Below are positions 1 to 64,000 of a stretch of DNA of 64,000 nucleotides, in pieces. A program made the position numbers and the translations under genes. Below the pieces are notes generated by a model. That model worked only from the letters and a program-made list of their open reading frames with translations. It was not told where the DNA came from and did no database searches. The stretch comes from Leeia aquatica (GTDB taxonomy: Bacteria; Pseudomonadota; Gammaproteobacteria; Burkholderiales; Leeiaceae). Location of the stretch: positions 1 to 64,000 of the forward strand of contig NZ_JABAIM010000001.1 in assembly GCF_012641365.1 (NCBI RefSeq), given 5' to 3'. Each line of letters begins with the position of its first letter. Within the stretch, counting starts at the first letter, position 1.

Positions 1-109
1 CATAGCGCGTTGGACCCACTCCTTCCCATCCCGAACAGGACAGTGAAACGACGTTGCGCCGATGATAGTGAGCAGATCGCTTGTGAAAGTAGGTCACCGC
101 CAGGCTCCC
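1..109 (+). rRNA. rrf: 5S ribosomal RNA, 3' part
   Basis: The first ~109 bases match the body and 3' end of bacterial 5S rRNA: the CCGAAC loop, the GTGAAAC stretch, the GCGCCGATG.TAGTG segment and the closing CCAGGCT that would pair with the missing 5' end. About ten bases at the 5' end lie outside the window. It should be the last gene of an rRNA operon transcribed rightward into the window. The exact 3' end is estimated from the family pattern, not measured. Confidence 0.93.
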
Positions 110-114
110 ATTTG

Positions 115-142
115 AAGCCCCTGCAGAATCCTGCAGGGGCTT
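115..142 (+). terminator. Rho-independent terminator of the rRNA operon
   Basis: A perfect 12-bp inverted repeat (AAGCCCCTGCAG / CTGCAGGGGCTT) with a four-base AATC loop starts five bases after the 5S rRNA. It is followed by a short T-containing tract. The position directly behind 5S rRNA makes it the operon terminator. Confidence 0.85.
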
Positions 143-465
143 CTGCATTTGATGCGCTCAAAACCTACTCTCTAGCCAAACGGCTACAATCCTCGACTCA
201 TTCAGATTCGCCCCCATCGTGATGGTGGTTTTGCGACATGGCTATTTAAGCTATCAGCGATGCACTGAATAGGGCTGGATGGGACATAAAGCGAGGCTGA
301 TCAGGACACGCTTGAGCGCCAAAAAAACGCTTATGCTGCAGTCTAACAGCGCGTACGCAATGGATCGCCGCTATGCACTCATACCCTCGCCGCGATGCAG
401 TGCATGGGAATAAGCCATATCGCAAAACCCACTCTGGTTTGGCTAATAGGCTGCTGTTCCAGTCC
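143..465. other. Intergenic spacer, no gene seen
   Basis: No frame here has a credible start, ribosome-binding site or recognisable product. The short open frames overlap each other and the 3' end of the reverse-strand host gene that ends at 466. I see no tRNA, insertion sequence or repeat. It separates the rRNA operon from a converging host gene. Confidence 0.6.
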
Positions 466-656
466 TTACTTGGTATCGCCACCTTCTTGCCAGATACGCA
501 ATAGCTTGTCGTAAGGGACGGTTTCTCCGCGTGGTTTTTCGTTGCGCAATCGGGCTTTGGGTCCGCCGGGGCGGCCAAGCCAGTAGGTGGGGGGCTGTGG
601 TGGGTTCAGGCGGGGCGGGCAGCGCAGGCCGGGTTGCTGCGAGAGTTTCTGCAGGG
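466..656 (-). pseudogene. 3' end of glycerol ABC transporter binding-protein gene (GlpV-like), cut off by prophage
   Basis: This reverse-strand frame has no start of its own and ends in TAA at 466-468. It encodes a C-terminus with PGGPKARLRNEKPRGET followed by PYDKLLRIWQEG. This matches my memory of the tail of GlpV-type glycerol-binding proteins (LANEKPKGETIPYDEL...). The 5' part of the same gene lies at 38949-40473 on the other side of the prophage. Both pieces carry the 6-bp target duplication (GCAGGG on the + strand). Joining them across one copy gives an uninterrupted frame reading DESLQKLSQQPG. The residues upstream of 656 in the same frame are prophage-encoded and meaningless. Confidence 0.85.
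651..656. repeat. Target-site duplication, left copy (GCAGGG)
   Basis: GCAGGG directly precedes the TG terminus of the prophage and is repeated at 38949-38954 directly after its CA terminus. Only one copy is needed to restore the split host reading frame. Mu itself duplicates 5 bp; here 6 bp are shared. Confidence 0.88.
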
Positions 657-697
657 TGACGGGGTGAGAGATAACCTCACAGGGATGTCAGAGATAA
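657..697 (+). repeat. Prophage left end with two transposase-binding-type repeats
   Basis: Counting from the terminal T, the decamer TGAGAGATAA occupies bases 9-18 and TCAGAGATAA bases 32-41, a 23-bp period. The opposite end, read inward, has related decamers at exactly the same offsets. By analogy with Mu L1/L2, these are probably the transposase A binding sites. The first copy is also part of a GTGAG...CTCAC inverted repeat (664-680). Confidence 0.8.
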
Positions 698-774
698 GTG
701 GGAACAACCGGGATGATATGGGAAGAACCTGGATAGGCAAAATGAAAGACTATTGCTGGCACTGAAACTACCCG

Positions 775-1155
775 CTAGCCAAACATGTCGCCCTGTCGCT
801 GGGCGATCTCTTCTTGTCGAACCGTCTTGACGATCTTGTAAATCCATTGGAGTGAGACGCTGTATTTTCTGGCCAGCTCACTATGATTGACGCCGTTGAA
901 GTCATCGTAGATTTGCCGGTCCCGCAACGACAGCTTGTACGATAGCCCCATCGGGAAATAGATGTTCTGACCTCCCCAATGGGCAGCCATTCGATCAGCA
1001 ATCTCACGCCCCAGTTGCTCGGCCTTGTCCTGGCTCACCCCCGCACGCTCAACCAGTGCCAATGCGCATTGCTCGGCTAGATCTACCAGCAGCTCAGGGC
1101 CTTTACTCTTGAACTCACTTTTTTGACGGCTATCCTGGAAGGCTGTTTCATTCAT
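775..1155 (-). CDS. mor: Mor/C-family transcription activator
   Basis: This 126-residue protein is the last gene of the leftward early operon. Its C-terminal half (GLSYKLSLRDRQIYDDFNG..HSELARKYSVSLQWIYKIVK) has the helix-turn-helix and preceding beta-strand pattern of the Mor activator family, which switches on middle or late transcription in Mu-like phages. I chose the ATG at 1155 because GAGGGAG precedes it and because it overlaps the stop of gemA by ATGA, so translation is probably coupled. The family binds AT-rich interrupted palindromes as a dimer, and such elements occur at 12707, 20059 and perhaps 33597. No second activator gene (C) is visible, so this protein may serve the late promoters directly. 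Confidence 0.85.
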   Translation of the reverse strand: MNETAFQDSRQKSEFKSKGPELLVDLAEQCALALVERAGVSQDKAEQLGREIADRMAAHWGGQNIYFPMGLSYKLSLRDRQIYDDFNGVNHSELARKYSVSLQWIYKIVKTVRQEEIAQRQGDMFG

Positions 1156-1745
1156 GCTGCTCTCCCTCGTTTCAGTACATCGCTCAAGCACTGCCATGCA
1201 TAGTGCATGGGGTCAAACGTCATACGGGTAAATGCATCACTCAATGCGTTGTTGATCAGATCCTGCTCAGGCATTGTCAATCCCGACTTGCTGGCCTTGG
1301 CCGCCATCTCCTGCACAATCTGTGGCAAGAAACGCATGACCCACTTCTTCATGGTCTCAATCACTCGGTGCATATCGCAGTCAACCCACTGCAGCGCATC
1401 CACCCCGGCAATGCGTTTAACATAGCTGGCCAGTGCCCGTTCAGAAGGGTCTTTGACAACGCCCAGCTCATGCAGGAATAGCCATAGAGCGCGTACCTTC
1501 CGCGCCTCTGCATCTTGCGCCAAGGGGCGTGACTGCACCGGTGACTTGGCACGTACTTTGAAACCCAGCCGCTTCATATGATCCAGAACCATCTGAAGTT
1601 CAGATGCACTCAGATCAGCAGCACTGGTCTTGGTAGCCACTTGCAGCAGGATGGCCCTATAGCATCCATCGTCCAGGCCCAGTTCACGTCGAGCAACATG
1701 AATCAAGCGAATTAAACGAGTACGGTCATATGTCTTGGTAGTCAT
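1152..1745 (-). CDS. gemA: GemA-like regulatory protein (DUF1018)
   Basis: The 197-residue product begins MTTKTYDRTRLIRLIHVARRE and has the LGLDDGCYRAIL..V..KTSAADLSASEL pattern typical of Mu gp16/GemA (DUF1018). In Mu this protein alters host gene expression and DNA supercoiling. Reading through further upstream overlaps the HU gene in another frame, so the ATG at 1745 is preferred. It ends in an ATGA overlap with the mor gene. Confidence 0.82.
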   Translation of the reverse strand: MTTKTYDRTRLIRLIHVARRELGLDDGCYRAILLQVATKTSAADLSASELQMVLDHMKRLGFKVRAKSPVQSRPLAQDAEARKVRALWLFLHELGVVKDPSERALASYVKRIAGVDALQWVDCDMHRVIETMKKWVMRFLPQIVQEMAAKASKSGLTMPEQDLINNALSDAFTRMTFDPMHYAWQCLSDVLKRGRAA

Positions 1746-1812
1746 GGTCAGCTCATCAGTACCCGGCAACCACACCGGACAGACCGCGCAGCGTACTGCG
1801 CGCGGTTTCGCC

Positions 1813-2088
1813 TTATGCTGCTGCAGCGTCCTTGAGTGCTTTGGCCGGTGAGAACTTTGGCGCGCGCTTCGCTGCAATTTGGATCGACTCTCCCGTTTTC
1901 GGGTTCCGGCCCACCTTGGCGGCGCGCTGAGCAGCACCAAACTTACCAAGGTCGGTGATCGCCAGCTCACCTCCGGCCCGCACGGTATCCAGTACGGTCG
2001 TAATCAACGCATTAAGTACAGACTCAACCTGGCTGTTGGAAATGCCTGTGGAAGTCGCCAGATGTTTAACCAGTTCCTGCTTGTTCAT
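1813..2088 (-). CDS. HU-family DNA-binding protein
   Basis: This 91-residue protein is a full-length HU/IHF-type protein. It has MNKQELVKHLATSTGISNSQ at the start, the dimer core ALITTVLDTVRAGGELAITDLGKF, and the DNA-binding arm region GRNPKTGESIQI. HU-class proteins bend DNA and help assemble the Mu transpososome. A phage-encoded copy inside the early operon therefore fits a role in transposition or in early gene control. It overlaps the preceding gene by ATGA. Confidence 0.9.
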   Translation of the reverse strand: MNKQELVKHLATSTGISNSQVESVLNALITTVLDTVRAGGELAITDLGKFGAAQRAAKVGRNPKTGESIQIAAKRAPKFSPAKALKDAAAA

Positions 2089-2351
2089 TGCGGGTTTCCT
2101 TTACATGTAATCACGACATGAAGTCCGGCCTCATCAAACCGGGAGGCCGTTCCGGTACTCAAAACATCTCTGGCCATCGCCAGATGCTCCAGAAAGATAT
2201 CGGTATGCTCGCCCTGAAGGATCACCAACGCCTCCATGGCTTTGCCATTGGCAGGATCACATACCACGGCTTCAGCACTGACTACATCCGGGTGATCCAG
2301 TGCCTGGAGCATACGAGCAAAGCATTGGCGCAGGTTTCTGAACCCCTGCAT
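2085..2351 (-). CDS. Small early phage protein, unknown function
   Basis: An 88-residue product (MQGFRNLRQCFARMLQALDH...). It is encoded between the DUF3164 gene, whose stop is three bases upstream of this ATG, and the HU gene, which overlaps its stop. A GTG at 2357 is an alternative start. The tight packing supports it as a real operon member. I do not recognise the family. Confidence 0.6.
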   Translation of the reverse strand: MQGFRNLRQCFARMLQALDHPDVVSAEAVVCDPANGKAMEALVILQGEHTDIFLEHLAMARDVLSTGTASRFDEAGLHVVITCKGNPQ

Positions 2352-2353
2352 GA

Positions 2354-2968
2354 TCACACCCCGGCGATATCAAGGTTAATGGGCTGATATTGATCGCTAT
2401 CCACCACGCGTTCATAAATGCGGACATAGGGTTTGCTACCGGCGATCTGGACACTGTCCGCGATGGCCTGCATCGCACGAAGCCACTTCTCGTCACTGAT
2501 GTTCAAGCGTTTCAGCCCCAACACACGAGCGGTATTGATCTGTCCTTCCTTGTTCACCTGGAACGCATCATTGATCAGTGCCTTGATCTCATCGCTGCTG
2601 CTGGCCGTCCAGGACTGGATGCATTCATCAATCAGCTGTTTGGCCGCCTGCAGGCGCTCGTCAAACACCAGATACTCCTGCACCTGCCGGATCACTTTGT
2701 ATCGCCCGTCGAACGACAGCAATGTCACATTCCCCTTGATGCCCCCCAGCTTTACGCCGTACTGCTCAGCGGACATTTCGACAAAGGCACCAATGTCTGC
2801 AAACGCCTTGGTCTTGAACGACGCCAGTACCGAAGACACATGGCGCGCCTGCTCCACCAGTTCACGCACAATCTCATCACGCGCACGGTCTATGGGTTTG
2901 ACCATCACCTCGGGAATCAACCGGCCTTCTCTGTCTTGCCAGTACCCGTCTGGAATGCTTGCTTTCAT
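2354..2968 (-). CDS. DUF3164 family phage protein
   Basis: This 204-residue protein has the DUF3164 pattern: DGYWQDREGRLIPEVMVKPIDRARDEIV near the N-terminus, a helical middle, and a C-terminal RIYERVVDSDQYQPINLDI. The family is widespread in early regions of Mu-like phages and its biochemical role is unknown. AAGGAG, inside the end of the upstream small gene, sits six bases before the ATG. Confidence 0.85.
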   Translation of the reverse strand: MKASIPDGYWQDREGRLIPEVMVKPIDRARDEIVRELVEQARHVSSVLASFKTKAFADIGAFVEMSAEQYGVKLGGIKGNVTLLSFDGRYKVIRQVQEYLVFDERLQAAKQLIDECIQSWTASSSDEIKALINDAFQVNKEGQINTARVLGLKRLNISDEKWLRAMQAIADSVQIAGSKPYVRIYERVVDSDQYQPINLDIAGV

Positions 2969-2971
2969 CTG

Positions 2972-3052
2972 CTACTCCTTGCTGTCACCCGTCATACGTT
3001 TGGATGTACTCAACTGATTAAGCATGTCACGCAACTGAATTCGAGTACGCAT
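2972..3052 (-). CDS. 26-residue peptide gene in early operon
   Basis: A 26-codon frame starts at an ATG that overlaps the preceding stop (TGATG) and ends three bases before the DUF3164 start. Its last codons form the AAGGAG ribosome-binding site of DUF3164. The peptide is basic (MRTRIQLRDMLNQLSTSKRM..). The coupling at both ends makes translation likely. It may be a coupling peptide rather than a functional product. Confidence 0.5.
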   Translation of the reverse strand: MRTRIQLRDMLNQLSTSKRMTGDSKE

Positions 3053-3333
3053 CAATGCACCTCAGACGGTGATTTAGACACGCACATGACCTGATGCTTG
3101 ACGATGCCATCCAGCTCCCGCAACACAAAATCATGGTGTCCCTGCATATGCCCAATAACCAGGCGAGCCAACTGAGCAGACACAGCGCTCAGGCTGCCAT
3201 GAATGGCATGCAACCTTTCCTCCAGCGCATGTAATTGCTTGTTGGCGCGATGCAGTGCGGCACGTAGCTCATCCATGTTGTCCATCGCGTCCGGATCGAC
3301 ATGCGTACGCTCAGGAGCGTTGTGTGAACTCAT
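3052..3333 (-). CDS. Coiled-coil early phage protein
   Basis: The 93-residue product has a heptad-rich helix (LRAALHRANKQLHALEERLHAIHGSL) in its middle. The ATG at 3333 is preceded by GGGAGGAGG, which belongs to the last codons of the upstream gene, and overlaps its stop as ATGA. This is a better start than the in-frame ATG at 3405, which would overlap far into the neighbour. Function unknown. Confidence 0.65.
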   Translation of the reverse strand: MSSHNAPERTHVDPDAMDNMDELRAALHRANKQLHALEERLHAIHGSLSAVSAQLARLVIGHMQGHHDFVLRELDGIVKHQVMCVSKSPSEVH

Positions 3334-3656
3334 ACCTCCTCCCATGTCACAGTTACGCCCTGGAGCTCGGTAAAACCATATTTCTTGCCCGCTACGGTAT
3401 GCCAATGGTGACCGCAGGAGCGATCCAGCAGAGGGCCAATGGACGTCTGATGGTTGCGATCAATCCGCACCTCCGGCTTGCTTCCTCGCACAGGAAACAG
3501 CGTTTGTGCCAACACGCGGTAGCCCATGGTCCGCAATGTGCGAACGGCAGTGTTCATGACACCCAGGCGGTCAATTACATCCGCGCTGAGTACCCGGCAT
3601 GCGCTCTCATCGGGGGGCATCGTGGGGGCCTGGACAATTTTCAGTAAAGCGCCCAC
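3330..3656 (-). CDS. Early phage protein, unknown function
   Basis: A 108-residue product lies between transposition gene B and the coiled-coil gene. The GTG at 3656 has AAGGGGG about six bases upstream and begins just after gene B's stop. An ATG at 3677 inside gene B is the alternative. A motif rich in His and Cys (RSCGHHWH, residues ~80-87) might bind metal, but this is only an observation. Confidence 0.6.
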   Translation of the reverse strand: MGALLKIVQAPTMPPDESACRVLSADVIDRLGVMNTAVRTLRTMGYRVLAQTLFPVRGSKPEVRIDRNHQTSIGPLLDRSCGHHWHTVAGKKYGFTELQGVTVTWEEV

Positions 3657-3657
3657 C

Positions 3658-4944
3658 TCACACCCCCTTGACCACATCAGCAGTCACCAGTGGTACACCG
3701 AGATCCGCCGCCAGGTTCATGCACGCCGTCAGCAGGTTGCCCACCGCCAGCGGGTATAGCAGGGAGACCGTCTCCGGGCGGTCGCGGCGCGGCGTGTTCA
3801 CAGTCAATCTGGCGCGAAGGGCATCAATGCCACTGCTATCAATCACCTCATGCACCGGCTTGTTCATGCGATCCAGCTTGAACTTGAGGTAATCCTCCAA
3901 GCGCCCCCCTTCAAGTGGCGCCAGTTCGACCAGCTCACAACGCTGAACCACCTCACGCACGGCCGCATCACGCTCAGAAAGCTTGGTCTTCAGCTCCGGT
4001 TGGCCGATCAGGATGATCGACAGCAGCTTTTTGAAGCCCATTTCCAGCTCGAAGAAGCGTTTCAGATGCTTGATGGTTGGAATGGGAAGCGCATGCGCCT
4101 CATCGATCACCAGGCAATGCCGATACCCAGCGGCATGGCTCTCGCGCAAGGCCTTGTGCAACTGGGCGAAGCGCGCCTCCGGGCTACTTTTCGGCTTCTC
4201 CAGCGGTGCCACGGCGGCCATGATCGCCTCGGCGATGTGGGTCGACTTCAGCGTCTTGCCTTTCTGGTCGTTGTCTTCCATCGCCAGCACGTAGGGCTTG
4301 ATGATCAGGATCGGCTGGGTCTCGCGCAGGATGCGGTCTTCCAGGTCACGCATCAGCGTGGTCTTGCCTGCGCCAGACTCGGCCACCACTGCCAGCAAGC
4401 CACCATGCTTTGCGGTCTGCAGCATGGCCTCGCGAACGTAGCGGATATCCGGGCTGACATACATGTCCTCGTGTGACTGGATCGCATCATCGGAGAATGG
4501 GTCACGAAAAAGACTGAAGTGCTTGCGGGTGGCTGGAAACAGGGCTTGCTTGCGCAGCAACATGGATTCCTCCTGACTGGATACGTTAGCGGGTTTGTTT
4601 TGAGGGTGGGCGCCACGGGTCGCAGATTCGGCCTGATGCGATTCAAGCGCTTTGAGCAAATCACCAGGCTCAGCCCCTAGCTCGGCCATCACCGCATTCA
4701 TACGCTCGTGAATATCGGCCTGATCCACTTCTTCAAAGACACTGGTCAGGCTGGGGGCGGCCATTCCCTTGCCCTCCAGAAAGGCACAAATGCGCTGCTT
4801 CAGTTGCAGTTCGTCCAGGCTTTTGGGCCACACCCCGTGGTTCACGATTTGTGCCACGGTGGCGGGTGAAACGTTCAACGCTTTGGCCAGATCGGCTTGT
4901 TTGCAACCCGCCTTCAACAGCAGGCTCTTCAACTTCAACATCAC
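3658..4944 (-). CDS. Transposition protein B, AAA ATPase (MuB-like)
   Basis: This 428-residue protein is the ATPase partner of the transposase; in Mu, MuB captures target DNA and gives target immunity. An N-terminal helix-turn-helix (residues ~12-35, KQADLAKALNVSPATVAQIV) precedes the AAA module. The module has Walker A ESGAGKTT (189-196) and Walker B LVIDEAH (278-284), resembling ExeA/TniB-type ATPases. Its start overlaps the stop of gene A by ATGA, as in Mu-family operons. Confidence 0.9.
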   Translation of the reverse strand: MMLKLKSLLLKAGCKQADLAKALNVSPATVAQIVNHGVWPKSLDELQLKQRICAFLEGKGMAAPSLTSVFEEVDQADIHERMNAVMAELGAEPGDLLKALESHQAESATRGAHPQNKPANVSSQEESMLLRKQALFPATRKHFSLFRDPFSDDAIQSHEDMYVSPDIRYVREAMLQTAKHGGLLAVVAESGAGKTTLMRDLEDRILRETQPILIIKPYVLAMEDNDQKGKTLKSTHIAEAIMAAVAPLEKPKSSPEARFAQLHKALRESHAAGYRHCLVIDEAHALPIPTIKHLKRFFELEMGFKKLLSIILIGQPELKTKLSERDAAVREVVQRCELVELAPLEGGRLEDYLKFKLDRMNKPVHEVIDSSGIDALRARLTVNTPRRDRPETVSLLYPLAVGNLLTACMNLAADLGVPLVTADVVKGV

Positions 4945-6731
4945 TCACCTCCTGCCACTGCACGCAGGACGCGCAACGGCTGCTTGAGATCCGTTACCGG
5001 CCCGGACAACTCGGTCGAGAGGGTATCGATCTGGTCTTGAGGAACACCATCAGGAAAGCGTTGTACCAGCCAGGCAAAGCGGTCTACGGTCCAAGCCTCG
5101 CCCACTTTGGCTTTGAGCAACTTGGCCGCTTCAACATGTGTAAGAAGTGGAAGTTCCAGTTGTGGTGCTACCAGGTCGTGGACTGTGCCGCGACGAGGCA
5201 AGTAGGTTGGTAGATCAACATCGTGCAGGTAGGAATGAGCCTTCAGCTCACCCTCAAATGGTGTGATGCGCTTGGCACGTGCGGCCTTGGCCTCATCAGT
5301 TGACAAGCCGGGATAGGCTTGGCCGTCCATTGCTTCAGCTGCACGCTCAATCAGGGTATGCGGCATCGCTTTGTACTCTTCGCCGATGACAGCGCCGGAC
5401 AGCGCTTGGCCGAATTCATCGAAGCCGCGCTCGGGCTCGATCTGATAGATACGATCCTCGCCGTTGTAGCTCGGCACGGTGATCTGGATTGCACAATCGC
5501 CGAACACCATCGCACATACGCCTACCTCATCGCCGCTGCACACCCCATCCAGCCCGCGCAGGCTGTAAATAGCAGAGCGTTCGGCCTGCGGATGTTTGAA
5601 ACTGACCGTCAGATCGGGGCGAACCTTGCGCGTTTCCTCCTTGGCCGTCATGAAAGCGCGGCAGACGTCTACCGGGGGCAGCAGCAGGAGTTGGTCTGCA
5701 CGAATCCGCTGCCAAAGGTCAAAGCGTGCCACCGGTTCGGCAAGCCCCTCACGGCGCAAGCGTGAGTCCTGGCCGGGAATCAGATTGGCGTTCCAGGTGT
5801 TACTCCAGGCGGATGCTGCAGCATTCAGTTGCTCGATGTTCTCAACCGGCTCGAAACGCAGGCGTGACTCGAATTGTGTCTCGACGATGTTGTTGGCACC
5901 TTCAACGCCCCCTTTGGCGCGGGCGTTTCCAGCCTCGTGCTCCAGCGTTTGCACCCCGAGTGCCCGGCACAGGTTTTTGATGGCGGCACTGGTATTGGCA
6001 CTCCCCTTGTCCCACAGCAGGAAGCGGCACAATCCGTGAAACAGCCGCCCCTCCTGCTGCCCCCATGCAAACATCAAAAAATCGAACAGGTTGTGCTGGT
6101 TCTCCCCTGCAGACTCGCAGTACCACACAACAATCACACCGCTGGCCCGGTCATACAGTACATAGCGCCAGACCTTGAACTTGACCTTGGCGTAGTTCTC
6201 CAGCTTGTTCTTGTAGAAGTCACGGTCACGCATGATGTACTGGCGCCCTTTGAGGTAATACACCAGGCAGAGTGACGGATCGATTTCGTGGGTATGGTTC
6301 GGATGCAGCGCGCGCAAGTGCTGTACGGGCTTGATCTCCCGCTGCGCGTCTACGCTGAGCTTACGGTTGCGGATCAGCCGGTTGAGCTGGTTGTTGCTCA
6401 CCTTCAACTCGATGCCGTTCTGCTCCAGCACACCGCGCGCTGTAGTGGTGAACAGCGTCTGTTTGCCGTTGTCGCGCACCGCCTCACGTTGCACGGCCCC
6501 CAGCTTCACCAGCGCGGCCTCACTCACCGAAGTGCTTCCCTTGTCAGACCGCGCCTTGCGTCCGGAACACCAGCCAACAGCCTGCTTCAACTGCCGGTAT
6601 ACGGTTTGAGTCGACCACCCGAGGAACTGGGCGGTTTGAGCCACCAGTGCAGACTGTTCACCATGCCGGGCAGCATCCAGCCTTGACGCCAGCTCGCGCA
6701 GCGTGTCACGAATTTCCGGGGTGATCGCCAT
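4941..6731 (-). CDS. DDE transposase A (MuA/BcepMu type)
   Basis: The 596-residue transposase catalyses strand transfer for integration and replicative transposition. After an N-terminal DNA-binding part come the integrase core and a Mu-type C-terminal domain. Catalytic residues are D151 (HEIDPS), D241 (LLWDKGS) and E277 (AKGGVEGAN). The ATG at 6731 has AGGTGG five bases upstream and is preferred over the GTG at 6740. The gene follows the 332-residue gene after ten bases and is coupled to gene B. Sequence and gene order point to the BcepMu transposase family, not classical MuA. Confidence 0.93.
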   Translation of the reverse strand: MAITPEIRDTLRELASRLDAARHGEQSALVAQTAQFLGWSTQTVYRQLKQAVGWCSGRKARSDKGSTSVSEAALVKLGAVQREAVRDNGKQTLFTTTARGVLEQNGIELKVSNNQLNRLIRNRKLSVDAQREIKPVQHLRALHPNHTHEIDPSLCLVYYLKGRQYIMRDRDFYKNKLENYAKVKFKVWRYVLYDRASGVIVVWYCESAGENQHNLFDFLMFAWGQQEGRLFHGLCRFLLWDKGSANTSAAIKNLCRALGVQTLEHEAGNARAKGGVEGANNIVETQFESRLRFEPVENIEQLNAAASAWSNTWNANLIPGQDSRLRREGLAEPVARFDLWQRIRADQLLLLPPVDVCRAFMTAKEETRKVRPDLTVSFKHPQAERSAIYSLRGLDGVCSGDEVGVCAMVFGDCAIQITVPSYNGEDRIYQIEPERGFDEFGQALSGAVIGEEYKAMPHTLIERAAEAMDGQAYPGLSTDEAKAARAKRITPFEGELKAHSYLHDVDLPTYLPRRGTVHDLVAPQLELPLLTHVEAAKLLKAKVGEAWTVDRFAWLVQRFPDGVPQDQIDTLSTELSGPVTDLKQPLRVLRAVAGGE

Positions 6732-6741
6732 GTCATCCACC

Positions 6742-7740
6742 TCACGCCCCTTCGGTCAGCACATGCTGCCGTGCGTCATCGATATCGGCACCAAAACGCA
6801 TCCGCAACTCACGCTGCATCTCTGCCGCCAAGGTAGCCGTGCGGCTCACGGCATCATCCAGATGCAGCACTACAGCGCGGATGGCTGGCGGCAGGGAAAC
6901 CGGTGCCTCAGGGTCATAATCCGGCGCATTGGTAATCTCGCCCGTCATCCAGGCATCCAGTGCCTTGATTGCCTCCAGATGCTTGGCAATAGCCGCATCG
7001 AGCACAGATTGCCGCTCAGTGATTTCCCGCTGAAAGGGGGCGACGCGGGTATCCCAGGGGGTAACGGTCAAGGGCTTGGAAAGACGCACCACCTCGCGCT
7101 GCAACCTGTTGATGGTCTCTTCCTTACTCTTTGTCACACGCTCGGTAGCCTCCTTGTCGGCGGCGATCTCCGCCATCTGATTGGACAGCGCCTCTTTTTC
7201 CTTGGCGTGCTTGGCGATCAGGTCTTCGGCCAGCTCCAGGAAGGAGTCTTTGTCGCCCGACTTGGCTACCTCGATCAGCGCGGTCTTCTGGTCTTCCGGC
7301 AGGCGGCGGAACTGGCGCAGCTCGCGGTAGCCGATACCCATGCGGGACATGCTTTCGAGGGCTTCTTCGCCAAAATTATGCAGGTTGGAAATGGCTTCGT
7401 TCGCATGTTCAGGCGTCCAACCAAGCAAGTTGCAGAATTCTGCCCAAGTACCGGAATACCCAAGACCGTCTTGGGTACGCTTCCCGCTAAGCTGCTGATA
7501 GAGCTTGTTTTCCTTCACAAAGGCCAGCTTAGAAACCAAGACGGTCTTGGAAAACTTGGAGAATGCCTCGGCCATCTGCGCCTGTCCCAGAAGCTGGTTC
7601 AGCAGATCGCGTTCCTCACTGTAGTCTGCCTGTACTGCGGCCAAGACATTCGCGGCCTCTGTCATTCCCGGGAGTGTTGGCGTGTCGGCATCCGTCACCA
7701 CCTGCGCGGTGTTTGCAGTCGTTACGGTCTTGCGGCCCAT
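6742..7740 (-). CDS. Coiled-coil phage protein upstream of transposase (DUF3102-like)
   Basis: This 332-residue protein has a helical, possibly DNA-binding N-terminal half (GYSGTWAEFCNLLGWTPEHANEAI, residues ~93-116) and a long coiled coil (residues ~170-235). It resembles DUF3102-type proteins, but I cannot name a function. It is translated just before transposase A in the early operon. Its coding sequence holds two perfect palindromes (7457-7477 and 7536-7550), described separately. They make it worth asking whether the protein binds its own gene. Confidence 0.75.
   Translation of the reverse strand: MGRKTVTTANTAQVVTDADTPTLPGMTEAANVLAAVQADYSEERDLLNQLLGQAQMAEAFSKFSKTVLVSKLAFVKENKLYQQLSGKRTQDGLGYSGTWAEFCNLLGWTPEHANEAISNLHNFGEEALESMSRMGIGYRELRQFRRLPEDQKTALIEVAKSGDKDSFLELAEDLIAKHAKEKEALSNQMAEIAADKEATERVTKSKEETINRLQREVVRLSKPLTVTPWDTRVAPFQREITERQSVLDAAIAKHLEAIKALDAWMTGEITNAPDYDPEAPVSLPPAIRAVVLHLDDAVSRTATLAAEMQRELRMRFGADIDDARQHVLTEGA
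7457..7477. promoter_or_regulatory. Perfect 21-bp palindrome inside early gene (site 1)
   Basis: Arms TACCCAAGAC and GTCTTGGGTA surround a single C. The core CCAAGAC-N-GTCTTGG recurs at 7536. In the 332-residue gene this copy is read in a different codon phase from the second, which argues for conservation of the DNA site, not of a peptide. Confidence 0.65.
7536..7550. promoter_or_regulatory. Perfect 15-bp palindrome inside early gene (site 2)
   Basis: CCAAGAC-G-GTCTTGG is the second copy of the core found at 7460-7474. The centres are 76 bp apart, about seven helical turns. This spacing would suit two dimers bound on the same face of the helix. Confidence 0.65.
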
Positions 7741-7749
7741 GGGTTCTCC

Positions 7750-8058
7750 TTAAAGTTGAGTGGTCAGACGATTGGTGATCTCTTCGATCCGCTGCCGGGC
7801 AGCATCCAGCGAGCGCAAGATGCCAACAGCGTGCTGCGCCAGTCGGGTTGAGGGGCGGATGCGCCCGGTCTCTGGAATACGTTCGGCAAAGCCCTTGTCT
7901 TCCAGCGTGGCGACGTAGCGGGTGATGGCACTGGGCTCCAGCCCGGTCGCTTTGGCCAGCTCGGTGGGTGTCAGGCCATGGGCAAAGTGCCCCAGCAGCA
8001 CATTCAGGACATCCAGCACCTTCCCGGCGGATTGCGATGTTTTGCTTGTGTCTCTCAT
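7750..8058 (-). CDS. IclR-type winged-helix DNA-binding protein
   Basis: The 102-residue product is essentially a single winged-helix domain of IclR type (AGKVLDVLNVLLGHFAHGLTP followed by TELAKATGLEPSAITRYVATL). The effector-binding domain of full IclR regulators is absent. The ATG at 8058 has AGGAGG seven bases upstream, and the preceding gene's stop overlaps this region (ATGACCATG). It is probably an early phage regulator. Confidence 0.75.
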   Translation of the reverse strand: MRDTSKTSQSAGKVLDVLNVLLGHFAHGLTPTELAKATGLEPSAITRYVATLEDKGFAERIPETGRIRPSTRLAQHAVGILRSLDAARQRIEEITNRLTTQL

Positions 8059-8060
8059 GG

Positions 8061-8537
8061 TCATTCCTCCTGAAAACACAGCTCTGGTTGAGCATGCTTT
8101 TCAACGTTGCCCCGATGCCACGCCAGTCCCTCCATGGCGTTCCGGATAGCCGCCAGCGTGTCTGCGGCTTCAGCCTTGCCGCCGTAAAATTGCAGCAACT
8201 GGCCTACCGCTGTGTTGAGCACCTCCTGCAGCTTCTGCATGTCCTCAGCACTGGCATCACGGCCGGTAGGGATATCAATCAACAGCCGCCCAGCGCTAGC
8301 CGCCAGCCAGCGCGTGATGTAATCGATACCGCAGGCCGTTTCATAAGGGCGGATCATGTTTGCCGGGATACGTCCGGTCTGAATCCACTTGTAAACCGTC
8401 CAGTGATCCGTCAGCCCCATGCGCTCGGCAATGCGCTCAACCGACTGGTTGCGCCTTGCCTTGGCAAAGTCTTTGCACAGTTCCAGTGCATGACGTAAAG
8501 AGCTGGGCTGGATACGGCTCCAGTTCGGGCGGCTCAT
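8061..8537 (-). CDS. Early phage protein with Cro/CII-like helix-turn-helix
   Basis: This 158-residue protein carries a helix-turn-helix-like stretch (RRNQSVERIAERMGLTDH then WTVYKWIQTGRIPANMI) at residues ~28-63. The WxVYKWxxxGRIP pattern is common to phage regulators that sense a stretch of DNA as a Cro-like dimer. The rest is helical. It lies between the gp16-like gene and the IclR-type gene in the early operon. The exact role is unknown. Confidence 0.7.
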   Translation of the reverse strand: MSRPNWSRIQPSSLRHALELCKDFAKARRNQSVERIAERMGLTDHWTVYKWIQTGRIPANMIRPYETACGIDYITRWLAASAGRLLIDIPTGRDASAEDMQKLQEVLNTAVGQLLQFYGGKAEAADTLAAIRNAMEGLAWHRGNVEKHAQPELCFQEE

Positions 8538-8648
8538 TGGAACGCCCTCTCAAGCATGTCTTCCAGACAAATCCCGCTTTTGCAGCTATCGAAAGTGGTT
8601 TGCAGCCGATAGCATGTTGGGCAGATAATTCGTGAAAGGAACCAGCCC

Positions 8649-8897
8649 ATGTCAGATCTGGAAAACCGCTTGCAAGCCCAGCTCACTGCCCAGGCTTTGC
8701 TGATAGAGACCTTGCTGGATACCATGGTCAGTACCGGGCAACTGGACCCGCAGGCGCTGGTCTGGCGGCTGGAGCAATACCTTGCTGCACCGAAGGCCCG
8801 CTTTGCGGACCCCACAGCAGCCTTGGCCGTCAGTAGTGAAGTAGAGGCGTGGGCAGACATGGCTTATGATCGCTATTCGCTGGCTACGCCCGGCTGA
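8649..8897 (+). CDS. Small phage protein antisense to the early operon
   Basis: An 82-residue product (MSDLENRLQAQLTAQALLIETLL...) is encoded on the + strand in the 418-bp gap between two reverse-strand early genes. AAAGGA lies eight bases before the ATG. The composition (amphipathic helices, acidic) is protein-like. Its transcript would be antisense to the early mRNA leader, so it could also influence early expression. I do not recognise a family. Confidence 0.5.
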   Translation: MSDLENRLQAQLTAQALLIETLLDTMVSTGQLDPQALVWRLEQYLAAPKARFADPTAALAVSSEVEAWADMAYDRYSLATPG

Positions 8898-8955
8898 CCC
8901 TTGTGCGGCAGCGGGGCATCAATACGGCTAATGTGTGGAGTGCCCATGGTCAGCT

Positions 8956-9192
8956 TCAGGCAGCAGCACGGCGCTGAGTCAAGGCGTTGGCAGGATCAGC
9001 ACAGATCTCGCCCGCCTTCAGCCCCAGCTTGATGGCGATTTCATGGGCTTGGCCACGAACGCACTTTTTGCGGCCCCCCAGTACCTCGAACACCAGGTTG
9101 GGAGAGAATTTGTTGGCGATGGCCCATTGGGTGATGGAGATGCCTTTGGCCTGAAGCGCGGCCCGCGCTTCGTCCGGGGTACGTAGTTTCAT
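8956..9192 (-). CDS. BcepMu gp16-family DNA-binding protein (Ner-like)
   Basis: This 78-residue protein is the first gene of the leftward early operon. It has the pattern of the BcepMu gp16 family: TPDEARAALQAKGISITQWAI then NKFSPNLVFEVLGGRKKCVRGQAHEIAIKLGLK. This is a compact helix-turn-helix in which the KK.VRG.AH segment is characteristic. By position it is the counterpart of Mu Ner, which limits early and repressor transcription. It is read from the promoter at 9270-9298. Confidence 0.87.
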   Translation of the reverse strand: MKLRTPDEARAALQAKGISITQWAIANKFSPNLVFEVLGGRKKCVRGQAHEIAIKLGLKAGEICADPANALTQRRAAA

Positions 9193-9269
9193 GTTGGCTC
9201 CTGTTTAAGGGGGCGGCGCTTTGCAGAGTGCCGCTTAAGTTGCCGTTTGTTGTTGGACGGTGTGAATCA

Positions 9270-9298
9270 ATTATTGTGGATTATTTCCACAATGTCAA
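9270..9298 (-). promoter_or_regulatory. Leftward early promoter
   Basis: On the reverse strand, TTGACA (9298-9293) and AATAAT (9275-9270) are separated by exactly 17 bp. This gives a near-consensus sigma-70 promoter aimed at the early operon, with a start expected near 9263. The inverted repeat at 9273-9293 fills the spacer and touches both hexamers, so a protein bound there should exclude RNA polymerase. Confidence 0.75.
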
Positions 9299-9311
9299 AC
9301 GGAATTGTGGA
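9273..9311. promoter_or_regulatory. Repressor operator region
   Basis: A perfect inverted repeat ATTGTGGA-N5-TCCACAAT (9273-9293) is followed by a third direct copy of ATTGTGGA at 9304-9311. The first repeat lies between the -35 and -10 of the early promoter and covers the ATG (9292) of the divergent repressor gene. This suggests repression of the early operon plus autoregulation. Confidence 0.7.
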
Positions 9312-9768
9312 TTTGATACACGTTCGCTTGAAGGATGAACTAGACCGCCTTGGTCTAAAGCCCGCTGTAGCAGCGAAGGCCGCTGGCGAACCCGACTCTC
9401 AGGGCCTGAGGGATGTTCTTGGTGGGCGAAAACGGCTGTCGGCCGACCTGCTGGCGGCATTGGCAGCGGTTGGTGTTGACGTGCAGTTCATCCTCACCGG
9501 CCAGCGGCAAGGCCATGGCATTGGTGAGGCGGCAGTACATCAAGCGGTGCTGGACGCTGTGGATTTACTCTCACTGGAAAAGAAGGTGGACGCTCAGCAG
9601 TTGGCCAATGCGGTGGTCAAACTGGTGTCCAAAAGCAGCAGTTCTGCTTCACCAACCAGTACCAAAGTACAGGTGGGCGGTGATTTTCATGGACAGCTGG
9701 TCGAGGGAAACGTTAATAACACGGGCAAGATAAATATTGGCACCACCAAAAACATAGGGAAGAAGTAA
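9292..9768 (+). CDS. CI-type phage repressor with Gly/Asn-rich C-terminal motif
   Basis: The 158-residue product is divergent from the early operon, the place of the lysogeny repressor. Residues ~11-70 form a Cro/CI helix-turn-helix (LKDELDRLGLKPAVAAKAAG, then a GLRDVLGGRKRLSADLLAAL helix). A Ser-rich linker (114-124) leads to a Gly/Asn tail with GGDFHGQLVEGNVNN (129-143). A nearly identical motif opens the next gene's product. The ATG at 9292 lies in the operator and has no good ribosome-binding site. TTG 9247 and GTG 9262 are in-frame alternatives. No peptidase domain for RecA-type self-cleavage is visible. Confidence 0.75.
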   Translation: MSNGIVDLIHVRLKDELDRLGLKPAVAAKAAGEPDSQGLRDVLGGRKRLSADLLAALAAVGVDVQFILTGQRQGHGIGEAAVHQAVLDAVDLLSLEKKVDAQQLANAVVKLVSKSSSSASPTSTKVQVGGDFHGQLVEGNVNNTGKINIGTTKNIGKK

Positions 9769-9776
9769 CACGCAGC

Positions 9777-10547
9777 ATGGAAGAGGCCAAGCAAGACATC
9801 CGGGGTGACTTCAATGGCCAGCTGGCCAACGGCAACATCAACAACTACAACTACCAGGACCGAGAGAAGCTGAGCGAGGCTGATGCCTATCCTATCGGTA
9901 AAAAAGTACAAGAGCTGCTCAAATTAACCGGTAGGGAGCAACCCGCTGTATGGGGTGAACTGAAACGCATTTTTGGCGCAGGTTACAAAGATCTATACAA
10001 GGACCAGCTCCTTGCCGCCCATGCCATTCTGGACGGATGGATCATGCAGGCCAAGAATGAGGATGCTGTCAGAAACTGCCAGCTCAAACATGAGGTCGAT
10101 GCCAGAAAAGCCCAGATAGACTTGCGCGAAGCCCAGCAGAGGCTGGCAACAGTGCAGCAACGACTGGACGCCGCGCATACATTGGCCAGCGACACCCGCA
10201 TCCGCCACCAGCAAGAGAAAGCAGAGTGCGACACACGCGTCAAGGTAGCCAGGAATGCATTACTGCGCTGGAAAAGTGGCATGTCAGCGCTACTGCTGCT
10301 GGCTCTGCTTGCTTCTGCTGCTGTCGCAGTCATGTACGGGCTGTATTCGCACAAGTCGGCACAAGCGGAGAGCTTGGCCCTGCAACTGGCAGCCAAACCG
10401 GTACCGTCGCCACAGTGCATGCACGAGAGCCTGACCTACGGCTTGGGCAGTGTACTGGATCGCAAGGGAACGCCAGATTGGCGCTGTGTCGTGAAAGATG
10501 GTCAAGCCAGCTGGGAAGAGGTCAAGCTCAAGACCAAGCGTAAGTAG
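9777..10547 (+). CDS. Membrane-anchored coiled-coil protein sharing the repressor's tail motif
   Basis: This 256-residue protein starts eight bases after the repressor gene. Residues 10-23 (GDFNGQLANGNINN) repeat the repressor's C-terminal motif. A short helical domain (~40-92) is followed by a coiled coil (~100-165), one transmembrane helix (~169-189) and a C-terminal domain with two cysteines. No signal peptide precedes the N-terminal motif, so the motif and coiled coil should be cytoplasmic with the tail outside. It could bind the repressor at the membrane or act in superinfection exclusion; both are inferences. I know no named family. Confidence 0.7.
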   Translation: MEEAKQDIRGDFNGQLANGNINNYNYQDREKLSEADAYPIGKKVQELLKLTGREQPAVWGELKRIFGAGYKDLYKDQLLAAHAILDGWIMQAKNEDAVRNCQLKHEVDARKAQIDLREAQQRLATVQQRLDAAHTLASDTRIRHQQEKAECDTRVKVARNALLRWKSGMSALLLLALLASAAVAVMYGLYSHKSAQAESLALQLAAKPVPSPQCMHESLTYGLGSVLDRKGTPDWRCVVKDGQASWEEVKLKTKRK

Positions 10548-10580
10548 TACCTCGTTATTACAGGCTATGGAGAACTGCTC

Positions 10581-11102
10581 GTGCGTCGTAAGCTGCTGTT
10601 CATGTCAATCCTGATTGTCGGATGTGCCTATGCATCCAGCCCTGCTGAGGTCGAACACTATGTGAAAGATCTGGACACCGCGATCAAGGCCTCGACAGCG
10701 GTACTGAAGAAAAGTGACCTCGCAAGCCTGCGCCAGCACAGCACCAAAATGAATGAGCTGAAAAAGGCAGGCGAGAAGTATGGCACCACTGCATTTGACC
10801 TCCCCTATGGCCGCTGCTTTAGCTCGGGGGTCATGGCCCAGGAATGGTGGTCTGCACAATTGACTGCCGCCCAGAATGGTGGCGTCGAACGAACCCCCGG
10901 CAGGATTGACAGTGCGTGGAAGCAGTACCAATCAAACCGGGCTGAATGCCTTAAAGCAGCTCACTCTGGTGGTAAGGCCCCTGGCACCGTGGTGATCGCC
11001 TCCGCAAGTGAAACGCCGCCACGTAAGGGATGCCTGAAGGTCTTGGGTGTTCGACCGGATGGCACTGTAGGTACTACTGCCTATACCTGCCCGAAGCAAT
11101 GA
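10581..11102 (+). CDS. Predicted lipoprotein or secreted cargo protein
   Basis: A 173-residue product starts at GTG 10581 after ATGGAGAAC. MRRKLLFMSILIVGC is a short signal peptide with a lipobox-like IVGC, so it is probably lipidated at Cys15; cleavage after AYA is the alternative. The mature part contains three further cysteines and a C-terminal segment with VLGVRPDGTVGTTAYTCP. It follows the membrane protein gene by 33 bases and may be coexpressed with it from lysogens. No family recognised. Confidence 0.65.
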   Translation: MRRKLLFMSILIVGCAYASSPAEVEHYVKDLDTAIKASTAVLKKSDLASLRQHSTKMNELKKAGEKYGTTAFDLPYGRCFSSGVMAQEWWSAQLTAAQNGGVERTPGRIDSAWKQYQSNRAECLKAAHSGGKAPGTVVIASASETPPRKGCLKVLGVRPDGTVGTTAYTCPKQ

Positions 11103-11256
11103 TCCCCATCAGGGAAAGCATGCAAATCCAAGAGACAACCCTGCGATCAACATCGCTTTTAGACTTTGAACAACTGACGAACAGCATCTGAAGCTTGCCA
11201 AGCAGATGTGATTAAGACTGATAAGTTACCAAAACGACGAACAGAAGGGTTTGCAA

Positions 11257-12132
11257 ATGGCTCGGGATCGTACCGTAGAGATTGGGGGAATCAACATTGT
11301 CACGCACCCGCACGCGCCTGCTGGTTATGTACGGCTACTGTATGCCGCTTTTGAATTAAGGCAAAGCATACGTATCCGCAAAGATCAGCACCTCATGCTG
11401 GGGGAGATACGAGCTATAGATGGTGAGAAACCTGAAAATGGTCTTATCGGGAAGTTATATCGCTTTGTGAATATAGACAAAGATGCTCCATGGCTAAACA
11501 TAAAAAGTCAGGTCGTGGCAACAGAGGAGGAGCGGGCTCGTATTCACATCCCAGAGAACCTGCGCCCTAACCTAGAACAGTTTGGTTTCGTATTTTACCC
11601 TCATGGGCATACGTTTTATTTTGAAAGCAATTCTTTCAAAAAGTCGCTGAGCCCTAGGCAAGTTTTCAAGTTACTAGACATACTATTTTCGCATCCAGAT
11701 ATAGTGGCGGAGTTTGGTCCAGTTGATGTGACCATCCTTCCAGACCGTGATCAGCTTGAAAATATCCTCAAGATGCCAACCCTGCGCAAACTCACAATCG
11801 TGGTTCAGAAACCTAATGCGGATGAACTAGGAGATGCAGAGAAACGTGTTTTTGACCGAATGAGGAGTCAAAATGCACGTAGGACCACCCTGGAAATCAC
11901 GGCTGAACTTAGGCAGTCTCTAGAGCTGGATGAAGACATACGTGAACTGGCACGTGTTGCAGCAAGCAACGGGAAAGTTCATGGCTCGGGCTTCGGCATT
12001 GGGGGCGAACGGTTAGAGGAGTCTACCGTTGCCAAGCCTTGGCTGGAAAAAATATCGTACAATCCAGACCTACAGCTTCCTGATGAAGCACTGATAGCAG
12101 CAACGGAGAGACGACCTGGACATGGCGACTAA
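11257..12132 (+). CDS. DUF4747 family protein
   Basis: This 291-residue protein fits the DUF4747 family as I remember it. It has an N-terminal HPHAPAGYVRLLYAAFELRQ region, the GKLYRFVNIDKDAPWLNI segment, ENLRPNLEQFGFVFYPHGH, then EFGPVDVTI and a C-terminal EESTVAKPWLEKISYNPD. The molecular role of the family is not known to me. The ATG at 11257 has AGAAGGG seven bases upstream. The DNA is clearly richer in A+T than the neighbouring phage genes, which suggests separate acquisition. It overlaps the following membrane-protein gene by 11 bases, so the two are a unit. Confidence 0.75.
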   Translation: MARDRTVEIGGINIVTHPHAPAGYVRLLYAAFELRQSIRIRKDQHLMLGEIRAIDGEKPENGLIGKLYRFVNIDKDAPWLNIKSQVVATEEERARIHIPENLRPNLEQFGFVFYPHGHTFYFESNSFKKSLSPRQVFKLLDILFSHPDIVAEFGPVDVTILPDRDQLENILKMPTLRKLTIVVQKPNADELGDAEKRVFDRMRSQNARRTTLEITAELRQSLELDEDIRELARVAASNGKVHGSGFGIGGERLEESTVAKPWLEKISYNPDLQLPDEALIAATERRPGHGD

Positions 12133-12703
12133 TCAAAAAGAGAAGGGCGATGGTCATGGGCTGCTCGAAATCTTAAAGCTGTACTGGGCAGCTTACGGAG
12201 GCTGGAGAGCGCTCTGGCGGTCACCATACCTGTGGCTTTCTTTTTGCTTGCTGCTGCTCACAACGCATTACTGGCTTACCGAAGCTTGGTGGGAGCAGGT
12301 CTTTTCAGTTATGCCTAGCATGCTTGGATTCACACTTGGTGGTTTTGCTGTGTTTCTTGGCTTTGGGGATGAAAAGTTCAAATCTATCATTAGTGGACAA
12401 ATGCCTGAAGATGGGGGGCGCCCGTCTCCATACCTAGAAGTTAGCGCAACCTTTTTGCACTTTGTCTTGGTTCAAATGATCGCTCTAATTTCTGCTGTTA
12501 TTGCTCGAGCAACAAATTTTGCGTTGCCAGTAGAATTCTCTTGTCTTACAAAAATGCTTGGGATAATTCGTGTTTTAGGTGACATGGTTGGTTATTGGCT
12601 CTACCTCTATGGCTTATGTATTACTGCAGCAGCAGCATTAGCAATTTTTCGTACTGCACATTGGTATGACACACACCAAACTAATAATCGAGAAAATCAA
12701 TAG
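12122..12703 (+). CDS. Four-helix membrane protein paired with DUF4747
   Basis: The 193-residue product has about four hydrophobic segments: residues ~34-47, ~60-82, ~108-128 and ~150-172. The segment MPSMLGFTLGGFAVFLGFGD is typical of pore-like or sensor membrane proteins of unknown type. It overlaps the DUF4747 gene by 11 bases and shares its low GC. A soluble protein coupled to a small multi-pass membrane protein is a common architecture of phage-borne exclusion or abortive-infection modules; this is inference only. It is the last gene before the late lysis block. Confidence 0.7.
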   Translation: MATNQKEKGDGHGLLEILKLYWAAYGGWRALWRSPYLWLSFCLLLLTTHYWLTEAWWEQVFSVMPSMLGFTLGGFAVFLGFGDEKFKSIISGQMPEDGGRPSPYLEVSATFLHFVLVQMIALISAVIARATNFALPVEFSCLTKMLGIIRVLGDMVGYWLYLYGLCITAAAALAIFRTAHWYDTHQTNNRENQ

Positions 12704-12706
12704 GTA

Positions 12707-12762
12707 GCATTAAACCAGATTAAAAGCCCGCTCCAGACATGACGCCCACAATGGCGTCATGT
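12707..12762 (+). promoter_or_regulatory. Candidate late promoter 1 (lysis/packaging block)
   Basis: An interrupted palindrome GCATTAA-N6-TTAAAAG (12707-12726) is followed 20 bases later by CACAAT (12747-12752). CACAAT is the loop of a perfect 10-bp inverted repeat ACATGACGCC / GGCGTCATGT (12737-12762). The same layout occurs at 20059. With CACAAT as -10, transcription would start near 12759 and the mRNA would carry the GGAG ribosome-binding site before the endolysin ATG. The position matches Mu Plys. Confidence 0.6.
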
Positions 12763-12780
12763 TCACTTCTGGAGTAGGTC

Positions 12781-13188
12781 ATGTCCAGCCGTAGCCTGCA
12801 GCACCTCCACCCCGTCCTACAACCCATCTGTCAGGAGTTCCTGCGCCAAACGGCAGCTGCCGGGCTGGACATCCTCATCGTCTGCACCTGGCGCTCAAAT
12901 GCCGAGCAAGACGAACTCTATGCCAAGGGTCGCAGTGAACCCGGCCCTCGCGTCACCAATGCACGCGCCGGGCAATCTGCCCACAACCACACCATCCAGG
13001 GCCAGCCCGCTTCGTGTGCATTCGATATTGTCCCGATGCAGGCAGGCAAGCCCGTGTGGGATGCCAAGCATCCACACTGGCAGAAGGCAGGCCAGATCGG
13101 CATGGCATTGGGGCTCAACTGGTATGGCAAGCCGGGGGCACCATTCCGGGAGTTTCCGCACTTTGAACTGCCACGGGATCGTTGGTAA
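12781..13188 (+). CDS. Endolysin, M15 family peptidase (L-alanyl-D-glutamate type)
   Basis: This 135-residue enzyme should cut peptidoglycan cross-bridge peptides during lysis. It shows the M15/VanY metal-site pattern: SAHNH (residues ~75-79), a following CAFDIV and the final FPHFELP, giving the His, Asp, His ligands. No signal peptide is seen, so release depends on the holin encoded next. GGAG precedes the ATG. The holin start overlaps its stop (TAATG). Confidence 0.88.
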   Translation: MSSRSLQHLHPVLQPICQEFLRQTAAAGLDILIVCTWRSNAEQDELYAKGRSEPGPRVTNARAGQSAHNHTIQGQPASCAFDIVPMQAGKPVWDAKHPHWQKAGQIGMALGLNWYGKPGAPFREFPHFELPRDRW

Positions 13189-13382
13189 TGAGGCCGAAGC
13201 GCTGGTTCACCAGTAAAACCATCTGGTTGAACGTCATTGCAGCAGGCCTGGTTGCGCTGGAAGCAGGCTGGGGTGTGCTTCAACCTGTACTGCCGGTCAA
13301 TTTCTACGCCTTGATGGCAACGCTGTTGCCAGTCGCCAATGCGGTTTTGCGAGTGCTCACGCAACAAGGCATTTCACGATGA
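13188..13382 (+). CDS. Holin-like membrane protein
   Basis: A 64-residue protein with a basic start (MRPKRWFTSKTIWLN) and two hydrophobic helices separated by a short PVLPVN turn. Size, topology and its place between endolysin and spanin genes make it the likely holin that opens the inner membrane. The ATG at 13188 overlaps the endolysin stop, which indicates translational coupling. Confidence 0.75.
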   Translation: MRPKRWFTSKTIWLNVIAAGLVALEAGWGVLQPVLPVNFYALMATLLPVANAVLRVLTQQGISR

Positions 13383-13413
13383 ATACACCCTCCAATCTTA
13401 GCAAGAGGCCGCC

Positions 13414-14016
13414 ATGCTGGACCTGCCACTGATCACGACACGTATGAAAGCCCTGCTGGCATCACTGGGCATGGTTGCTCTGACCGCCCTGATCGCGGGT
13501 GCTGGAGGCTATGCCATGGGGCACCGCACAGCCAAGGCAGATGGCACGGCTGCACTTGCCATGCTCAAGGCGCAATACGCTAATGCACTGGCCATGGCAT
13601 CTGAGCAGGCGCGCCACCAGGAGCAGGTATTGACCATTCGAGCCAATCAACTGGCAAAGCAGGTACAGCAGGAGCGCACCCGCCATGCCGAGGAAGCCAA
13701 CCAACTCAAACGGAGGATCAACCGTGTTACCAGCATGTATCGCCCCTCTCTGGACAGCCCGCTGCAGCCTGTACCTCGCTGTGTGTTTACCCATGGTTTT
13801 GTCGGCGTGTGGAACGGTGCCATCGGTGCCAGTTCAGTGTCCTCAGCCGATCGTGCCACCGGAGCTGCTGATGCGGCCGACACCGCCGAAGCCCTTGATT
13901 CCGGGGTACAGCCAGCCGACCTCCTCACCCACATCACCGAGTACGGCGCCCGCTGCCGTGACATCGAATCCCAGCTGAACCGCGTAATTGACTGGGTACA
14001 GGAGACCCAGCCATGA
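13414..14016 (+). CDS. i-spanin (Rz-like)
   Basis: The 200-residue product has one N-terminal transmembrane helix (LLASLGMVALTALIAGAGGY, residues ~13-33) and then a long periplasmic coiled coil rich in Gln, Glu and Arg (~45-110). This is the inner-membrane subunit of a spanin pair that fuses inner and outer membranes in the last step of lysis. The outer-membrane partner gene lies wholly inside it at 13724-13978 in the +1 frame. It is longer than lambda Rz because of a C-terminal extension. Confidence 0.8.
   Translation: MLDLPLITTRMKALLASLGMVALTALIAGAGGYAMGHRTAKADGTAALAMLKAQYANALAMASEQARHQEQVLTIRANQLAKQVQQERTRHAEEANQLKRRINRVTSMYRPSLDSPLQPVPRCVFTHGFVGVWNGAIGASSVSSADRATGAADAADTAEALDSGVQPADLLTHITEYGARCRDIESQLNRVIDWVQETQP
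13724..13978 (+). CDS. o-spanin lipoprotein (Rz1-like), nested in the i-spanin gene
   Basis: In the +1 frame inside the i-spanin gene, a GTG at 13724 has GGAGG exactly seven bases upstream. The 84-residue product has a signal sequence ending in the lipobox VLSAC (Cys29), followed by a proline-rich mature chain (PIVPPELLMRPTPPKPLIPG). This is the hallmark of Rz1 outer-membrane spanins. An in-frame ATG at 13685 exists but lacks this ribosome-binding site. The embedded arrangement is known from lambda and BcepMu-like phages. Confidence 0.82.
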   Translation: MLPACIAPLWTARCSLYLAVCLPMVLSACGTVPSVPVQCPQPIVPPELLMRPTPPKPLIPGYSQPTSSPTSPSTAPAAVTSNPS

Positions 14017-14387
14017 CTGTGCAAGTGGAGTTCTGGCAGCTGGTTTCTTTGCTGGTGTCGTTCCTGGGCTTCCTGTTTGCGGCTGGCAAGCTGCTGCTGG
14101 CCCAGATCGAACGCCGCCTCAATGAGCGATTTGCGGCCATGGAGAGTGCTCGTGAAACTGCCGGGCGCCACTGGGACGAACGGTTTGGTGCCTTGCTCGA
14201 GCATATCAAACGAGAGGCCGAAGGCTGGCAATCACTGGAGCGGGAGTTCCTTCGCTTCCAGGCCGATCTGCCACTCAACTACGTGCGCCGCGAGGACTAC
14301 GTCCGCAATCAGACCGTGATCGAGGCCAAGCTCGACGCTGTGGCGCTGAAGATCGAAAACATCCAACTGAAAGGTGCCCAACGATGA
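14013..14387 (+). CDS. Phage membrane protein with coiled coil
   Basis: This 124-residue protein has an N-terminal transmembrane helix (VSLLVSFLGFLFAAGKLLLA, ~10-30) followed by an alpha-helical coiled-coil region. It overlaps the stop of the i-spanin gene by ATGA and is itself overlapped by the next gene. Similar small membrane proteins (DUF2730-like) lie upstream of the terminase genes in Mu-like phages. Function unknown. Confidence 0.7.
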   Translation: MTVQVEFWQLVSLLVSFLGFLFAAGKLLLAQIERRLNERFAAMESARETAGRHWDERFGALLEHIKREAEGWQSLEREFLRFQADLPLNYVRREDYVRNQTVIEAKLDAVALKIENIQLKGAQR

Positions 14388-14695
14388 TTGACCAGGCCAA
14401 AGTGCGCCGCGAATCGCTGCGCTGGTATCTGCTGCTGGCCCTGTACAACGCCCGCCCCGAGGAAGTGGTCGAGGACGTGATCCAGATGACCATGCGCTCC
14501 ATCTACCCGGACGTGACCCCGATTGAGGTGCGCAAGGAGCTGGACTACCTGGCCGACCGCGCCCTGGTGAAGCTGCGCAAGGAACCGTCTGGCCGCTGGT
14601 GGGGCGACCTGACCCGCTACGGCGTGGACATCGCCGAATACACCATCGACTGCGAGCCGGGCATCGCCCGCCCCGCCAAATACTGGGGCCAGTGA
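14384..14695 (+). CDS. Phage winged-helix-like protein before terminase
   Basis: A 103-residue product that is mostly helical. Its core (VTPIEVRKELDYLADRALVKLRKE then WWGDLTRYGVDIAEY) looks like a winged helix: a helix, a recognition-like helix and a beta hairpin. It overlaps the upstream gene by ATGA and sits directly before the small terminase gene. It is conserved in this place in Mu-like phages by my recollection. Role unproven. Confidence 0.65.
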   Translation: MIDQAKVRRESLRWYLLLALYNARPEEVVEDVIQMTMRSIYPDVTPIEVRKELDYLADRALVKLRKEPSGRWWGDLTRYGVDIAEYTIDCEPGIARPAKYWGQ

Positions 14696-14696
14696 T

Positions 14697-15266
14697 ATGG
14701 CTCGCCGCAACAGTGTCGAGCAGCTGCCTCAAGCTGTGCGCGAGTGGCTCGACCAGTCTCTGGTCGGTGGCAACTTCAGCGGCTATCAGTTGCTGGAGGA
14801 GGCGCTGCGCGAAAAGGGCTTCGCCATCAGCAAGTCGGCCATCCACCGCTATGGCCAGAAGATTGAGCGCCGTTTCGCTGCGATCAAGGCCAGCACTGAG
14901 GCCGCTCGCCTGCTGACCGAAGGCGCCGCCGACGACCAGGATGCCCGCTCCGAAGCGGTGATCGCCCTGGTGCAGACCGAGCTGTTCGAGAGCATCGTCA
15001 ACCTGCAGGAAGCCGGTGACGAAGACATCGACCCGGCTGAGCGCATTGGCCTCTTGTCCAGCGCTGCCAAGAATATCGCCACCTTGGCCCGTGCCAGCGT
15101 CAACCAGAAGCGTTTCCGCCTGGACGAGCAAGCCCGCATCGAGCGTGAGGCTCGGGAGAAGCTCTTGGCCGAGCAGGAGGAGAAGCTGCAGGAGCTGCGT
15201 GGTGCGGATGGCATGAGCGAGCAAATGGAAAGCCGTATCCGCCGCATCTTGCTGGGTAAAGAATAA
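14697..15266 (+). CDS. DUF3486 family protein, probable small terminase subunit (Mu gp27-like)
   Basis: The 189-residue product begins MARRNSVEQLPQAVREWLDQ with a helix-turn-helix-like segment (SGYQLLEEALREKGFAISKSA then IHRYGQK). This is the signature of DUF3486, the Mu gp27 family taken as small terminase. The C-terminal third is a highly charged coiled coil. The stop overlaps the large terminase start by one base. It should recognise phage ends and guide headful packaging. Confidence 0.83.
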   Translation: MARRNSVEQLPQAVREWLDQSLVGGNFSGYQLLEEALREKGFAISKSAIHRYGQKIERRFAAIKASTEAARLLTEGAADDQDARSEAVIALVQTELFESIVNLQEAGDEDIDPAERIGLLSSAAKNIATLARASVNQKRFRLDEQARIEREAREKLLAEQEEKLQELRGADGMSEQMESRIRRILLGKE

Positions 15267-16873
15267 TGGCCAAGGTACACACGCCTCTCCAGCCCATAGG
15301 CACGCCCCGAAAGATCAATCTGGCTGAAGAGATGGAACTGGCTGGCGTGGTTGTGCCGCAGGACGTGGCGGACGCTATCCCGGCCGAACAGCCGGTGTTG
15401 CTACCGTACCAGCAACGCTGGTTTGAGGACGAAGCCCAGATCATGTTCGCGGAGAAATCCCGCCGCACGGGGCTCACTTGGGCCGAGGCTGGCCGTAATG
15501 TCGTGAAAGCCGCAAGGCCACGCCGCCGCCAAGGTTGCAATACCTTCTACGTAGGCAGCAAGAAGGAGATGGCACTGGAGTATATCGCCGCCTGCGCACT
15601 GTTCGCCAAGGCGTTTAACGAACTGGCGCAGGCCGATGTCTATGAGCAGACTTTCTGGGATGAGGGCAAGCAGGAGGAAATCCTCACTTACATGATCCGC
15701 TTCCCGAAGTCCGGCTTCAAAATCCAGGCACTATCCAGCCGCCCATCCAACCTGCGCGGCTTGCAGGGCGACGTGGTGATTGATGAAGCCGCCTTCCACG
15801 ACAGTCTGGAGGAACTGCTCAAGGCCGCGCTGGCGCTGACCATGTGGGGCAACAAAGTGCGGCTGATCAGCACCCACAACGGCGTGGATAACCTGTTCAA
15901 CCAATACATCGAAGACGCCCGCGCCGGCCGCAAGGATTACAGCATCCACCGCATCACCCTGAATGATGCCATTGCGGATGGCCTGTACCAACGCATCTGC
16001 TACGTCACCGGCCAGACCTGGTCACTGGTCGCCGAGAAGAAATGGCGCGACGACCTCTACAAGAACGCGCCCAACACCGAATCCGCCGAAGAAGAATACG
16101 GCTGCATCCCCAAGCACAGCGGCGGAGCCTGGCTGTCGCGGGCCCTGATCGAATCGCGTATGTCGGTTGATACGCCAGTGCTGCACTGGGCGTGCCCGCA
16201 GGGCTTTGAACTACTGCCTGACCACATCCGCACCGCCGATTGCCGCGACTGGCTGGAAGAACACCTGGCGCCACTGCTGGCCGCACTGCCACAGGATGCC
16301 ATTAGCTTCGATGGTGAAGACTTTGGCCGCACTGGTGACCTGACCGTCCACGTGCCCCTGATCCAGACGCAGAACCTGGTGCGCCGTGTGCCCTTCATCC
16401 TGGAGCTGCGCAATGTGCCGTTCCGTCAGCAAGAGCAAGTTGCCTTTTACCTGCTGGATCGGTTGCCACGCTTTACTGGCGCTGCCTTTGATGCCCGTGG
16501 CAACGGGCAGGCACTGGCCGAGTACGCCATGCAGCGCTACGGCGCCAGCCGCATCCAGCAAGTGATGCTTTCCGAAGGCTGGTACCGCGAGCACATGCCG
16601 CCGGTGAAGGCCGCGCTCGAGGACGGAGAGTTGGTTGACCTGCCCAAGGACGCCGACATTCTGGCCGACCTGCGTGCCGTGCAGGTGGTCAAGGGTGTAC
16701 CACGCATCCCCGACAGTCGCAGCACCGGTGAGGACAAGGGCAAGCGCCATGGCGATGCAGCCGTCGCCGTGGCACTGGCGTACTTCGCCAGTCGCGAGAT
16801 CAACAAAGGCCCGGTGACGGTGAAATCCCGCCGCCGCCGCACCGGTGCCAAAATCACCCAGGGGTATCAATGA
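15266..16873 (+). CDS. Terminase large subunit (Mu gp28-like)
   Basis: This 535-residue ATPase-nuclease packages DNA into the prohead. The N-terminal ATPase shows a variant Walker A (KSRRTGLTW, ~64-72) and Walker B VVIDEA (~170-175). The C-terminal RNase H-like nuclease has acidic residues in FDGEDFGRTGD (~350-360), FDARGNG (~411) and HGDAAVAVALA near the end. It lies between the small terminase and the portal gene, overlapping both. Confidence 0.92.
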   Translation: MAKVHTPLQPIGTPRKINLAEEMELAGVVVPQDVADAIPAEQPVLLPYQQRWFEDEAQIMFAEKSRRTGLTWAEAGRNVVKAARPRRRQGCNTFYVGSKKEMALEYIAACALFAKAFNELAQADVYEQTFWDEGKQEEILTYMIRFPKSGFKIQALSSRPSNLRGLQGDVVIDEAAFHDSLEELLKAALALTMWGNKVRLISTHNGVDNLFNQYIEDARAGRKDYSIHRITLNDAIADGLYQRICYVTGQTWSLVAEKKWRDDLYKNAPNTESAEEEYGCIPKHSGGAWLSRALIESRMSVDTPVLHWACPQGFELLPDHIRTADCRDWLEEHLAPLLAALPQDAISFDGEDFGRTGDLTVHVPLIQTQNLVRRVPFILELRNVPFRQQEQVAFYLLDRLPRFTGAAFDARGNGQALAEYAMQRYGASRIQQVMLSEGWYREHMPPVKAALEDGELVDLPKDADILADLRAVQVVKGVPRIPDSRSTGEDKGKRHGDAAVAVALAYFASREINKGPVTVKSRRRRTGAKITQGYQ

Positions 16874-18333
16874 GGACCAAAGGCTTATGGGTCAGCGCCA
16901 CTGAGTTCGTCCAGTTCGGAGAGCCGAGCCAATCGCTCTCCAACCAGATCGCCACGCGCGGCCGCAGCATCGATTTTCACGCGCTGGGCATGTACCTGCC
17001 CAACCCGGATCCAGTGCTGAAAGCACTGGGCAAGGACATCAAAGTCTACCGCGAGCTGCGTGCTGACGCGCATATTGGCGGCAGCATCCGACGCCGCAAG
17101 GCGGCAGTGAAAGCACTTGAATGGGGACTGGATCGTGACAAGGCCAAGAGCCGCGTAACCAGGTCGATCGAGCGTATCTTTGCAGACCTTGACCTGTCCA
17201 GAATCATGACTGAAATGCTGGATGCCATGCTCTACGGCTATCAGCCTATGGAAGTGATATGGGGTAAGGTCGGCAGCTACGTGGTGCCGGTCGACATTGT
17301 TGGCAAGCCTGCGGACTGGTTCGTGTATGACGAGGACAACCAGCTGCGCATGCGCACCAGGCAAAGCCCGCTCAAGGGCGAAGAACTGCCGCCACGTAAA
17401 TTTCTGGTGCCGCGCCAGGATGCCAGCTACGATAACCCCTACGGCTTCGCCGATCTCTCCATGTGCTTCTGGCCGACCACCTTCAAGAAAGGTGGCCTCA
17501 AGTTCTGGGTGCAGTTCACCGAGAAGTACGGCGCCCCCTGGGTGATCGGCAAGCACCCGCGCAGCTCGTCAGACGCCGAGACCAACCTGCTGCTCGACCG
17601 ACTGGAAGACATGGTGCAGGACGCCGTAGCGGTGATCCCGGACGACTCCAGCATCGAGATCAAGGAGGCGGCGAGCAAGACCGGCAGTACCGAGGTCTAT
17701 GAACGGTTGCTGCACTTCTGCCGCTCCGAGGTATCCATTGCGCTGCTCGGGCAGAATCAGACCACTGAGGCCAACAGCAACCGCGCCTCCGCCCAGGCCG
17801 GGCTGGAGGTCACCCGTGACATCCGCGATGGTGATGCAGCTGTGGTGGCTGAAGCCTTCAACACCCTGATCCGCTGGGTGTGTGAGCTGAACTTCAACGA
17901 CGGTGCCCGCCCGGTATTCTCATTGTGGGAGCAAGAAGATGTCGACAAGGTGCTGGCTGAGCGAGATGAAAAGCTGACCCGAGCGGGTGCCAGGCTGACT
18001 TCGGCCTACTTCAAACGCGCCTATCAGCTGCAGGATGGTGATCTGGCAGAGGAGGAGCCCTCCGCACCCTCCGCCGAATTTGCTGAGTCTGCTGATGCAC
18101 CTGATCAACTGACGCTGGATGTAGCGCTGGATACACTGACGGTCGACAGTCTCAATGCGGAAGCCCAAGCCCTTTTGGCCCCACTCCTGCAGCGCGTCAC
18201 CCAGGGCGTCCAGCCAGACGAGCTCCTCGGCATGCTGGCTGAGCTGTATCCGAAGATGGACGCCAGCGGCCTGCAAGAGCGCCTGGCGCGCATGATCTTT
18301 GTGGCCAAGCTGTGGGGTCGCCTTCATGGCTGA
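16870..18333 (+). CDS. Portal protein, DUF935 (Mu gp29-like)
   Basis: The 487-residue product matches the DUF935 portal family: YRELRADAHIGGSIRRRKAAV near the start, MLDAMLYGYQPMEVIWGKVG, then FWVQFTEKYGAPWVIGK and the GQNQTTEANSNRASAQAGLEV segment. It forms the ring at the capsid vertex through which DNA enters and leaves. It overlaps terminase by ATGA and runs eight bases into the start of the next head gene. Confidence 0.92.
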   Translation: MRTKGLWVSATEFVQFGEPSQSLSNQIATRGRSIDFHALGMYLPNPDPVLKALGKDIKVYRELRADAHIGGSIRRRKAAVKALEWGLDRDKAKSRVTRSIERIFADLDLSRIMTEMLDAMLYGYQPMEVIWGKVGSYVVPVDIVGKPADWFVYDEDNQLRMRTRQSPLKGEELPPRKFLVPRQDASYDNPYGFADLSMCFWPTTFKKGGLKFWVQFTEKYGAPWVIGKHPRSSSDAETNLLLDRLEDMVQDAVAVIPDDSSIEIKEAASKTGSTEVYERLLHFCRSEVSIALLGQNQTTEANSNRASAQAGLEVTRDIRDGDAAVVAEAFNTLIRWVCELNFNDGARPVFSLWEQEDVDKVLAERDEKLTRAGARLTSAYFKRAYQLQDGDLAEEEPSAPSAEFAESADAPDQLTLDVALDTLTVDSLNAEAQALLAPLLQRVTQGVQPDELLGMLAELYPKMDASGLQERLARMIFVAKLWGRLHG

Positions 18334-19159
18334 CGTAGATCTCGCCTACTGTATGTCCCTGCCGCCCAGGAAGGCGATCGAGTATCTGAAAAACAAAGGC
18401 TACGCCATTACCTGGGATTGGGAGGAACTTTGGCAGGATGCCCAGACCCAGGCGTTTACCGTAGCCAAGGCGACACGACTGGACATTCTGCAAGACATCC
18501 GCGAAGCCGTTGAGGCCGCGCTGCAGGAGGGCAAAACGCAGGCCTGGTTCACCCGGACCTTGACCCCGCTGCTGCAGGCCAAAGGCTGGTGGGGCAAGCA
18601 GGAGCATATCGACCCGGATACAGGCGAAGTCAGCCAGGTGCAACTGGGCAGCCCCTGGCGCCTGCAGACCATCTACCGCACCAATCTGCAGACCGCATAT
18701 ATGGCTGGCCGCTGGCAGGCGCAGATGGAAAACGTGGACGACCGCCCGTATTGGCAATACATCGCCATCCTGGACGGTAAGACCCGGCCCAGCCATCGCG
18801 CCATGAATGGTAAGGTGTTCCGCTACGATGATCCGTTCTGGCAATCCTTCTATCCGCCTAACGGTTGGGGATGCCGCTGCCGTGTAGTGGCGCTGGCAGA
18901 GGATGATCTGACCCGAAGTGGTCTTAGGGTAGCGCAGTCGACAGGCAAATTGGGCCGTACCCAAAAGCTGGTATCCCGCAAGACGGGAGAAATGCGCGAG
19001 GTGGCGACCTATCGGGCGACAGATCCCATCACACGCCGCGACATCATCATCTCCCCGGATGCAGGCTGGAGCTATAACCCCGGTGCAGCGGCATGGCAGC
19101 CCGAGCGCCAGCGCTACAGTGGTAATCTGGTGGCCTTGGCCAACAAGGAGCTGCCATGA
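18326..19159 (+). CDS. Head morphogenesis protein, SPP1 gp7 family (Mu gp30/F-like)
   Basis: The 277-residue product carries the phage Mu F/SPP1 gp7 domain: RTNLQTAYMAGRWQAQ, then YWQYIAILDGKTRPSHRAMNGK and WGCRCRVVAL. These include the His and Cys residues typical of this minor head protein. The start at 18326 lies within the end of the portal gene. It probably joins portal and capsid during assembly. Confidence 0.9.
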   Translation: MADVDLAYCMSLPPRKAIEYLKNKGYAITWDWEELWQDAQTQAFTVAKATRLDILQDIREAVEAALQEGKTQAWFTRTLTPLLQAKGWWGKQEHIDPDTGEVSQVQLGSPWRLQTIYRTNLQTAYMAGRWQAQMENVDDRPYWQYIAILDGKTRPSHRAMNGKVFRYDDPFWQSFYPPNGWGCRCRVVALAEDDLTRSGLRVAQSTGKLGRTQKLVSRKTGEMREVATYRATDPITRRDIIISPDAGWSYNPGAAAWQPERQRYSGNLVALANKELP

Positions 19160-19677
19160 GCATGCTGAGTCTCACCATCGATGATGCTCAACTGCAAGCA
19201 GCCCTGCTACGGCTGGAGCAGGCCGCCATTGATCTACGGCCTGCCATGAGACAGATCGCGCAGGCATTGCTGCTGGAGACCGAACGAAATTTTGAGGAAG
19301 AGGGTCGCCCGCGCTGGGCCCCGCTGGCCGATGCCACCGTGCGCGCACGTCTTGGTGGCAAGAAGGCGTACAAGAAGAGCGGTGCGCTGAGGGCTTCGGC
19401 CCAGCGCCAGTTGGCTGGCATGCGAATCCTGCAGCATACCGGCCAGCTGGCAAGCTCGATCACCACCAACTATGACAGTACCCAAGCGGTAATCGGCAGC
19501 AACAAAGTCTATGCGGCCATCCACCAGTTCGGCGGCAAAGCCGGTCGGGGCCGTAGCGTGGATATCCCGGCCCGCCCGTTTCTGCCGGTAACTGCAAACG
19601 GAGAACTGCAACCCGAAGCCCGAGAAGCGGTGCTGGACTGTGTATTGCGCCACCTGAGAACGGCTGCTGGCGTTTAG
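19156..19677 (+). CDS. Virion morphogenesis protein (Mu gpG-like)
   Basis: This 173-residue protein has the conserved pattern of the Mu gpG/P2 S tail-completion family: RWAPLADATVRARLGGKKAYK, ILQHTGQLASSI, then YAAIHQFGGKAGRG.RSVDIPARPFLPV. It is thought to finish the tail or the head-tail joint. It overlaps the preceding head gene by ATGA and ends the first late gene block. Confidence 0.9.
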   Translation: MSMLSLTIDDAQLQAALLRLEQAAIDLRPAMRQIAQALLLETERNFEEEGRPRWAPLADATVRARLGGKKAYKKSGALRASAQRQLAGMRILQHTGQLASSITTNYDSTQAVIGSNKVYAAIHQFGGKAGRGRSVDIPARPFLPVTANGELQPEAREAVLDCVLRHLRTAAGV

Positions 19678-19749
19678 CCTTCAGAGGGCTCCTCAACCCA
19701 CGGGACAAGCTTGGGTAGCAAACCACCCTAAAGGACAGGCCAGTAAAGC

Positions 19750-19778
19750 TTATAAAGGCTTTACAGGTCCGGTATATT
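19750..19778 (+). promoter_or_regulatory. Possible sigma-70 promoter for the YodC-like cargo gene
   Basis: TTATAA (19750-19755) and TATATT (19773-19778) are 17 bp apart, directly upstream of the small gene at 19811. The surrounding sequence is AT-rich and unlike the flanking head genes. A separate promoter would allow expression in the lysogen. The -35 match is weak. Confidence 0.4.
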
Positions 19779-19810
19779 GCTTTTCCCATTCTATGGAAAG
19801 GAAGCTTGTC

Positions 19811-20020
19811 ATGGCAGAACTCAAAGTCGGTGATGTGGTTCAGTTGAAAGGTGGTGGCCCGGTCATGACCATCGAAACGATCGGCATCAACGATTCATAT
19901 GGGAACTATCAAGGAACATGCGAGTGTAGCTGGTTCCATAATGGGGAGAGGAAAAAGGAGCGCTTTGTGATGGCAGCGCTACAGCACTATGAGCACCCCA
20001 ATGTGATGGGTATGGGCTAA
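19811..20020 (+). CDS. YodC-like small protein (DUF2158)
   Basis: A 69-residue protein begins MAELKVGDVVQLKGGGPVM and contains CECSWFHNGERKKERF, the pattern of YodC/DUF2158. This is a small beta-barrel-like domain of unknown function, often found on mobile elements. AAGGAAG lies six bases before the ATG at 19811. It stands alone between two late blocks, with its own possible promoter, so it is probably a lysogen-expressed cargo gene. Confidence 0.8.
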   Translation: MAELKVGDVVQLKGGGPVMTIETIGINDSYGNYQGTCECSWFHNGERKKERFVMAALQHYEHPNVMGMG

Positions 20021-20058
20021 GCATTCGATATCGAAAGCATCCTATAGTGGCTTATTAA

Positions 20059-20113
20059 CTTTTAACCCGATTTAAAAGCCCCCATCCCTCATGCCGCCGA
20101 TCATGGCGGCATG
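20059..20113 (+). promoter_or_regulatory. Candidate late promoter 2 (capsid block)
   Basis: A perfect interrupted palindrome CTTTTAA-N6-TTAAAAG (20059-20078) is followed by GATCAT (20099-20104). GATCAT forms the loop of CATGCCGCC / GGCGGCATG (20090-20113). Spacing is the same as in the element at 12707. If GATCAT is the -10, transcription starts at about 20111, the A of the protease ATG, which has no ribosome-binding site. The location equals that of Mu P(I). Confidence 0.6.
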
Positions 20114-21241
20114 AACACGACCCCACCCCTGCACATCTTCAAGCCCGGCCGCCAGACCGCGATGTCTGGTGCGGTGATGGATTTTTCCGAGTCCGATCTT
20201 GCGGCCAGCGCCCGCGCCTACGATCCGGCCCTGCATGAAGCGCCCATTGTTATCGGCCACCCCAGACATGACGCTCCGGCCTATGGCTGGGTGAAGTCGC
20301 TGGCCGCAGACCGCGATGGCCTCAATGCCGAGCCACACCAGATTGATGCCGCATTCGCCGAGCTGGTGGCAACCGGGCGCTTCAAAAAGATCAGCGCCAG
20401 TTTCTACCTGCCGGACGCGCCCAATAATCCGGTGCCCGGCGTGTACTACCTGCGCCACGTTGGCTTCCTCGGTGCCCAGCCGCCTGCCGTGAAAGGCCTC
20501 AAGCAGGCCGAATTCGCCGACGCCGAGGATGGCGTAGTCGAGTTTGGTGACTGGGGCATGGAGACCAACGCCTCCCTCTGGCGTCGGGTACGCGAGTGGC
20601 TGCTGGCCAAGTTCGGGCAGGAGACTGCCGACCAGGTTGTGCCGGACTGGCAGATCGAATCCATCCGCGAGGCAGCTCGTCAGGATGACGACACCCCGCG
20701 CGCAGCCTTCGCCGACCCAACCGATGCCCCCCCTGACCCGACCCCACCTATTCCTGAGGAGAAACTTGCAGTGACCCCTGAGCAAAAGGCTGCGCTGGAG
20801 GCCGAAAACGCCCAGCTGAAGCAAAAACTGGCGGAAGCCACCGAACGTGAAAAAGCCAGTGCAACGGCCAAGCGCCACAGCGAACACCTGGCCTATGCCG
20901 AGCAGCTCGTCAACGAAGGCAGGCTGGCACCGAAGCATCGGCCTGCCGTGGTCGCATTTCTGGACTTTGCAGACGGTGAGACGGCCGTCGAGTTCGGCGA
21001 AGGTGACGACAAGCAGCCGCTGGCTACTGCGTTCATGTCCTTCCTGGGCGATATGCCGAAGGTGATCGACTTTGGCGAGGCCGCCACCAAGGGCAAGGCC
21101 AATACCAGTAGTAGTGCCGATGTCGCTGACTTCGCAGAGAAGCAGACCGACCCCGACCGCCTCAACCTGCATATGCGTGCCGTTGCGCTGGCCACCGAAA
21201 AGAACATTCCCTACGAGCAGGCCGTACGTCAGCTGCTGTAA
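20111..21241 (+). CDS. Phage protease/scaffold fusion (Mu gpI-like)
   Basis: The 376-residue protein has an N-terminal protease half with the Mu I pattern: GHPRHDAPAYGWVKSL, then FKKISASFYLPDAPNNPVPGVYYLRHVGFLG. Ser and His in these segments are probably catalytic. A proline-rich linker (DAPPDPTPPIPEEK, ~204-217) joins it to a helical scaffold half. It cleaves head proteins during maturation. The ATG at 20111 lies at the foot of a hairpin and has no Shine-Dalgarno sequence, which suggests leaderless translation. An internal start at 20771 would make the scaffold alone. Confidence 0.88.
   Translation: MNTTPPLHIFKPGRQTAMSGAVMDFSESDLAASARAYDPALHEAPIVIGHPRHDAPAYGWVKSLAADRDGLNAEPHQIDAAFAELVATGRFKKISASFYLPDAPNNPVPGVYYLRHVGFLGAQPPAVKGLKQAEFADAEDGVVEFGDWGMETNASLWRRVREWLLAKFGQETADQVVPDWQIESIREAARQDDDTPRAAFADPTDAPPDPTPPIPEEKLAVTPEQKAALEAENAQLKQKLAEATEREKASATAKRHSEHLAYAEQLVNEGRLAPKHRPAVVAFLDFADGETAVEFGEGDDKQPLATAFMSFLGDMPKVIDFGEAATKGKANTSSSADVADFAEKQTDPDRLNLHMRAVALATEKNIPYEQAVRQLL
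20771..21241 (+). CDS. Internal-start scaffold protein (Mu gpZ-like)
   Basis: An in-frame GTG at 20771 inside the protease gene has AGGAG nine bases upstream (20757-20761), while the full-length start has none. It follows the proline-rich linker exactly at the domain boundary. The 156-residue product would be the helical scaffold domain (TPEQKAALEAENAQLKQKL...). Mu makes its scaffold Z from the 3' part of gene I in the same way. Confidence 0.65.
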   Translation: MTPEQKAALEAENAQLKQKLAEATEREKASATAKRHSEHLAYAEQLVNEGRLAPKHRPAVVAFLDFADGETAVEFGEGDDKQPLATAFMSFLGDMPKVIDFGEAATKGKANTSSSADVADFAEKQTDPDRLNLHMRAVALATEKNIPYEQAVRQLL

Positions 21242-21300
21242 CCACCACGGGGCAGCAGATCGCGTAGTCCGCGAAAGCCACCCCACGATAGGAGAGCAAC

Positions 21301-22224
21301 ATGGTTGATCGTCTCAGACAGCTCCGGGTCGTTGATCCGGTATTGACCAACATCGCGCGCGGCTACCGCAACGCGCAATACATCGGCGAGGCGCTGTTTC
21401 CGGTCGCGCATGTGGAAAAAGAAGGGGCCGTTGTGCCGCTGTTCGGCAAGGAGGCCTTTCGCTTGTGGGAAACCGAGCGCGCCATCCGTGCCAAGTCCAA
21501 CGTGATGACACCGGACGACATCGACACCCTCGATGTAGTGCTACGCGAACATGATTTGGCCTACCCGGTGGATTACCGTGAGCAGCAGGAGTCGATGTTC
21601 GACGCCGAGGCCCGTGCGGCCAAGCGCGTCAAGGACGCAATTGATTTGCGGTGCGAGTGGGCGTGTGCTGCCCTGGCGCAGAATCCGAGCACCTACCTGC
21701 CCGGTGGCAAGGTGGCGCTGGCGGGGGCCAGTCAGTGGAGCAATAACGGCGGCGATCCGATCCAGGTGATTGAGAGCGGTAAAGAAGTCGTACGCAGCCG
21801 CATCGGTATCCGTCCAAACACGATTGTGATGGGCGCCTCGGTGTATCAATCACTGAAGTTCCATACCAAGCTGCAGAACGCTCTCAGTGCCGGAGACAAG
21901 AAGCTCCTCACCATTGAGCACCTGCGCGTGTTGTTCGGTATCAACGACATCTACATCGGTGAGGCCTTGGCCGGTGACAGCGCTACCGGCGATGTGTGGG
22001 GTGACAACCTGATGCTCGCCTACGTGGCCAAGCCGAGCGGAGGCAGCGCGGCGGATTACGAGGAGCCGTCCTTCGGCTACACCCTGCGCAAGAAGGGCAT
22101 GCCGGAAACCGACAAGTACGACGCTGAAGGCGGCAAAGTACGTTTCGTCCGCCATACCGATGTCTACAAACCGGTAGTGGTGGGTGCCGACGCCGGATAC
22201 CTGATCTCCGATACCAACGCATGA
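21301..22224 (+). CDS. Major capsid protein
   Basis: The 307-residue product follows the protease/scaffold gene, has AGGAGAG upstream and shows an HK97-type capsid pattern: an N-terminal arm, an EREHDLAYPVDYREQQ-like E-loop region, the PNTIVMGASVYQSLKFHTKL P-domain segment and GINDIYIGEAL. It resembles the capsid proteins of BcepMu-type phages rather than Mu gpT. This is the most abundant virion protein expected. Confidence 0.88.
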   Translation: MVDRLRQLRVVDPVLTNIARGYRNAQYIGEALFPVAHVEKEGAVVPLFGKEAFRLWETERAIRAKSNVMTPDDIDTLDVVLREHDLAYPVDYREQQESMFDAEARAAKRVKDAIDLRCEWACAALAQNPSTYLPGGKVALAGASQWSNNGGDPIQVIESGKEVVRSRIGIRPNTIVMGASVYQSLKFHTKLQNALSAGDKKLLTIEHLRVLFGINDIYIGEALAGDSATGDVWGDNLMLAYVAKPSGGSAADYEEPSFGYTLRKKGMPETDKYDAEGGKVRFVRHTDVYKPVVVGADAGYLISDTNA

Positions 22225-22232
22225 GGTGAACC

Positions 22233-22481
22233 ATGAGCACCAAGAGTTACCGAGTGCGCGGCATTGATCTGGACGTCGACGAGAAACGCATTCCCGAGGG
22301 CAGCGAGATCGAGCTGGGCGACGAAAGCGCCAGTAAGCTCGCCCGCTGGCTGGAGCCAGTGGTGAAGCCCGAACCGGCCAAAAGCGGCAAGTACGCCAAA
22401 TCCAACGCCAACAAGCAAGCCGACAGCGATACCAGCAAAGGTGCCGAGGATAGCGGCCAAGCAGAGGGGAACAAGCAATGA
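22233..22481 (+). CDS. Small head-region protein, unknown
   Basis: An 82-residue product has an ordered N-terminal part (MSTKSYRVRGIDLDVDEKRI) and a disordered, lysine-rich, acidic C-terminal half. It is encoded between capsid and decoration genes and overlaps the next start by ATGA. It may be a head accessory protein. Family not recognised. Confidence 0.65.
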   Translation: MSTKSYRVRGIDLDVDEKRIPEGSEIELGDESASKLARWLEPVVKPEPAKSGKYAKSNANKQADSDTSKGAEDSGQAEGNKQ

Positions 22482-22810
22482 AGACGCAACAATCCATACT
22501 GACCACTTCTGTGATCACCTCCGCTGGCCTGACTCGCCGCCGTTTTGTCGGCTTTGATGGCAATGCCTGTGGGACCGGAGTTAAGGCCTTGGGTGTCGTA
22601 GATGCAGATACCGAGGCAGGAGGTGTCGCACCGGCGAACGTGTTGGGTTTGATCCTGGTGGAGGCAGGTGCAGCAATTGCAGTGGGGGCTGAAGTTCAGT
22701 CTGACGCCAACGGCAAGGCTATCCCCAAGGCTGCTGGAGTGGGTAATGGCATTGCGCTGGATGCGGCAGCGGCTGCGGGTGATGTGATCCGCATCGTGCG
22801 GGGCATCTGA
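22478..22810 (+). CDS. DUF2190 capsid decoration/stabilisation protein
   Basis: This 110-residue protein matches DUF2190, the capsid-cement family: an N-terminal strand, GFDGNACGTGVKALGV, LGLILVEAGAAIAVGAEVQSD, NGKAIPKA and VIRIVRGI at the end. The small Ala/Gly-rich beta fold decorates capsids at threefold sites in related phages. It is coupled to the upstream gene. Confidence 0.85.
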   Translation: MKTQQSILTTSVITSAGLTRRRFVGFDGNACGTGVKALGVVDADTEAGGVAPANVLGLILVEAGAAIAVGAEVQSDANGKAIPKAAGVGNGIALDAAAAAGDVIRIVRGI

Positions 22811-22817
22811 GGTCGCC

Positions 22818-23255
22818 ATGCGCTACTGCGTCCTGGCCGATTTGCAGCTGGCCATACCGCCGCAAACCCTGATCTGGCTCTCCAATGACGACGAGTCGGC
22901 TACCGTCATCCACACAGCGGTGGTCGAGGAAGCCGTCCGCCAGGCGGAAGAGCTGGTCGATGCCTACTTGCGGGGGCGTTACAACCTGCCGCTGGTTCCG
23001 GTGCCCTCTGTCATCAAGGACATCACTGTCCATCTGGCCCGACATTGGTTGTATGCCCGGCGACCGGAAGGCAACGAGCTGCCTGATGCTGTCATTCGCA
23101 CCTGGAAGTCCGGCATGCAGATGCTGGAGGCCATGCGAGACGGCAAGCTGACCATCGGCGTGCCAAGCGGGGAAGCTGCCCCGGAGTCGGGTGAAATGAA
23201 GGTGCGGTCGCGGCCTCGCCGCTTCGACATCAACCTGCTGGATCGGTACCGCTGA
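22818..23255 (+). CDS. DUF1320 head-tail connector protein (Mu gp36-like)
   Basis: The 145-residue product has the DUF1320 hallmarks: EEAVRQAEELVDAYLRGRYNL, P.PSVIKDITVHLARHWLYARR near the centre and a short C-terminal tail. In Mu the homologue is gp36, a probable connector between portal and tail. Its stop overlaps the gp37-like start by one base. Confidence 0.88.
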   Translation: MRYCVLADLQLAIPPQTLIWLSNDDESATVIHTAVVEEAVRQAEELVDAYLRGRYNLPLVPVPSVIKDITVHLARHWLYARRPEGNELPDAVIRTWKSGMQMLEAMRDGKLTIGVPSGEAAPESGEMKVRSRPRRFDINLLDRYR

Positions 23256-23719
23256 TGGCTACCACCCTGCAGATTATCGACGCCGTGGTGGCTCGTCTTA
23301 AGGTGAAGTTGCCGCAGCTGGCGGTTGAGTATTTCCCAGATCAACCCGGAGAGTACCGGCTCAATCATTCCAAAGGGGCGCTGTTGGTCAGTTACCCCGG
23401 CAGCCAGTTTACTGACCCCGTTGATCTCACCTGCATCGTCCAGCCGCGTGTGGTGAAGCTGTCCATCACCGTGCTGTTGCGCCAGTTGAATGGCCGGGGT
23501 GGGGCCATTGAAAAGGTCGACGAAGTGCGCCGCGCGCTGGTGGGCTGGCGCCCGATGGATTGCCGCAAGACCTGGGCAGTCTCCGAGAAGTTTCTGGGTG
23601 AATCGGCGGGCATCTGGCAGTACGCCGTGGACCTGGCCACTCAAACCATGCTGGTGGAAGACAGCAACATGCCGTCCGGCCCCATTCTGAACCAAGTTAC
23701 GCATGAGGAAACCCCATGA
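23255..23719 (+). CDS. Gp37-family protein (DUF1834), tail terminator-like
   Basis: This 154-residue protein fits the Mu Gp37/DUF1834 family: IIDAVVARLKVKLPQLAVEYFPD at the start, GALLVSYPGS, then VKLSITVLLRQLNGRGGAIEKVDEVRRAL. It is usually encoded just before the tail sheath gene and may end tail-tube growth. It overlaps the next gene by ATGA. Confidence 0.85.
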   Translation: MATTLQIIDAVVARLKVKLPQLAVEYFPDQPGEYRLNHSKGALLVSYPGSQFTDPVDLTCIVQPRVVKLSITVLLRQLNGRGGAIEKVDEVRRALVGWRPMDCRKTWAVSEKFLGESAGIWQYAVDLATQTMLVEDSNMPSGPILNQVTHEETP

Positions 23720-23955
23720 AAACGAGCAAATACCGTTACAGCGGGCCCAGCAGTGGCGTCACGCTGCAAGATGGCGAAACCGGGTACGAAGTGATGCTGC
23801 ACCCCGGTACCGAGGTGGAGCTGCCGGAAGCACATGAATATACCCGCACGCTGCTGGCTCTGAATTACCTGACCCCCGTGCCCGAAGCCGTGCGTCCGGG
23901 CAAAAGTGCTGCTCGGGGTACGGCTGCGGATGAATCCACCGAGAAAGGAGCCTGA
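23716..23955 (+). CDS. Small tail-region protein (Mu gp38 position)
   Basis: A 79-residue product (MKTSKYRYSGPSSGVTLQDG...) with a beta-rich N-terminal part and a flexible, charged C-terminus. It lies between the Gp37 and sheath genes, the place of Mu gp38. It is tightly coupled upstream and downstream. Function unknown. Confidence 0.65.
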   Translation: MKTSKYRYSGPSSGVTLQDGETGYEVMLHPGTEVELPEAHEYTRTLLALNYLTPVPEAVRPGKSAARGTAADESTEKGA

Positions 23956-23957
23956 AC

Positions 23958-25388
23958 ATGGCTGCAAACTACCTGCATGGTGTCGAAACCATCGAGATCG
24001 AACGCGGCCCACGCCCGGTTCGTACCGTAAAGTCAGCGGTGATCGGCCTGATCGGTACCGCGCCCGTCGGAGCGGTCAATGTCGCCACCCTGAGCCTGTC
24101 CGAGAAAGATGCGGCCGCCTTCGGCCCGCAGTTGCCGGGCTTCAGTATCCCGCAAGCCCTGGATGCTATTTATGATCACGGCGCCGGAACGGTGATCGTG
24201 ATCAACGTGCTCGATCCAGCCATTCACAAGTCAGCGGTGACCAATGAAGCCATCACCTTTGATGCTGTGACGGACCGGGTGAACCTGGCACGAGGCGCGG
24301 CGGCCAATCTGGTGGTCAAAAGCAATGATGGCATCACCACCTATGTGAAGGGCACAGACTACTCGGTGGATCTGATGACCGGGCAGTTGACCCGACTCAA
24401 GGGGGGCACCCTGCTGGCCGGGGCCAGCGTCAAGGCGAGCTATGACTATGCGGACCCAACCAAGGTCACAGCGGCCGACATCATTGGCACGGTCAACGCC
24501 GCAGGTGTACGCACCGGTCTCAAGGCATTGAAGGATACTTATAACCTCTTCGGCTTCTTTGCCAAGATTCTGATCGCCCCGGCGTTCTGCACGCAAAACT
24601 CGGTGGCAACCGAGCTGATCGCGATGGCCGACCAACTGGATGCGATTACCTATATTGATGCTCCAATCGGTACCACCTACGCCCAGGCGTTGGCCGGTCG
24701 CGGTCCGGCAGGCTCCATCAACTTCAACACCTCCAGCGATCGGGTGCGCCTGTGCTATCCGCATGTGAAGGTCTACGACCCGGTGCTGAACAACGAGCGC
24801 CTGGAGCCGCTGTCGGCCCGTGCTGCCGGTCTGCGTGCCAAGGTGGACCTGGACAAGGGTTTCTGGTGGTCCAGCTCCAACCAGGAACTGGCCGGTGTGA
24901 TCGGCGTCGAGCGCCAGCTGTCGGCGATGATCGACGACCCGCAGTCCGAGGTGAACCTGCTGAACGAGCAGGGCATCACCACGGTGTTCTCCAGCTATGG
25001 CTCCGGCCTCCGCTTGTGGGGCAACCGCACCGCAGCCTGGCCAACGGTCAGCCACATGCGCAACTTCGAGAACGTGCGCCGTACCGGCGATGTGATCAAC
25101 GAATCCATCCGCTACTTCAGCCAGCAGTTCATCGACATGCCGCTGAACCAGGCCACCATTGATGCCTTGCTGGAGTCCGTCAACAGCTATGGCCGCAAAC
25201 TGATCGGCGACGGTGCCTTGCTCGGCTTCAAGTGCTGGTTTGACCCGGCACGCAACAGCGAAACCGAGCTGGCCAGCGGGCACTTGCTGCTCAACTACAA
25301 GTACACCCCGCCGCCGCCGATGGAGCGGCTCACTTATGAAACCGAGATTACCTCGGAATACCTGCTGACCTTGAAGGGAGGGAAGTAA
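23958..25388 (+). CDS. Contractile tail sheath protein
   Basis: The 476-residue product begins with the sheath pattern YLHGVETIEIERGPRPVRTVKSA. It contains the central DRVRLCYPHVKVYDP and ends with the conserved sheath core: GLRLWGNRTAAW, NFENVRRTGDVINESIRYF, TIDALLESVNSYGRKLIGDGAL. It is of the P2 FI/Mu L type and contracts to drive the tube into the host. The tube gene follows two bases later. Confidence 0.94.
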   Translation: MAANYLHGVETIEIERGPRPVRTVKSAVIGLIGTAPVGAVNVATLSLSEKDAAAFGPQLPGFSIPQALDAIYDHGAGTVIVINVLDPAIHKSAVTNEAITFDAVTDRVNLARGAAANLVVKSNDGITTYVKGTDYSVDLMTGQLTRLKGGTLLAGASVKASYDYADPTKVTAADIIGTVNAAGVRTGLKALKDTYNLFGFFAKILIAPAFCTQNSVATELIAMADQLDAITYIDAPIGTTYAQALAGRGPAGSINFNTSSDRVRLCYPHVKVYDPVLNNERLEPLSARAAGLRAKVDLDKGFWWSSSNQELAGVIGVERQLSAMIDDPQSEVNLLNEQGITTVFSSYGSGLRLWGNRTAAWPTVSHMRNFENVRRTGDVINESIRYFSQQFIDMPLNQATIDALLESVNSYGRKLIGDGALLGFKCWFDPARNSETELASGHLLLNYKYTPPPPMERLTYETEITSEYLLTLKGGK

Positions 25389-25390
25389 TC

Positions 25391-25915
25391 ATGGCAGGCA
25401 AGATTGAAATCAACCGCATCACCAATGCGAACATCTATATTGATGGCAACTCCCTGCTGGGCCGTGCTGAGGAAATCAAGCTGCCGGATGTCACCGCCAT
25501 CATGCAGGAGCACAAAGCACTGGGCATGATGGGCAAGATCGAATTGCCCTCGGGCTTTGACAAGCTGGAAGGCGAGATCAAGTGGAACTCCCTGTACAAC
25601 GAGGTTGCCAGGACCATGGCCAACCCGTTCAAGGCCGTACAGCTGCAATGCCGTTCCAGCATTGAAACCTATGGGGCCCAGGGGCGAATCCAGGAGCTGA
25701 GCCTGGTCACCTTCCTGACCGTCATGTTCAAGAAGAACCCGATGGGCACATTCAAGCAACATGACAACGCCGAATTTTCCAGCAGCTTCTCGGCAACCTA
25801 CCTCAAACAGCTGATTGACGGCGAAGAGATGATCGAGCTGGATTACCTGGCCAACATCTACCGTGTTGGCGGTGAGGACATGCTGGCGACCTACCGCAAC
25901 AATATTGGTGGTTAA
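25391..25915 (+). CDS. Tail tube protein (P2 FII-like)
   Basis: This 174-residue protein matches phage major tail tube proteins of P2 FII type: NRITNANIYIDGNSLLGRAEEIKLP, MGKIELPSGFDKLEGEIKWNSL and the C-terminal LIDGEEMIELDYLANIYRVGGED. It forms the inner tube inside the sheath. A terminator-like hairpin follows 17 bases after its stop. Confidence 0.93.
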   Translation: MAGKIEINRITNANIYIDGNSLLGRAEEIKLPDVTAIMQEHKALGMMGKIELPSGFDKLEGEIKWNSLYNEVARTMANPFKAVQLQCRSSIETYGAQGRIQELSLVTFLTVMFKKNPMGTFKQHDNAEFSSSFSATYLKQLIDGEEMIELDYLANIYRVGGEDMLATYRNNIGG

Positions 25916-25932
25916 GGTGTCATGCTGGCCGT

Positions 25933-25958
25933 GGCCCACTTCGGTGGGCCCTCTTCTT
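25933..25958 (+). terminator. Terminator-like hairpin after the tail tube gene
   Basis: GGCCCAC-TTCG-GTGGGCC (25933-25950), with a stable UUCG tetraloop, is followed by CTCTTCTT. It lies between the tube gene and an inserted cargo gene. It may reduce late read-through or mark the boundary of the insertion. Confidence 0.65.
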
Positions 25959-25996
25959 ATGTATACTGCCATAGGAGACGAGTAGCTGGAGGATAG

Positions 25997-26509
25997 ATGT
26001 CTACTAACGATACGTGGTCGACGTTCGCAGCAGTGTATGCAGCAGTAATCTCAACCTTCGTTCTCGGCTGGGATGCATATAAGTGGCTGCACTCAGGGCC
26101 AAATGTGCGTATTGATACATCTACGGGCATGAAAATCGCCGGGGGGGGCATTCCCGACCCAAAGAGCTATATCAGCATCATTGCGGTAAACAATGGTGAC
26201 CGGGCAACGACAATCACAAACCTCGGATTCATGTACTACAAAAGCTGGTGGAAAGCATGCTTGTGTCGTAAGCGATGCGACTACAGCGCGATCATCACAA
26301 CCCCATCGCAGGCACAGCCGCTACCGTACAGGTTTGAGGCAGGTGACCAATGGATCGGATTATGCGAGCAGGACGATGATGTCGACAGGATGGTTCAGGA
26401 GGGGTACTTGTTCGTCGTGCTGTACTGCTCGACCTCAGGCAAGGGCATTCGATGCCTCCTGAAGCGGAAAGAGCACATAACAGTGCAGAAAGCCAACCGG
26501 GATGCTTGA
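25997..26509 (+). CDS. Membrane-anchored cargo protein, unknown
   Basis: The 170-residue product has an N-terminal transmembrane helix (FAAVYAAVISTFVLGWDAYKW, ~10-30). A soluble beta-rich domain follows, with CLCRKRC (~86-92), DQWIGLCEQDD and LFVVLYCSTSGKGIRC. GGAGG precedes the ATG by five bases. The gene interrupts the conserved tube-chaperone order, is less GC-rich than its neighbours and follows a terminator-like hairpin. It is therefore probably a separately expressed cargo gene. It resembles small membrane proteins seen in exclusion modules only in architecture. Confidence 0.65.
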   Translation: MSTNDTWSTFAAVYAAVISTFVLGWDAYKWLHSGPNVRIDTSTGMKIAGGGIPDPKSYISIIAVNNGDRATTITNLGFMYYKSWWKACLCRKRCDYSAIITTPSQAQPLPYRFEAGDQWIGLCEQDDDVDRMVQEGYLFVVLYCSTSGKGIRCLLKRKEHITVQKANRDA

Positions 26510-26718
26510 CCAAGCCCCGAACCAGGCTTTCCACTCCAAGGATGCACCGCAGCGTGAGAAACATCCGTTTCACATATCTTAGTGACAGCTTGGCCTACCA
26601 GTTCTCTCAAGTAGGCCTTCTCATTTCTAAAGCCGTTTAACCGACGCCCAACACCGGCTGACGCAAAATCCTTCGTGCACCACTCTTTTTCTCGGGCCAC
26701 CCACACGAAGGAATTGCC
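26510..26718. other. Non-coding gap with hairpin masking the next ribosome-binding site
   Basis: No convincing gene is seen. Near the end, TCCTTCGTG (26669-26677) pairs perfectly with CACGAAGGA (26704-26712). This hairpin contains the GAAGGA ribosome-binding site of the tail chaperone gene at 26719. The remaining bases show no clear promoter. Confidence 0.5.
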
Positions 26719-27021
26719 ATGAATATCACCTTGCAGCACCCGTTCACCAATGCCGCAGGCCAGCGGATTGAAACCCTCACCATCAAACGACTCAAACGCG
26801 GCGACCTGAAAGCCGCACATCGCCACAGCAAGGAAGACGCTGAACAGGAAGACTTCCTGTTTGCCCGCATGACGGGCCTGCTGCTGGAAGACCTGGATTT
26901 GCTGGACATTGCCGACAGCAAGGCATTGACCGATGCCTTTCGCGACATGGTTGTCGGCGGAGAGTCATCTGCGTCAACTGGATCAGGTTCTGCTGACAGT
27001 GCTACGGATACAGCCCTCTGA
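26719..27021 (+). CDS. Tail assembly chaperone, upstream part (GpE-like)
   Basis: This 100-residue protein matches the phage tail assembly chaperone family that replaces P2 E in Mu-like phages: LQHPFTNAAGQRIETLTIKRLKRGDLKAAHRHS, then FARMTGLLLEDLDLLDIADSKALTDAFRDM. The last ~25 residues are a Ser/Gly/Ala tail that looks like read-through of a low-complexity stretch. A second frame opening within this gene encodes the conserved downstream partner, implying programmed frameshifting. Confidence 0.85.
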   Translation: MNITLQHPFTNAAGQRIETLTIKRLKRGDLKAAHRHSKEDAEQEDFLFARMTGLLLEDLDLLDIADSKALTDAFRDMVVGGESSASTGSGSADSATDTAL

Positions 27022-27124
27022 AATTGACGGACTGGATCTGGAGGATTACTGGGGCTGGGTCGATGAGGCTGAGCGCGAAGTCAAGCGCCGGAACGGGGTG
27101 ATGCAGTCCATCGCCGAACCATGA
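26930..27124 (+). CDS. Tail chaperone frameshift extension (E'-like)
   Basis: This frame is offset by +1 (equivalently -2) from the chaperone and is open from 26930 to the TGA at 27122-27124. It encodes a segment ending in LRIQPSEIDGLDLEDYWGWVDEAEREVKRRN, a typical E'/T-type chaperone C-terminus. No good ribosome-binding site precedes its ATG at 26933, so it is probably made as a fusion with the upstream chaperone. Mu is known to use a -2 shift here. The shift should occur between 26930 and 27021; GTCGGCGGAGAG near 26950-26964 is one place to look. Confidence 0.75.
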   Translation, partial: PMPFATWLSAESHLRQLDQVLLTVLRIQPSEIDGLDLEDYWGWVDEAEREVKRRNGVMQSIAEP

Positions 27125-27341
27125 GCATCAACAGTGCGCCCATCGTCCCTGCCAACAGAGACGCAGCAGCAAGCAGCGGCGCCCCCACCATCGCGGCCAG
27201 CATGCAAAGCACGGGGAGCAGGAACAGCGCACCCCAAAGCGGCAGATGGGCAAAACAAAGCCATGCCAGCCATACCGCACAGCTGGTAATCGTTAGCCCA
27301 TAGAGCCATCTGCTGATTGTCAGGGTGGTCTGTTCAAACAT
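27081..27341 (-). CDS. Reverse-strand small membrane protein, possible cargo gene
   Basis: In the 245-bp gap between chaperone and tape measure, the reverse strand encodes 86 residues (MFEQTTLTISRWLYGLTITS...). It has about three hydrophobic helices (~12-29, ~35-50, ~52-75) and a basic tail. The start is weakly supported because no strong ribosome-binding site is seen. The gap, the opposite strand and the membrane character fit a lysogen-expressed cargo gene. It might be chance hydrophobic coding. Confidence 0.42.
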   Translation of the reverse strand: MFEQTTLTISRWLYGLTITSCAVWLAWLCFAHLPLWGALFLLPVLCMLAAMVGAPLLAAASLLAGTMGALLMLMVRRWTASPRSGA

Positions 27342-27369
27342 ATGCCCAGCATAGCAAAAGGAATCCATC

Positions 27370-29982
27370 ATGGCCAATGAGCTGCTCGTTGGTGTCAAGA
27401 TCGGTGCTGCCTTGGGTGGCAGTTTCCAGACTGCGTTCTCGTCTGCGCGTGGCACCCTGGTCAAACTGGGGCAAGTCACGGATGAGTTGCGGCACAAGCA
27501 TGATCGCCTGCGCGATGCCATGACCCGTGCCATGTCTCACCCGGCACGCAATGTCACAGAGCTGCGCCGCCAGTACGACCGGCTGGGGCATACCCTGGAC
27601 CAGTTGCGCACCAAGCAGCAACGGCTGGCCAACAGCCTGGCGCGGGGGGATGCCCTGAAAGCCAGTCGAGCCGACCTGCGCGGCCAAGCCATGGAGACAG
27701 CGGGTGTGGCGGTGGCGGTGGGAGCGCCAGTACTCAAGTCTGTCCGCATGGCGGGTGACTTTCAGGATCAGATGCGGGATGTCGCCATCACGGGCGGATT
27801 CAGCCGAGCAGAAGAAGCACGGGTCGGCCAGGTGGTCCGTGATGCAGCCCTGCAATGGAATCAGACTCAGTCCGAAATTGGTCGCGGCCTTGGCGTGCTG
27901 GTTGCCGGTGGCATTCAGGATGCCCGTGCGCTGGAGCGTTACGCCCCGATCATGGCCAAGGCATCCACGGCGACCCGAGCCAGCATGGATGACCTGGGCG
28001 CCCTGGCCATTGCCCTGAAAGACAATCTCAAGATCGGTGAGGCCGGTTTTGAGGGGGCGCTGAATATGTTGACCTGGGCAGGCAAGCAAGGGCAGTTTGA
28101 AATCCGCGACATGGCCAAATGGCTACCTTCCCTGACGCCAATGATGGCGGATCTCGGGGTTACCGGCAAAGAAGCCGTGGCCGAGCTGGCGGCATCCCTG
28201 CAGATCGCCCGTAAAGGAGCAGGCTCGAATGATGAAGCTGCGAACAACTTCAAAAACTTCCTGCAGAAGCTGACCTCACCCGACACCCTCAAGGATTTTG
28301 AGCGTGCCGGGATCGACCTCAAGCAAAGCATGCTGAACCTGCGGGCTCAAGGCATGACACCATTGCAGTCCATGCTGGCGATTATCACCCAGTACATGCA
28401 GAGCAAGGGGCCGGATGCTGCCCGCCAGTTCCAGCAGATCATGGCGATCAAGGATGATCAGGAACGGAAGGCAGCACTACAACGCTTGTCCGAAGCCTAC
28501 AAACTGGGTGACCTGTTTCAGGACATGCAGGCCATGGGTTTCATTCGTCCGGCGCTGGCCAATCAAGGCGAGATGAAAGCCCTGAAGCAAGGGGCGATGA
28601 AGGCAGACAGTAGCGATGTGATGGGCAAAGACTGGCAAAACCGGATGGACACCTTCAATGAGCAATTCAAGGCGTTCAAGATTCAGCTCATGGATATTGG
28701 TCTGACCATCGGGCAAGCCTTGCTGCCACCTTTGGTCTCATTTCTGAAAGACCTGAAGCCTACGGTCAAAGCATTTGGGGAATGGGCCAAAACCCATCCA
28801 GGCGTCATCAAAGGTGTGATCGGTCTGGTTGCCGGGCTGCTGGCCAGCAAGGTGGCTTTCCTGACTCTGCGTTACGGCATCAACCTGGTGAAATCGCCGA
28901 TTACCGACCTGATCACGACGTTCGAATCGCTGTCAGCCCGCTGGAGCATGCTGAAAGCCTTGTGGCAAAGCGGCAAATTTGCCCCCATCGTCAATACGCT
29001 ACGTACCCTTGGCAGTGGCGTGATGACGTTCTTTCGCGTGGTGTGGGGCGTGGTTGGCACCGTCATGCGTTTTGTTCCTGTCGCCTTGCGTTTTGCCGGT
29101 ACCGCCATTCTGTGGCTGGGTCGCCTCTTGCTGGCAAACCCCATTGGCCTGGTCATTACGGTTATCGCCGGCGCAGTCTACCTGATCTATCGCAACTGGG
29201 GGCCGATCAAAAGCTGGTTTCAGCGTTTGTGGGCGGGTACCAAACACGTATTCAGCCAGGCGTGGGCCGGTATCAAGCACCTACTGCTGAATTACACCCC
29301 GGCCGGACTGGTCATCAAGTATTGGGCGCCCATCACCGCCTGGTTCAAAGGACTGTGGAACGGGATCAAGTCTGCGTTTTCGGGTGGTATTGGTGGGGTA
29401 TGCAAGCTGATCCTGGACTGGTCGCCACTGGGACTGTTTTACAAGGCGTTTGCCGGGGTGATGAAATGGTTTGGTGTTGACATGCCCAAGTCGTTCACCG
29501 AATTCGGCGCCAATGTGATCGATGGTCTGGTCAAGGGTATCAAGGCCAAATTCGGCGCTGCCAAGGATGCCATCATCAGCTTTGGCAAGGACATCAAGGG
29601 CTGGTTTACCAGCACCCTGGGCATCAAGTCACCCTCCCGCGTATTCATGGGGTTTGGGGACAATATTGCGGAAGGTACCGCTATTGGCATTGGCCGCTCG
29701 GCACCGCTGGCATCACGTGCAGCTACCAGCATGGCCACCAAAACGGCAGCAGCAGCCCGCCGCATCAAAGCGGCCCAGGGTGAGCCACTCGCCCCCGGAA
29801 TGACTGGCGGGACGGCGGGCCTGACCATTCATTTCAACCCAACCATCCAGCTTCAGGCTGGAGCATCATCGTCCACCAAAACGCAAGTGACCGAGGCCTT
29901 ACGGCTGAGCCTGCATGAACTGGAGCAGCTCATCAAGCGCGTACTGGAGCAGCAAGCTCGTCGCAACTACACAGGAGCCTGA
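27370..29982 (+). CDS. Tail tape measure protein
   Basis: The 870-residue protein is the longest in the prophage and sits after the chaperone pair, as expected for the tape measure. The N-terminal part is coiled coil (residues ~20-100). A TP901-type minor tail domain follows (FQDQMRDVAITGGFSRAEEAR..). Hydrophobic helices lie at ~475-500 and ~560-600, and the C-terminus has GIKSPSRVFMGFGDNIAEGTAIGI. Its length sets tail length. AAAGGA precedes the ATG. Confidence 0.93.
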   Translation: MANELLVGVKIGAALGGSFQTAFSSARGTLVKLGQVTDELRHKHDRLRDAMTRAMSHPARNVTELRRQYDRLGHTLDQLRTKQQRLANSLARGDALKASRADLRGQAMETAGVAVAVGAPVLKSVRMAGDFQDQMRDVAITGGFSRAEEARVGQVVRDAALQWNQTQSEIGRGLGVLVAGGIQDARALERYAPIMAKASTATRASMDDLGALAIALKDNLKIGEAGFEGALNMLTWAGKQGQFEIRDMAKWLPSLTPMMADLGVTGKEAVAELAASLQIARKGAGSNDEAANNFKNFLQKLTSPDTLKDFERAGIDLKQSMLNLRAQGMTPLQSMLAIITQYMQSKGPDAARQFQQIMAIKDDQERKAALQRLSEAYKLGDLFQDMQAMGFIRPALANQGEMKALKQGAMKADSSDVMGKDWQNRMDTFNEQFKAFKIQLMDIGLTIGQALLPPLVSFLKDLKPTVKAFGEWAKTHPGVIKGVIGLVAGLLASKVAFLTLRYGINLVKSPITDLITTFESLSARWSMLKALWQSGKFAPIVNTLRTLGSGVMTFFRVVWGVVGTVMRFVPVALRFAGTAILWLGRLLLANPIGLVITVIAGAVYLIYRNWGPIKSWFQRLWAGTKHVFSQAWAGIKHLLLNYTPAGLVIKYWAPITAWFKGLWNGIKSAFSGGIGGVCKLILDWSPLGLFYKAFAGVMKWFGVDMPKSFTEFGANVIDGLVKGIKAKFGAAKDAIISFGKDIKGWFTSTLGIKSPSRVFMGFGDNIAEGTAIGIGRSAPLASRAATSMATKTAAAARRIKAAQGEPLAPGMTGGTAGLTIHFNPTIQLQAGASSSTKTQVTEALRLSLHELEQLIKRVLEQQARRNYTGA

Positions 29983-29983
29983 C

Positions 29984-30898
29984 ATGTTTGCACTGTTGGG
30001 AGACGTGCAGTTTGACTTGATCACCTACTTTGACAGTTTCGAGTCCCAGTACAGCGTCGACTATGCCGAGCACGCCCTGATCGAAGGCAAGCCCCGCCTG
30101 CAACGAATCGCAGATCAGCTGGATGAGATCCGCATCCAGCTCTCGTTCCATATCCACTTCTGTGATCCGGAACAGGAGCTGACCAAGCTGCGGCGGGCAC
30201 TCTCAGCGCACCAGGCCATGGCACTGGTGCTCGGGAATGGCGATTACAAGGGCTGGTTTGTACTGACCGAGCTCACTGCTACCAGCAAACAGACCGATCA
30301 AAGTGGTACCTTGCTCGCACTCGAAGCAAACCTGACCCTGCGGGAATATGTCGGTGACAAGAAGAACCCGCTACCGCCACCAGCGGTACAACCCAGGCAG
30401 CCGCCCACGGTGGCCACATCACGGCCAGTGAATCTGGCCGCCCCAGGTATCGCCATAGGGAATGCAGTTGGTCAGGTGCGTACTGTCGTGCGCCAGGTCG
30501 TATCGCTGGCCCGCCAGGCGCAGTCCACCATACGGGTGCTGAGCGATGCGGCAGATCTGGTCCGGCAGCTCAAGACCAATCCTGCCGCAGCCATCAAACG
30601 CTTGCCACGGCTGTTGGACCTGAGCAAGCAGGCTGTTGCCACACTGGAGAAGCTGGCCCCAGCCGTGACATCCCTCAGTCTGCACATGCCCGAAAGTACA
30701 CCTGTCCTGCAGGCGATCCAAGGGGCGATTCATGCGCTGCGAAATACCCAGGCTGCATTAGCCAGCAGCAGTATCAGCAACCTGGCTGTGCAGATCGACT
30801 ATATATCCGGCCAGGCGCGTGCAGCCGGTCGTGAACTGGCGGCGGCAGGTTCAACGATTGACCGGCTGGCAGGCAACATCATCACAAGAGGTCTCTGA
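29984..30898 (+). CDS. Tail protein GpU family with C-terminal extension
   Basis: From the ATG at 29984 (CAGGAG upstream) the product has 304 residues. The N-terminal ~130 residues match P2 GpU: MFALLGDVQFDLITYFDSFE, LIEGKPRLQRIADQLDEIRI, LVLGNGDYKGWFVLTELTA. GpU caps the tail end. The remaining ~170 residues are an alanine-rich helical extension, as in Mu-like phages where U is fused to a DNA-circulation-like helical segment. Confidence 0.88.
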   Translation: MFALLGDVQFDLITYFDSFESQYSVDYAEHALIEGKPRLQRIADQLDEIRIQLSFHIHFCDPEQELTKLRRALSAHQAMALVLGNGDYKGWFVLTELTATSKQTDQSGTLLALEANLTLREYVGDKKNPLPPPAVQPRQPPTVATSRPVNLAAPGIAIGNAVGQVRTVVRQVVSLARQAQSTIRVLSDAADLVRQLKTNPAAAIKRLPRLLDLSKQAVATLEKLAPAVTSLSLHMPESTPVLQAIQGAIHALRNTQAALASSSISNLAVQIDYISGQARAAGRELAAAGSTIDRLAGNIITRGL

Positions 30899-31104
30899 TG
30901 TACCTGACCCACATCACCAAGGATGGAGAGCGCTGGGACCAGCTGTCACAGCATTATTACGGCAACCCGTTTCAGTATGAGCGCATTATCAGCGCCAATC
31001 CCCACGTTCCGCTGGATGCCATATTGTCTGGAGGCATGACGCTATCGATCCCGGTGATGGATCAACCGGATGGCCTGGAGGAGCTGCCACCATGGCTGCG
31101 CTGA
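30898..31104 (+). CDS. Tail protein X (LysM-like)
   Basis: The 68-residue protein is P2 GpX-like. Its LysM-type sequence (THITKDGERWDQLSQHYYGN, then ANPHVPLDAILSGGMTLSIPV) could help the tail tip bind peptidoglycan. It starts at the last base of the GpU stop and overlaps the GpD gene by 13 bases. Confidence 0.9.
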   Translation: MYLTHITKDGERWDQLSQHYYGNPFQYERIISANPHVPLDAILSGGMTLSIPVMDQPDGLEELPPWLR

Positions 31105-32288
31105 CTGAAACCGGCCCGACCCTGCCGCCTGCCGGAGTCGCTGGCGTCCCGCACCCGGTCTTCCTGCTGGCCTATGGGCACACGGACATCACACACGACA
31201 TCACGCCCTATGTCTGTTCAATTACCTACACCGATTACCTGACCGGGCAATCGGATGAGCTGGAGGTGGAGCTGGAAGATAGCGATGGCCGTTGGCTGAG
31301 CAGCTGGTATCCCGGCAAGGGGGATGCGCTGTCTCTTCGGCTGGGTTATGCGGGAGAGCCGCTGCTGCCTGTTGGCCCCTTCGAGATTGATGAAATCGAG
31401 TTCTCATCACCACCATCCACGGTCGCCATCCGTGGTCTGGCCACCGGCATCCGGAAGTCAGTCCGTACCCGAGGCAGCCGCGCCTTTGAGAACACCACGC
31501 TGGCGGCAATCGCCCAACGCCTGGCCAGGCGCAATCACCTCACGCTGGTCGGCAAAATCCGCGACATCCCCATCGACCGAGTGACCCAGTACCAGGAACG
31601 GGATGTCGAGTTTCTGACCCGGCTGGCCAGAGAATATGGCTATGCCTTCAAGATTGTCGGGCGCAAGCTGGTGTTTACCGAACTGCTGGACCTGCGTGAG
31701 ACGGCCTCCACACTGACCCTGCAACGGACCGATCTGATCTCGATCCGCATGCGGGACAAGATCAAGGATGTCTACCAGCAGGCCACAGGCAAATACCATA
31801 ACCCGAAGACCCGCAAACTGGTGGTCTACGGCGTCAAGGATGGCCAGGTGGCAGAGGTCGGCACCACCACCAGCGGGCGCAAGACTTCAGGCCATGCCAG
31901 CAGCAGCGATACCCTCAAGCTGTCATCACGGGGTACGGCCGCTGCAGTACAAGCCAAAACCCAGGCGGCACTCGACCACACCAACCTGCAGCAAACCGCA
32001 GGTACGTTGACGGTACCCGGAAACCCGCGCCTGGTGGCAGGCATCACCCTGCAGCTGGAGGCATGCGGCAAGCTGACCGGCAAGTACCTGGTCGAATCAG
32101 CACGCCACCAGCTGGAGCGTGACGGTGGCTATACCACCGAGCTGGAAGTGAAGCGTGTGGCCGTTGCAGGCAGCAAGACCACCCAAAGCAGACATACCGC
32201 CAGGCGCAAAGGTCTGAAGGTATATGGCATGACTGCCAGCGGCCAGGTCGGCGTGGTGGGCTTCAGCCAGAAAGGCAAAACCCCATGA
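31092..32288 (+). CDS. Late control D family tail protein (GpD)
   Basis: This 398-residue baseplate hub protein has the GpD pattern: an N-terminal DITPYVCSITYTDYLTGQSDELEVELED, PVGPFEIDEIEFSSPPSTVAIRG, VTQYQERDVEFLTRLAREYGY and GNPRLVAGITLQLEACGKL. It belongs to the gp27-like hub family, at the centre of the baseplate below the spike. Its stop overlaps the GpV gene. Confidence 0.93.
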   Translation: MAALTETGPTLPPAGVAGVPHPVFLLAYGHTDITHDITPYVCSITYTDYLTGQSDELEVELEDSDGRWLSSWYPGKGDALSLRLGYAGEPLLPVGPFEIDEIEFSSPPSTVAIRGLATGIRKSVRTRGSRAFENTTLAAIAQRLARRNHLTLVGKIRDIPIDRVTQYQERDVEFLTRLAREYGYAFKIVGRKLVFTELLDLRETASTLTLQRTDLISIRMRDKIKDVYQQATGKYHNPKTRKLVVYGVKDGQVAEVGTTTSGRKTSGHASSSDTLKLSSRGTAAAVQAKTQAALDHTNLQQTAGTLTVPGNPRLVAGITLQLEACGKLTGKYLVESARHQLERDGGYTTELEVKRVAVAGSKTTQSRHTARRKGLKVYGMTASGQVGVVGFSQKGKTP

Positions 32289-32917
32289 GTGATACCCAGC
32301 AAGAATCCGGCACCAGTCTCAAGATCGGCACAGTCTCTGCCGTAGATGCCCGCAACTGCCGGGTACGCATCCGCTTGCCCGACTATGAAAACCTCCGCTC
32401 GGCCTGGCTGCCGGTACTGCAGGCCAAAACCCTGCGCGACAAGCATTACCACCTGCCGGATATCGGGGAGCATGTTGCCGTATTGCTGGACCCACGTGGT
32501 GAAGATGGCGTGGTACTGGGGGCCATCTATTCCAGCGCCGATATGCCGCCCGTCAGCAGTGGTGACAAGCATCACATCCAGTTCGATGATGGTGCAGAAG
32601 TGGAGTACGACCGTACCAGCCACCAGTTGACCGTCCGAGGCGGTGTCCAGAAGGTGGTGGTCGAGGCAGGCAGCGAGATCCTGCTCAAAGCGGGCAGCAA
32701 GGTCATCATCGACACACCGGATACTGAAGTCACCGGCACCCTGCTGGTGAAGGGCAGGCTGACCTGGCAGGGGGGCATGACCGGATCAGGCGGCAGCGGC
32801 AGCGGTACCACTGCCACCATTCACGGCAATATCCACGTCGACGGCAATATCGATGCCACCGGCAGCATCATGGATGCAGGGGGCAACTCGAATCACCACA
32901 GTCATGGCGGGGGCTAA
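32285..32917 (+). CDS. Baseplate assembly protein V (tail spike)
   Basis: The 210-residue product has a GpV OB-fold (KIGTVSAVDARNCRVRIRLPDYENLRSAWLPVLQ, VLLDPRGEDGVVLGAIYSSAD). Repeated beta-prism strands follow (IDTPDTEVTGTLLVKGRL, GNIHVDGNIDATGSI), with a His-rich end (NHHSHGGG) that may bind iron at the spike tip as in P2 V. The reverse-strand DUF4145 gene overlaps its last four bases. Confidence 0.92.
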   Translation: MSDTQQESGTSLKIGTVSAVDARNCRVRIRLPDYENLRSAWLPVLQAKTLRDKHYHLPDIGEHVAVLLDPRGEDGVVLGAIYSSADMPPVSSGDKHHIQFDDGAEVEYDRTSHQLTVRGGVQKVVVEAGSEILLKAGSKVIIDTPDTEVTGTLLVKGRLTWQGGMTGSGGSGSGTTATIHGNIHVDGNIDATGSIMDAGGNSNHHSHGGG

Positions 32918-33567
32918 TTAGATTGGTCGCGCTTGGCAATCTGCTCCAGCTTGCTGGTCGGCAGGGACTGGTACAAATCGGCCATTTCTTTGGGTTCAGT
33001 GATCATCTTTTCGACGATCAGATTGATCAGGCGAAACAGGACGGTCACGATCTCCGGGTTATCCTCAAAGTTGATTTCCCCTGGATGTACCGCTGCATTC
33101 CCAATGACACGAACCGTATCAAGCGCTTCCTGCAAGATTTTGGGCAGTCCTTTTTCGACCAGACGACCAATATCCTTGTTGATATCCTTGCCGGGCTCCC
33201 CAAAGTGCTTGCACAGTTTCTGGATGATCAGCCGCAACAGGGCGGCGGCGGCACGGGGCGACTGTGCTGCGATGGCCCTTGCTTCTGCATAGTCCTGCTG
33301 ACAATCCTCAGGCAGATCTGATGACGGCAAGGGGGCATTTGAGGCAAGCGGGTAGATCATCTTGCCCTTCGGAGCTCGCGGATCGCCTGACTTATCATCG
33401 CGCCAATAGGTCTCTTTTTGACATCGTGCGCACCGAGCTTGGAATAGATCAGTCGCTTCCATAGGGGCGGACGTAGTTACCAAGCTCACCCACCCCATAT
33501 GAGCAAATGTCTTACAAATCGGGCAGTGGAATGCATTTTTTTTAAACGCTGGCGCAACATACTCCAT
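32914..33567 (-). CDS. Zinc-ribbon DUF4145 protein, reverse-strand cargo
   Basis: The 217-residue product has a CxxC...CxxC zinc ribbon (C15, C18, C46, C49) followed by a helical DUF4145 domain (YAEARAIAAQSPRAAAALLR, IQKLCKHFG, VIGNAAVHPGEI). DUF4145 often accompanies restriction or defence genes, so a role in phage-phage competition is possible. The gene breaks the otherwise fixed V-W order and runs opposite to the tail genes. It starts at ATG 33567 behind GGGAG. A leader frame with a better ribosome-binding site overlaps its start. Confidence 0.78.
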   Translation of the reverse strand: MEYVAPAFKKNAFHCPICKTFAHMGWVSLVTTSAPMEATDLFQARCARCQKETYWRDDKSGDPRAPKGKMIYPLASNAPLPSSDLPEDCQQDYAEARAIAAQSPRAAAALLRLIIQKLCKHFGEPGKDINKDIGRLVEKGLPKILQEALDTVRVIGNAAVHPGEINFEDNPEIVTVLFRLINLIVEKMITEPKEMADLYQSLPTSKLEQIAKRDQSN

Positions 33568-33598
33568 GAACAGCTCCCTCAGCGATGGACCTGTTCAT
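33542..33598 (-). CDS. 18-residue leader frame overlapping the DUF4145 start
   Basis: An ATG at 33598 has AAGGAG six bases upstream, the best ribosome-binding site in the area. It opens an 18-codon frame (MNRSIAEGAVHGVCCASV) that runs out of frame across the DUF4145 start and stops inside it. It may tune translation of the cargo gene. Alternatively it may mark a former start before a frameshift. Confidence 0.35.
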   Translation of the reverse strand: MNRSIAEGAVHGVCCASV

Positions 33599-33648
33599 TT
33601 TAATCTCCTTGAATATCCTTTGGGCAAGCGGCGCGGCACGATAGCCGC
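33597..33648 (+). promoter_or_regulatory. Candidate late promoter 3 (baseplate block), weak
   Basis: ATTTTAA-N6-TGAATAT (33597-33616) ends 33 bases before the GpW ATG, exactly the distance found at 20059. GCGGC-ACGATA-GCCGC (33633-33648) repeats the stem-loop around the -10 position, here one base shifted. GpW has no ribosome-binding site. The right half-site is poor, and part of the left half doubles as the reverse-strand ribosome-binding site, so this is the weakest of the three. Confidence 0.4.
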
Positions 33649-33996
33649 ATGACTCGCCTCTCTGATTCCCTGCACTGGCAACCTGCGCTTGGTCACTTCG
33701 ATCTGGTCGAAGCCGAGGCGGACATTGCCCAAGCCATCCATATCATTCTGCGTACGCCGAAGGGCAGTGATCCGCATCGACCGGATTTTGGCTCCAACCT
33801 GCACCTGTATGTGGATTACCCGGTCAATCAGGTGCGGCCACATCTGGTGCGCGAGGCCGTTGAGGCCATCCGGCAGTGGGAGCCGCGTTGCGAGCTGGTC
33901 CGGGTACATCCTGAGACCGATGCGTCGCACATCACGATGCGGGTGCAGTGGCGCCTGGCGGGCGGCGTGTTGCGTGAAACCGGGGTGCGGCTATGA
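33649..33996 (+). CDS. Baseplate protein W (gp25-like)
   Basis: The 115-residue product fits the GpW/gp25 baseplate family: LVEAEADIAQAIHIILRTPKGSDPHRPDFG near the start, then VREAVEAIRQWEPRCELVRV. It is part of the wedge that starts sheath assembly. The ATG immediately follows a GCCGC stem arm and has no Shine-Dalgarno sequence. It overlaps gene J by ATGA. Confidence 0.92.
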   Translation: MTRLSDSLHWQPALGHFDLVEAEADIAQAIHIILRTPKGSDPHRPDFGSNLHLYVDYPVNQVRPHLVREAVEAIRQWEPRCELVRVHPETDASHITMRVQWRLAGGVLRETGVRL

Positions 33997-35102
33997 GCAA
34001 CCTGCCTGAGCCAGACTTTATCTCCCGCGACCCGCAGGCCATCACCGCCGAGATGATCGCCCAGTATGAGCAGTTGACAGGCAGAACCCTCTATCCGGCG
34101 CAGGTGGAGCGGCTGCTGATCGATGTCATTGCCTACCGGGAGACCCTGGTTCGCATCGGCATTCAAGAAGCCGCCAAGCAAAACCTGGTCGCGTACGCCC
34201 AGCCGCCGATGATTGATTACCTGGGCGAGCTGGTCGGTGTGACGCGCCTGCCTGCCCAACCCGCCCGCACCACCTTGCGCTTCTCGGTTGAAACCGCACA
34301 GGCCAGTTCGCTGTTGATTCCGTCTGGCACGCGTGTGGAAGGTGGTGATGGTACGGTAGCGTTTGCCACGGATGAGGATGTCACGCTCCAGGCGGGGCAA
34401 CTGTCAGTAGAGGTGGATGCAAGCTGTGAAACCGCAGGGACCATTGGCAATGGCTGGCTGGCAGGCCAAATCAACAGCCTGCTAGATGAGCTGAGCCATG
34501 TCGATCTGACTGCGCTCAACACCAGCGTCACGGCCAACGGCTTCGACGAGGAAGATACCGAGCGGCTGCGTGAGCGCATCCGCCTGGCACCGGAGTCCTT
34601 CTCCAATGCAGGCAGTCGCCTGGCTTATCGATTCCATGCCCTCAAGGCGCATCAAAGCATTGTCGATGTTGCGGTGCTGTCCCCAACACCTGGTGCAGTC
34701 AAACTCTACCCCTTGCTGGCCAGCGGCTTGCCGGATAGCAATATGCTGTCACTGGTGGAGGTCACCTGCTCGGCAGACCGGGTGCGCCCGTTGACTGATC
34801 AGGTACAGGCATTGTCTCCGGTGGCGGTGGACTATGCGATCACGGCACAGTTGCAGCTATACAGCAATGTCGATGCTGCCAGCGTAAAGGCACTGGCACA
34901 ACAGCGGGCCGAAGCGTACCGGGCGGAGCGTGCCGCAGGTCTCGGTCGTGACATCGTGCCCAGCCAGGTGACTGCAGCACTGCAGGTGCCGGGGGTATAC
35001 CAGGTCATCCTCACCGCTCCGGCACTGAAAACCCTGGCTGACTACGAATGGGCGCGTTGCACGGGCATCACCTTGACGGTGACGGGGACAGTCAATGGCT
35101 GA
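33993..35102 (+). CDS. Baseplate protein J
   Basis: This 369-residue wedge protein has the GpJ pattern: TAEMIAQYEQLTGRTLYPAQVERLLIDVIAYRE, NLVAYAQPPMIDYLGELVGVTRLPAQPARTTLRF, then ERLRERIRLAPESFSNAGSRLAYRFHAL. It links the baseplate hub to the tail fibre network. The gene is coupled to W and overlaps gene I by eight bases. Confidence 0.94.
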   Translation: MSNLPEPDFISRDPQAITAEMIAQYEQLTGRTLYPAQVERLLIDVIAYRETLVRIGIQEAAKQNLVAYAQPPMIDYLGELVGVTRLPAQPARTTLRFSVETAQASSLLIPSGTRVEGGDGTVAFATDEDVTLQAGQLSVEVDASCETAGTIGNGWLAGQINSLLDELSHVDLTALNTSVTANGFDEEDTERLRERIRLAPESFSNAGSRLAYRFHALKAHQSIVDVAVLSPTPGAVKLYPLLASGLPDSNMLSLVEVTCSADRVRPLTDQVQALSPVAVDYAITAQLQLYSNVDAASVKALAQQRAEAYRAERAAGLGRDIVPSQVTAALQVPGVYQVILTAPALKTLADYEWARCTGITLTVTGTVNG

Positions 35103-35721
35103 CTTGCTGCCACCCGCACTGGCCAGTGATCCACGCTTCAAGGCCTTGGGGGCGCTGGCGGCTCGGATCAGTGAGATCGACCGTACACCGGTCTTGGTCT
35201 GGTTGCTGGATCGGGTACATGCCTCAGCGCTACCGCACCTGGCTGAGCAACTGCATATCCTGGGCGAAGGCTGGCAGTTCACACGCAACGATCAGGAGCG
35301 TCGCCAGCTACTCAAACGTGCTGTCGAACTGCATCGCTACAAGGGCACGCGCTGGGCCATCCAGCAGGTACTGGAGACGCTGGCCTTGTCTGGCCAGATC
35401 AGCGAATGGTTTGAGTATGGCGGCCAGCCTTATTACTTCCGGATCAATGTCGACCTCGCCACCCGAGGCATTGACGCGGCCACCTTCGATGCGCTGGTCG
35501 ACCTGATCTCGGAATACAAGAATGTGCGCTCTCACCTGGAGCGGCTCACCTTGTCTCTGGTGAACCGTTCACCGGTCCCCTCAGTGGGCATCGCCTTACT
35601 GGCGGGTGAGGTGGCCTCTGTTTATCCGTTTCAGCAGGTCAACCTCGGCCAGAACAGTCCTTTGCAGCTCGGCATCGGGTATTGGTGTGTCGAGACGGTA
35701 TCCGTGTTTCCCGGCCCATGA
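35095..35721 (+). CDS. Tail protein I
   Basis: The 208-residue protein is P2 GpI-like: DLLPPALASDPRFKALGALAARI, the DHARASALPHLAEQ-type segment DRVHASALPHLAEQLHI and RYKGTRWAIQQVLETLALSGQI. GpI connects the baseplate wedge to the fibre. It overlaps J and precedes the fibre gene by 20 bases. Confidence 0.92.
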   Translation: MADLLPPALASDPRFKALGALAARISEIDRTPVLVWLLDRVHASALPHLAEQLHILGEGWQFTRNDQERRQLLKRAVELHRYKGTRWAIQQVLETLALSGQISEWFEYGGQPYYFRINVDLATRGIDAATFDALVDLISEYKNVRSHLERLTLSLVNRSPVPSVGIALLAGEVASVYPFQQVNLGQNSPLQLGIGYWCVETVSVFPGP

Positions 35722-35741
35722 CCATCACTCAGGAGTAACCC

Positions 35742-37688
35742 ATGGCCAATGAATTTTTCACCCTGCTCACCACCACCGGCAAAGCCAGGCTGGCCGCTGC
35801 TCAGGCCAGCAGCACGCCGTTGCAGATTACGCACATGGCCGTAGGCGATGGTGACAATGGCAGTTACTACAACCCGGTTGAGTCTCAAACCGCGCTCAAG
35901 CATGAGACGTGGCGGGGGGCGCTCAACAACCTCTCGGTAGATCAGAGCAACCCCAACTGGATTGTGGCTGAACTGGTGATCCCCGACACGGTCGGCGGCT
36001 TCTACATCCGCGAGGTCGGCCTGTTCGACAGCACGGGCAACCTGATTGCCGTGGGCAAATTCCCGGAGAGCTACAAACCCACCTTGGCCAGCGGCTCCAA
36101 CAAGCAGCTCTATGTCCGCATGATTCTGGAGGTGTCCAACGCCGCCTCGGTCACGCTGCTGGTTGACCCCAGCGTGGTGCTGGCCACCCGCTCCACCGTT
36201 GACCAGCGCATCGCCGAAGAGTTGGCCAAACGCGACAGCAAACCCTCTGTCAAAGCCGCTACCACCGCACCGATTACCTTCAGCGGTGTACAGACCGTGG
36301 ACGGTGTCAGCCTCGTTGCAGGTGACCGGGTACTGGTCAAGGATCAAGCCACCGCCAGTGACAACGGTATTTATGTGGTTGCCGCCAGTACCTGGAGCCG
36401 CGCTGCAGATGCCGATGCCAGCATCGAAGTCACACCGGGTCTGTTCGTCTTTGTTGAGCAAGGCAACATCCACGCCGATTCGCTGTGGCAGCTGGTAACA
36501 GATGCCCCCATTGCACTGGGCACCACCGCGCTCATGTGGGAGCGGGTATCTGGCAAAACGGGTGTCACGGCCGGGACGTGGCGAGCGGTTACTGTCGACC
36601 AGCGTGGCGCTGTCGTGGGTGGCACCAACCCGACTACGCTGGCCGGGTATGGCATTACCGATGCGGCCACCCCGCTGGGCGTGCAAGCCTGCACCTATAT
36701 TGCCGCCCCGGCCAGCGGCACGGCAGACGCCCTTACCGCCAGCTACAGTCCGGCCATCACTGCATTGGTCGACCGCATGCGCCTGCACATCCGGGCCGCA
36801 GCGGCCAACACCAGCGCAACCCCGACCTTCACCCCAAACAGCGGCGTCATCCCGGCCAAGGCCATCGTCAAAGGGGCCGGTCAGCCGTTGGTGGTGGGGG
36901 ACATCGCCGGTGCCGGACACTGGTTGCAACTGGTGTACGACCAAATACTGGACAAGTGGGTGCTACTCAACCCGGCAACCGGGGTGACGGTTGTACCGCC
37001 CGTACCTGTCGGCACCATACTCCATGTCGCGCAGAGCACGCCGCCTGCGGGCTACCTCAAGGCCAACGGCGCAGCCGTGTCCCGCACAGCCTATCCTGCG
37101 CTGTTTGCCGCGCTGGTCACCAGCGCAGGCTTCACGCCGCAGACGTTCACCGTCAGCCTGGCCAACCCGGCAGTCTTCACCAAGACCGCCCACGGCTTCA
37201 CCGGCGGCGAGCGGCTGATGCTCACCACCACTGGGACGCTGCCCACCGGGCTCACTGCCACCACCTCTGTTTACCTCGTGGAAGTGATTGACGCCAACAC
37301 CTTCTACCTGCGCGAGTGGGGTAACCGGGTCGTGACCAGCGGCACCCAGTCGGGCACGCACAGCTACCTGCAAAGCTTGTACGGCCTCGGCGACGGTACC
37401 ACCACATTCAACTTGCCCGACCTGCGAGGTGAATTCATGCGCGGCTGGGATGACGGGCGCGGACTGGATACCGGGCGCGCATTGGGCACGATGCAGAACG
37501 CCAGCGAGATTGCCATCTACGACAACGCCGTCGGCAATATTCCGCTGACCGTCGTCAAAAATGACGACGGCACCAGTACGTATATGACCAGCTACTCAAC
37601 CAACATCAGCGCGGCGGCTGGGCGTGACATGGCCTACAAGAAAGTCCGGCCGCATAACCTGGCGTTACTGGCCTGCATCAAGTACTGA
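35742..37688 (+). CDS. Tail fibre protein with collar domain
   Basis: This 648-residue fibre protein has an N-terminal DUF3751-type attachment domain (NEFFTLLTTTGKARLAAAQA, WIVAELVIPDTVGGFYIREVG). The middle has a repeat-rich part with a VDGVSLVAGDRVLVKDQ element. The C-terminal collar domain has PVGTILHVAQSTPPAGYLKANGA and FNLPDLRGEFMRGWDDGRG. The tip should decide host binding. AGGAG precedes the ATG. Confidence 0.92.
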   Translation: MANEFFTLLTTTGKARLAAAQASSTPLQITHMAVGDGDNGSYYNPVESQTALKHETWRGALNNLSVDQSNPNWIVAELVIPDTVGGFYIREVGLFDSTGNLIAVGKFPESYKPTLASGSNKQLYVRMILEVSNAASVTLLVDPSVVLATRSTVDQRIAEELAKRDSKPSVKAATTAPITFSGVQTVDGVSLVAGDRVLVKDQATASDNGIYVVAASTWSRAADADASIEVTPGLFVFVEQGNIHADSLWQLVTDAPIALGTTALMWERVSGKTGVTAGTWRAVTVDQRGAVVGGTNPTTLAGYGITDAATPLGVQACTYIAAPASGTADALTASYSPAITALVDRMRLHIRAAAANTSATPTFTPNSGVIPAKAIVKGAGQPLVVGDIAGAGHWLQLVYDQILDKWVLLNPATGVTVVPPVPVGTILHVAQSTPPAGYLKANGAAVSRTAYPALFAALVTSAGFTPQTFTVSLANPAVFTKTAHGFTGGERLMLTTTGTLPTGLTATTSVYLVEVIDANTFYLREWGNRVVTSGTQSGTHSYLQSLYGLGDGTTTFNLPDLRGEFMRGWDDGRGLDTGRALGTMQNASEIAIYDNAVGNIPLTVVKNDDGTSTYMTSYSTNISAAAGRDMAYKKVRPHNLALLACIKY

Positions 37689-37699
37689 CCGAGGAAATC

Positions 37700-38308
37700 A
37701 TGAGCAAAGTCATTTACCAGTTCGACCCCACCACGGGGGCTTTTATCACCGAGTCATTCGCGGATGCGTCACCGCTGGAACCCGGTGTGTTCTTGATCCC
37801 GTCGTTTGCCACGGAAGTACCGCCACCATCAAAGCATCACGTGTGGCGCAATGGGGCGTGGGTAATCGTCCCGGTTCAGACACCTGATCCTGCTGTCGTA
37901 CTGACCGCAGCCAAAGCCGACGCCAACGGACGCATCAACGCCTTCGCCAAGTCGAAGCGCGCGCTGATTGCAGGCACACCGGACGATGCGGAAATCGCAG
38001 GATGGAGCAACAAGCTGCGCATCGCGCAGGCCATCGTCGCGGGCTCAGCAACTAATGGCGATAAAGCAGTATTTCAGGCCGAAATTACTGCACGCGGCAT
38101 CGCTGGAGAAACGCTGGACAGCTTCACGCAGAAGGTCATCAAGAACGCGACCTTCTTTGGCCAGGCCGTCGCGCTGATCGACGGAATGAAACGCAAGGCA
38201 CAAGACGCCGTGTCTGCCGCCAAAACGGCGGCAGAAGTGGCCGCTGTGCTCGATGCCATGAAAGCCCAGGCCGAGGCCGCCTTCGCTCAACTCATGCAGT
38301 CTGCCTGA
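37700..38308 (+). CDS. Probable tail fibre assembly or fibre-associated protein
   Basis: A 202-residue product follows the fibre gene by 11 bases. The N-terminal region (YQFDPTTGAFITESFADASPLEPGVF, ..HHVWRNGAWVIVP) is typical of fibre assembly proteins in many tailed phages. The C-terminal ~120 residues are alanine-rich helix. It probably assists folding of the fibre. Confidence 0.7.
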   Translation: MSKVIYQFDPTTGAFITESFADASPLEPGVFLIPSFATEVPPPSKHHVWRNGAWVIVPVQTPDPAVVLTAAKADANGRINAFAKSKRALIAGTPDDAEIAGWSNKLRIAQAIVAGSATNGDKAVFQAEITARGIAGETLDSFTQKVIKNATFFGQAVALIDGMKRKAQDAVSAAKTAAEVAAVLDAMKAQAEAAFAQLMQSA

Positions 38309-38318
38309 TGAGGAAAAC

Positions 38319-38765
38319 ATGATCACACTACTGTTCACCACCAGCTACCACCCGCTGTCTGCAGTCATCCGCGCCACCACCTGGTCGCGCTGGAGCCATG
38401 TTGCACTTCAGGCCGGTGACATGATCATTGAAGCAGCAGCGCCGGGAGGCGTCGTTAAACGCAAGCTGGCAGATGCGATACAGCATGCGCGTGACCATGA
38501 GCTGGTCCAACTGCCGTGCCGCAACCCGATAAAGGTTCTACAGGCAGCATCAAGCCAGATCGGCAAACGCTATGACTACAGCGCCATTGTCGGGCTGTGG
38601 CTACACCGCGACTGGCAGGACGACCACCGGTGGTTCTGTAGCGAGTTGATCGCGTGGGCATTCCAGGAGGCCGGGGAACCCTTGTTCCGGCCAGATGCTG
38701 TACGGCGCATCACCCCACAGCACCTGTACCTGCTGCCACCGGCAACCCAACCCACGGCAGTCTGA
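38319..38765 (+). CDS. Permuted papain-like cysteine hydrolase (YiiX/NlpC-P60-like)
   Basis: The 148-residue product shows the permuted papain-like order: WSRWSHVALQAGDMIIEA with a candidate catalytic His (~29) first, then a SQIGKRYDYSAIVGLWL motif and WFCSELIAWAFQEAG with the candidate catalytic Cys (~108). Such enzymes act on peptidoglycan or lipids. It is the last gene before the right end, where Mu-like phages carry host-modifying genes. AGGAAA lies upstream of the ATG. Confidence 0.75.
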   Translation: MITLLFTTSYHPLSAVIRATTWSRWSHVALQAGDMIIEAAAPGGVVKRKLADAIQHARDHELVQLPCRNPIKVLQAASSQIGKRYDYSAIVGLWLHRDWQDDHRWFCSELIAWAFQEAGEPLFRPDAVRRITPQHLYLLPPATQPTAV

Positions 38766-38780
38766 AGTAGAAGACAGCGA

Positions 38781-38809
38781 CCGGAGGTGTGCTGGTAACG
38801 CACCTCCGG
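38781..38809 (+). terminator. GC-rich hairpin after the last late gene
   Basis: CCGGAGGTG(T)GC and GCACCTCCGG pair around a TGGTAAC loop, with one bulged T. No T-run follows, so it may be a processing or pausing hairpin and not a complete terminator. Confidence 0.5.
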
Positions 38810-38831
38810 CCAGCTGACCCGCAGAAATGAC

Positions 38832-38860
38832 GAAGGGGCCTTGCAGCCCTTTCAGTTTTT
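38832..38860 (+). terminator. Terminator near the prophage right end
   Basis: GAAGGGGC and GCCCTTTC form an 8-bp stem with one mismatch around CTTGCA. CAGTTTTT follows. It should stop late transcription before it enters the host gene. Confidence 0.65.
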
Positions 38861-38907
38861 ATAAGTGAAATTCTGTTGCAAATGCTGGGAAAAGAATCAA
38901 CCACCAT

Positions 38908-38948
38908 TTATCGCGCAAAAAGGCGCTCAGTTTTCGCGCCGCGCTTCA
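38908..38948 (-). repeat. Prophage right end with two transposase-binding-type repeats
   Basis: Read inward from the terminus on the reverse strand, GGCGCGAAAA occupies bases 9-18 and TGCGCGATAA bases 32-41. These match the left-end decamers in position, in 23-bp period and in the consensus TGmGmGATAA. The reverse-strand TAA at 38908-38910 that ends the truncated host frame belongs to this phage end. Confidence 0.8.
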
Positions 38949-38954
38949 GCAGGG
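38949..38954. repeat. Target-site duplication, right copy (GCAGGG)
   Basis: This is the second copy of the 6-bp duplication. It lies inside the codons for the serine, leucine and glutamine at the break in the binding-protein gene and abuts the CA end of the prophage. Confidence 0.88.
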
Positions 38955-40473
38955 ATTCATCCATCTGGCTGGCCAGTTGATCCAAGGCTTGTTGCGGGGT
39001 TTGTTCAGCGGCCAAGGCAGCCGCAATGCGTGGCCACCAGAGTTCGGCCAGTTGCGGATAATCCGGAACATTGGTGCCGGTTGGGGTCCAGTAGACCCGT
39101 GATGGGCTACGGTAAAACTCGATTAGTCCTCCCAGCTTGGGTGCCAGTGCGCTGGCAGCGGGGGAGTGGATGTCGGACTCGCGGATGAAGGTGAGCCCGG
39201 TCAGCGACTTCTTCAGCGAGACGGTGCGGGACACGGTGAACTGGGCATAGAGCCAGGCCATGTCCAGCTGCGGCCGTGACGTGGTTTTGAGGAAGGTCCA
39301 TGCGCCGACATCCTGATAGCCGCGCTGCATGCCCTGTTCCCAGTAGGCGCCCAGTGGAGCAGGGGCCATGCGCCACTTGGGTGTGCCGTCCGGGTGGTTG
39401 ATGGGGAGCCCTGGCTTGGCCATATCGGCGGTGAATGCGGTGTACCAGAAAATTTGCTGCGCAATCTGCCCTTTGCCCGGTATGGGCCCGGCTTCGGAGA
39501 AGGTGAGGTTGCGGGCTTCTGGTGGAGCGTACTGCTTGATCCAGTCCAGGTATTTCTGCAGGGCATAGACCGCTGCCGGACTATTGGTGCCGCCGCCGCG
39601 GTTGACACTGGCACCCGCCGGGTTGCAGCCTTCCACCCGAATGCCCCACTCGTCGATGGGCTTACCATTGGGGTAACCGACACTGCCTTCGCCAGCCATG
39701 GATAGCCAGGCATCGGTAAAGCGCCAGCCTAGACTTGGGTCGCGCTTGCCATAGTCCATATGGCCGTAAACGCGTTGTCCGTCGATGACTTTGACCTGAT
39801 GGGTGAAGAAGTCGGCAATATCTTCATAAGCGGACCAGTTGAGTGGTACTCCTAGTGCATAGCCGTAGCGCGCCTTGAAGCGGGCTTGCAAGTCAGGGCG
39901 GGTGAACCAGTCGTAGCGAAACCAGTACAGGTTGGCGAATTGCTGGTCCGGTAGCTGGTAGAGCTTGCCATCGGGTGACATGGTGAAGGCCAGTCCGATA
40001 AAATCTTCCAGCGCCAGGGTAGGCAGGGTCAGGTCGCGGCCTGCACCTTTCATCCAGTCGGACAGCACAACCGTTTGTCCCATGCGCATATGGGTGCCAA
40101 TCAGGTCGCTGTCGTTGATGAAGCCATCGTACACTGCCGGGCCACCCTGCAGCTGGTTTTTCAATAGGCGTACCAGATCGCCTTCCGGCTTGATGTCGTG
40201 AATGACACGGATGCCGGTCAGCTCATAAAATGCTTTGGCAAGCACCTGCTGTTCATAGCGATGGGTGGTGATGTCTTCAGATAGCACGCGCACGGTCATA
40301 CCGCGATAGGGGCGAGCCGCCTGGATGAACCAGTTCAGCTCCGCCCGTTGCTGGGTGGTGGTTAGCGTGCTGGGCTGGAATTGACGTAACCAATGGTCGA
40401 GCTGGTCGGCGGCATGGGCGTTGTGCCAGGATAAGGTCAGGAGTAGCAGCCAGGCAGAGAGTCGGCGTGGCAT
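38949..40473 (-). pseudogene. 5' part of glycerol ABC transporter binding-protein gene (GlpV-like), interrupted by prophage
   Basis: This fragment encodes a signal peptide (MPRRLSAWLLLLTLSWHNAHA) and about 490 residues of a GlpV-type solute-binding protein: GMTVRVLSEDITTHRYEQQVLA, YDGFINDSDLIGTHMRMGQ, QQFANLYWFRYDWF, YGHMDYGKRDPSLGWRFTDA. By recollection the family binds glycerol and usually has ~575 residues. The frame runs on to a stop at 38908 within the prophage, adding 13 phage-encoded residues. The missing C-terminus is at 466-656. Its partner permease and ATPase genes are not in the window. The gene is almost certainly inactive. Confidence 0.88.
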
Positions 40474-40475
40474 GC

Positions 40476-41261
40476 TCAGTGCTCGGGCTGAATCATGGCG
40501 GCAGACAGCTGATACTTGCGCAGTATCTCCTGATAAGCCGGGCTTTGTTTGAAGCGGCGCAGCTCAACACCAAAGGCTTCTGCCAGTGTGTCCAGACCCC
40601 GTGAGCGGGAGAATGCCAGATACAGCTTGGTGCGGGCGATCGGGATAGGGTCAAATGCCAGTAGATTGCCCAGATTCATGCTCTCAGCCAGGTGAGTGCC
40701 CATGGCCATGTCGGCCACGATTAGATCCACACGCCGGGCTTTGAGTTTGTTCAGGTTGATGCTAACCGTAGGTGCGGGCTCCAGTGTCAGATATGGGGCA
40801 TGCGAGAAATCGGGAGGGTAGCTATAGCCCGCCGTGGTGCCGATGGTTTTGCCGACCAGGCTGGGCAAGCCTTGATAGCGAAAGCCATCCTCCTTTCGGT
40901 AAAACAGCACCAGTCTGCTGGCGGACAAGGGTTCAGGAGGGTACGCCAGATAACTCTCCCGGTCATTCAGCAGGCCACGGCCAATCCCGATCACCGCATC
41001 GACATCGCCAGACTTGGCCATCAGCAAGGCGCGCTGCCAAGGCACCACCTGAAACTTCACCGTATAACCCAGCCGCGACAGTACCCGCTGGCAAACCTCC
41101 ATGTCTGCACCGGGGTTACTGGCGCGCTCATCCAGCACCAGCGGGGGCCACAGCTCTCCCACCACGTTCAGGGTGCGTAGCGGCGCACTGCGCGTAGCGA
41201 GCGCCAGAAACATGCAAAGGCTGCCGAGGCACAGGCGGGCCAGAGGCTGAGGGTTGCGCAT
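40476..41261 (-). CDS. Periplasmic amino-acid-type solute-binding protein (SBP_bac_3)
   Basis: The 261-residue product has a signal peptide (LCLGSLCMFLALATRSAP) and a family 3 binding-protein fold: LWPPLVLDE, GADMEVCQRVLSRLGYTVKFQVVPWQRAL, then KSGDVDAVIGIGRG. The single-domain proteins of this type bind small polar ligands or act as sensors. Its stop is two bases upstream of the GlpV-like start, so the two binding-protein genes form one transcript, an unusual pairing. The ligand cannot be read from the sequence. Confidence 0.82.
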   Translation of the reverse strand: MRNPQPLARLCLGSLCMFLALATRSAPLRTLNVVGELWPPLVLDERASNPGADMEVCQRVLSRLGYTVKFQVVPWQRALLMAKSGDVDAVIGIGRGLLNDRESYLAYPPEPLSASRLVLFYRKEDGFRYQGLPSLVGKTIGTTAGYSYPPDFSHAPYLTLEPAPTVSINLNKLKARRVDLIVADMAMGTHLAESMNLGNLLAFDPIPIARTKLYLAFSRSRGLDTLAEAFGVELRRFKQSPAYQEILRKYQLSAAMIQPEH

Positions 41262-41341
41262 GGCAGAGTGAAGATTAGGCTCTTGCTTGTTTTATAGCAG
41301 AACCATGAAGCAGTGATGACAGTCCGTCAAGCGTAAGTGAA

Positions 41342-42271
41342 CTACTCACCCAATGGCAAAGGCTGGGGGGCGAACAGGCGGCTGAGTTCGCTGACCGGTT
41401 CAATGTCTTCTTCATCGAACAGGTGGTCGCCTTCAGCATCTTCCACACCAGTGGCGTGCAGACCGGCAAAGTCAAACAGGGTACGGTCTGCCAGGTGGGA
41501 GGGCACCACATTGCACAGGGCCTTGAACATGGTTTCCAGCCGGCCAGGATGTTTCTTGTCCCAGTCGCGCATCATGTCAGCCACCACCTGGCGCTGCAGA
41601 TTGGGCTGGGAGCCGCACAGGTTGCACGGGATGATGGGGAACTGTTTCCACGCCGCATAGCGGATCAGGTCTTTTTCCCGCACATAGGCCAGCGGGCGAA
41701 TGACCACATGCTCGCCATTGTCGGAGACCAGTTTGGGCGGCATCGCCTTCAGCTTGCCGCCGTAAAACATATTGAGGAAGAAGGTAGCCAGAATGTCATC
41801 ACGGTGGTGGCCCAGCGCAATCTTGGTACAGCCTTCTTCCTTGGCGACCCGATAGAGAATGCCCCGACGCAGGCGGGAGCAGAGGCTGCAGGTGGTTTTA
41901 CCTTCCTCCAGCACACTCTTGACGATGCTGTAGGTGTCTTGCTCGATGATGCGGAAAGGTACGCCGATCTGCTTCAGGTAGGTGGGCAGCACTTCTTCGG
42001 GAAACCCGGGCTGCTTCTGATCCAGATTGACCGCCAGAATGCTGAAGTCAATCGGGGCATTACGCTGCAGGCTGAGCAGGATGTCCAGCATGGCATAGCT
42101 GTCTTTGCCACCGCTCAGGCAGACCATGACCTTGTCGCCCTGCTCGATCATGTTGAAATCCACCACGGCATCGCCCACCTGATGCCGCAGGCGCTTGTTC
42201 AGCTTGTTGCCCTCGTATTGCTGTTTGCGATCAAGGGCTTCGGTGTCGGGGGCAGGCGTAGCGGCATTCAT
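41342..42271 (-). CDS. ttcA: tRNA 2-thiocytidine(32) synthetase TtcA
   Basis: The 309-residue enzyme adds sulfur to cytidine 32 of tRNA. It has the PP-loop SGGKDS (residues 53-58), the CSLC pair (C128, C131) and a third cysteine in PCNLC (C216/C219) that together bind an Fe-S cluster. Length and motif order match TtcA. The ATG at 42271 is preferred over an upstream TTG. It is transcribed away from the YdcH-like gene's terminator. Confidence 0.95.
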
Positions 42272-42351
42272 GGAGACGGGTCTGGCCAAAGGCAAAGGGC
42301 CAGTATTCTCCCATGAACTACAGGGTGTTGCAATGTATTGATTTGTAGATG

Positions 42352-42379
42352 TTTTCCGGCACCTTGTGGTGCCGGAAAA
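42352..42379. terminator. Bidirectional terminator between ttcA and ydcH-like gene
   Basis: TTTTCCGGCACC-TTGT-GGTGCCGGAAAA is a perfect 12-bp stem with a four-base loop and A/T ends. It lies six bases past the YdcH-like stop and terminates that gene on the reverse strand. Confidence 0.85.
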
Positions 42380-42385
42380 GCAGGG

Positions 42386-42628
42386 TCAGCTGCTGGTCTT
42401 GAGCAGGGAGTAAAGCTGGTCTTTCAGGTGCAGACGTTGCCGCTTCATGCCTTCGACCACATGGTCTGCCGCCGCTTCGATGCCATCTTCAGCACGGCAT
42501 ACGGCTTTATCAATGGCTTCGTACTCTTCCAGCAGCCGGGAAAAATGCGCATTACCGGTTTTCAGCAGGTGGATCTGATCGCGCAGCTCAGGGAATTCTG
42601 CAGCTAAGGGATGATGTTCGACATGCAT
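42386..42628 (-). CDS. YdcH-like protein (DUF465)
   Basis: The 80-residue helical protein fits the YdcH/DUF465 family: FPELRDQIHLLKTGNAHFSRLLEEYEAIDKAVCRAE, then KRQRLHLKDQLYSLL. These small proteins form helical hairpins and their role is unknown. It is a single-gene unit closed by the terminator at 42352. Confidence 0.88.
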   Translation of the reverse strand: MHVEHHPLAAEFPELRDQIHLLKTGNAHFSRLLEEYEAIDKAVCRAEDGIEAAADHVVEGMKRQRLHLKDQLYSLLKTSS

Positions 42629-42700
42629 GTTGATGACTCCAGTAGGGGACGTTGCTGGAATCAGTGTAGGGGCTTGCTGCTGTTGCAGATTTGATCAAGG

Positions 42701-43630
42701 TCAAGCCTCTCCACCAGGGAGGAAGCGTGGTGATCGCATGGACTGGCGATACTGCCCCGGGCTGGTACCCACACTCGCTTTGAAGCGGTGACTGAAATGG
42801 CTGGCATTGGCATAGCCGCAGCGCTGGGCGAGCTGCTCAAGTGGAAGGTCACTGTGCTGCAGCAGCGTACGCGCCAGCTCCAGCCTGCGGGCGCTGATCC
42901 ATTGCTGCGGTGTCATGCCGAACGACACTTTGAACATGCGTGCCAGATGAAACTCGGACAGGTTGGCTTCAGCTGCCAGCTGCCCCAGCGTGAGTGGCAG
43001 CTGCAACTGGGCGTCAATATAGTCCGCCAGGCGCCGCCGCACCGCGACCGACAGCCCTCCCTTGCTCGCCGGGGCACGCAAGGCCGACTGGCTGCGCAGC
43101 AGCATGCTGAGGATGTCGTGCGCCTGGCCGTTGGCCTGCAGCAGGCCATCCGGGTGTTGCCAGTCTGTCTGCACCAGTTGCTGGCAAGCGGCAGCCAGTT
43201 GCGGATGTTCAAAGTAGGTGCGATCCGCCAGCGTCAGCTCGCGGGGCTCACGGTCCAGCTCCTGTACGGCGCGCTGGGTAAAGTGCTCCGGCAGGAAGTA
43301 GAGGTGCAGGAAGCGCAGCTCGCCGCGCACCCACCAGCGCGACTCATGCTCTCCCGGCAGGGTGCAAAGGTATTGAGGCGCGCCATAGCGGGGTACTCGC
43401 TCACGCTCGGTCTCCTCGCCGCCGTTCAGATAGAAAGACAGGGTGTGGTGACCGGGGTGGTTGTAGCAGGTCTCGTCCTCATGGGTCTTGCGATGCCAGA
43501 TGGCGGCCGCCAGATGGTCACCCAGCCAGACAAAACGCTCCAGCTGCGCATTGGTGTCGTTCAGGGTACGGAATACCGAATGCAGCTGGTCAGCAGGTTG
43601 CAACAGGGCAGGTGTGGTCGAAACGTCCAT
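42701..43630 (-). CDS. AraC-family transcription regulator
   Basis: The 309-residue protein has an N-terminal cupin-like sensing region (~30-170) and a C-terminal double helix-turn-helix (~205-300): LTLGQLAAEANLSEFHLARMFK, GMTPQQWISARRLELARTLL, then LEQLAQRCGYANASHFSHRFK. It is divergent from the EamA transporter gene with a 120-bp shared region, so it probably controls that transporter. The effector is unknown. Confidence 0.9.
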   Translation of the reverse strand: MDVSTTPALLQPADQLHSVFRTLNDTNAQLERFVWLGDHLAAAIWHRKTHEDETCYNHPGHHTLSFYLNGGEETERERVPRYGAPQYLCTLPGEHESRWWVRGELRFLHLYFLPEHFTQRAVQELDREPRELTLADRTYFEHPQLAAACQQLVQTDWQHPDGLLQANGQAHDILSMLLRSQSALRAPASKGGLSVAVRRRLADYIDAQLQLPLTLGQLAAEANLSEFHLARMFKVSFGMTPQQWISARRLELARTLLQHSDLPLEQLAQRCGYANASHFSHRFKASVGTSPGQYRQSMRSPRFLPGGEA

Positions 43631-43750
43631 GGCTTCAGTATAGGGAGATGGCGTAAGGCTGTGAATGCCGTATGGCAGATATGCGCAAGAATGGACAACT
43701 GCGCACGGCTACGGTGTTCACAATGAAACGACAAGACAAGGAGTCGTTTC

Positions 43751-44662
43751 ATGTTCAACCTCATGCTGTATGTTGTGACTGTATTGATCTGGGGGACCAC
43801 CTGGCTCGCCATCAAGTGGCAGCTGGGCGTGGTACCGGTGCCGGTGTCCATCGCCTGGCGCTTTCTGCTGGCCAGCCTGGTGCTGATGCTGGTGCTGCTG
43901 TTGCGCCGTGAGTGGCGCCTGCCACCCAAGGCGGCCATGCCGTTTGTGCTGGCACAAGGGGTGGCGCTGTTCTGCCTGAACTTTCTGTGTTTCTACCATG
44001 CCGAGCAGACCGTGCCGAGCGGGCTGGTAGCGGTGATTTTCTCACTGGCCCCGATTCTGAATGCCATCAATGGCAAGCTGTTCCTGAAGCGGGAGATGCA
44101 GCCCAGCGTGCTGGTCGGCGCGGTGGTGGGGCTGGCCGGCATCGTTTGCCTGTTCCTGCCGGAATGGCGACACTGGCAGGCTGGCATGGGGCAAGGCGTA
44201 CTGGTGGCGGCGCTCGGCACGATCTGCTTTTCCAGTGGCAATCTGCTGTCCAGCCGGATGCAGGGCATGGGGTTGACACCGCTGTTTACCAATGCCTGGG
44301 CCATGCTGGTGGGGGCCACCATCCTGACGGTGGGCAGCTTGCTGGCAGGTTTGTCGTTTGAGCCGGAGTGGACGCCGCGCTACCTTTCTGCTCTGGTGTA
44401 TCTGGCCATTCCGGGATCGGTGATTGGATTTACTGCCTACCTGATGCTGGTGGGACGTATCGGGCCTGATCGAGCCGCCTACTGCACCTTGCTGTTCCCG
44501 GTGGTGGCGCTGGTGGCCTCCAGCCTGTTTGAACAGTATCAATGGACAGGCTGGACGGTATTGGGCCTGCTGCTGGTGGTGGCGGGGAACCTGATCGGGC
44601 TGGCGAATGCCCGCCGTGCCTTGTGGGCGATGCTGACCGGGCGACAGCTCCAGCCCGGCTGA
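43751..44662 (+). CDS. EamA/DMT-family transporter
   Basis: The 303-residue membrane protein has ten predicted helices arranged as two EamA repeats: VLIWGTTWLAIKWQLG in helix 1, and GVALFCLNFLCFYHAEQTVPSGLVA in the middle of repeat one. Such exporters move metabolites or drugs out by exchange or proton force. AAGGAG precedes the ATG. The divergent AraC gene is the likely regulator. Confidence 0.9.
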   Translation: MFNLMLYVVTVLIWGTTWLAIKWQLGVVPVPVSIAWRFLLASLVLMLVLLLRREWRLPPKAAMPFVLAQGVALFCLNFLCFYHAEQTVPSGLVAVIFSLAPILNAINGKLFLKREMQPSVLVGAVVGLAGIVCLFLPEWRHWQAGMGQGVLVAALGTICFSSGNLLSSRMQGMGLTPLFTNAWAMLVGATILTVGSLLAGLSFEPEWTPRYLSALVYLAIPGSVIGFTAYLMLVGRIGPDRAAYCTLLFPVVALVASSLFEQYQWTGWTVLGLLLVVAGNLIGLANARRALWAMLTGRQLQPG

Positions 44663-44751
44663 CCCAAAGGGATGGTGGCAGCAGGAGTTTGGCGCGCAGG
44701 GGCTGGCTTGTGGTATGGTTCTGGCATGATCTTTCCCTGCAAGGCTGATTC

Positions 44752-45378
44752 ATGACTGCACTGCCGCCACCGCGCCCCCTGTCGATGATCCGGGACTTCC
44801 ATCTGGCTGACTGGTTCACCCTCAGCAATGCCATCTGCGGGGTGGGTGCGCTGTTCTCGGTCATGACCTACCTGCAGCGGCAGCAGGTATTGCATGTGTA
44901 TTTTGCCGGTGCGCTGGTGCTGCTGGCACTGATATTTGATGTGCTGGATGGTCGCATTGCGCGCTGGCGGCAGAAAAGCTCGGCGATGGGCCGTGAGCTG
45001 GATTCGCTGGCGGACGTGATCTCGTTCGGGGTGGCGCCAGCGGTGCTGGCCTATGGCTGCGGCATGCAGGGCATGTATGACCGCATTGTGCTGGGCTATT
45101 TCGTAGCCTGCGGCGTGTCCCGGCTGGCCCGCTACAACGTCACGGCTGAGGCGCTCGCTGAGGGGGGCGACAAGGTCAAGTACTTTGAAGGCACGCCGAT
45201 CCCGACCTCCATTCTGCTGGTGCTGATGCTGGTGATTGCAGCCGCCTGTGGCGCGCTGGGCGACCAACTGTGGTTTGGCGTGCTGAAGGTCATGGGGCAT
45301 GACCTGCACCCGCTGGTGCTGGTCTATGCCGTGTCCGGCTCGCTGATGATCAGCCGTATCCGTATCCCCAAGCTTTGA
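44752..45378 (+). CDS. pssA: CDP-diacylglycerol-serine O-phosphatidyltransferase
   Basis: The 208-residue membrane enzyme makes phosphatidylserine from CDP-diacylglycerol and serine, the first step toward phosphatidylethanolamine. The CDP-alcohol phosphotransferase motif is complete: D66-G67, A70-R71, G80, D84 and D88 (DGRIAR...GRELDSLAD). Several helices follow. Its subclass-II, integral-membrane form differs from the peripheral enzyme of E. coli. Confidence 0.9.
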   Translation: MTALPPPRPLSMIRDFHLADWFTLSNAICGVGALFSVMTYLQRQQVLHVYFAGALVLLALIFDVLDGRIARWRQKSSAMGRELDSLADVISFGVAPAVLAYGCGMQGMYDRIVLGYFVACGVSRLARYNVTAEALAEGGDKVKYFEGTPIPTSILLVLMLVIAAACGALGDQLWFGVLKVMGHDLHPLVLVYAVSGSLMISRIRIPKL

Positions 45379-45387
45379 TGAGCGAGC

Positions 45388-45412
45388 GCATGCCTCCATT
45401 CAGGAGGCATGC
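45388..45412 (+). terminator. Hairpin after pssA
   Basis: GCATGCCTCC and GGAGGCATGC form a perfect 10-bp stem with a five-base loop nine bases after the pssA stop. No clear T-run follows, so termination efficiency is uncertain. Confidence 0.5.
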
Positions 45413-45562
45413 CAGCCATCCGATCTTCCGGTTGCTCAAAAAATCTTCTGCTGCTTTAACCCCGTCGGGCCATCTTGCCCGTTTCAGTCTGCAAGTGCTC
45501 CGGCAGAATGGCAGCCAGCTGTCGTGCCGGAGGTATCCCAGCCCATCAAAAGGAATGATTCC

Positions 45563-47005
45563 ATGTCTCGTCAAGTTGCCTTGTCCATGCTTTTACTCGG
45601 GAGTGCCTGCATGACTGTCGCCGATGCCGCTGAACAAACCAGTAGCCTGAATGAGCAGCAAGAAGTGGCTGTAACCATCTACAACCAGGATCTGGCGCTG
45701 GTGAAAGACCTGCGCAATGTGGGCGTGAAGCGCGGCAGCCTCGCCTTGGCTTTCCGTGACGTCAGTGCCCGCATGCGCCCGGAAACGGCGCTGCTGCGCA
45801 GTGTTACGTCACCGGGCAAGCTGTCAGTACTGGAGCAGAACTTTGACTATGACCTGCTGACGCCACAAAAGCTGCTGGAAAAGTACGTAGGGCGCAGTGT
45901 CAGTGTGATCAAGACCCACCCGACCACGGGTGTGGAAACGGTCGAGCGGGCACAGGTACTGGCCGCTAATCAGGGCGTGGTACTGAAGATTGGTGATCGT
46001 ATCGAAACCGGCGTGCCGGGCCGTCTGGTGTTTGACGATGTACCGCCCAATCTGCGCGACCGGCCTACCTTGGTGATGCAGCTGGATAATCAGGGCGCAG
46101 AGCAGCAGCAGATGGAGCTGAGCTATCTCACCGGTGGCTTGTCGTGGAAAGCAGACTACGTGGTGGAGCTGGCCGACAAGGAAGACCAGCTGGATATCTC
46201 CGGTTGGGTAACCTTGAACAATCAGAGTGGCGCCAGCTACCGCAATGCCAAACTGCAACTGGTGGCGGGTGATGTGAACCGGGTAGAAGAGCGTATGCGC
46301 GGGGCACCCAAGCCGATGATGGCCGCGGCACCGATGATGGACATGGCAAAGAAGGAGCGCTTCGCGGAGGAGTCGCTGTTCGAATACCACCTGTATACAC
46401 TGGACCGTCCGACCACCATCGCTGAGAGTCAGACCAAGCAGGTGGCATTGCTGAGTGGTGCGGGGGTACCGGCGCGCAAGGAGCTGCTGCTGCAAGGTAA
46501 TGACTACTACTACTCCAGCAGCTATGGTGACCTGGGGCAGAAGATGAAGGTGGGCGTGTTTGTCGAGTTCGACAACAAAGAGGCCTCTCGCTTGGGCATG
46601 CCGCTGCCGGCGGGGGTGATCCGTGTCTACAAGAAAGACCGGGCCGGTAATGCCCAGTTTGTTGGCGAGGATCACATTGACCACACGCCGAAGAACGAAA
46701 AGATTCGCCTCAAGCTGGGTGAGGCGTTTGATGTGACCGCCGACAAGAAGCAGACCGACTTCAAGAAGGTGGGCGGCAACGGCAAGTACAACTACATCTT
46801 TGAGGCGGCGTTCGAAGTGGTGCTGAAGAACGCCAAGAAGGAGGCGGTGACGGTGACGGTGCGTGAGCCGATGCCAGGGGACTGGCAAGTGCTGAGCGAA
46901 AGTCACCCGCACCAGAAAACCGCCAGCAATACGTCGGACTGGCGCATTACGGTCCCGGGTGAAGGCAGTACCACCCTGAAGTACCGGGCGCTAGTTCGTT
47001 ATTGA
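45563..47005 (+). CDS. DUF4139 domain-containing exported protein
   Basis: From the ATG at 45563 (AAGGAAT upstream) the 480-residue product has a signal peptide (LSMLLLGSACMTVADAAE). The mature chain matches DUF4139: VAVTIYNQDLALVKDLRNV, LSYLTGGLSWKADYVVEL, and the final VTVREPMPGDWQVLSE...GSTTLKYRALV. The beta-sandwich family is periplasmic and of unknown function. Confidence 0.88.
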   Translation: MSRQVALSMLLLGSACMTVADAAEQTSSLNEQQEVAVTIYNQDLALVKDLRNVGVKRGSLALAFRDVSARMRPETALLRSVTSPGKLSVLEQNFDYDLLTPQKLLEKYVGRSVSVIKTHPTTGVETVERAQVLAANQGVVLKIGDRIETGVPGRLVFDDVPPNLRDRPTLVMQLDNQGAEQQQMELSYLTGGLSWKADYVVELADKEDQLDISGWVTLNNQSGASYRNAKLQLVAGDVNRVEERMRGAPKPMMAAAPMMDMAKKERFAEESLFEYHLYTLDRPTTIAESQTKQVALLSGAGVPARKELLLQGNDYYYSSSYGDLGQKMKVGVFVEFDNKEASRLGMPLPAGVIRVYKKDRAGNAQFVGEDHIDHTPKNEKIRLKLGEAFDVTADKKQTDFKKVGGNGKYNYIFEAAFEVVLKNAKKEAVTVTVREPMPGDWQVLSESHPHQKTASNTSDWRITVPGEGSTTLKYRALVRY

Positions 47006-47028
47006 TCCGACTTGAGAGGTCGCCTGCG

Positions 47029-47045
47029 GGTCGGCGCTGCCGACC
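47029..47045. terminator. Hairpin between convergent genes
   Basis: GGTCGGC-GCT-GCCGACC lies between the DUF4139 gene and the converging phosphodiesterase gene. It probably serves both directions. The stem is short and lacks a T-run. Confidence 0.5.
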
Positions 47046-47063
47046 TGCAGGGTACTCCCGCAC

Positions 47064-47819
47064 TCAGTCTTGACGCAAGATGGCTTCGCGCAAGCTGTCC
47101 AGCGCGTCGGTAAACAGGCCGTCTACGCCCCAGGACAGCAACTCACGGGCCCGATCGGCGTCGTTCACGGTGTACGCCATCACCCGGTAGCCTGCTGCCT
47201 TGATGGCAGCCACCCGCTCCGCAGTCAGAATCAGGTAATCACAGTTAAACGACAGGCAGCCCAGTTCGCGCAGTCGCGCTTCCCAATCCTCTGGCCATTC
47301 TTCGACCAGCCAGCCGCGCGGCAGGTGGGGCGCGGCATCACGAGCGGCTACCAGTGCTTCCCACGAGAAGGAAGACAGCAGTGGAGGCACCGGCTGGCCC
47401 GCCCACAGCTGGGCCGCTTCGCGGGCCACCTGCTCGCCTGTCTCTCGATCACGGCCCGGGCAGGGCTTGATTTCCACATTGGCCCGCAGGCCATGTTGCT
47501 GGCAGTAGCGGGCGACTTCTGCAAAACGCGGGAAGACGGTGCCAGCGAAGCGGCTACCATGCCAGCTGCCGGCATCGGCTTGCTGCAGTTCGGCCAGCGT
47601 CATGCGTGCAGCCAGGCCGCGACCATTGCTGGTACGGTCGATACTGTCGTCGTGCAGCAGGAAGGTGTGATTGTCGGACGAGAGTTTGACGTCAAACTCT
47701 ACGGCATGAAAGCCGCGCGCAACGGCCTCGGCCATGCCGGGCAGCGTATTCTCGGGGGCCAGATAGCCACCCCCACGGTGAGCAAACAGGGCAGGGTAGG
47801 GCCAGGCTTGCAGGGTCAT
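47064..47819 (-). CDS. ugpQ: Cytoplasmic glycerophosphodiester phosphodiesterase
   Basis: The 251-residue enzyme cleaves glycerophosphodiesters to glycerol-3-phosphate and an alcohol. Catalytic and metal residues are visible: H14-R15 (AHRGG), E23, E41 and D43 (EFDVKLS), H56 (LLHDDS) and NVEIKP. No signal peptide is present, as for UgpQ. Its start overlaps the Na/Pi cotransporter stop by ATGA, so the pair form a phosphate-acquisition unit. Confidence 0.92.
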   Translation of the reverse strand: MTLQAWPYPALFAHRGGGYLAPENTLPGMAEAVARGFHAVEFDVKLSSDNHTFLLHDDSIDRTSNGRGLAARMTLAELQQADAGSWHGSRFAGTVFPRFAEVARYCQQHGLRANVEIKPCPGRDRETGEQVAREAAQLWAGQPVPPLLSSFSWEALVAARDAAPHLPRGWLVEEWPEDWEARLRELGCLSFNCDYLILTAERVAAIKAAGYRVMAYTVNDADRARELLSWGVDGLFTDALDSLREAILRQD

Positions 47820-49519
47820 GTACTTCCTTTCAGGCTACGACGACGGGATTTGGCAGGGCCCGCCACTTCGGGCTCAAGGTTTTGCTGCCGCAAGCGATTT
47901 TTGGTCAACATGCCTGCAGCGTCAAGGATCGGATACGCCAGCGCGCAGACGTGTGAGTTGATACGGCGCAGGTCACGGATGACATCCAGATGCAGCGCGC
48001 TGGTCTCCACGCTGGGCAGCATATTGTTGGTCAGCCGCTGCAGGTGGTTTTCGGCGTACAGGCGCTCCAGCTCATTGAAGCGGGATTTTTCCTCCAGCAG
48101 ACGCTGGGCATTCTTCACATCCGGATGCATAAACAGGTTCAGGCCCAGACGCAGATTATTGATCAGTCGGTCGTGCAGCTCGCGGATCTCTTCATTGCCG
48201 GATTCGGAGAAGCTGAGCTGGCCGCGAATCTTGCGCCGCGCCAGGTCCATCAGGTTCTTGTCGATAATGTCGCCGATATGCTCCAGATTGATGGTCAGCG
48301 AAATGATGTCGGCCCAGCGCTGGTTCTCAACCGTGGACAGCTCTTCGCGGTTGACCTGCATCAGGTAGAACTTGATCGCCTTGTACAGGCTGTCGACCCC
48401 GCTTTCCATCTGCTCCACCGGGCGAACCAGCTTTTCCTCGTTCTGGCACAGCACCTGTTGCGAATGCCGCAGCATCTGGTCGATCAAGTCGCCAATGCGC
48501 AGTGCCTCGCGGGCGGCGCAGCTGACCGCCACTTCCGGGGTATTGATCACATTCGGGTCAAGGTAGCGGGGCTGGGCGGGATCATCGCTACTGGCGCTAT
48601 TCGGCAGGATGCGCTCGGTCAGCTTGGCAACCGGGCCGGTCAGGCCAATGAACAGCACCGCTGTGGCCAGATTGAACAGGGTATGAAAGTGCAGCATCTG
48701 CCGCGCCGGGTCGTCATCCAGCAGGGCCAGCCACTCCGGCAGATAGCGCAAGAACGGCATCACCAGCACACAGGCGCTGAGCTTGAAAATCAGGTTGGCC
48801 AGCGGCACCCGGCGGGCAGCATTACCCGTGCCTGAGCTGGACAGCATCGGTGTCATGGCACTACCGAGGTTGGCGCCCAGCACCAGGGCAAAGCCTAGCC
48901 CAGGCGAGATTGACTCCGAGCCCACCAGTGACACAATCAAGAGTACGATCGCCAGGCTGGAGTGGGCCAGCAAGGTCAGCAAGGCGGCCAAAGCCATGTC
49001 CAGCAGCAGGTCACCGGTCAGGGTTTTGAAAATCTGCTGGATGATCGGGCTGTGGCTGATCGGCAGCATGGTATGCCCGATCAGTTGCAGGGCCAGCATC
49101 ATCAGGCCCAGGCCAATGGCGGCGCGCCCTGCATTGCGTGAAGTGGTGGTTCGGTCCGCACGGAACAGTGCCACGCCAATGAAAATCAGTAGCGGCGAAA
49201 TCCAGGTAATGCGCAGCGAGAACGCCTGGGCGATCAGGCTGGAGCCGACATCGGCGCCCAGTACCACGGCCATGGCGGCGTGGGTTTGAATCAGCCCTTG
49301 CGCTACAAACGCCGACATCATCAGGGTGGTGGCCGTGCCACTCTGGATCAGGGCCGTCATGGTCAGGCCAGAGAGGAAAGCGGTGCCTTTGTGGTTGACG
49401 CTATGTCCCAGCCAGCGGCGCAGCGGTACCCCCCAGGCACGCAGGATGCCGGTTTGCACCATATGCGTGCCCCAGATCAACAGGGCAACGGCACCAAACA
49501 GATTCAGCAAGGTCAACAT
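47816..49519 (-). CDS. Na+/phosphate cotransporter family protein with PhoU-like domain
   Basis: The 567-residue protein has two inverted Na/Pi repeats with the QSGTATT motif (ALIQSGTATT, ~58) and LLAHSSLAIV (~185). About eight membrane helices up to ~320 are followed by a helical PhoU-like domain (~335-530). The family moves phosphate or related anions with sodium. It is cotranscribed with the phosphodiesterase gene, which fits phosphate scavenging. Confidence 0.92.
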   Translation of the reverse strand: MLTLLNLFGAVALLIWGTHMVQTGILRAWGVPLRRWLGHSVNHKGTAFLSGLTMTALIQSGTATTLMMSAFVAQGLIQTHAAMAVVLGADVGSSLIAQAFSLRITWISPLLIFIGVALFRADRTTTSRNAGRAAIGLGLMMLALQLIGHTMLPISHSPIIQQIFKTLTGDLLLDMALAALLTLLAHSSLAIVLLIVSLVGSESISPGLGFALVLGANLGSAMTPMLSSSGTGNAARRVPLANLIFKLSACVLVMPFLRYLPEWLALLDDDPARQMLHFHTLFNLATAVLFIGLTGPVAKLTERILPNSASSDDPAQPRYLDPNVINTPEVAVSCAAREALRIGDLIDQMLRHSQQVLCQNEEKLVRPVEQMESGVDSLYKAIKFYLMQVNREELSTVENQRWADIISLTINLEHIGDIIDKNLMDLARRKIRGQLSFSESGNEEIRELHDRLINNLRLGLNLFMHPDVKNAQRLLEEKSRFNELERLYAENHLQRLTNNMLPSVETSALHLDVIRDLRRINSHVCALAYPILDAAGMLTKNRLRQQNLEPEVAGPAKSRRRSLKGST

Positions 49520-49816
49520 GGCTTGTTCCAGGTCATGTCTGAAGTCACCATTACTTCAGTGTAGTGTCTGATGATGCTTGTGGCGAAACGAACATGGTCA
49601 TTCTGTGTGCGACTTCGTGTGTGAGCCTTTCCGGATCAGTGTTTCTGGCGGGGGAACGCTGAAGTGCGAAAATGTTCGTTTTGTCATCAATATGTCACAT
49701 TTAGCTATCAAGATGACCGGTGCGCATCAACTATCGGCTTTGACGATTTTAGGCATTGAATTTTCCGATCAAAGGTGGTGTGCCGCCCCGTTCAGTGGTC
49801 GTGCTATGATCAACGC
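49520..49816. other. Divergent intergenic region
   Basis: This region lies between the Na/Pi cotransporter and the AAA ATPase genes. It contains a Pho-box-like element at 49680-49697. No gene or strong promoter is evident; the middle is AT-rich relative to its surroundings. Both flanking genes must start from it. Confidence 0.6.
49680..49697 (+). promoter_or_regulatory. Pho-box-like sequence
   Basis: TTGTCATCAATATGTCAC has two TGTCA repeats 11 bp apart and matches the PhoB consensus CTGTCATAAATCTGTCAC at 15 of 18 positions. Its orientation points to the AAA ATPase gene, but the phosphate transport unit begins 160 bp away on the other strand. One box alone is limited evidence. Confidence 0.4.
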
Positions 49817-51319
49817 ATGAAACAAGACCCGGAACGCTTTGAGCTGCTGATCCGCGCGCACTACCCGATCATCGTGGTGGAAACCCATGAAGAGGCGCGC
49901 TTTCGTGACATGCTGGAACTCTTGGCCGCCAAGCATGACTGGCCCTTGTTTGGCTGGAACGTGGCGGACGGTCTGGCGCGGCTCAAGTTTGGCGAGCCCG
50001 AGCGGGTATTGGATACCTATCAGCTGACGCTGGCGCTGGGGCATCTGTACAAAAGCCCGCAAAACGGGGTGTTTCTGTTTTTCGATGCCCATCCCTTTCT
50101 GGATGACCCGGTCAATGTGCGGCTGGTGAAGAACATTCTGCAGGGGCGGCAACGTACCGATCGTACGCTGGTATTTATCAGCCATGCCTTGAGCCTGCCC
50201 CCCGAGCTGCAGCGTTTTGCCACCAGTTTCAGCCTGGACTTGCCCAGTTATGACGACCTCTATCAGATGATGCGGGAGGAGGCGGAGCAGTGGGCGCGCA
50301 TGCATGGCAGCAAGGTCAAGGCGGAGCCTGCCGCCTTGCAGCAAATGAATCGGCTACTGGTGGGCATGACGCTGGAAGATGCGCGTCGCTTGGTGCGGGA
50401 AGCCATCCAGAACGATGGGGCCATCACCCGCGAGGATCTGGTACGTACCCAGCAGGCCAAGAATGACATGCTGAACCACGACAGCATCCTGTCGCTGGAG
50501 TCGGATACCGCCCGCTTTGCCGAACTGGGTGGCTTGTCTGCCTTGAAAGACTGGCTGGCGTTACGTCGCCCGGCTTTTTTTGGTGAAGTGCAGGGGCTGG
50601 ATGTACCCAAGGGTATTCTGCTGACCGGGATTCAGGGCTGTGGCAAAAGCCTGGCCGCCAAATGCGTGGCCGGGAGCTGGGGTTTGCCCTTGCTGCGACT
50701 GGATTTTGGCGTGCTGTACAACAAGTTCTTCGGTGAAACCGAGCGCAATCTGCGGCAAGCGCTGGCTACGGCGGATGCCATGTCACCCTGCGTGCTGTGG
50801 ATCGACGAGCTGGAGAAAGGCATCCACGGCGGTGACGGCAGTTTTGATGGTGGCTCGTCGCGCCGCATGCTGGGGACGCTGCTGACCTGGATGGCTGAGC
50901 GCAAGCGCCCCGTCTTTCTAGTGGCCACAGCCAACGACATCGACCCGCTGCCTCCTGAGCTGGTACGCAAGGGACGGCTGGACGAAATCTTCTTTGTGGA
51001 TTTGCCGGGTGATGCGGATCGGCAGGCCATTTTCACCATCCACCTGCAACGTCGCCAACTGGATGAGCAGCAGTTTGATCTTGCCGCGCTGTCGCAGGCT
51101 GCTGAGGGGTTTTCCGGCTCCGAGATCGAGCAGTCCATTGTCGCTGGTCTGTATGCGGCTCACGCTCAGCAAGCCACGCTGAACACCGCCATCCTGCAGA
51201 CGGAGCTGGGGCGCACACGCCCGCTCTCGGTGGTGATGGCCGAAAAACTGGATGCCATGCGGGCGTGGGCAGAGGACCGGGCCGTGCGGGCGGACGGCCC
51301 TGCGGTAGAAGCTGTCTGA
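49817..51319 (+). CDS. Ycf46-type AAA ATPase
   Basis: The 500-residue protein has a poorly conserved N-terminal domain and a classical AAA module. Walker A is GIQGCGKS (271-278), Walker B LWIDELEKG, and the sensor/arginine-finger region includes VATANDIDPLPPELVRKGRLDEIFFVDLP. This arrangement fits the Ycf46/FtsH-like AAA family without a protease domain. It probably remodels protein complexes. The ATG at 49817 is chosen because upstream codons look non-coding. Confidence 0.85.
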   Translation: MKQDPERFELLIRAHYPIIVVETHEEARFRDMLELLAAKHDWPLFGWNVADGLARLKFGEPERVLDTYQLTLALGHLYKSPQNGVFLFFDAHPFLDDPVNVRLVKNILQGRQRTDRTLVFISHALSLPPELQRFATSFSLDLPSYDDLYQMMREEAEQWARMHGSKVKAEPAALQQMNRLLVGMTLEDARRLVREAIQNDGAITREDLVRTQQAKNDMLNHDSILSLESDTARFAELGGLSALKDWLALRRPAFFGEVQGLDVPKGILLTGIQGCGKSLAAKCVAGSWGLPLLRLDFGVLYNKFFGETERNLRQALATADAMSPCVLWIDELEKGIHGGDGSFDGGSSRRMLGTLLTWMAERKRPVFLVATANDIDPLPPELVRKGRLDEIFFVDLPGDADRQAIFTIHLQRRQLDEQQFDLAALSQAAEGFSGSEIEQSIVAGLYAAHAQQATLNTAILQTELGRTRPLSVVMAEKLDAMRAWAEDRAVRADGPAVEAV

Positions 51320-51325
51320 GCGGCT

Positions 51326-52099
51326 TCAGTCGCCAATCGGCAGAAAGCCGCTGCTGACCAGTTCGTCGAACAGGTTGGCGTAATCCTTGGCGGCGCGGCT
51401 GGCCGGGTTGTAGCTGAACACATCCTTGCCGCAGGCCAGTGCCTCCGCCAGGCTGGCACTCTCATGAATGCGGGTCTGGCACAGATCGTCGCCAAACGTA
51501 TCCTGCAGCTTGCCGATGATGTCTTTCACGAACTTGCGGCGCTCATTGAAGCGGGTCAGCACATAGCGGCGTTTGATGGGGCGCTTGAGGACGGCTTCCA
51601 GCCCTTGCAGCGTATTGGTCAGCTGCACCGCGCCCTGGTAGGACAGAAAATCAGCGGCCACGGGCACCAGTACGCGTTCACTGGCCACAATGGCGTTGAC
51701 CGACAGCACCCCCAGCATCGGACAACAGTCCATGATGATGGGCATATCCGGCGTCGCCAGCATTTCATCATGAATGGCATGTTTGAGCTTGGTGGCAATC
51801 TTGGTTTCCTTGCCCAGCAACATGTCGATCTTGCACAGCTCAATATGCGAAGGGATCAGGTTCAGCCCGTTGGGCAATTGCTGGATCAGGTCCGTTAGGT
51901 ATTTCTCACCCTTGTAGAAGCCGTACAGCGAGGTGCCGAGCTGGGTTTGTGCGCCAGACAGCATGGTCAGATGGCACTGGGGGTCCAGGTCGATCATCAA
52001 GGGGTGGACATTGTCCCGGCGCATGGCTGCCGCCAGGTTGAAGGCTGTGGTGGTCTTGCCGACGCCACCTTTCTGATTGAATACCGCCAGCATGCTCAT
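51326..52099 (-). CDS. ParA-family ATPase
   Basis: The 257-residue protein has the deviant Walker A KGGVGKTT (10-17), the MIDLDPQ switch and PIIMDCCPMLGVLSVNAI. It is a stand-alone ParA/MinD-like ATPase; no ParB gene lies nearby, so it may position a cellular structure rather than the chromosome. It converges on the AAA ATPase gene with six bases between the stops. Confidence 0.88.
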   Translation of the reverse strand: MSMLAVFNQKGGVGKTTTAFNLAAAMRRDNVHPLMIDLDPQCHLTMLSGAQTQLGTSLYGFYKGEKYLTDLIQQLPNGLNLIPSHIELCKIDMLLGKETKIATKLKHAIHDEMLATPDMPIIMDCCPMLGVLSVNAIVASERVLVPVAADFLSYQGAVQLTNTLQGLEAVLKRPIKRRYVLTRFNERRKFVKDIIGKLQDTFGDDLCQTRIHESASLAEALACGKDVFSYNPASRAAKDYANLFDELVSSGFLPIGD

Positions 52100-52124
52100 G
52101 GACGCGCGCGTTCCCTATGGGTGT

Positions 52125-52151
52125 GCAGCGGCACCAGATTGGTGCCGCTGC
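52125..52151 (-). terminator. Terminator of phoH
   Basis: GCAGCGGCACC-AGATT-GGTGCCGCTGC is a perfect 11-bp stem 22 bases beyond the phoH stop. It separates phoH from the downstream ParA-family gene on the same strand. Confidence 0.7.
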
Positions 52152-52172
52152 TTCGGATGGATATCCGTTTGA

Positions 52173-53591
52173 CTATAGCGTCTCTGCTGCGTAATCGGCA
52201 AGGCGAGAACGCTCGCCGCGTTGCAGGGTCACGTGTCCGGAGTGCGCCCAACCCTTGAAACGGTCCACCACATAGGTCAGGCCGGAGCTGCCCTCCGTCA
52301 GGTACGGCGTATCAATCTGCGCGATATTGCCGAGGCAAATGATCTTGGTGCCGGGGCCGGCACGGGTGATCAACGTCTTCATCTGCTTGGAGGTCAGGTT
52401 CTGGGCTTCGTCGATGATCACAAACTTGTTGAGAAAGGTGCGCCCGCGCATGAAATTCAGGGATTTCACCTTGATACGGGCTCGAATCAGGTCACGGGTG
52501 GCGGCGCGGCCCCATTCCCCGGCTTCCTGGTCGCTCTGGTTAAGGACATCCAGATTGTCTTCCAGCGCGCCCATCCAAGGCGTCATCTTTTCCTCTTCTG
52601 TCCCCGGCAGGAAGCCGATGTCCTCGCCAACCGGTACGGTAACGCGAGTGACGATGATTTCCGTATAGAGCTTCTTCTCCAGCGTCATCGCCAGACCGGC
52701 TGCCAGTGTCATCAGGGTTTTGCCGGTACCGGCCTGCCCCAGCAGGGTGACGAAATCAATATTCGGGTCCATCAACAGGTTGAGGGCGAAATTCTGCTCA
52801 CGGTTACGCGCGGTGATACCCCAGACATTGTTCTTCTGATGGGTATAGTCCTTCAGGGTTTCCAGCACCACCGTCTTGCCAGTTTGCTCTCGCACGATGG
52901 CACTGAAATCCTCCTGGCCACCGCCAAACAAAAATTCATTGACCATCAAGGACTTGCACAGAGGTCCGCTCAGCTTGTAGAAGGTACGCCCTCCTTCCTG
53001 CCAACTGCTCATGCCCTTGCTGTGTGCATCCCAGAAATCGGCAGGCAATTCCTGGAAGCCGGTGTACAGCAAGTCGGTGTCTTCCAGTACCTTGTCGTTG
53101 GTGTAGTCCTCGGCTGCAATGCCCAGCGCGCGGGACTTGATGCGCATATTGATGTCTTTCGACACCAGAATGACTTGCCGCCCAGGGTGCTGCTCGCGCA
53201 GGGCGGCGACCACCGACAGGATCAGGTTGTCGGCCTTGCCGAGCGGCAGGTGGGCCGGGGTAGTGGGGGCGAGCGGGGCGGTTTGCAGGAACAGATTGCC
53301 GGTGGCACCACCTTGAGAGGGTTCCGCCAGTGGAATGCCCTGGTCCAGGGTGCCTTCGGTGCCGCTGACCATCTGATCGAGGAAGCGGCTGGCCTGACGG
53401 GCATTGCGGGAGACTTCCGACATGCCCTTCTTGTTGTTGTCCAGTTCTTCCAGCGTCATCATCGGCAGGAAGATGTCGTGCTCATCGAAACGGAACAGGC
53501 TGGTAGGGTCGTGCATCAGCACGTTGGTATCCAGAACGAACAGCTTGGTGGCGACGGGGCTTTTCTTGCTGCGCTTGGCCGGGCTACCCAT
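52173..53591 (-). CDS. PhoH-family PIN-ATPase (PhoH2-like)
   Basis: The 472-residue product joins an N-terminal PIN nuclease domain (LDTNVLMHDP, D21; SRNARQASRFLD) to a PhoH ATPase domain (GQAGTGKT at 285-292, VIIDEAQNLT). The fusion unwinds and cuts RNA in characterised PhoH2 proteins. The ATG at 53591 has AAAGGAAA upstream. Confidence 0.9.
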   Translation of the reverse strand: MGSPAKRSKKSPVATKLFVLDTNVLMHDPTSLFRFDEHDIFLPMMTLEELDNNKKGMSEVSRNARQASRFLDQMVSGTEGTLDQGIPLAEPSQGGATGNLFLQTAPLAPTTPAHLPLGKADNLILSVVAALREQHPGRQVILVSKDINMRIKSRALGIAAEDYTNDKVLEDTDLLYTGFQELPADFWDAHSKGMSSWQEGGRTFYKLSGPLCKSLMVNEFLFGGGQEDFSAIVREQTGKTVVLETLKDYTHQKNNVWGITARNREQNFALNLLMDPNIDFVTLLGQAGTGKTLMTLAAGLAMTLEKKLYTEIIVTRVTVPVGEDIGFLPGTEEEKMTPWMGALEDNLDVLNQSDQEAGEWGRAATRDLIRARIKVKSLNFMRGRTFLNKFVIIDEAQNLTSKQMKTLITRAGPGTKIICLGNIAQIDTPYLTEGSSGLTYVVDRFKGWAHSGHVTLQRGERSRLADYAAETL

Positions 53592-53639
53592 GCGGAATTT
53601 CCTTTCGTTGTTGGACAAGGACACGCTACGGTGAACAGA

Positions 53640-54107
53640 TTACGCTTGCATGACACGCGCTTTCAAGGTGGCCAGTACGTTGGCCGCATGGCCGGGTACC
53701 TTGACCCCGCGCCAGGCTTCCACCAGTACGCCTGCGGGGTCGATCAGGAAGGTGCTGCGCTCAATACCGCGCACCTGTTTGCCATACATGTTCTTCATGC
53801 GGATTACGTCAAACAGGGTGCACAGGGCTTCATCGGTATCCGCCAGCAGCGGAAACGGATAGCCCATCTTCTCGCGAAAGCGGTCGTGCGATTTGACCGA
53901 GTCACGCGAGACGCCCACCACATCGGCTTGCAGGCTAGCAAATTCGGCGTGCAGGTCGCGGAAATCGTTGCCCTCGTTGGTGCAACCGGGCGTGCTGTCC
54001 TTGGGGTAGAAGTAGAGAACCAGCCAACGGCCTTGGCCGGGTGAGAAGTGGAACGGATTTACGCCACTGGCTGCGGCGGTGAACGAAAGTACAGTCTGGT
54101 TCAGCAT
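53640..54107 (-). CDS. bcp: Peroxiredoxin, BCP type, 1-Cys form
   Basis: The 155-residue thiol peroxidase removes peroxides. The peroxidatic Cys42 lies in STPGCTNEG. The resolving cysteine that atypical 2-Cys BCP enzymes carry five residues later is absent (an Asn-Asp pair instead), so this is probably a 1-Cys member needing an outside reductant. GGAG precedes the ATG at 54107. The start is 140 bp from a divergent iron-box promoter. Confidence 0.9.
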   Translation of the reverse strand: MLNQTVLSFTAAASGVNPFHFSPGQGRWLVLYFYPKDSTPGCTNEGNDFRDLHAEFASLQADVVGVSRDSVKSHDRFREKMGYPFPLLADTDEALCTLFDVIRMKNMYGKQVRGIERSTFLIDPAGVLVEAWRGVKVPGHAANVLATLKARVMQA

Positions 54108-54189
54108 GCAGGACTCCATGAGGCTTCAGTGTTCAGCATCGCTGATTCTGTGCGGGGATGCAAGGGGTTCGCGCAGCCTGATACCAGAC

Positions 54190-54217
54190 TTGACATGGCA
54201 TGCCTGCCACATAATAT
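54190..54217 (+). promoter_or_regulatory. Sigma-70 promoter of the DUF2325 gene
   Basis: A perfect TTGACA (54190-54195) and TAATAT (54212-54217) are separated by 16 bp. Transcription would begin near 54224, inside the Fur-box palindrome, which fits steric repression. Confidence 0.7.
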
Positions 54218-54237
54218 AATGATAATGGTTATCATTA
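54217..54237. promoter_or_regulatory. Fur box
   Basis: TAATGATAA-TGG-TTATCATTA is a perfect 9-bp inverted repeat and closely matches the GATAATGATAATCATTATC iron-box consensus. It overlaps the start of transcription predicted for the DUF2325 gene, so iron-loaded Fur should repress that gene. Confidence 0.8.
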
Positions 54238-54253
54238 ATATATGGATGCAAAC

Positions 54254-54589
54254 ATGAACGCCATGATCATCGGTGCCGATACCCTGGGTAACATTCCGCA
54301 GCTGCTGCTGGACCATGGCATCCAGATTTCACGTCACATCACGGGTCGCAATGCATCGCACCAGCGCAAGCTGCCGGGCTTGCCCAAAGATACCCAGTTG
54401 CTGATCCTGTTCACGGATTTCCTGGGTCACAATGTGATGCGCCATTTCCGGGCTCTGGCGCAAGAGAATGGGGTGCCGGTGATGGCGTGCCGACGCTCTG
54501 TCTGTGCCATCAAGGAAACGCTGGTGCAGTGTGGCATCGGCCAGCCGTGCCAAGGTTGCCCCAAGCAGTCTGGCAAACGCAACCATTGA
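54254..54589 (+). CDS. DUF2325 family protein, iron-regulated
   Basis: The 111-residue product has the DUF2325 signature: MIIGADTLGNIPQLLLDHGI, HITGRNASHQRKLPGLP, DFLGHNVMRHFRALA and a C-terminal cluster CGIGQPCQGCP of three cysteines that may bind metal. Its function is unknown. The Fur box immediately upstream suggests a role in iron or redox balance. The ATG at 54254 is preferred; 54242 is the alternative. Confidence 0.85.
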   Translation: MNAMIIGADTLGNIPQLLLDHGIQISRHITGRNASHQRKLPGLPKDTQLLILFTDFLGHNVMRHFRALAQENGVPVMACRRSVCAIKETLVQCGIGQPCQGCPKQSGKRNH

Positions 54590-54680
54590 GCGGGCCAAAC
54601 GGGAAATACGGTTCACCACCCTTTAACCGGCGGGCCGGGTAGTTTAAAATGCCGCTTTGCATAAGCCGTGAATCCCGACC

Positions 54681-55235
54681 ATGTCGAACGCCCATATTGA
54701 AGCCCAGCGCGTACTGGATGAAGCTGATTGCCTGCATGACCACGCCGAGGTCGAGGCAGCACTGGCCCGCATGGCCAGCCAGATTACCAGCCGGCTGGCA
54801 GATCAAGACCCTTTGCTGTTCTGTGTGATGAATGGCGGGCTGATCGTTACGGGTCAATTGTTGCCGCGTTTGACCTTTCCCCTGCAGTGCGAGTACCTGC
54901 ATGCCACCCGCTATGGCAAAGAAACTTCGGGTGGGCGTCTGGCCTGGGTGGTGAAGCCGACGGAGCCGGTCAAAGGCCGTACCGTTCTGGTGGTGGATGA
55001 TATTCTGGATGAAGGGCATACCCTGGCAGAAATCGTGCGTTACTGTCGGGAAGAAGGTGCAGCCGAGGTGCTGGTGGCCGTGCTGGTGGACAAGCTGCAT
55101 GATCGCAAGGCACCGGGCATCAAGGCTGATTTCATTGGGCTGGAAGTGGCCGACCGCTTTCTGTTCGGTTTTGGCATGGATTACAAAGGCTACTGGCGTA
55201 ACGCACCAGGTATCTATGCGGTGAAAGGGCTGTAA
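54681..55235 (+). CDS. hpt: Hypoxanthine-guanine phosphoribosyltransferase
   Basis: The 184-residue purine salvage enzyme adds phosphoribose to hypoxanthine or guanine. The PRPP motif VLVVDDILDEGHT (102-114) and the CVMNGGLIVTGQL loop are intact. The length agrees with the family. A strong terminator follows its stop by 24 bases. Confidence 0.92.
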   Translation: MSNAHIEAQRVLDEADCLHDHAEVEAALARMASQITSRLADQDPLLFCVMNGGLIVTGQLLPRLTFPLQCEYLHATRYGKETSGGRLAWVVKPTEPVKGRTVLVVDDILDEGHTLAEIVRYCREEGAAEVLVAVLVDKLHDRKAPGIKADFIGLEVADRFLFGFGMDYKGYWRNAPGIYAVKGL

Positions 55236-55258
55236 GCCAGCCTGTTTGCTTCGTGCAG

Positions 55259-55298
55259 CCAACAAAAAAACCGGCCAGATGGCCGGTTTTTTTGTTGG
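55259..55298. terminator. Strong bidirectional terminator
   Basis: An 18-bp perfect stem with an AGAT loop joins a GGCCGG core to A7 and T7 runs. It ends hpt on the + strand and the BMP-family gene on the reverse strand. Confidence 0.93.
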
Positions 55299-55309
55299 CT
55301 GTCACCATC

Positions 55310-56395
55310 TTACTTCGGCACTGTGCCTTCCACGCCTTCCACATACCAGGTAATGCCATGCATGTCGCCATCAGACATGGTTTTGCCTGCGGCCACTTTC
55401 ACGGCACCGGTGTTGTCCTTGATCGGACCGGCGAAGATCGGGGCTTTGCCGGAGATGATGTCGGCACGGCGAGCGGCCACCTTCTTCTTCACATCGTCCG
55501 GCAGGCTCTTGTTCAGTGCGCCCAGATCGATCATGCCTTCCTTCAGGCCCCACCAGATCGGTTCGTTCTTCCAGTTGCCATCCATCGCAGCCTTGACGGC
55601 CTTGGTGTAGTACACCCCCCAATTGATCTGGCTGGCAGCCAGGTGGGCATCAGCACCGAACTTGGTCATGTCGGAATCCCAACCGAAGGCTTTCACCTTC
55701 TTCTCCTGCGCGGTTTGTACCACGGCAGCGGAATCGGTGTTCTGCATCAGGGTATCCACACCTTGGGCGATCAGGGTTTCAGCCGCCTGGCGTTCCTTGG
55801 CCGGGTCGTACCAGCTGTTGATCCAGATCACCTTGACGGTGGCTTTCGGGTTGTTGGCGCGAGCACCCAGGGTGAAGGCGTCAATATTGCGTACCACTTC
55901 CGGAATCGGTACCGAGGCCACCACGCCCAGCTTGCTGGTCTTGCTGGTCAGGCCCGCCACATAACCGGCAAGATAGGCACCTTCATAGGTGCGGACATCG
56001 TAGGTGCCGACGTTCTTGTCACTCTTGAAGCCGGTGGCGTGCAGGAACACGGTGTTCGGGAACTGCTTGGCCACCTTCAGCGTCGGGTTCATATAGCCAA
56101 AGGAGGTGGTAAAGATCACCTTGTTGCCATCTTGCGCCAGCTTGCGGATCACCCGTTCGGCATCCGCCCCTTCCGGTACGCTTTCCACAAACGTGGTTTT
56201 TACCTTGCCTGGGAACATCTTTTCGACGGCCTGACGGCCTTGATCATGGGCGTAGGTCCAGCCAGCATCGCCCACCGGGCCTACATAGACGAAGCCCACC
56301 TTGAAGGGCTCGGCAGCATGTGCCACGCCAATGACCCCACTCACCACGAGGGCGGCAGTCAGCTGTTTGAGTACGGTTCTGCGCGAAATAACCAC
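55310..56395 (-). CDS. BMP-family ABC transporter substrate-binding protein
   Basis: The 361-residue product has a twin-arginine-like signal (SRRTVLKQLTAALVVSG) and the basic membrane protein fold: KVGFVYVGPVGDAGWTYAHDQGR, VIFTTSFGYMNPTLKVA, YLAGYVAGLTSKT, GVDTLMQNTDSAAVV. Members bind nucleosides, purines or riboflavin. It starts with GTG behind AAGGAG. The ABC permease and ATPase genes are not adjacent, and the LysR gene just upstream on the same strand may regulate it. Confidence 0.88.
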   Translation of the reverse strand: MVISRRTVLKQLTAALVVSGVIGVAHAAEPFKVGFVYVGPVGDAGWTYAHDQGRQAVEKMFPGKVKTTFVESVPEGADAERVIRKLAQDGNKVIFTTSFGYMNPTLKVAKQFPNTVFLHATGFKSDKNVGTYDVRTYEGAYLAGYVAGLTSKTSKLGVVASVPIPEVVRNIDAFTLGARANNPKATVKVIWINSWYDPAKERQAAETLIAQGVDTLMQNTDSAAVVQTAQEKKVKAFGWDSDMTKFGADAHLAASQINWGVYYTKAVKAAMDGNWKNEPIWWGLKEGMIDLGALNKSLPDDVKKKVAARRADIISGKAPIFAGPIKDNTGAVKVAAGKTMSDGDMHGITWYVEGVEGTVPK

Positions 56396-56485
56396 AAGTT
56401 GCTCCTTTGCATCAAAAGTTGCACCGTGACGGTGGGGGGTATGCGGGGCGGCCAGACGGCCGGGTTGTCATGAATTGTAGACCGT

Positions 56486-57406
56486 TTACAGCATGACGGG
56501 GGGATGCAGCAGCTTCTGCATCAGGTCGGGTTGATCAAGCCGCTTTAGCCACCACTGCAGGGCGTTGCCGCTATCGCTGGCTCGCCAGGCCAGATGGAAA
56601 GGGTGGGGTAAGCGTTGATCCACCACTTGCTTGTGGATCAAGCGACCTTCTCGCACATAAGGTTCAGCCAGCTCACGCGCCAGATAGCCACAGGCCAGAC
56701 CGCTGAGCTGGATCGTCAGTTTGGTCCGCATGTCGGGGACATGCAGGATTTCCTGACCACTGAGAATGCCGGATGAACGTGGCGGCAGGCTGCGTGAGGT
56801 ATCCGCGACGGCAACCGAGCGATGCCACAGGATGTCTTGTGGCTGCAGAGGCTCCGGCAATTCGGCCAGAGGATGATTGGGTGCGACACAGAACACAAAA
56901 TCCAGCGACCCGATGGTACGGGTGGAGAAACCGCCGCCCGCCGGAGCGTCACCCGGCGCGCCAACCACCAGATCCGAGCGTCGGGTCAGCAGCGAATCCC
57001 AGGTTCCCCCCAATACCTCATGAGTGATGCGGATACGGGTGCCGCTACCTTGTGCATAGAAATCCGCCAGTATGGGTAGCAGTGCCGTACTGGGGAAGAT
57101 GGTGTCCATGGCAATGGACAGCTCGGTCTCCCAACCTGTGGCTACCCGCTTGACCCGGCTTTCCAGCTCACCTGCCGCACGCAGCAGGTGGCGGCCTTCT
57201 CGTAGTAATTCCTGCCCGGCCGGTGTGAGCCGTGCGCGATGCCCGCTGCGGTCAAACAGCTTGACATCCATATCCTGCTCAAGCTTCTGCACGATATAGG
57301 TAATCGCAGACGGCACGCGGTGCAGCACTTCAGCCGCGGCAGCAAAGCTGCCCTGGCGATCGATGGTATCCAGAACGGTGAGGGCATCCAGACTCAGGCG
57401 CAGCAT
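56486..57406 (-). CDS. LysR-family transcription regulator
   Basis: The 306-residue protein has an N-terminal LysR winged helix (ALTVLDTIDRQGSFAAAAEVLHRVPSAITYIV-type, residues ~8-40) and a C-terminal effector-binding domain. AGGAAGG precedes the ATG. It lies 90 bp upstream of the BMP gene in the same direction; nearest-neighbour control of purine uptake is plausible but unproven. Confidence 0.9.
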   Translation of the reverse strand: MLRLSLDALTVLDTIDRQGSFAAAAEVLHRVPSAITYIVQKLEQDMDVKLFDRSGHRARLTPAGQELLREGRHLLRAAGELESRVKRVATGWETELSIAMDTIFPSTALLPILADFYAQGSGTRIRITHEVLGGTWDSLLTRRSDLVVGAPGDAPAGGGFSTRTIGSLDFVFCVAPNHPLAELPEPLQPQDILWHRSVAVADTSRSLPPRSSGILSGQEILHVPDMRTKLTIQLSGLACGYLARELAEPYVREGRLIHKQVVDQRLPHPFHLAWRASDSGNALQWWLKRLDQPDLMQKLLHPPVML

Positions 57407-57440
57407 CTACAGACCTTCCTGTGTCCTGAAGTGTGCAGGG

Positions 57441-58196
57441 TCAGGCCTTGCCTGAACATCCCGACAACACCTGTTTCAGGGCGGGCAGGTCCAGGATTTC
57501 GATTTCCTTGTTGTGGACCCGGATCAGCCCCTGTTCCTGGAAACGCGAGAAGCCGCGACTGATGGTTTCCAGCTTGAGCCCCAGATAGCTGCCAATTTCC
57601 TCACGCGTCATGCGCAGCACAAAGCTGCGGGAGGAGTAACCGCGTAAGGCAAAGCGTTGTGACAGGTTCAGCAGGAAAGCAGCCAGGCGTTCCTCGGCCT
57701 TCATATTACCCAGCAACATCATGACGCCATGGTCTCGTACGATTTCACGGGACAGCACCTTGTAGAAATTATTCTGCAAGGAGGGGATATGCCGGCTCAG
57801 TTCCTCCAGGTCGGCAAACGGAATCTCGCAGACCTCGGAGTCTTCCAGCGCAATCGCACCGCAGCTGTGTGTCTCGGTGCTGATGGCGTCCAGCCCCAGC
57901 AATTCGCCTGCCATCTGGAAACCGGTGACTTGCTCGCGGCCATCTTCTGACAGCACGCTCATCTTGAAGAAACCCAGTCGCACCGCAAACAGGGAGCGCA
58001 TGGCATCACCAGCCCGATACAGCGGCTCGCCCTTTTTGACTTTGACGCGCTGGGTGATGACGGTTTCCAGCTGGTTCATTTCATCACTGTTCAGGCCCAG
58101 CGGCAAACACAGCTCGCGCAGGCTACAACTGGAGCACGCTACCTTGAGGTGCTTGAGGGAAACTTCCTGAATAGGGATGGTGGAGGTATGGTTCAT
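57441..58196 (-). CDS. fnr: FNR-type oxygen-sensing regulator
   Basis: The 251-residue product carries the FNR cysteines C21, C24 and C30 (CSSCSLRELC) and C123 (EVCEIPF), enough for a [4Fe-4S] cluster, plus an extra C112. A cNMP-like domain and the DNA-binding helix (MTREEIGSYLGLKLETISRGFSRF) follow. It activates anaerobic respiration genes. An FNR-box-like site lies 17 bp upstream of its ATG, which suggests autorepression, and the gene is divergent from a HemN-like gene. Confidence 0.93.
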   Translation of the reverse strand: MNHTSTIPIQEVSLKHLKVACSSCSLRELCLPLGLNSDEMNQLETVITQRVKVKKGEPLYRAGDAMRSLFAVRLGFFKMSVLSEDGREQVTGFQMAGELLGLDAISTETHSCGAIALEDSEVCEIPFADLEELSRHIPSLQNNFYKVLSREIVRDHGVMMLLGNMKAEERLAAFLLNLSQRFALRGYSSRSFVLRMTREEIGSYLGLKLETISRGFSRFQEQGLIRVHNKEIEILDLPALKQVLSGCSGKA

Positions 58197-58212
58197 GCCA
58201 AATCGGTAGGTG

Positions 58213-58226
58213 TTGATACAGGTCAA
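58213..58226. promoter_or_regulatory. FNR-box-like site
   Basis: TTGATACAGGTCAA differs from the consensus TTGAT-N4-ATCAA at one base. It lies between divergently oriented fnr and the HemN-like gene, so it could control both. Confidence 0.6.
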
Positions 58227-58243
58227 CCACGAACGGGCGGTGG

Positions 58244-59539
58244 ATGGGCATAGTGGCAAAAACTGCTCACAACCCCGACCCAACCATGCCCGTCCTCTCG
58301 CTTGGTCAACATCATAGCCTGAATGCGGATTTTCCGACAGTGGCCGTCCCACGTGGCTGGGGACAAATGTTGTCTTTCAACATGGACGACATCGCCGCCT
58401 TCCCCGCACTTCGCCAGATTCGACAACCCCGGCTGAATGACGCAGCCGTCGGGCGAGCCTGGTCGCGCCCGGCGATCGGCCGTCTGCCGCCCGCGCTGTG
58501 CATGACGGAGTGCTGGCCGCGTAAGCCGGCGGCAGTTCAGCCTGTACAAGAGGCCATTACGCTGGAGTGGCAGCAGTGGTGCGCCTTGCTGGGCAAGCGT
58601 CAACCGACCCAGATGCAGCTGCATGTGTCAGCGCATCCACAGGTTTTTGCGCTGGCGCTGGCCGACTGGCTGCAGCGGCGTGACTCCGTGTCTCCAAGTA
58701 TGCCTTGTGGCATCGTACTGTATCTGGGGCAGGCGGATGTGCCGGATTGCTCAGGCGTGCCTGGCGCAGACGTGATGCTGCGCAGCATGGCGGGGGGCGA
58801 GCCCGGTTTCCATGCCTCATGCCTCACCGTACTGCCCGCTGTGTTGCAACAGGCTGGCGGCAGGGTCGGTGTGGAACTGTGGCTGGGACAGCTCATGGAT
58901 GCGGAGGCCATGGCGCAGGTGCATGCCTTGTTGCTCATGCAGCCCGCCCGGCTTTGCTTGCGGGGTGTGGTGGCGGCAGCCGTATCCGCCAGCCAGCTAT
59001 TGCAACAAAAAGAACAGCTGTATCAGGTGCTGCAATGGCTGGATGAGCTGGGTTATGGCCATCTGGCGGGCGGCTGGTTTACCCGAGCAGATGACCCATG
59101 GCGGCATGCGCAGCGCCTCGGGCGCTTGATGTTGACCGGGGAGGGCGATCTGATCGCGGAGGATGGCGAGTGGATCGGGCTGGGACCCGGGGCCAGTACC
59201 TTGCTGGGTGCGGTCCAAGGCTGGAACAGCCCTGAGGCTGCCTACCTCAAACAGCTGCAGCAGGGCAAGCGCCCGTTGGCAGCGGCGCGCAAGCTGTCGC
59301 TGGATATCCTGATGCGGCGTGCGATGGCGCAGCAACTGCTCTGTCTGGGCTATCTGGACTTCATGACGTTTGAGCTGACCTATATGGTGCAGTTCGAGCA
59401 ATACTTTGCGACCGAGCTGAAGCAGCTGCAAGGCTGGATCAAGGCGGGCTATCTGCTGCAGCGGCATCGCACCCTGTGGCTGACTGAGAGCGGACGGCTA
59501 CTGGCGGATCAGTTTGCCCGCTATTTCCTGCATGCCTGA
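58244..59539 (+). CDS. HemN-like protein without radical-SAM cysteines
   Basis: The C-terminal ~200 of 431 residues follow oxygen-independent coproporphyrinogen oxidase HemN: LYQVLQWLDELGYGHLAGGWF, then GEWIGLGPGASTLLGAVQGW, RRAMAQQLLCLGYLDF and a final WLTESGRLLADQFARYF. The N-terminal half has no CxxxCxxC radical-SAM motif, so it cannot do the HemN reaction as known. It may be a degenerate paralogue or a regulatory or scaffold relative. The start is uncertain: ATG 58244, 58286 or 58367. It faces fnr across an FNR-box-like site. Confidence 0.65.
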   Translation: MGIVAKTAHNPDPTMPVLSLGQHHSLNADFPTVAVPRGWGQMLSFNMDDIAAFPALRQIRQPRLNDAAVGRAWSRPAIGRLPPALCMTECWPRKPAAVQPVQEAITLEWQQWCALLGKRQPTQMQLHVSAHPQVFALALADWLQRRDSVSPSMPCGIVLYLGQADVPDCSGVPGADVMLRSMAGGEPGFHASCLTVLPAVLQQAGGRVGVELWLGQLMDAEAMAQVHALLLMQPARLCLRGVVAAAVSASQLLQQKEQLYQVLQWLDELGYGHLAGGWFTRADDPWRHAQRLGRLMLTGEGDLIAEDGEWIGLGPGASTLLGAVQGWNSPEAAYLKQLQQGKRPLAAARKLSLDILMRRAMAQQLLCLGYLDFMTFELTYMVQFEQYFATELKQLQGWIKAGYLLQRHRTLWLTESGRLLADQFARYFLHA

Positions 59540-59576
59540 TACCGTGGGCGATGGCTCCAGCATGGAGACGCTTCGC

Positions 59577-60938
59577 TTAGTATGTTGCCGATCCTTTCAG
59601 CCGCCATGCCAGCAAGGGCGGGGTGACCAGTGTGCTGAGCACCACCACTAATACAATCACCGAGTAGAGTTCATCGTTCAAGGCGCCGATACTCTTACCC
59701 ATCTGGGCAAAAATCAAGCCGACCTCCCCGCGTGGCACCATACCCCAACCCACCAGCCAGCGGTCGCTTTTGCCAGCAGCGAGCCCGGCGCACAGTTTGC
59801 CGACAATGGCGACCAGCAGGATCAGCGCCGTGAGCAGCAGGGTATGCGGCTGGCTGAACACATCCAGCTTGACCTGCATGCCGGTGACCACAAAGAAGAT
59901 CGGGGTCAACAGATAACCAATGGGCTCCATCAGCCGCATCGGGCGATGTTCAGCATGCTGATTCAGGATATGGTCGACCTCCTGTTCCAACGCAGCGCCA
60001 TGATTCAGCACCACCTTGTGCACTTCATGGCGGATCATTTCGGCTTCAAAGCGGGACAGGTAGCTGGCGTCCAGAATCAATCCGGCGGCAAAAGCGCCCA
60101 CAATGGGCGCGAGGCCTGCTGCAGCGGATAGCCAGGCGAAGCCAAGGCAGAAGCTGATCAACAAAGTGAACTGCATGGCCGGCCCACTGTGGATGGACGC
60201 CATGAAGCGGCTGATCAGTGGCGTCAGCCAGCGCCCCAGTACGACTGCTGCAATCAAAAACAGCAGCGCCACCGCGCTGACCCGCGCAATCTCCAGCGCG
60301 TCCACGCTGCCGGGTTTCGCCAGCCCGGCGACCACAGCCAGAATCACCAGACCCATCACATCATCAATGACGGCAGCCCCCAGCACGATACGGGCTTCTT
60401 GCGTATGCAGTGCCTGCGCATCACGGAACACACGGCCGGTAATGCCCACCGATGTGGCCGTCAGTGCGGCGCCCAGAAACAGGTGTGCCATTAATCCGGC
60501 TTGGGGGAGTAGCCACGGGCCGATCAGCAGCGTGCCCAGTGCAAACGGCACGACGACACCCACCGTGGCCACAGCAAAAGCGCGCCCACCGACTTGTTTC
60601 ATGGACTGCAGATTGGATTCCAGCCCGATCTGGAACAGCAGGATGACTACACCCAGCTCGGCCAGAAAACGGATGACGGGGTCTGTGTGAACCTGATCCA
60701 GCCCCGGCAGGCCTGCCAGTGCGAGATTGCCGAGCGCGACGCCAGCCAGCAACTCGCCCAGCACAGCGGGCTGACCTATGCGCTCGATCAGGCTGGAGAA
60801 GCGCGCCAGCAACAGGATCAGCATCACCCACAGCAAGGTCTGGGTGCTGGCAGCATTGCTGCTGGCCCAGCTTGGCAAGGCCAGCAGCAGCAAGGCTAGC
60901 GGTAACATCAGGCGAGGAGTGCGCATGAAAGGGTCCAT
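59577..60938 (-). CDS. CPA2-family cation/proton antiporter (Kef-like)
   Basis: The 453-residue protein has a signal-like first segment and about 12 membrane helices. Conserved parts include IGQPAVLGELLAGVALGN, VIRFLAELGVVILLFQIGLESN, FLGAALTATSVGITGRV and GAAVIDDVMGLVILAVV, with the acidic ion-binding pair DD. No TrkA-N domain is present at the C-terminus. It should exchange K+ or Na+ for protons. The start is uncertain (60938 or 60926). Confidence 0.88.
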   Translation of the reverse strand: MDPFMRTPRLMLPLALLLLALPSWASSNAASTQTLLWVMLILLLARFSSLIERIGQPAVLGELLAGVALGNLALAGLPGLDQVHTDPVIRFLAELGVVILLFQIGLESNLQSMKQVGGRAFAVATVGVVVPFALGTLLIGPWLLPQAGLMAHLFLGAALTATSVGITGRVFRDAQALHTQEARIVLGAAVIDDVMGLVILAVVAGLAKPGSVDALEIARVSAVALLFLIAAVVLGRWLTPLISRFMASIHSGPAMQFTLLISFCLGFAWLSAAAGLAPIVGAFAAGLILDASYLSRFEAEMIRHEVHKVVLNHGAALEQEVDHILNQHAEHRPMRLMEPIGYLLTPIFFVVTGMQVKLDVFSQPHTLLLTALILLVAIVGKLCAGLAAGKSDRWLVGWGMVPRGEVGLIFAQMGKSIGALNDELYSVIVLVVVLSTLVTPPLLAWRLKGSATY

Positions 60939-61060
60939 TGGCAGGGTGTTGGCATGGTAGCCAGCGGCAGGGATGGGCAGCAATACGGGTTAGCAGATGC
61001 GGACGACTGACACAAAACCATGTTATGATTCAGGGTTTTGAAAATTCGGCAGAAAAGCCC

Positions 61061-62872
61061 ATGACACGCGCCTTACGCAATATCGCCATCATTGCCCACG
61101 TTGACCACGGTAAAACCACGCTGGTGGACCAACTGCTGCGCCAGAGCGGCACCTTCCGCGACAACCAGCAGGTTGATGAGCGGGTGATGGACAGCAACGA
61201 TCTGGAAAAGGAGCGTGGCATCACGATCCTGGCCAAGAATACCGCCATCGACTACGAAGGTACCCACATCAACATCGTGGATACCCCGGGTCACGCCGAC
61301 TTCGGTGGGGAAGTGGAGCGCGTGCTGGGCATGGTGGACGGTGTGCTGCTGCTGGTGGACGCGGTGGAAGGCCCGATGCCGCAAACCCGTTTCGTGACCA
61401 AGAAGGCGCTGGCGCTGGGCTTGCGCCCGATCGTGGTGATCAACAAGGTTGATCGTCCGGGTGCCCGTCCGGACTGGGTGGTGAACCAGACTTTCGACCT
61501 GTTCGACAAGCTGGGTGCCTCTGACGAGCAGCTGGATTTCCCGATTGTGTACGCGTCCGGCCTGAATGGCTTTGCCAAGATGGAGCTGGTCCAGGAATCG
61601 TCGGACATGCGTCCGCTGTTCGACACCGTGCTCAAGCACGTACCGGCACCGAGTGGCGATCCGGAAGCCCCGTTGCAGCTGCAGCTGGCGGCGCTGGATT
61701 ACTCCAGCTATACCGGGCGTCTGGGGGTGGGTCGTATCCTGAATGGCCGCATCAAGCCGGGTCAGGCTGTGGTGGTGATGAACCACGAAGACCAGGTGGC
61801 CCAAGGCCGCATCAACCAGGTACTGGGCTTCAAGGGTCTGGACCGGGTGCCGGTGGACGAGGCTGAAGCCGGTGACATCGTGATCATCTCGGGTGTGGAA
61901 GACATCGGTATCGGTGTCACCATTGCCGACAAGGACAATCCGGTTGGCTTGCCGATGCTGACGGTGGATGAGCCGACGCTGACCATGGACTTCATGGTCA
62001 ACACCTCGCCGCTGGCCGGTACCGAAGGCAAGTTTGTGACCAGCCGCCAGATTCGTGATCGTCTGACCAAAGAGCTGCTGACCAATGTGGCGCTGCGGGT
62101 GGAAGATACCGGTGATGCGGATGTGTTCCGTGTGTCTGGCCGTGGCGAACTGCACCTGACCATTCTGCTGGAAAACATGCGCCGTGAAGGCTTTGAAATG
62201 GCCGTAGCCAAGCCGCGCGTGGTGTACAAGGATGTCAACGGCGAGAAGTGTGAGCCGTACGAGAACCTGACCATCGACCTGGAAGACGAATGCCAGGGCG
62301 CAGTGATGGAAGAAATTGGCCGCCGCCGTGGTGAGCTGACCAATATGGAATCGGATGGTCAAGGCCGCACCCGTCTGGAATATCACATTCCGGCGCGTGG
62401 CCTGATCGGCTTCCAGTCTGACTTCATGACCATGACCCGTGGTACCGGTCTGATGAGCCATGTGTTTGATGACTATGCACCGGTCAAGGCCGATCTGCCG
62501 GGCCGTCACAATGGCGTGCTGATCTCGCAGGAGCAAGGTGAAGCTGTAGCCTACGCCCTGTGGAACCTGGAAGACCGTGGCCGCATGTTTGTCAGCCCGG
62601 GCGACAAGCTGTACGAAGGCATGATCATCGGCATCCATAGCCGTGACAATGACCTGGTGGTGAACCCGATCAAGGGCAAGAAGCTGACCAACGTGCGGGC
62701 CTCCGGTACCGACGAAGCGGTGCGCCTGACCCCGCCGATCAAGCTGACGCTGGAATCGGCGGTGGAGTTCATTGACGATGATGAACTGGTGGAAATCACA
62801 CCGAAGACCATCCGTATCCGCAAGCGCCACCTGTCGGAGAACGACCGAAAGCGTGCACAGCGCGGCCTGTAA
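61061..62872 (+). CDS. typA: Ribosome-associated GTPase BipA/TypA
   Basis: The 603-residue GTPase helps 50S assembly and stress adaptation. G1 is AHVDHGKT (12-19), G2 lies in RGITI, G3 is DTPGHADF and G4 is [11 protein letters not shown]. The domains run in EF-G order, with the BipA-specific C-terminal domain ending [15 protein letters not shown]. The ATG at 61061 is chosen over the upstream 61025. Confidence 0.96.
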
Positions 62873-62889
62873 GGGCTTGCTGCCCGGCT

Positions 62890-62919
62890 GAAAACAGCGC
62901 GCACCGGCGCGCTGTTTTC
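62890..62919 (+). terminator. Terminator after typA
   Basis: GAAAACAGCGCGC-ACCG-GCGCGCTGTTTTC is a perfect 13-bp stem with T4 inside the 3' arm. It begins 17 bases after the typA stop. Confidence 0.85.
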
Positions 62920-62944
62920 ATTTGAACGACCGTAGGTGACTTGT

Positions 62945-63595
62945 ATGTTGCAATATATTCTGCTGTGTCTGACCTCGCTGCTGACCATGATCAACCCGCT
63001 GGCGGTGATGGCGGTCTATAGCGGTATTACGGCAGACCTGGACCGTCGCCACGCCCGGCGCATTGCGCTGCGTGCCTGCCTGATAGCTTCAGCCATCCTG
63101 GTGGCTTTTGCGCTCACTGGCGAGTTGATCTTTGATTTCTTTGCCATCTCGGTGCACAGCCTACGGGTGGTGGGGGGTGTGTTGTTCTTCATCATGGGCT
63201 ATGAGATGGTGCAGGCGCGCCTGGCCAGCATGCCACATGTGCCGCGCAAAGAAGCTGGCCCCTCGCTGGATGGGGCGTCCAAGGATGTGGCGCTGACGCC
63301 AATCGCCATGCCGATGATCAGCGGGCCCGGCACCATTGCGACCGTCATCATCCTGATGCATCAGGGTACTAACCTGACGCAGAAGAGCCTGCTGGTGGCG
63401 ACCGTGCTGTTCAGCTGCCTGCTGACCTTTTTGCTGCTACTGGGCGCGCAGCCGATCATGCGTCGCTTGGGTGAGCAGGGCAACAAGATGCTGACCCGCA
63501 TCATGGGTCTGATCGTCATGGTGATCGCGGTGGAGTTTTTCTTCAGCGGGCTGACGCCGATTGTGCGTGAAATGCTGCAGCTGCCATTGAAATAA
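62945..63595 (+). CDS. MarC-family inner-membrane protein
   Basis: The 216-residue protein has six hydrophobic helices and MarC features: LTMINPLAVMAVYSGIT near the start, then ALTPIAMPMISGPGTIATVIILM and NKMLTRIMGLIVMVIAVEFFF. The transport role is unsettled. The ATG at 62945 has TAGGTGA upstream. Confidence 0.88.
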   Translation: MLQYILLCLTSLLTMINPLAVMAVYSGITADLDRRHARRIALRACLIASAILVAFALTGELIFDFFAISVHSLRVVGGVLFFIMGYEMVQARLASMPHVPRKEAGPSLDGASKDVALTPIAMPMISGPGTIATVIILMHQGTNLTQKSLLVATVLFSCLLTFLLLLGAQPIMRRLGEQGNKMLTRIMGLIVMVIAVEFFFSGLTPIVREMLQLPLK

Positions 63596-63615
63596 AAAGT
63601 GAACAGGAGCGAGAC

Positions 63616-63966
63616 ATGAGTGAAATTGAGCGAATTGGGGTCACCCCGCGCTGGTCGGACGTGGTCATACATGGCGACACCATTTATCTGGTGGAAGTGG
63701 CTGACCAGACGCTGGAAGGAGACATTACCGCACAGACCCAGGAAGTGCTGGCGTCGATCGAGCGCCGGCTGCAGGCGGTGGGCAGTGGCAAGCATCGCTT
63801 GCTGCAAGTGCTGATCTACTTGCCTGATCTGGCTGACCTGCCCGCCATGAATGCACTGTGGGATGCCTGGTTGCCTGCGGGTGCGGCGCCTTCGCGCGCC
63901 TGTGTGCAGGCTGCCCTGGCGCACCCCTCATTGAAAGTGGAGATGGTGGTCACCGCCGCACGCTGA
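63616..63966 (+). CDS. RidA/YjgF-family protein
   Basis: The 116-residue protein has the Rid fold pattern: SDVVIHGDTIYLVEVA, DITAQTQEVLASIERRL, LLQVLIYLPDLADLPAMNALWDAW, then PSRACVQAALAHPSLKVEMVV. The Arg in PSRACVQA matches the conserved residue of imine deaminases. AGGAG precedes the ATG. The gene follows marC by 20 bases and may be cotranscribed with it. Confidence 0.88.
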   Translation: MSEIERIGVTPRWSDVVIHGDTIYLVEVADQTLEGDITAQTQEVLASIERRLQAVGSGKHRLLQVLIYLPDLADLPAMNALWDAWLPAGAAPSRACVQAALAHPSLKVEMVVTAAR

Positions 63967-64000
63967 GTGAATGGGCGGTGAGCCGGGCTTGGTCATACCA
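63967..64000. other. Sequence end, no feature
   Basis: Only 34 bases remain after the Rid gene stop. No start or site can be judged. Confidence 0.5.

Follow-up and report, generated by a model that had tools for sequence, protein, structure and literature searches.

What does a pair of overlapping, AT-rich genes do in the accessory slot of a prophage, between the repressor and the lysis genes? Such a pair is present in the 64,000-nt stretch of the Leeia aquatica genome that was analysed as a whole (the window). An earlier note, made from the DNA sequence alone, had taken it for a candidate undescribed defence or exclusion module in which a sensor and an effector might act at the membrane against other phages or on the host. 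Our analysis suggests, with a probability of roughly three in four, that the two genes, a moron in a Mu-like prophage, form a Rex-type cassette for abortive phage exclusion. The features of the region are given in Table 1.

Table 1. Features of the gene pair and its surroundings (positions in the window)
Feature	Position	Strand	Remarks
Repressor-like gene	9295-9768	+	phrog_17822 (function unassigned) 8.4e-7; HTH by reading of the sequence
Gene between repressor-like gene and pair	9777-10547	+	phrog_6521 'membrane protein', PHROGs moron class
Second gene between repressor-like gene and pair	10581-11102	+	phrog_23218, function unassigned
AT-rich stretch 5′ of the pair	11103-11256	+	44% GC
DUF4747 gene	11257-12132	+	ATG 11257, stop 12132; 291 aa; predicted RexA/RdgC-fold cytoplasmic sensor
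Membrane partner gene	12122-12703	+	193 aa; phrog_20580 type; predicted effector
Strong hairpin in the pair/endolysin gap	12730-12775	+	MFE -31.5 kcal/mol for 12704-12790, z -5.25
Endolysin gene, first lysis gene after the pair	12781-13188	+	phrog_465 1e-25; PF02557 VanY 24.3 bits (cut-off 25, just missed)
Holin-like gene	13182-13382	+	phrog_5847 6.7e-7

The gene pair within its prophage

The span that the earlier note had given for the pair (11103-12720) resolves into a DUF4747 gene and a gene for a membrane protein, called the partner in the following, which have 11 nt in common; it also takes in 154 nt upstream of the DUF4747 gene. The low GC content noticed there is borne out by measurement. 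With 46.6% GC against 58.9% for the whole window, the pair is the AT-richest stretch of the window. Three of the 1252 equal-length sliding stretches have a GC content as low as or below that of the pair, and the 8 stretches that come within 0.01 of it all start between 11101 and 11451. GC3 amounts to 0.44 in the DUF4747 gene and to 0.39 in the partner gene, whereas seven further genes of the prophage gave 0.57-0.79.

Judged from its gene content, the surrounding prophage is Mu-like. On the minus strand we detected genes for the Mor activator (PF08765, 143 bits), GemA (PF06252, 113 bits) and a MuB-like AAA protein (PF13401), together with a transposase-like gene that reaches 30.9 bits for rve, just below the cut-off. 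Gp27 (PF11985, 167.5 bits) and the Mu portal protein (PF06074, 323.7 bits) are encoded on the plus strand. The proposed slot between repressor and lysis genes also fits: the repressor-like gene, whose family matches in Pfam and PHROGs are weak throughout, is the first of a plus-strand gene run which leads to the pair and then to the endolysin and holin-like genes. The pair is read in the same direction as the repressor-like gene and against the direction of the early genes.

No consensus promoter was found in the AT-rich stretch in front of the pair. Of the promoter-like sites in the region, the best (TTGACA-17-AATAAT, 9298 to 9270) lies on the minus strand and points towards the early genes, and the number of such sites is that expected by chance. 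The scans for promoters (3 found, 3.2 expected) and for terminators (3 found, 5.0 expected) stayed at chance level. Between the pair and the endolysin gene, the stability of the fold of 12704-12790 was equalled by none of 200 shuffles. The hairpin contained in it is not a textbook terminator, because no U-run follows it.

Pairing of the two genes and their genomic settings

The first gene fits DUF4747, as had been proposed: its product matches PF15931 over the whole profile (1-257 of 257) with 231.4 bits at a cut-off of 27 (1.6e-68). In PHROGs, the DUF4747 gene corresponds to phrog_10040 (4.3e-70) and the partner to phrog_20580 (2.5e-42), both of unassigned function. DUF4747 is rare. In samples of genomes, it occurred in 1 of 274 from the class, in 6 of 398 from the phylum and in 3 of 399 from the order, with the window's own genome included in each count. 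Four kinds of search yielded the DUF4747 loci that were collected for comparison: 8 loci were obtained from whole genomes, 3 from plasmids, 14 from viral contigs and 8 from named genomes. Two of them (L001, L002) are the window itself, the sequence of L055 is that of L011, and L018/L019 as well as L028/L029 each represent one pair.

A survey of gene neighbourhoods had been suggested in the earlier note, where DUF4747 occurring everywhere without this partner was named as an outcome speaking against a module. The survey found the partner directly downstream on the same strand in 30 of the 31 non-window loci, at a spacing of -179 to +38 nt according to mechanical ORF calls. When the six loci used for building the partner profile are left out, 24 of 25 remain. 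The sole exception (L009) consists of a cut-down DUF4747 frame without partner. Starting from the partner, 19 non-window loci were obtained, four of them (L044, L045, L047, L049) already known from the DUF4747 side. A DUF4747 gene lies upstream in 17, unbroken in 16 and in two pieces in L034, and is missing from L032 and L033. The pairing is near-obligate. It extends to the divergent loci L008 and L010, for which both profiles give low scores (35.6 and 18.3 bits, 23.4 and 24.3 bits) and whose partners still carry a PSLLGF stretch.

The divergences of the two proteins are also correlated. For 33 pairs, one near-duplicate having been dropped from 34, the Mantel test gave r = 0.806, a value reached by none of 10,000 permutations (highest 0.234). 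Correlated divergence and pairing are most simply explained by joint inheritance of the two genes. A tblastn search with both proteins against 50,697 phage records, a set from which records near the window are possibly absent, gave no match.

Three of the 19 partner-first loci hold an intact membrane gene without a whole DUF4747 gene, as read from the genes alone. In L032 and L033 DUF4747 is gone save for its 3′ end, and in L034, a close relative of L031, it is the gene in two pieces mentioned above. These are lambda-like prophages (positions about 5000-6600) with the sensor gene lost or interrupted. Loss in L032/L033 and break in L034 are probably two events; it is possible that the interruption in L034 is a sequencing error. 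A membrane protein encoded without DUF4747 fits an effector that is silent until it is switched on.

The locus neighbours were read at 10 loci. The closest relative of the window pair (L018; 50% for DUF4747, 47% for the partner) belongs to another Mu-like phage, where the pair lies in the structural region, between the Mu F-like and Mu protease I genes (order read in L019, the same pair). The positions of this pair are 468-2004 in L018 and 2999-4535 in L019. In the lambda-like prophage L031 the pair follows NinG and antitermination Q and precedes a KilA-N gene, in L020 it is found one small gene past the tape-measure gene, and in L051 it adjoins the integrase. Two 11-kb Acinetobacter plasmids hold the pair beside toxin-antitoxin genes, and their annotation contains no phage switch. 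Among contigs, it also occurs in those of Nitrosovibrio and Mesorhizobium, alongside which no phage genes were recognised by reading, and in Agrobacterium. In the related Pseudomonas phage JBD67, no such pair is annotated in the matching region. Given these unrelated slots in prophages of the Mu-like and the lambda-like type, on small plasmids and on further contigs, the pair looks like a free-moving cassette and not like a gene for structure or lysis that belongs to a single phage family.

Predicted structures and known Rex-type systems

The AlphaFold2 model of the DUF4747 protein, built with 34 aligned sequences, has a mean pLDDT of 91.1. In a Foldseek search against 350,542 PDB chains, lambda RexA took the first two ranks (8twq_B, E 2.8e-6, prob 1.00; chain A of 8twq, E 5.4e-4), followed by E. 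coli RdgC (E 8.6e-4), another RdgC and kinetochore chains. With VIA, RexA (Z 7.3, rmsd 4.8, 137 residues aligned) is tied with CENP-N-type kinetochore chains, at a Z below the value of 8 under which, according to the tool's own warning, a match may reflect merely a common arrangement; Iml3 chains are listed as well. We take CENP-N to correspond to CHL4. The fold relatives named for RexA are RdgC and IML3/CHL4 (PMC11077077), and the retrieval of both RdgC and Iml3 with our model supports a RexA-type fold. The whole-chain TM-score against RexA is low (0.27). This would fit domains in differing positions, and a domain movement linking the closed form in the crystal with a modelled open one has been proposed for RexA (PMC11077077). 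For the predicted model, the fold is of the RexA/RdgC type, with a VIA value in the middle range. Five uncharacterised phage proteins in the viral fold library BFVD match the model with E 3.3e-9 or better.

The partner was described in the earlier note as a four-helix membrane protein. It is indeed hydrophobic, and its AlphaFold2 model (pLDDT 88.5) is all-helical, but the number of helices is not sharp: the hydropathy count gives 3 segments at a threshold of 1.5 and 5 at 1.1, and 3 to 5 hydrophobic segments for the homologues. In the 35-sequence alignment, YGG is conserved near the N terminus, a PSLLGF-type motif in the second hydrophobic segment and an ATFxHF-type motif, together with Q118, in the next. 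Invariant in 35 of 35 sequences are S34, P65, F70, Q118 and, in the last segment, Y163. The two ends and the loop 81-104 contain 18 of the 27 charged residues, which would fit a cytoplasmic location of both ends and of this central loop. A like topology was reported for Sbash gp31, in which the loop mutants R70A and D73A are inactive (PMC6426596).

Fold searches with the partner in the PDB and in the viral library gave no significant match. Orai (CRAC channel) appeared at rank 2 in the PDB (Z 8.4, rmsd 3.1, 100 residues); helical bundles below about Z 13 can match by chance, so no claim is made from it. Rank 2 of 138 in BFVD is a 165-aa Sbash protein of the length of gp31, at a non-significant E of 0.72. 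RexB does not appear by name among the best 50 of these 138 matches, which means little. Phage ctylc9 contributes one protein to each of the two viral lists (A0A8S5S8L2, A0A8S5S8H0), at rank 2 for DUF4747 (E 2.0e-13) and at rank 12 for the partner (E 1.8). As a lead only, the pair may have a remoter counterpart in ctylc9.

Five Rex-type systems have been described, namely those of lambda, RexABpp, CarolAnn, Sbash and Butters, and in the first four of them both genes are reported to be needed, with the membrane protein as effector (PMC12894663). In the literature, lambda RexA, Sbash gp30, CarolAnn gp44 and Butters gp30 are given a weak DUF4747 label, and each has a four-pass membrane protein as its neighbour. 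For Butters the label is, in the authors' own wording, a weak HHpred match (probability 69, E 140; PMC7542560), and the CarolAnn label likewise stems from a weak HHpred match by its authors. Neither the CarolAnn nor the Butters proteins match PF15931 up to E 10. The full DUF4747 protein of the window reaches RexA by predicted fold, which supports the published label from the other side and tightens a link between RexA and DUF4747 that had been loose.

The window pair has the layout of these systems, with the gene for the membrane protein following at once on the same strand. Since the same arrangement has been published as Rex type (for lambda, CarolAnn, Sbash and Butters, and by fold for RexABpp), the description of the pair as undescribed is not supported. 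The Rex-type design is already known, and the window pair probably represents a branch of it to which, by the profile matches, the Rex models of Pfam and PADLOC do not respond. The models for lambda RexA and RexB (PF15969, PF15968, PDLC02339, PDLC02340) matched the lambda proteins, used as positive control, and did not match the window proteins up to E 1. With PADLOC neither gene of the pair was recognised, NCBIfam gave no match over its cut-off, and a sequence search of the PDB with the DUF4747 and partner alignments gave no useful match.

No sequence link to the known systems was obtained with hhalign, whether single sequences, larger alignments or families were compared. The DUF4747 alignments against the RexA, CarolAnn/Sbash/Sejanus and Butters proteins, and the partner alignments against RexB, gp43/gp31 and Butters gp31, reached a probability of 0.52% at most. 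Comparison of RexA with CarolAnn/Sbash/Sejanus and of RexB with gp43/gp31 was also blank. As the accepted Rex members are themselves mutually invisible in these comparisons, the missing sequence link is not counted against Rex membership.

Lambda RexAB resembles the window pair in the fold of the first protein (by structure search), in the two co-directional genes with the sensor first and a small membrane protein second, and in its place on the repressor side of the switch. It differs in that neither protein shows detectable sequence similarity, in belonging to a lambda-like and not a Mu-like phage, and in that two genes intervene between the repressor-like gene and the pair in the window. 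CarolAnn gp44/gp43 and Sbash gp30/gp31 are reported to combine a DUF4747-labelled and a four-pass membrane protein; in each pair the two genes overlap. However, their first proteins have 370 and 372 aa compared with 291 aa in the window, that of CarolAnn matches no Pfam family up to E 10, and the YGG, PSLLGF and ATFxHF motifs are absent from their partners by reading.

RexABpp (PP_5643/PP_5644, prophage P1 of P. putida) is the like case from a proteobacterial prophage, with a RexA-like fold and a four-helix membrane effector and with both genes needed, as far as its description in PMC12894663 goes; 'DUF' does not occur in the main text of that paper. The RexA-like protein binds DNA and is harmful on over-expression only together with the membrane protein (PMC12894663). 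Among 38 mutants that grew well, the prophage was gone from 30 and the expression cassette from one, and the remaining seven were mutated in the membrane gene; leaky membranes were seen in part of the cells, and depolarisation was not measurable (PMC12894663). Butters gp30/gp31 agrees in gene order, localisation and the weak DUF4747 label and shows no sequence link; it differs from the favoured reading of the window pair in that gp30 alone is antiviral (PMC7542560).

In proteobacteria, a Salmonella isolate carries a DUF4747 gene whose next locus tag is a 606-bp hypothetical gene (PMC11181664). A 'DUF4747/CarolAnn prophage system' is listed, without further treatment in the text available, among the immune operons behind capK-capS (17 of 443 capK loci; PMC13373217, 2026). 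DUF4747 is mentioned in five of 5.39 million open papers, whose accessible portions contain no test of the proteobacterial pair.

Putative mode of action and alternative explanations

Pairing in 30 of 31 loci and the RexA fold match make a sensor/effector pair acting at the membrane against phages the best reading, which the earlier note had held plausible; it is not an undescribed kind of system. The module is real and probably consists of a sensor and a membrane effector. By analogy, it would follow the order of events described for RexABpp and CarolAnn, the latter also reported, like Sbash, to require both genes. The pair would be expressed in the lysogen, as in its relatives, with the DUF4747 protein as a putative dimeric DNA-binding sensor and the membrane protein from the overlapping downstream gene silent when alone. 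When a different phage multiplies in the lysogen, its DNA or one of its proteins may change the sensor, and the changed sensor would switch on the membrane protein. Once active, it would break the integrity of the membrane, so that growth stops and the infection aborts. Regarding the sensor, 27 DUF4747 positions are conserved in 80% or more of the 34 sequences and none of them is Lys or Arg; the protein of the window, with 40 K+R versus 44 D+E, is slightly acidic as well, so that the sequence gives no support for DNA binding.

The same two genes could work with the opposite polarity, the DUF4747 protein itself being antiviral and the membrane protein only tethering it until infection. The precedent is Butters, where gp30 alone blocks PurpleHaze and gp31 dampens gp30 (PMC7542560), and the layout and pairing of our genes fit it equally well. 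We nevertheless consider it unlikely: the partner has invariant residues well beyond its start, its gene stays intact where DUF4747 is lost or broken, and the other four described systems require both genes and have the membrane protein as effector (PMC12894663). The intact membrane genes of L032, L033 and L034 speak also against a toxin-antitoxin or addiction pair, with the membrane protein as toxin and DUF4747 as antitoxin. Overlapping genes, near-obligate pairing and the company of toxin-antitoxin genes on the small plasmids would suit such a pair. Usual antitoxins, however, are unlike a protein of 291 aa with a predicted RexA/RdgC fold, and we hold this explanation to be very improbable.

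Even less probable is a role in lysis-lysogeny control, in which the switch of the prophage itself would be the main target of DUF4747, an action reported for RexA. The pair does lie on the repressor side of the switch, but small plasmids without an annotated phage switch carry the cassette as well, and therefore the switch cannot be the general target. The least credible explanation is that the two genes time lysis in this phage as holin and antiholin. Their place directly before the endolysin gene and the membrane character of the partner would allow for this. A holin-like gene is already present, however, a hairpin separates the pair from the lysis genes, GC and GC3 differ, and elsewhere the cassette is found in structural regions, on plasmids and on contigs without a recognised adjoining lysis gene.

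With the Rex-type reading, an unnamed AT-rich gene pair becomes a testable system. It would also add a defence family to which, in the proteins scanned, PADLOC's models of 2023 do not respond. How Rex sensors perceive infection is a question that is decades old, and a compact branch present in several proteobacterial groups, whose partner proteins share strong motifs, supplies natural variants for studying it. A more far-reaching proposal is possible, although we rather doubt it as a whole: DUF4747 and the YGG/PSLLGF/ATFxHF partner might form a separate proteobacterial branch with RexA/RdgC fold and a co-evolving effector unrelated to RexB, spread as a free cassette through transposable and lambda-like phages, plasmids and chromosomes; the effector would then be a new type of pore gated by a DNA clamp.

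The two genes that separate the pair from the repressor-like gene might likewise serve in exclusion. No Pfam family matched them, and their GC content is normal, unlike that of the pair. Where the repressor-like gene gives way to the gene after it (9680-9840 in the window), a glycine/asparagine motif occurs on both sides, at the C-terminus of the first protein (GGDFHGQLVEGNVNN) and at the N-terminus of the second (RGDFNGQLANGNINN), as if the neighbouring proteins had a small domain in common.
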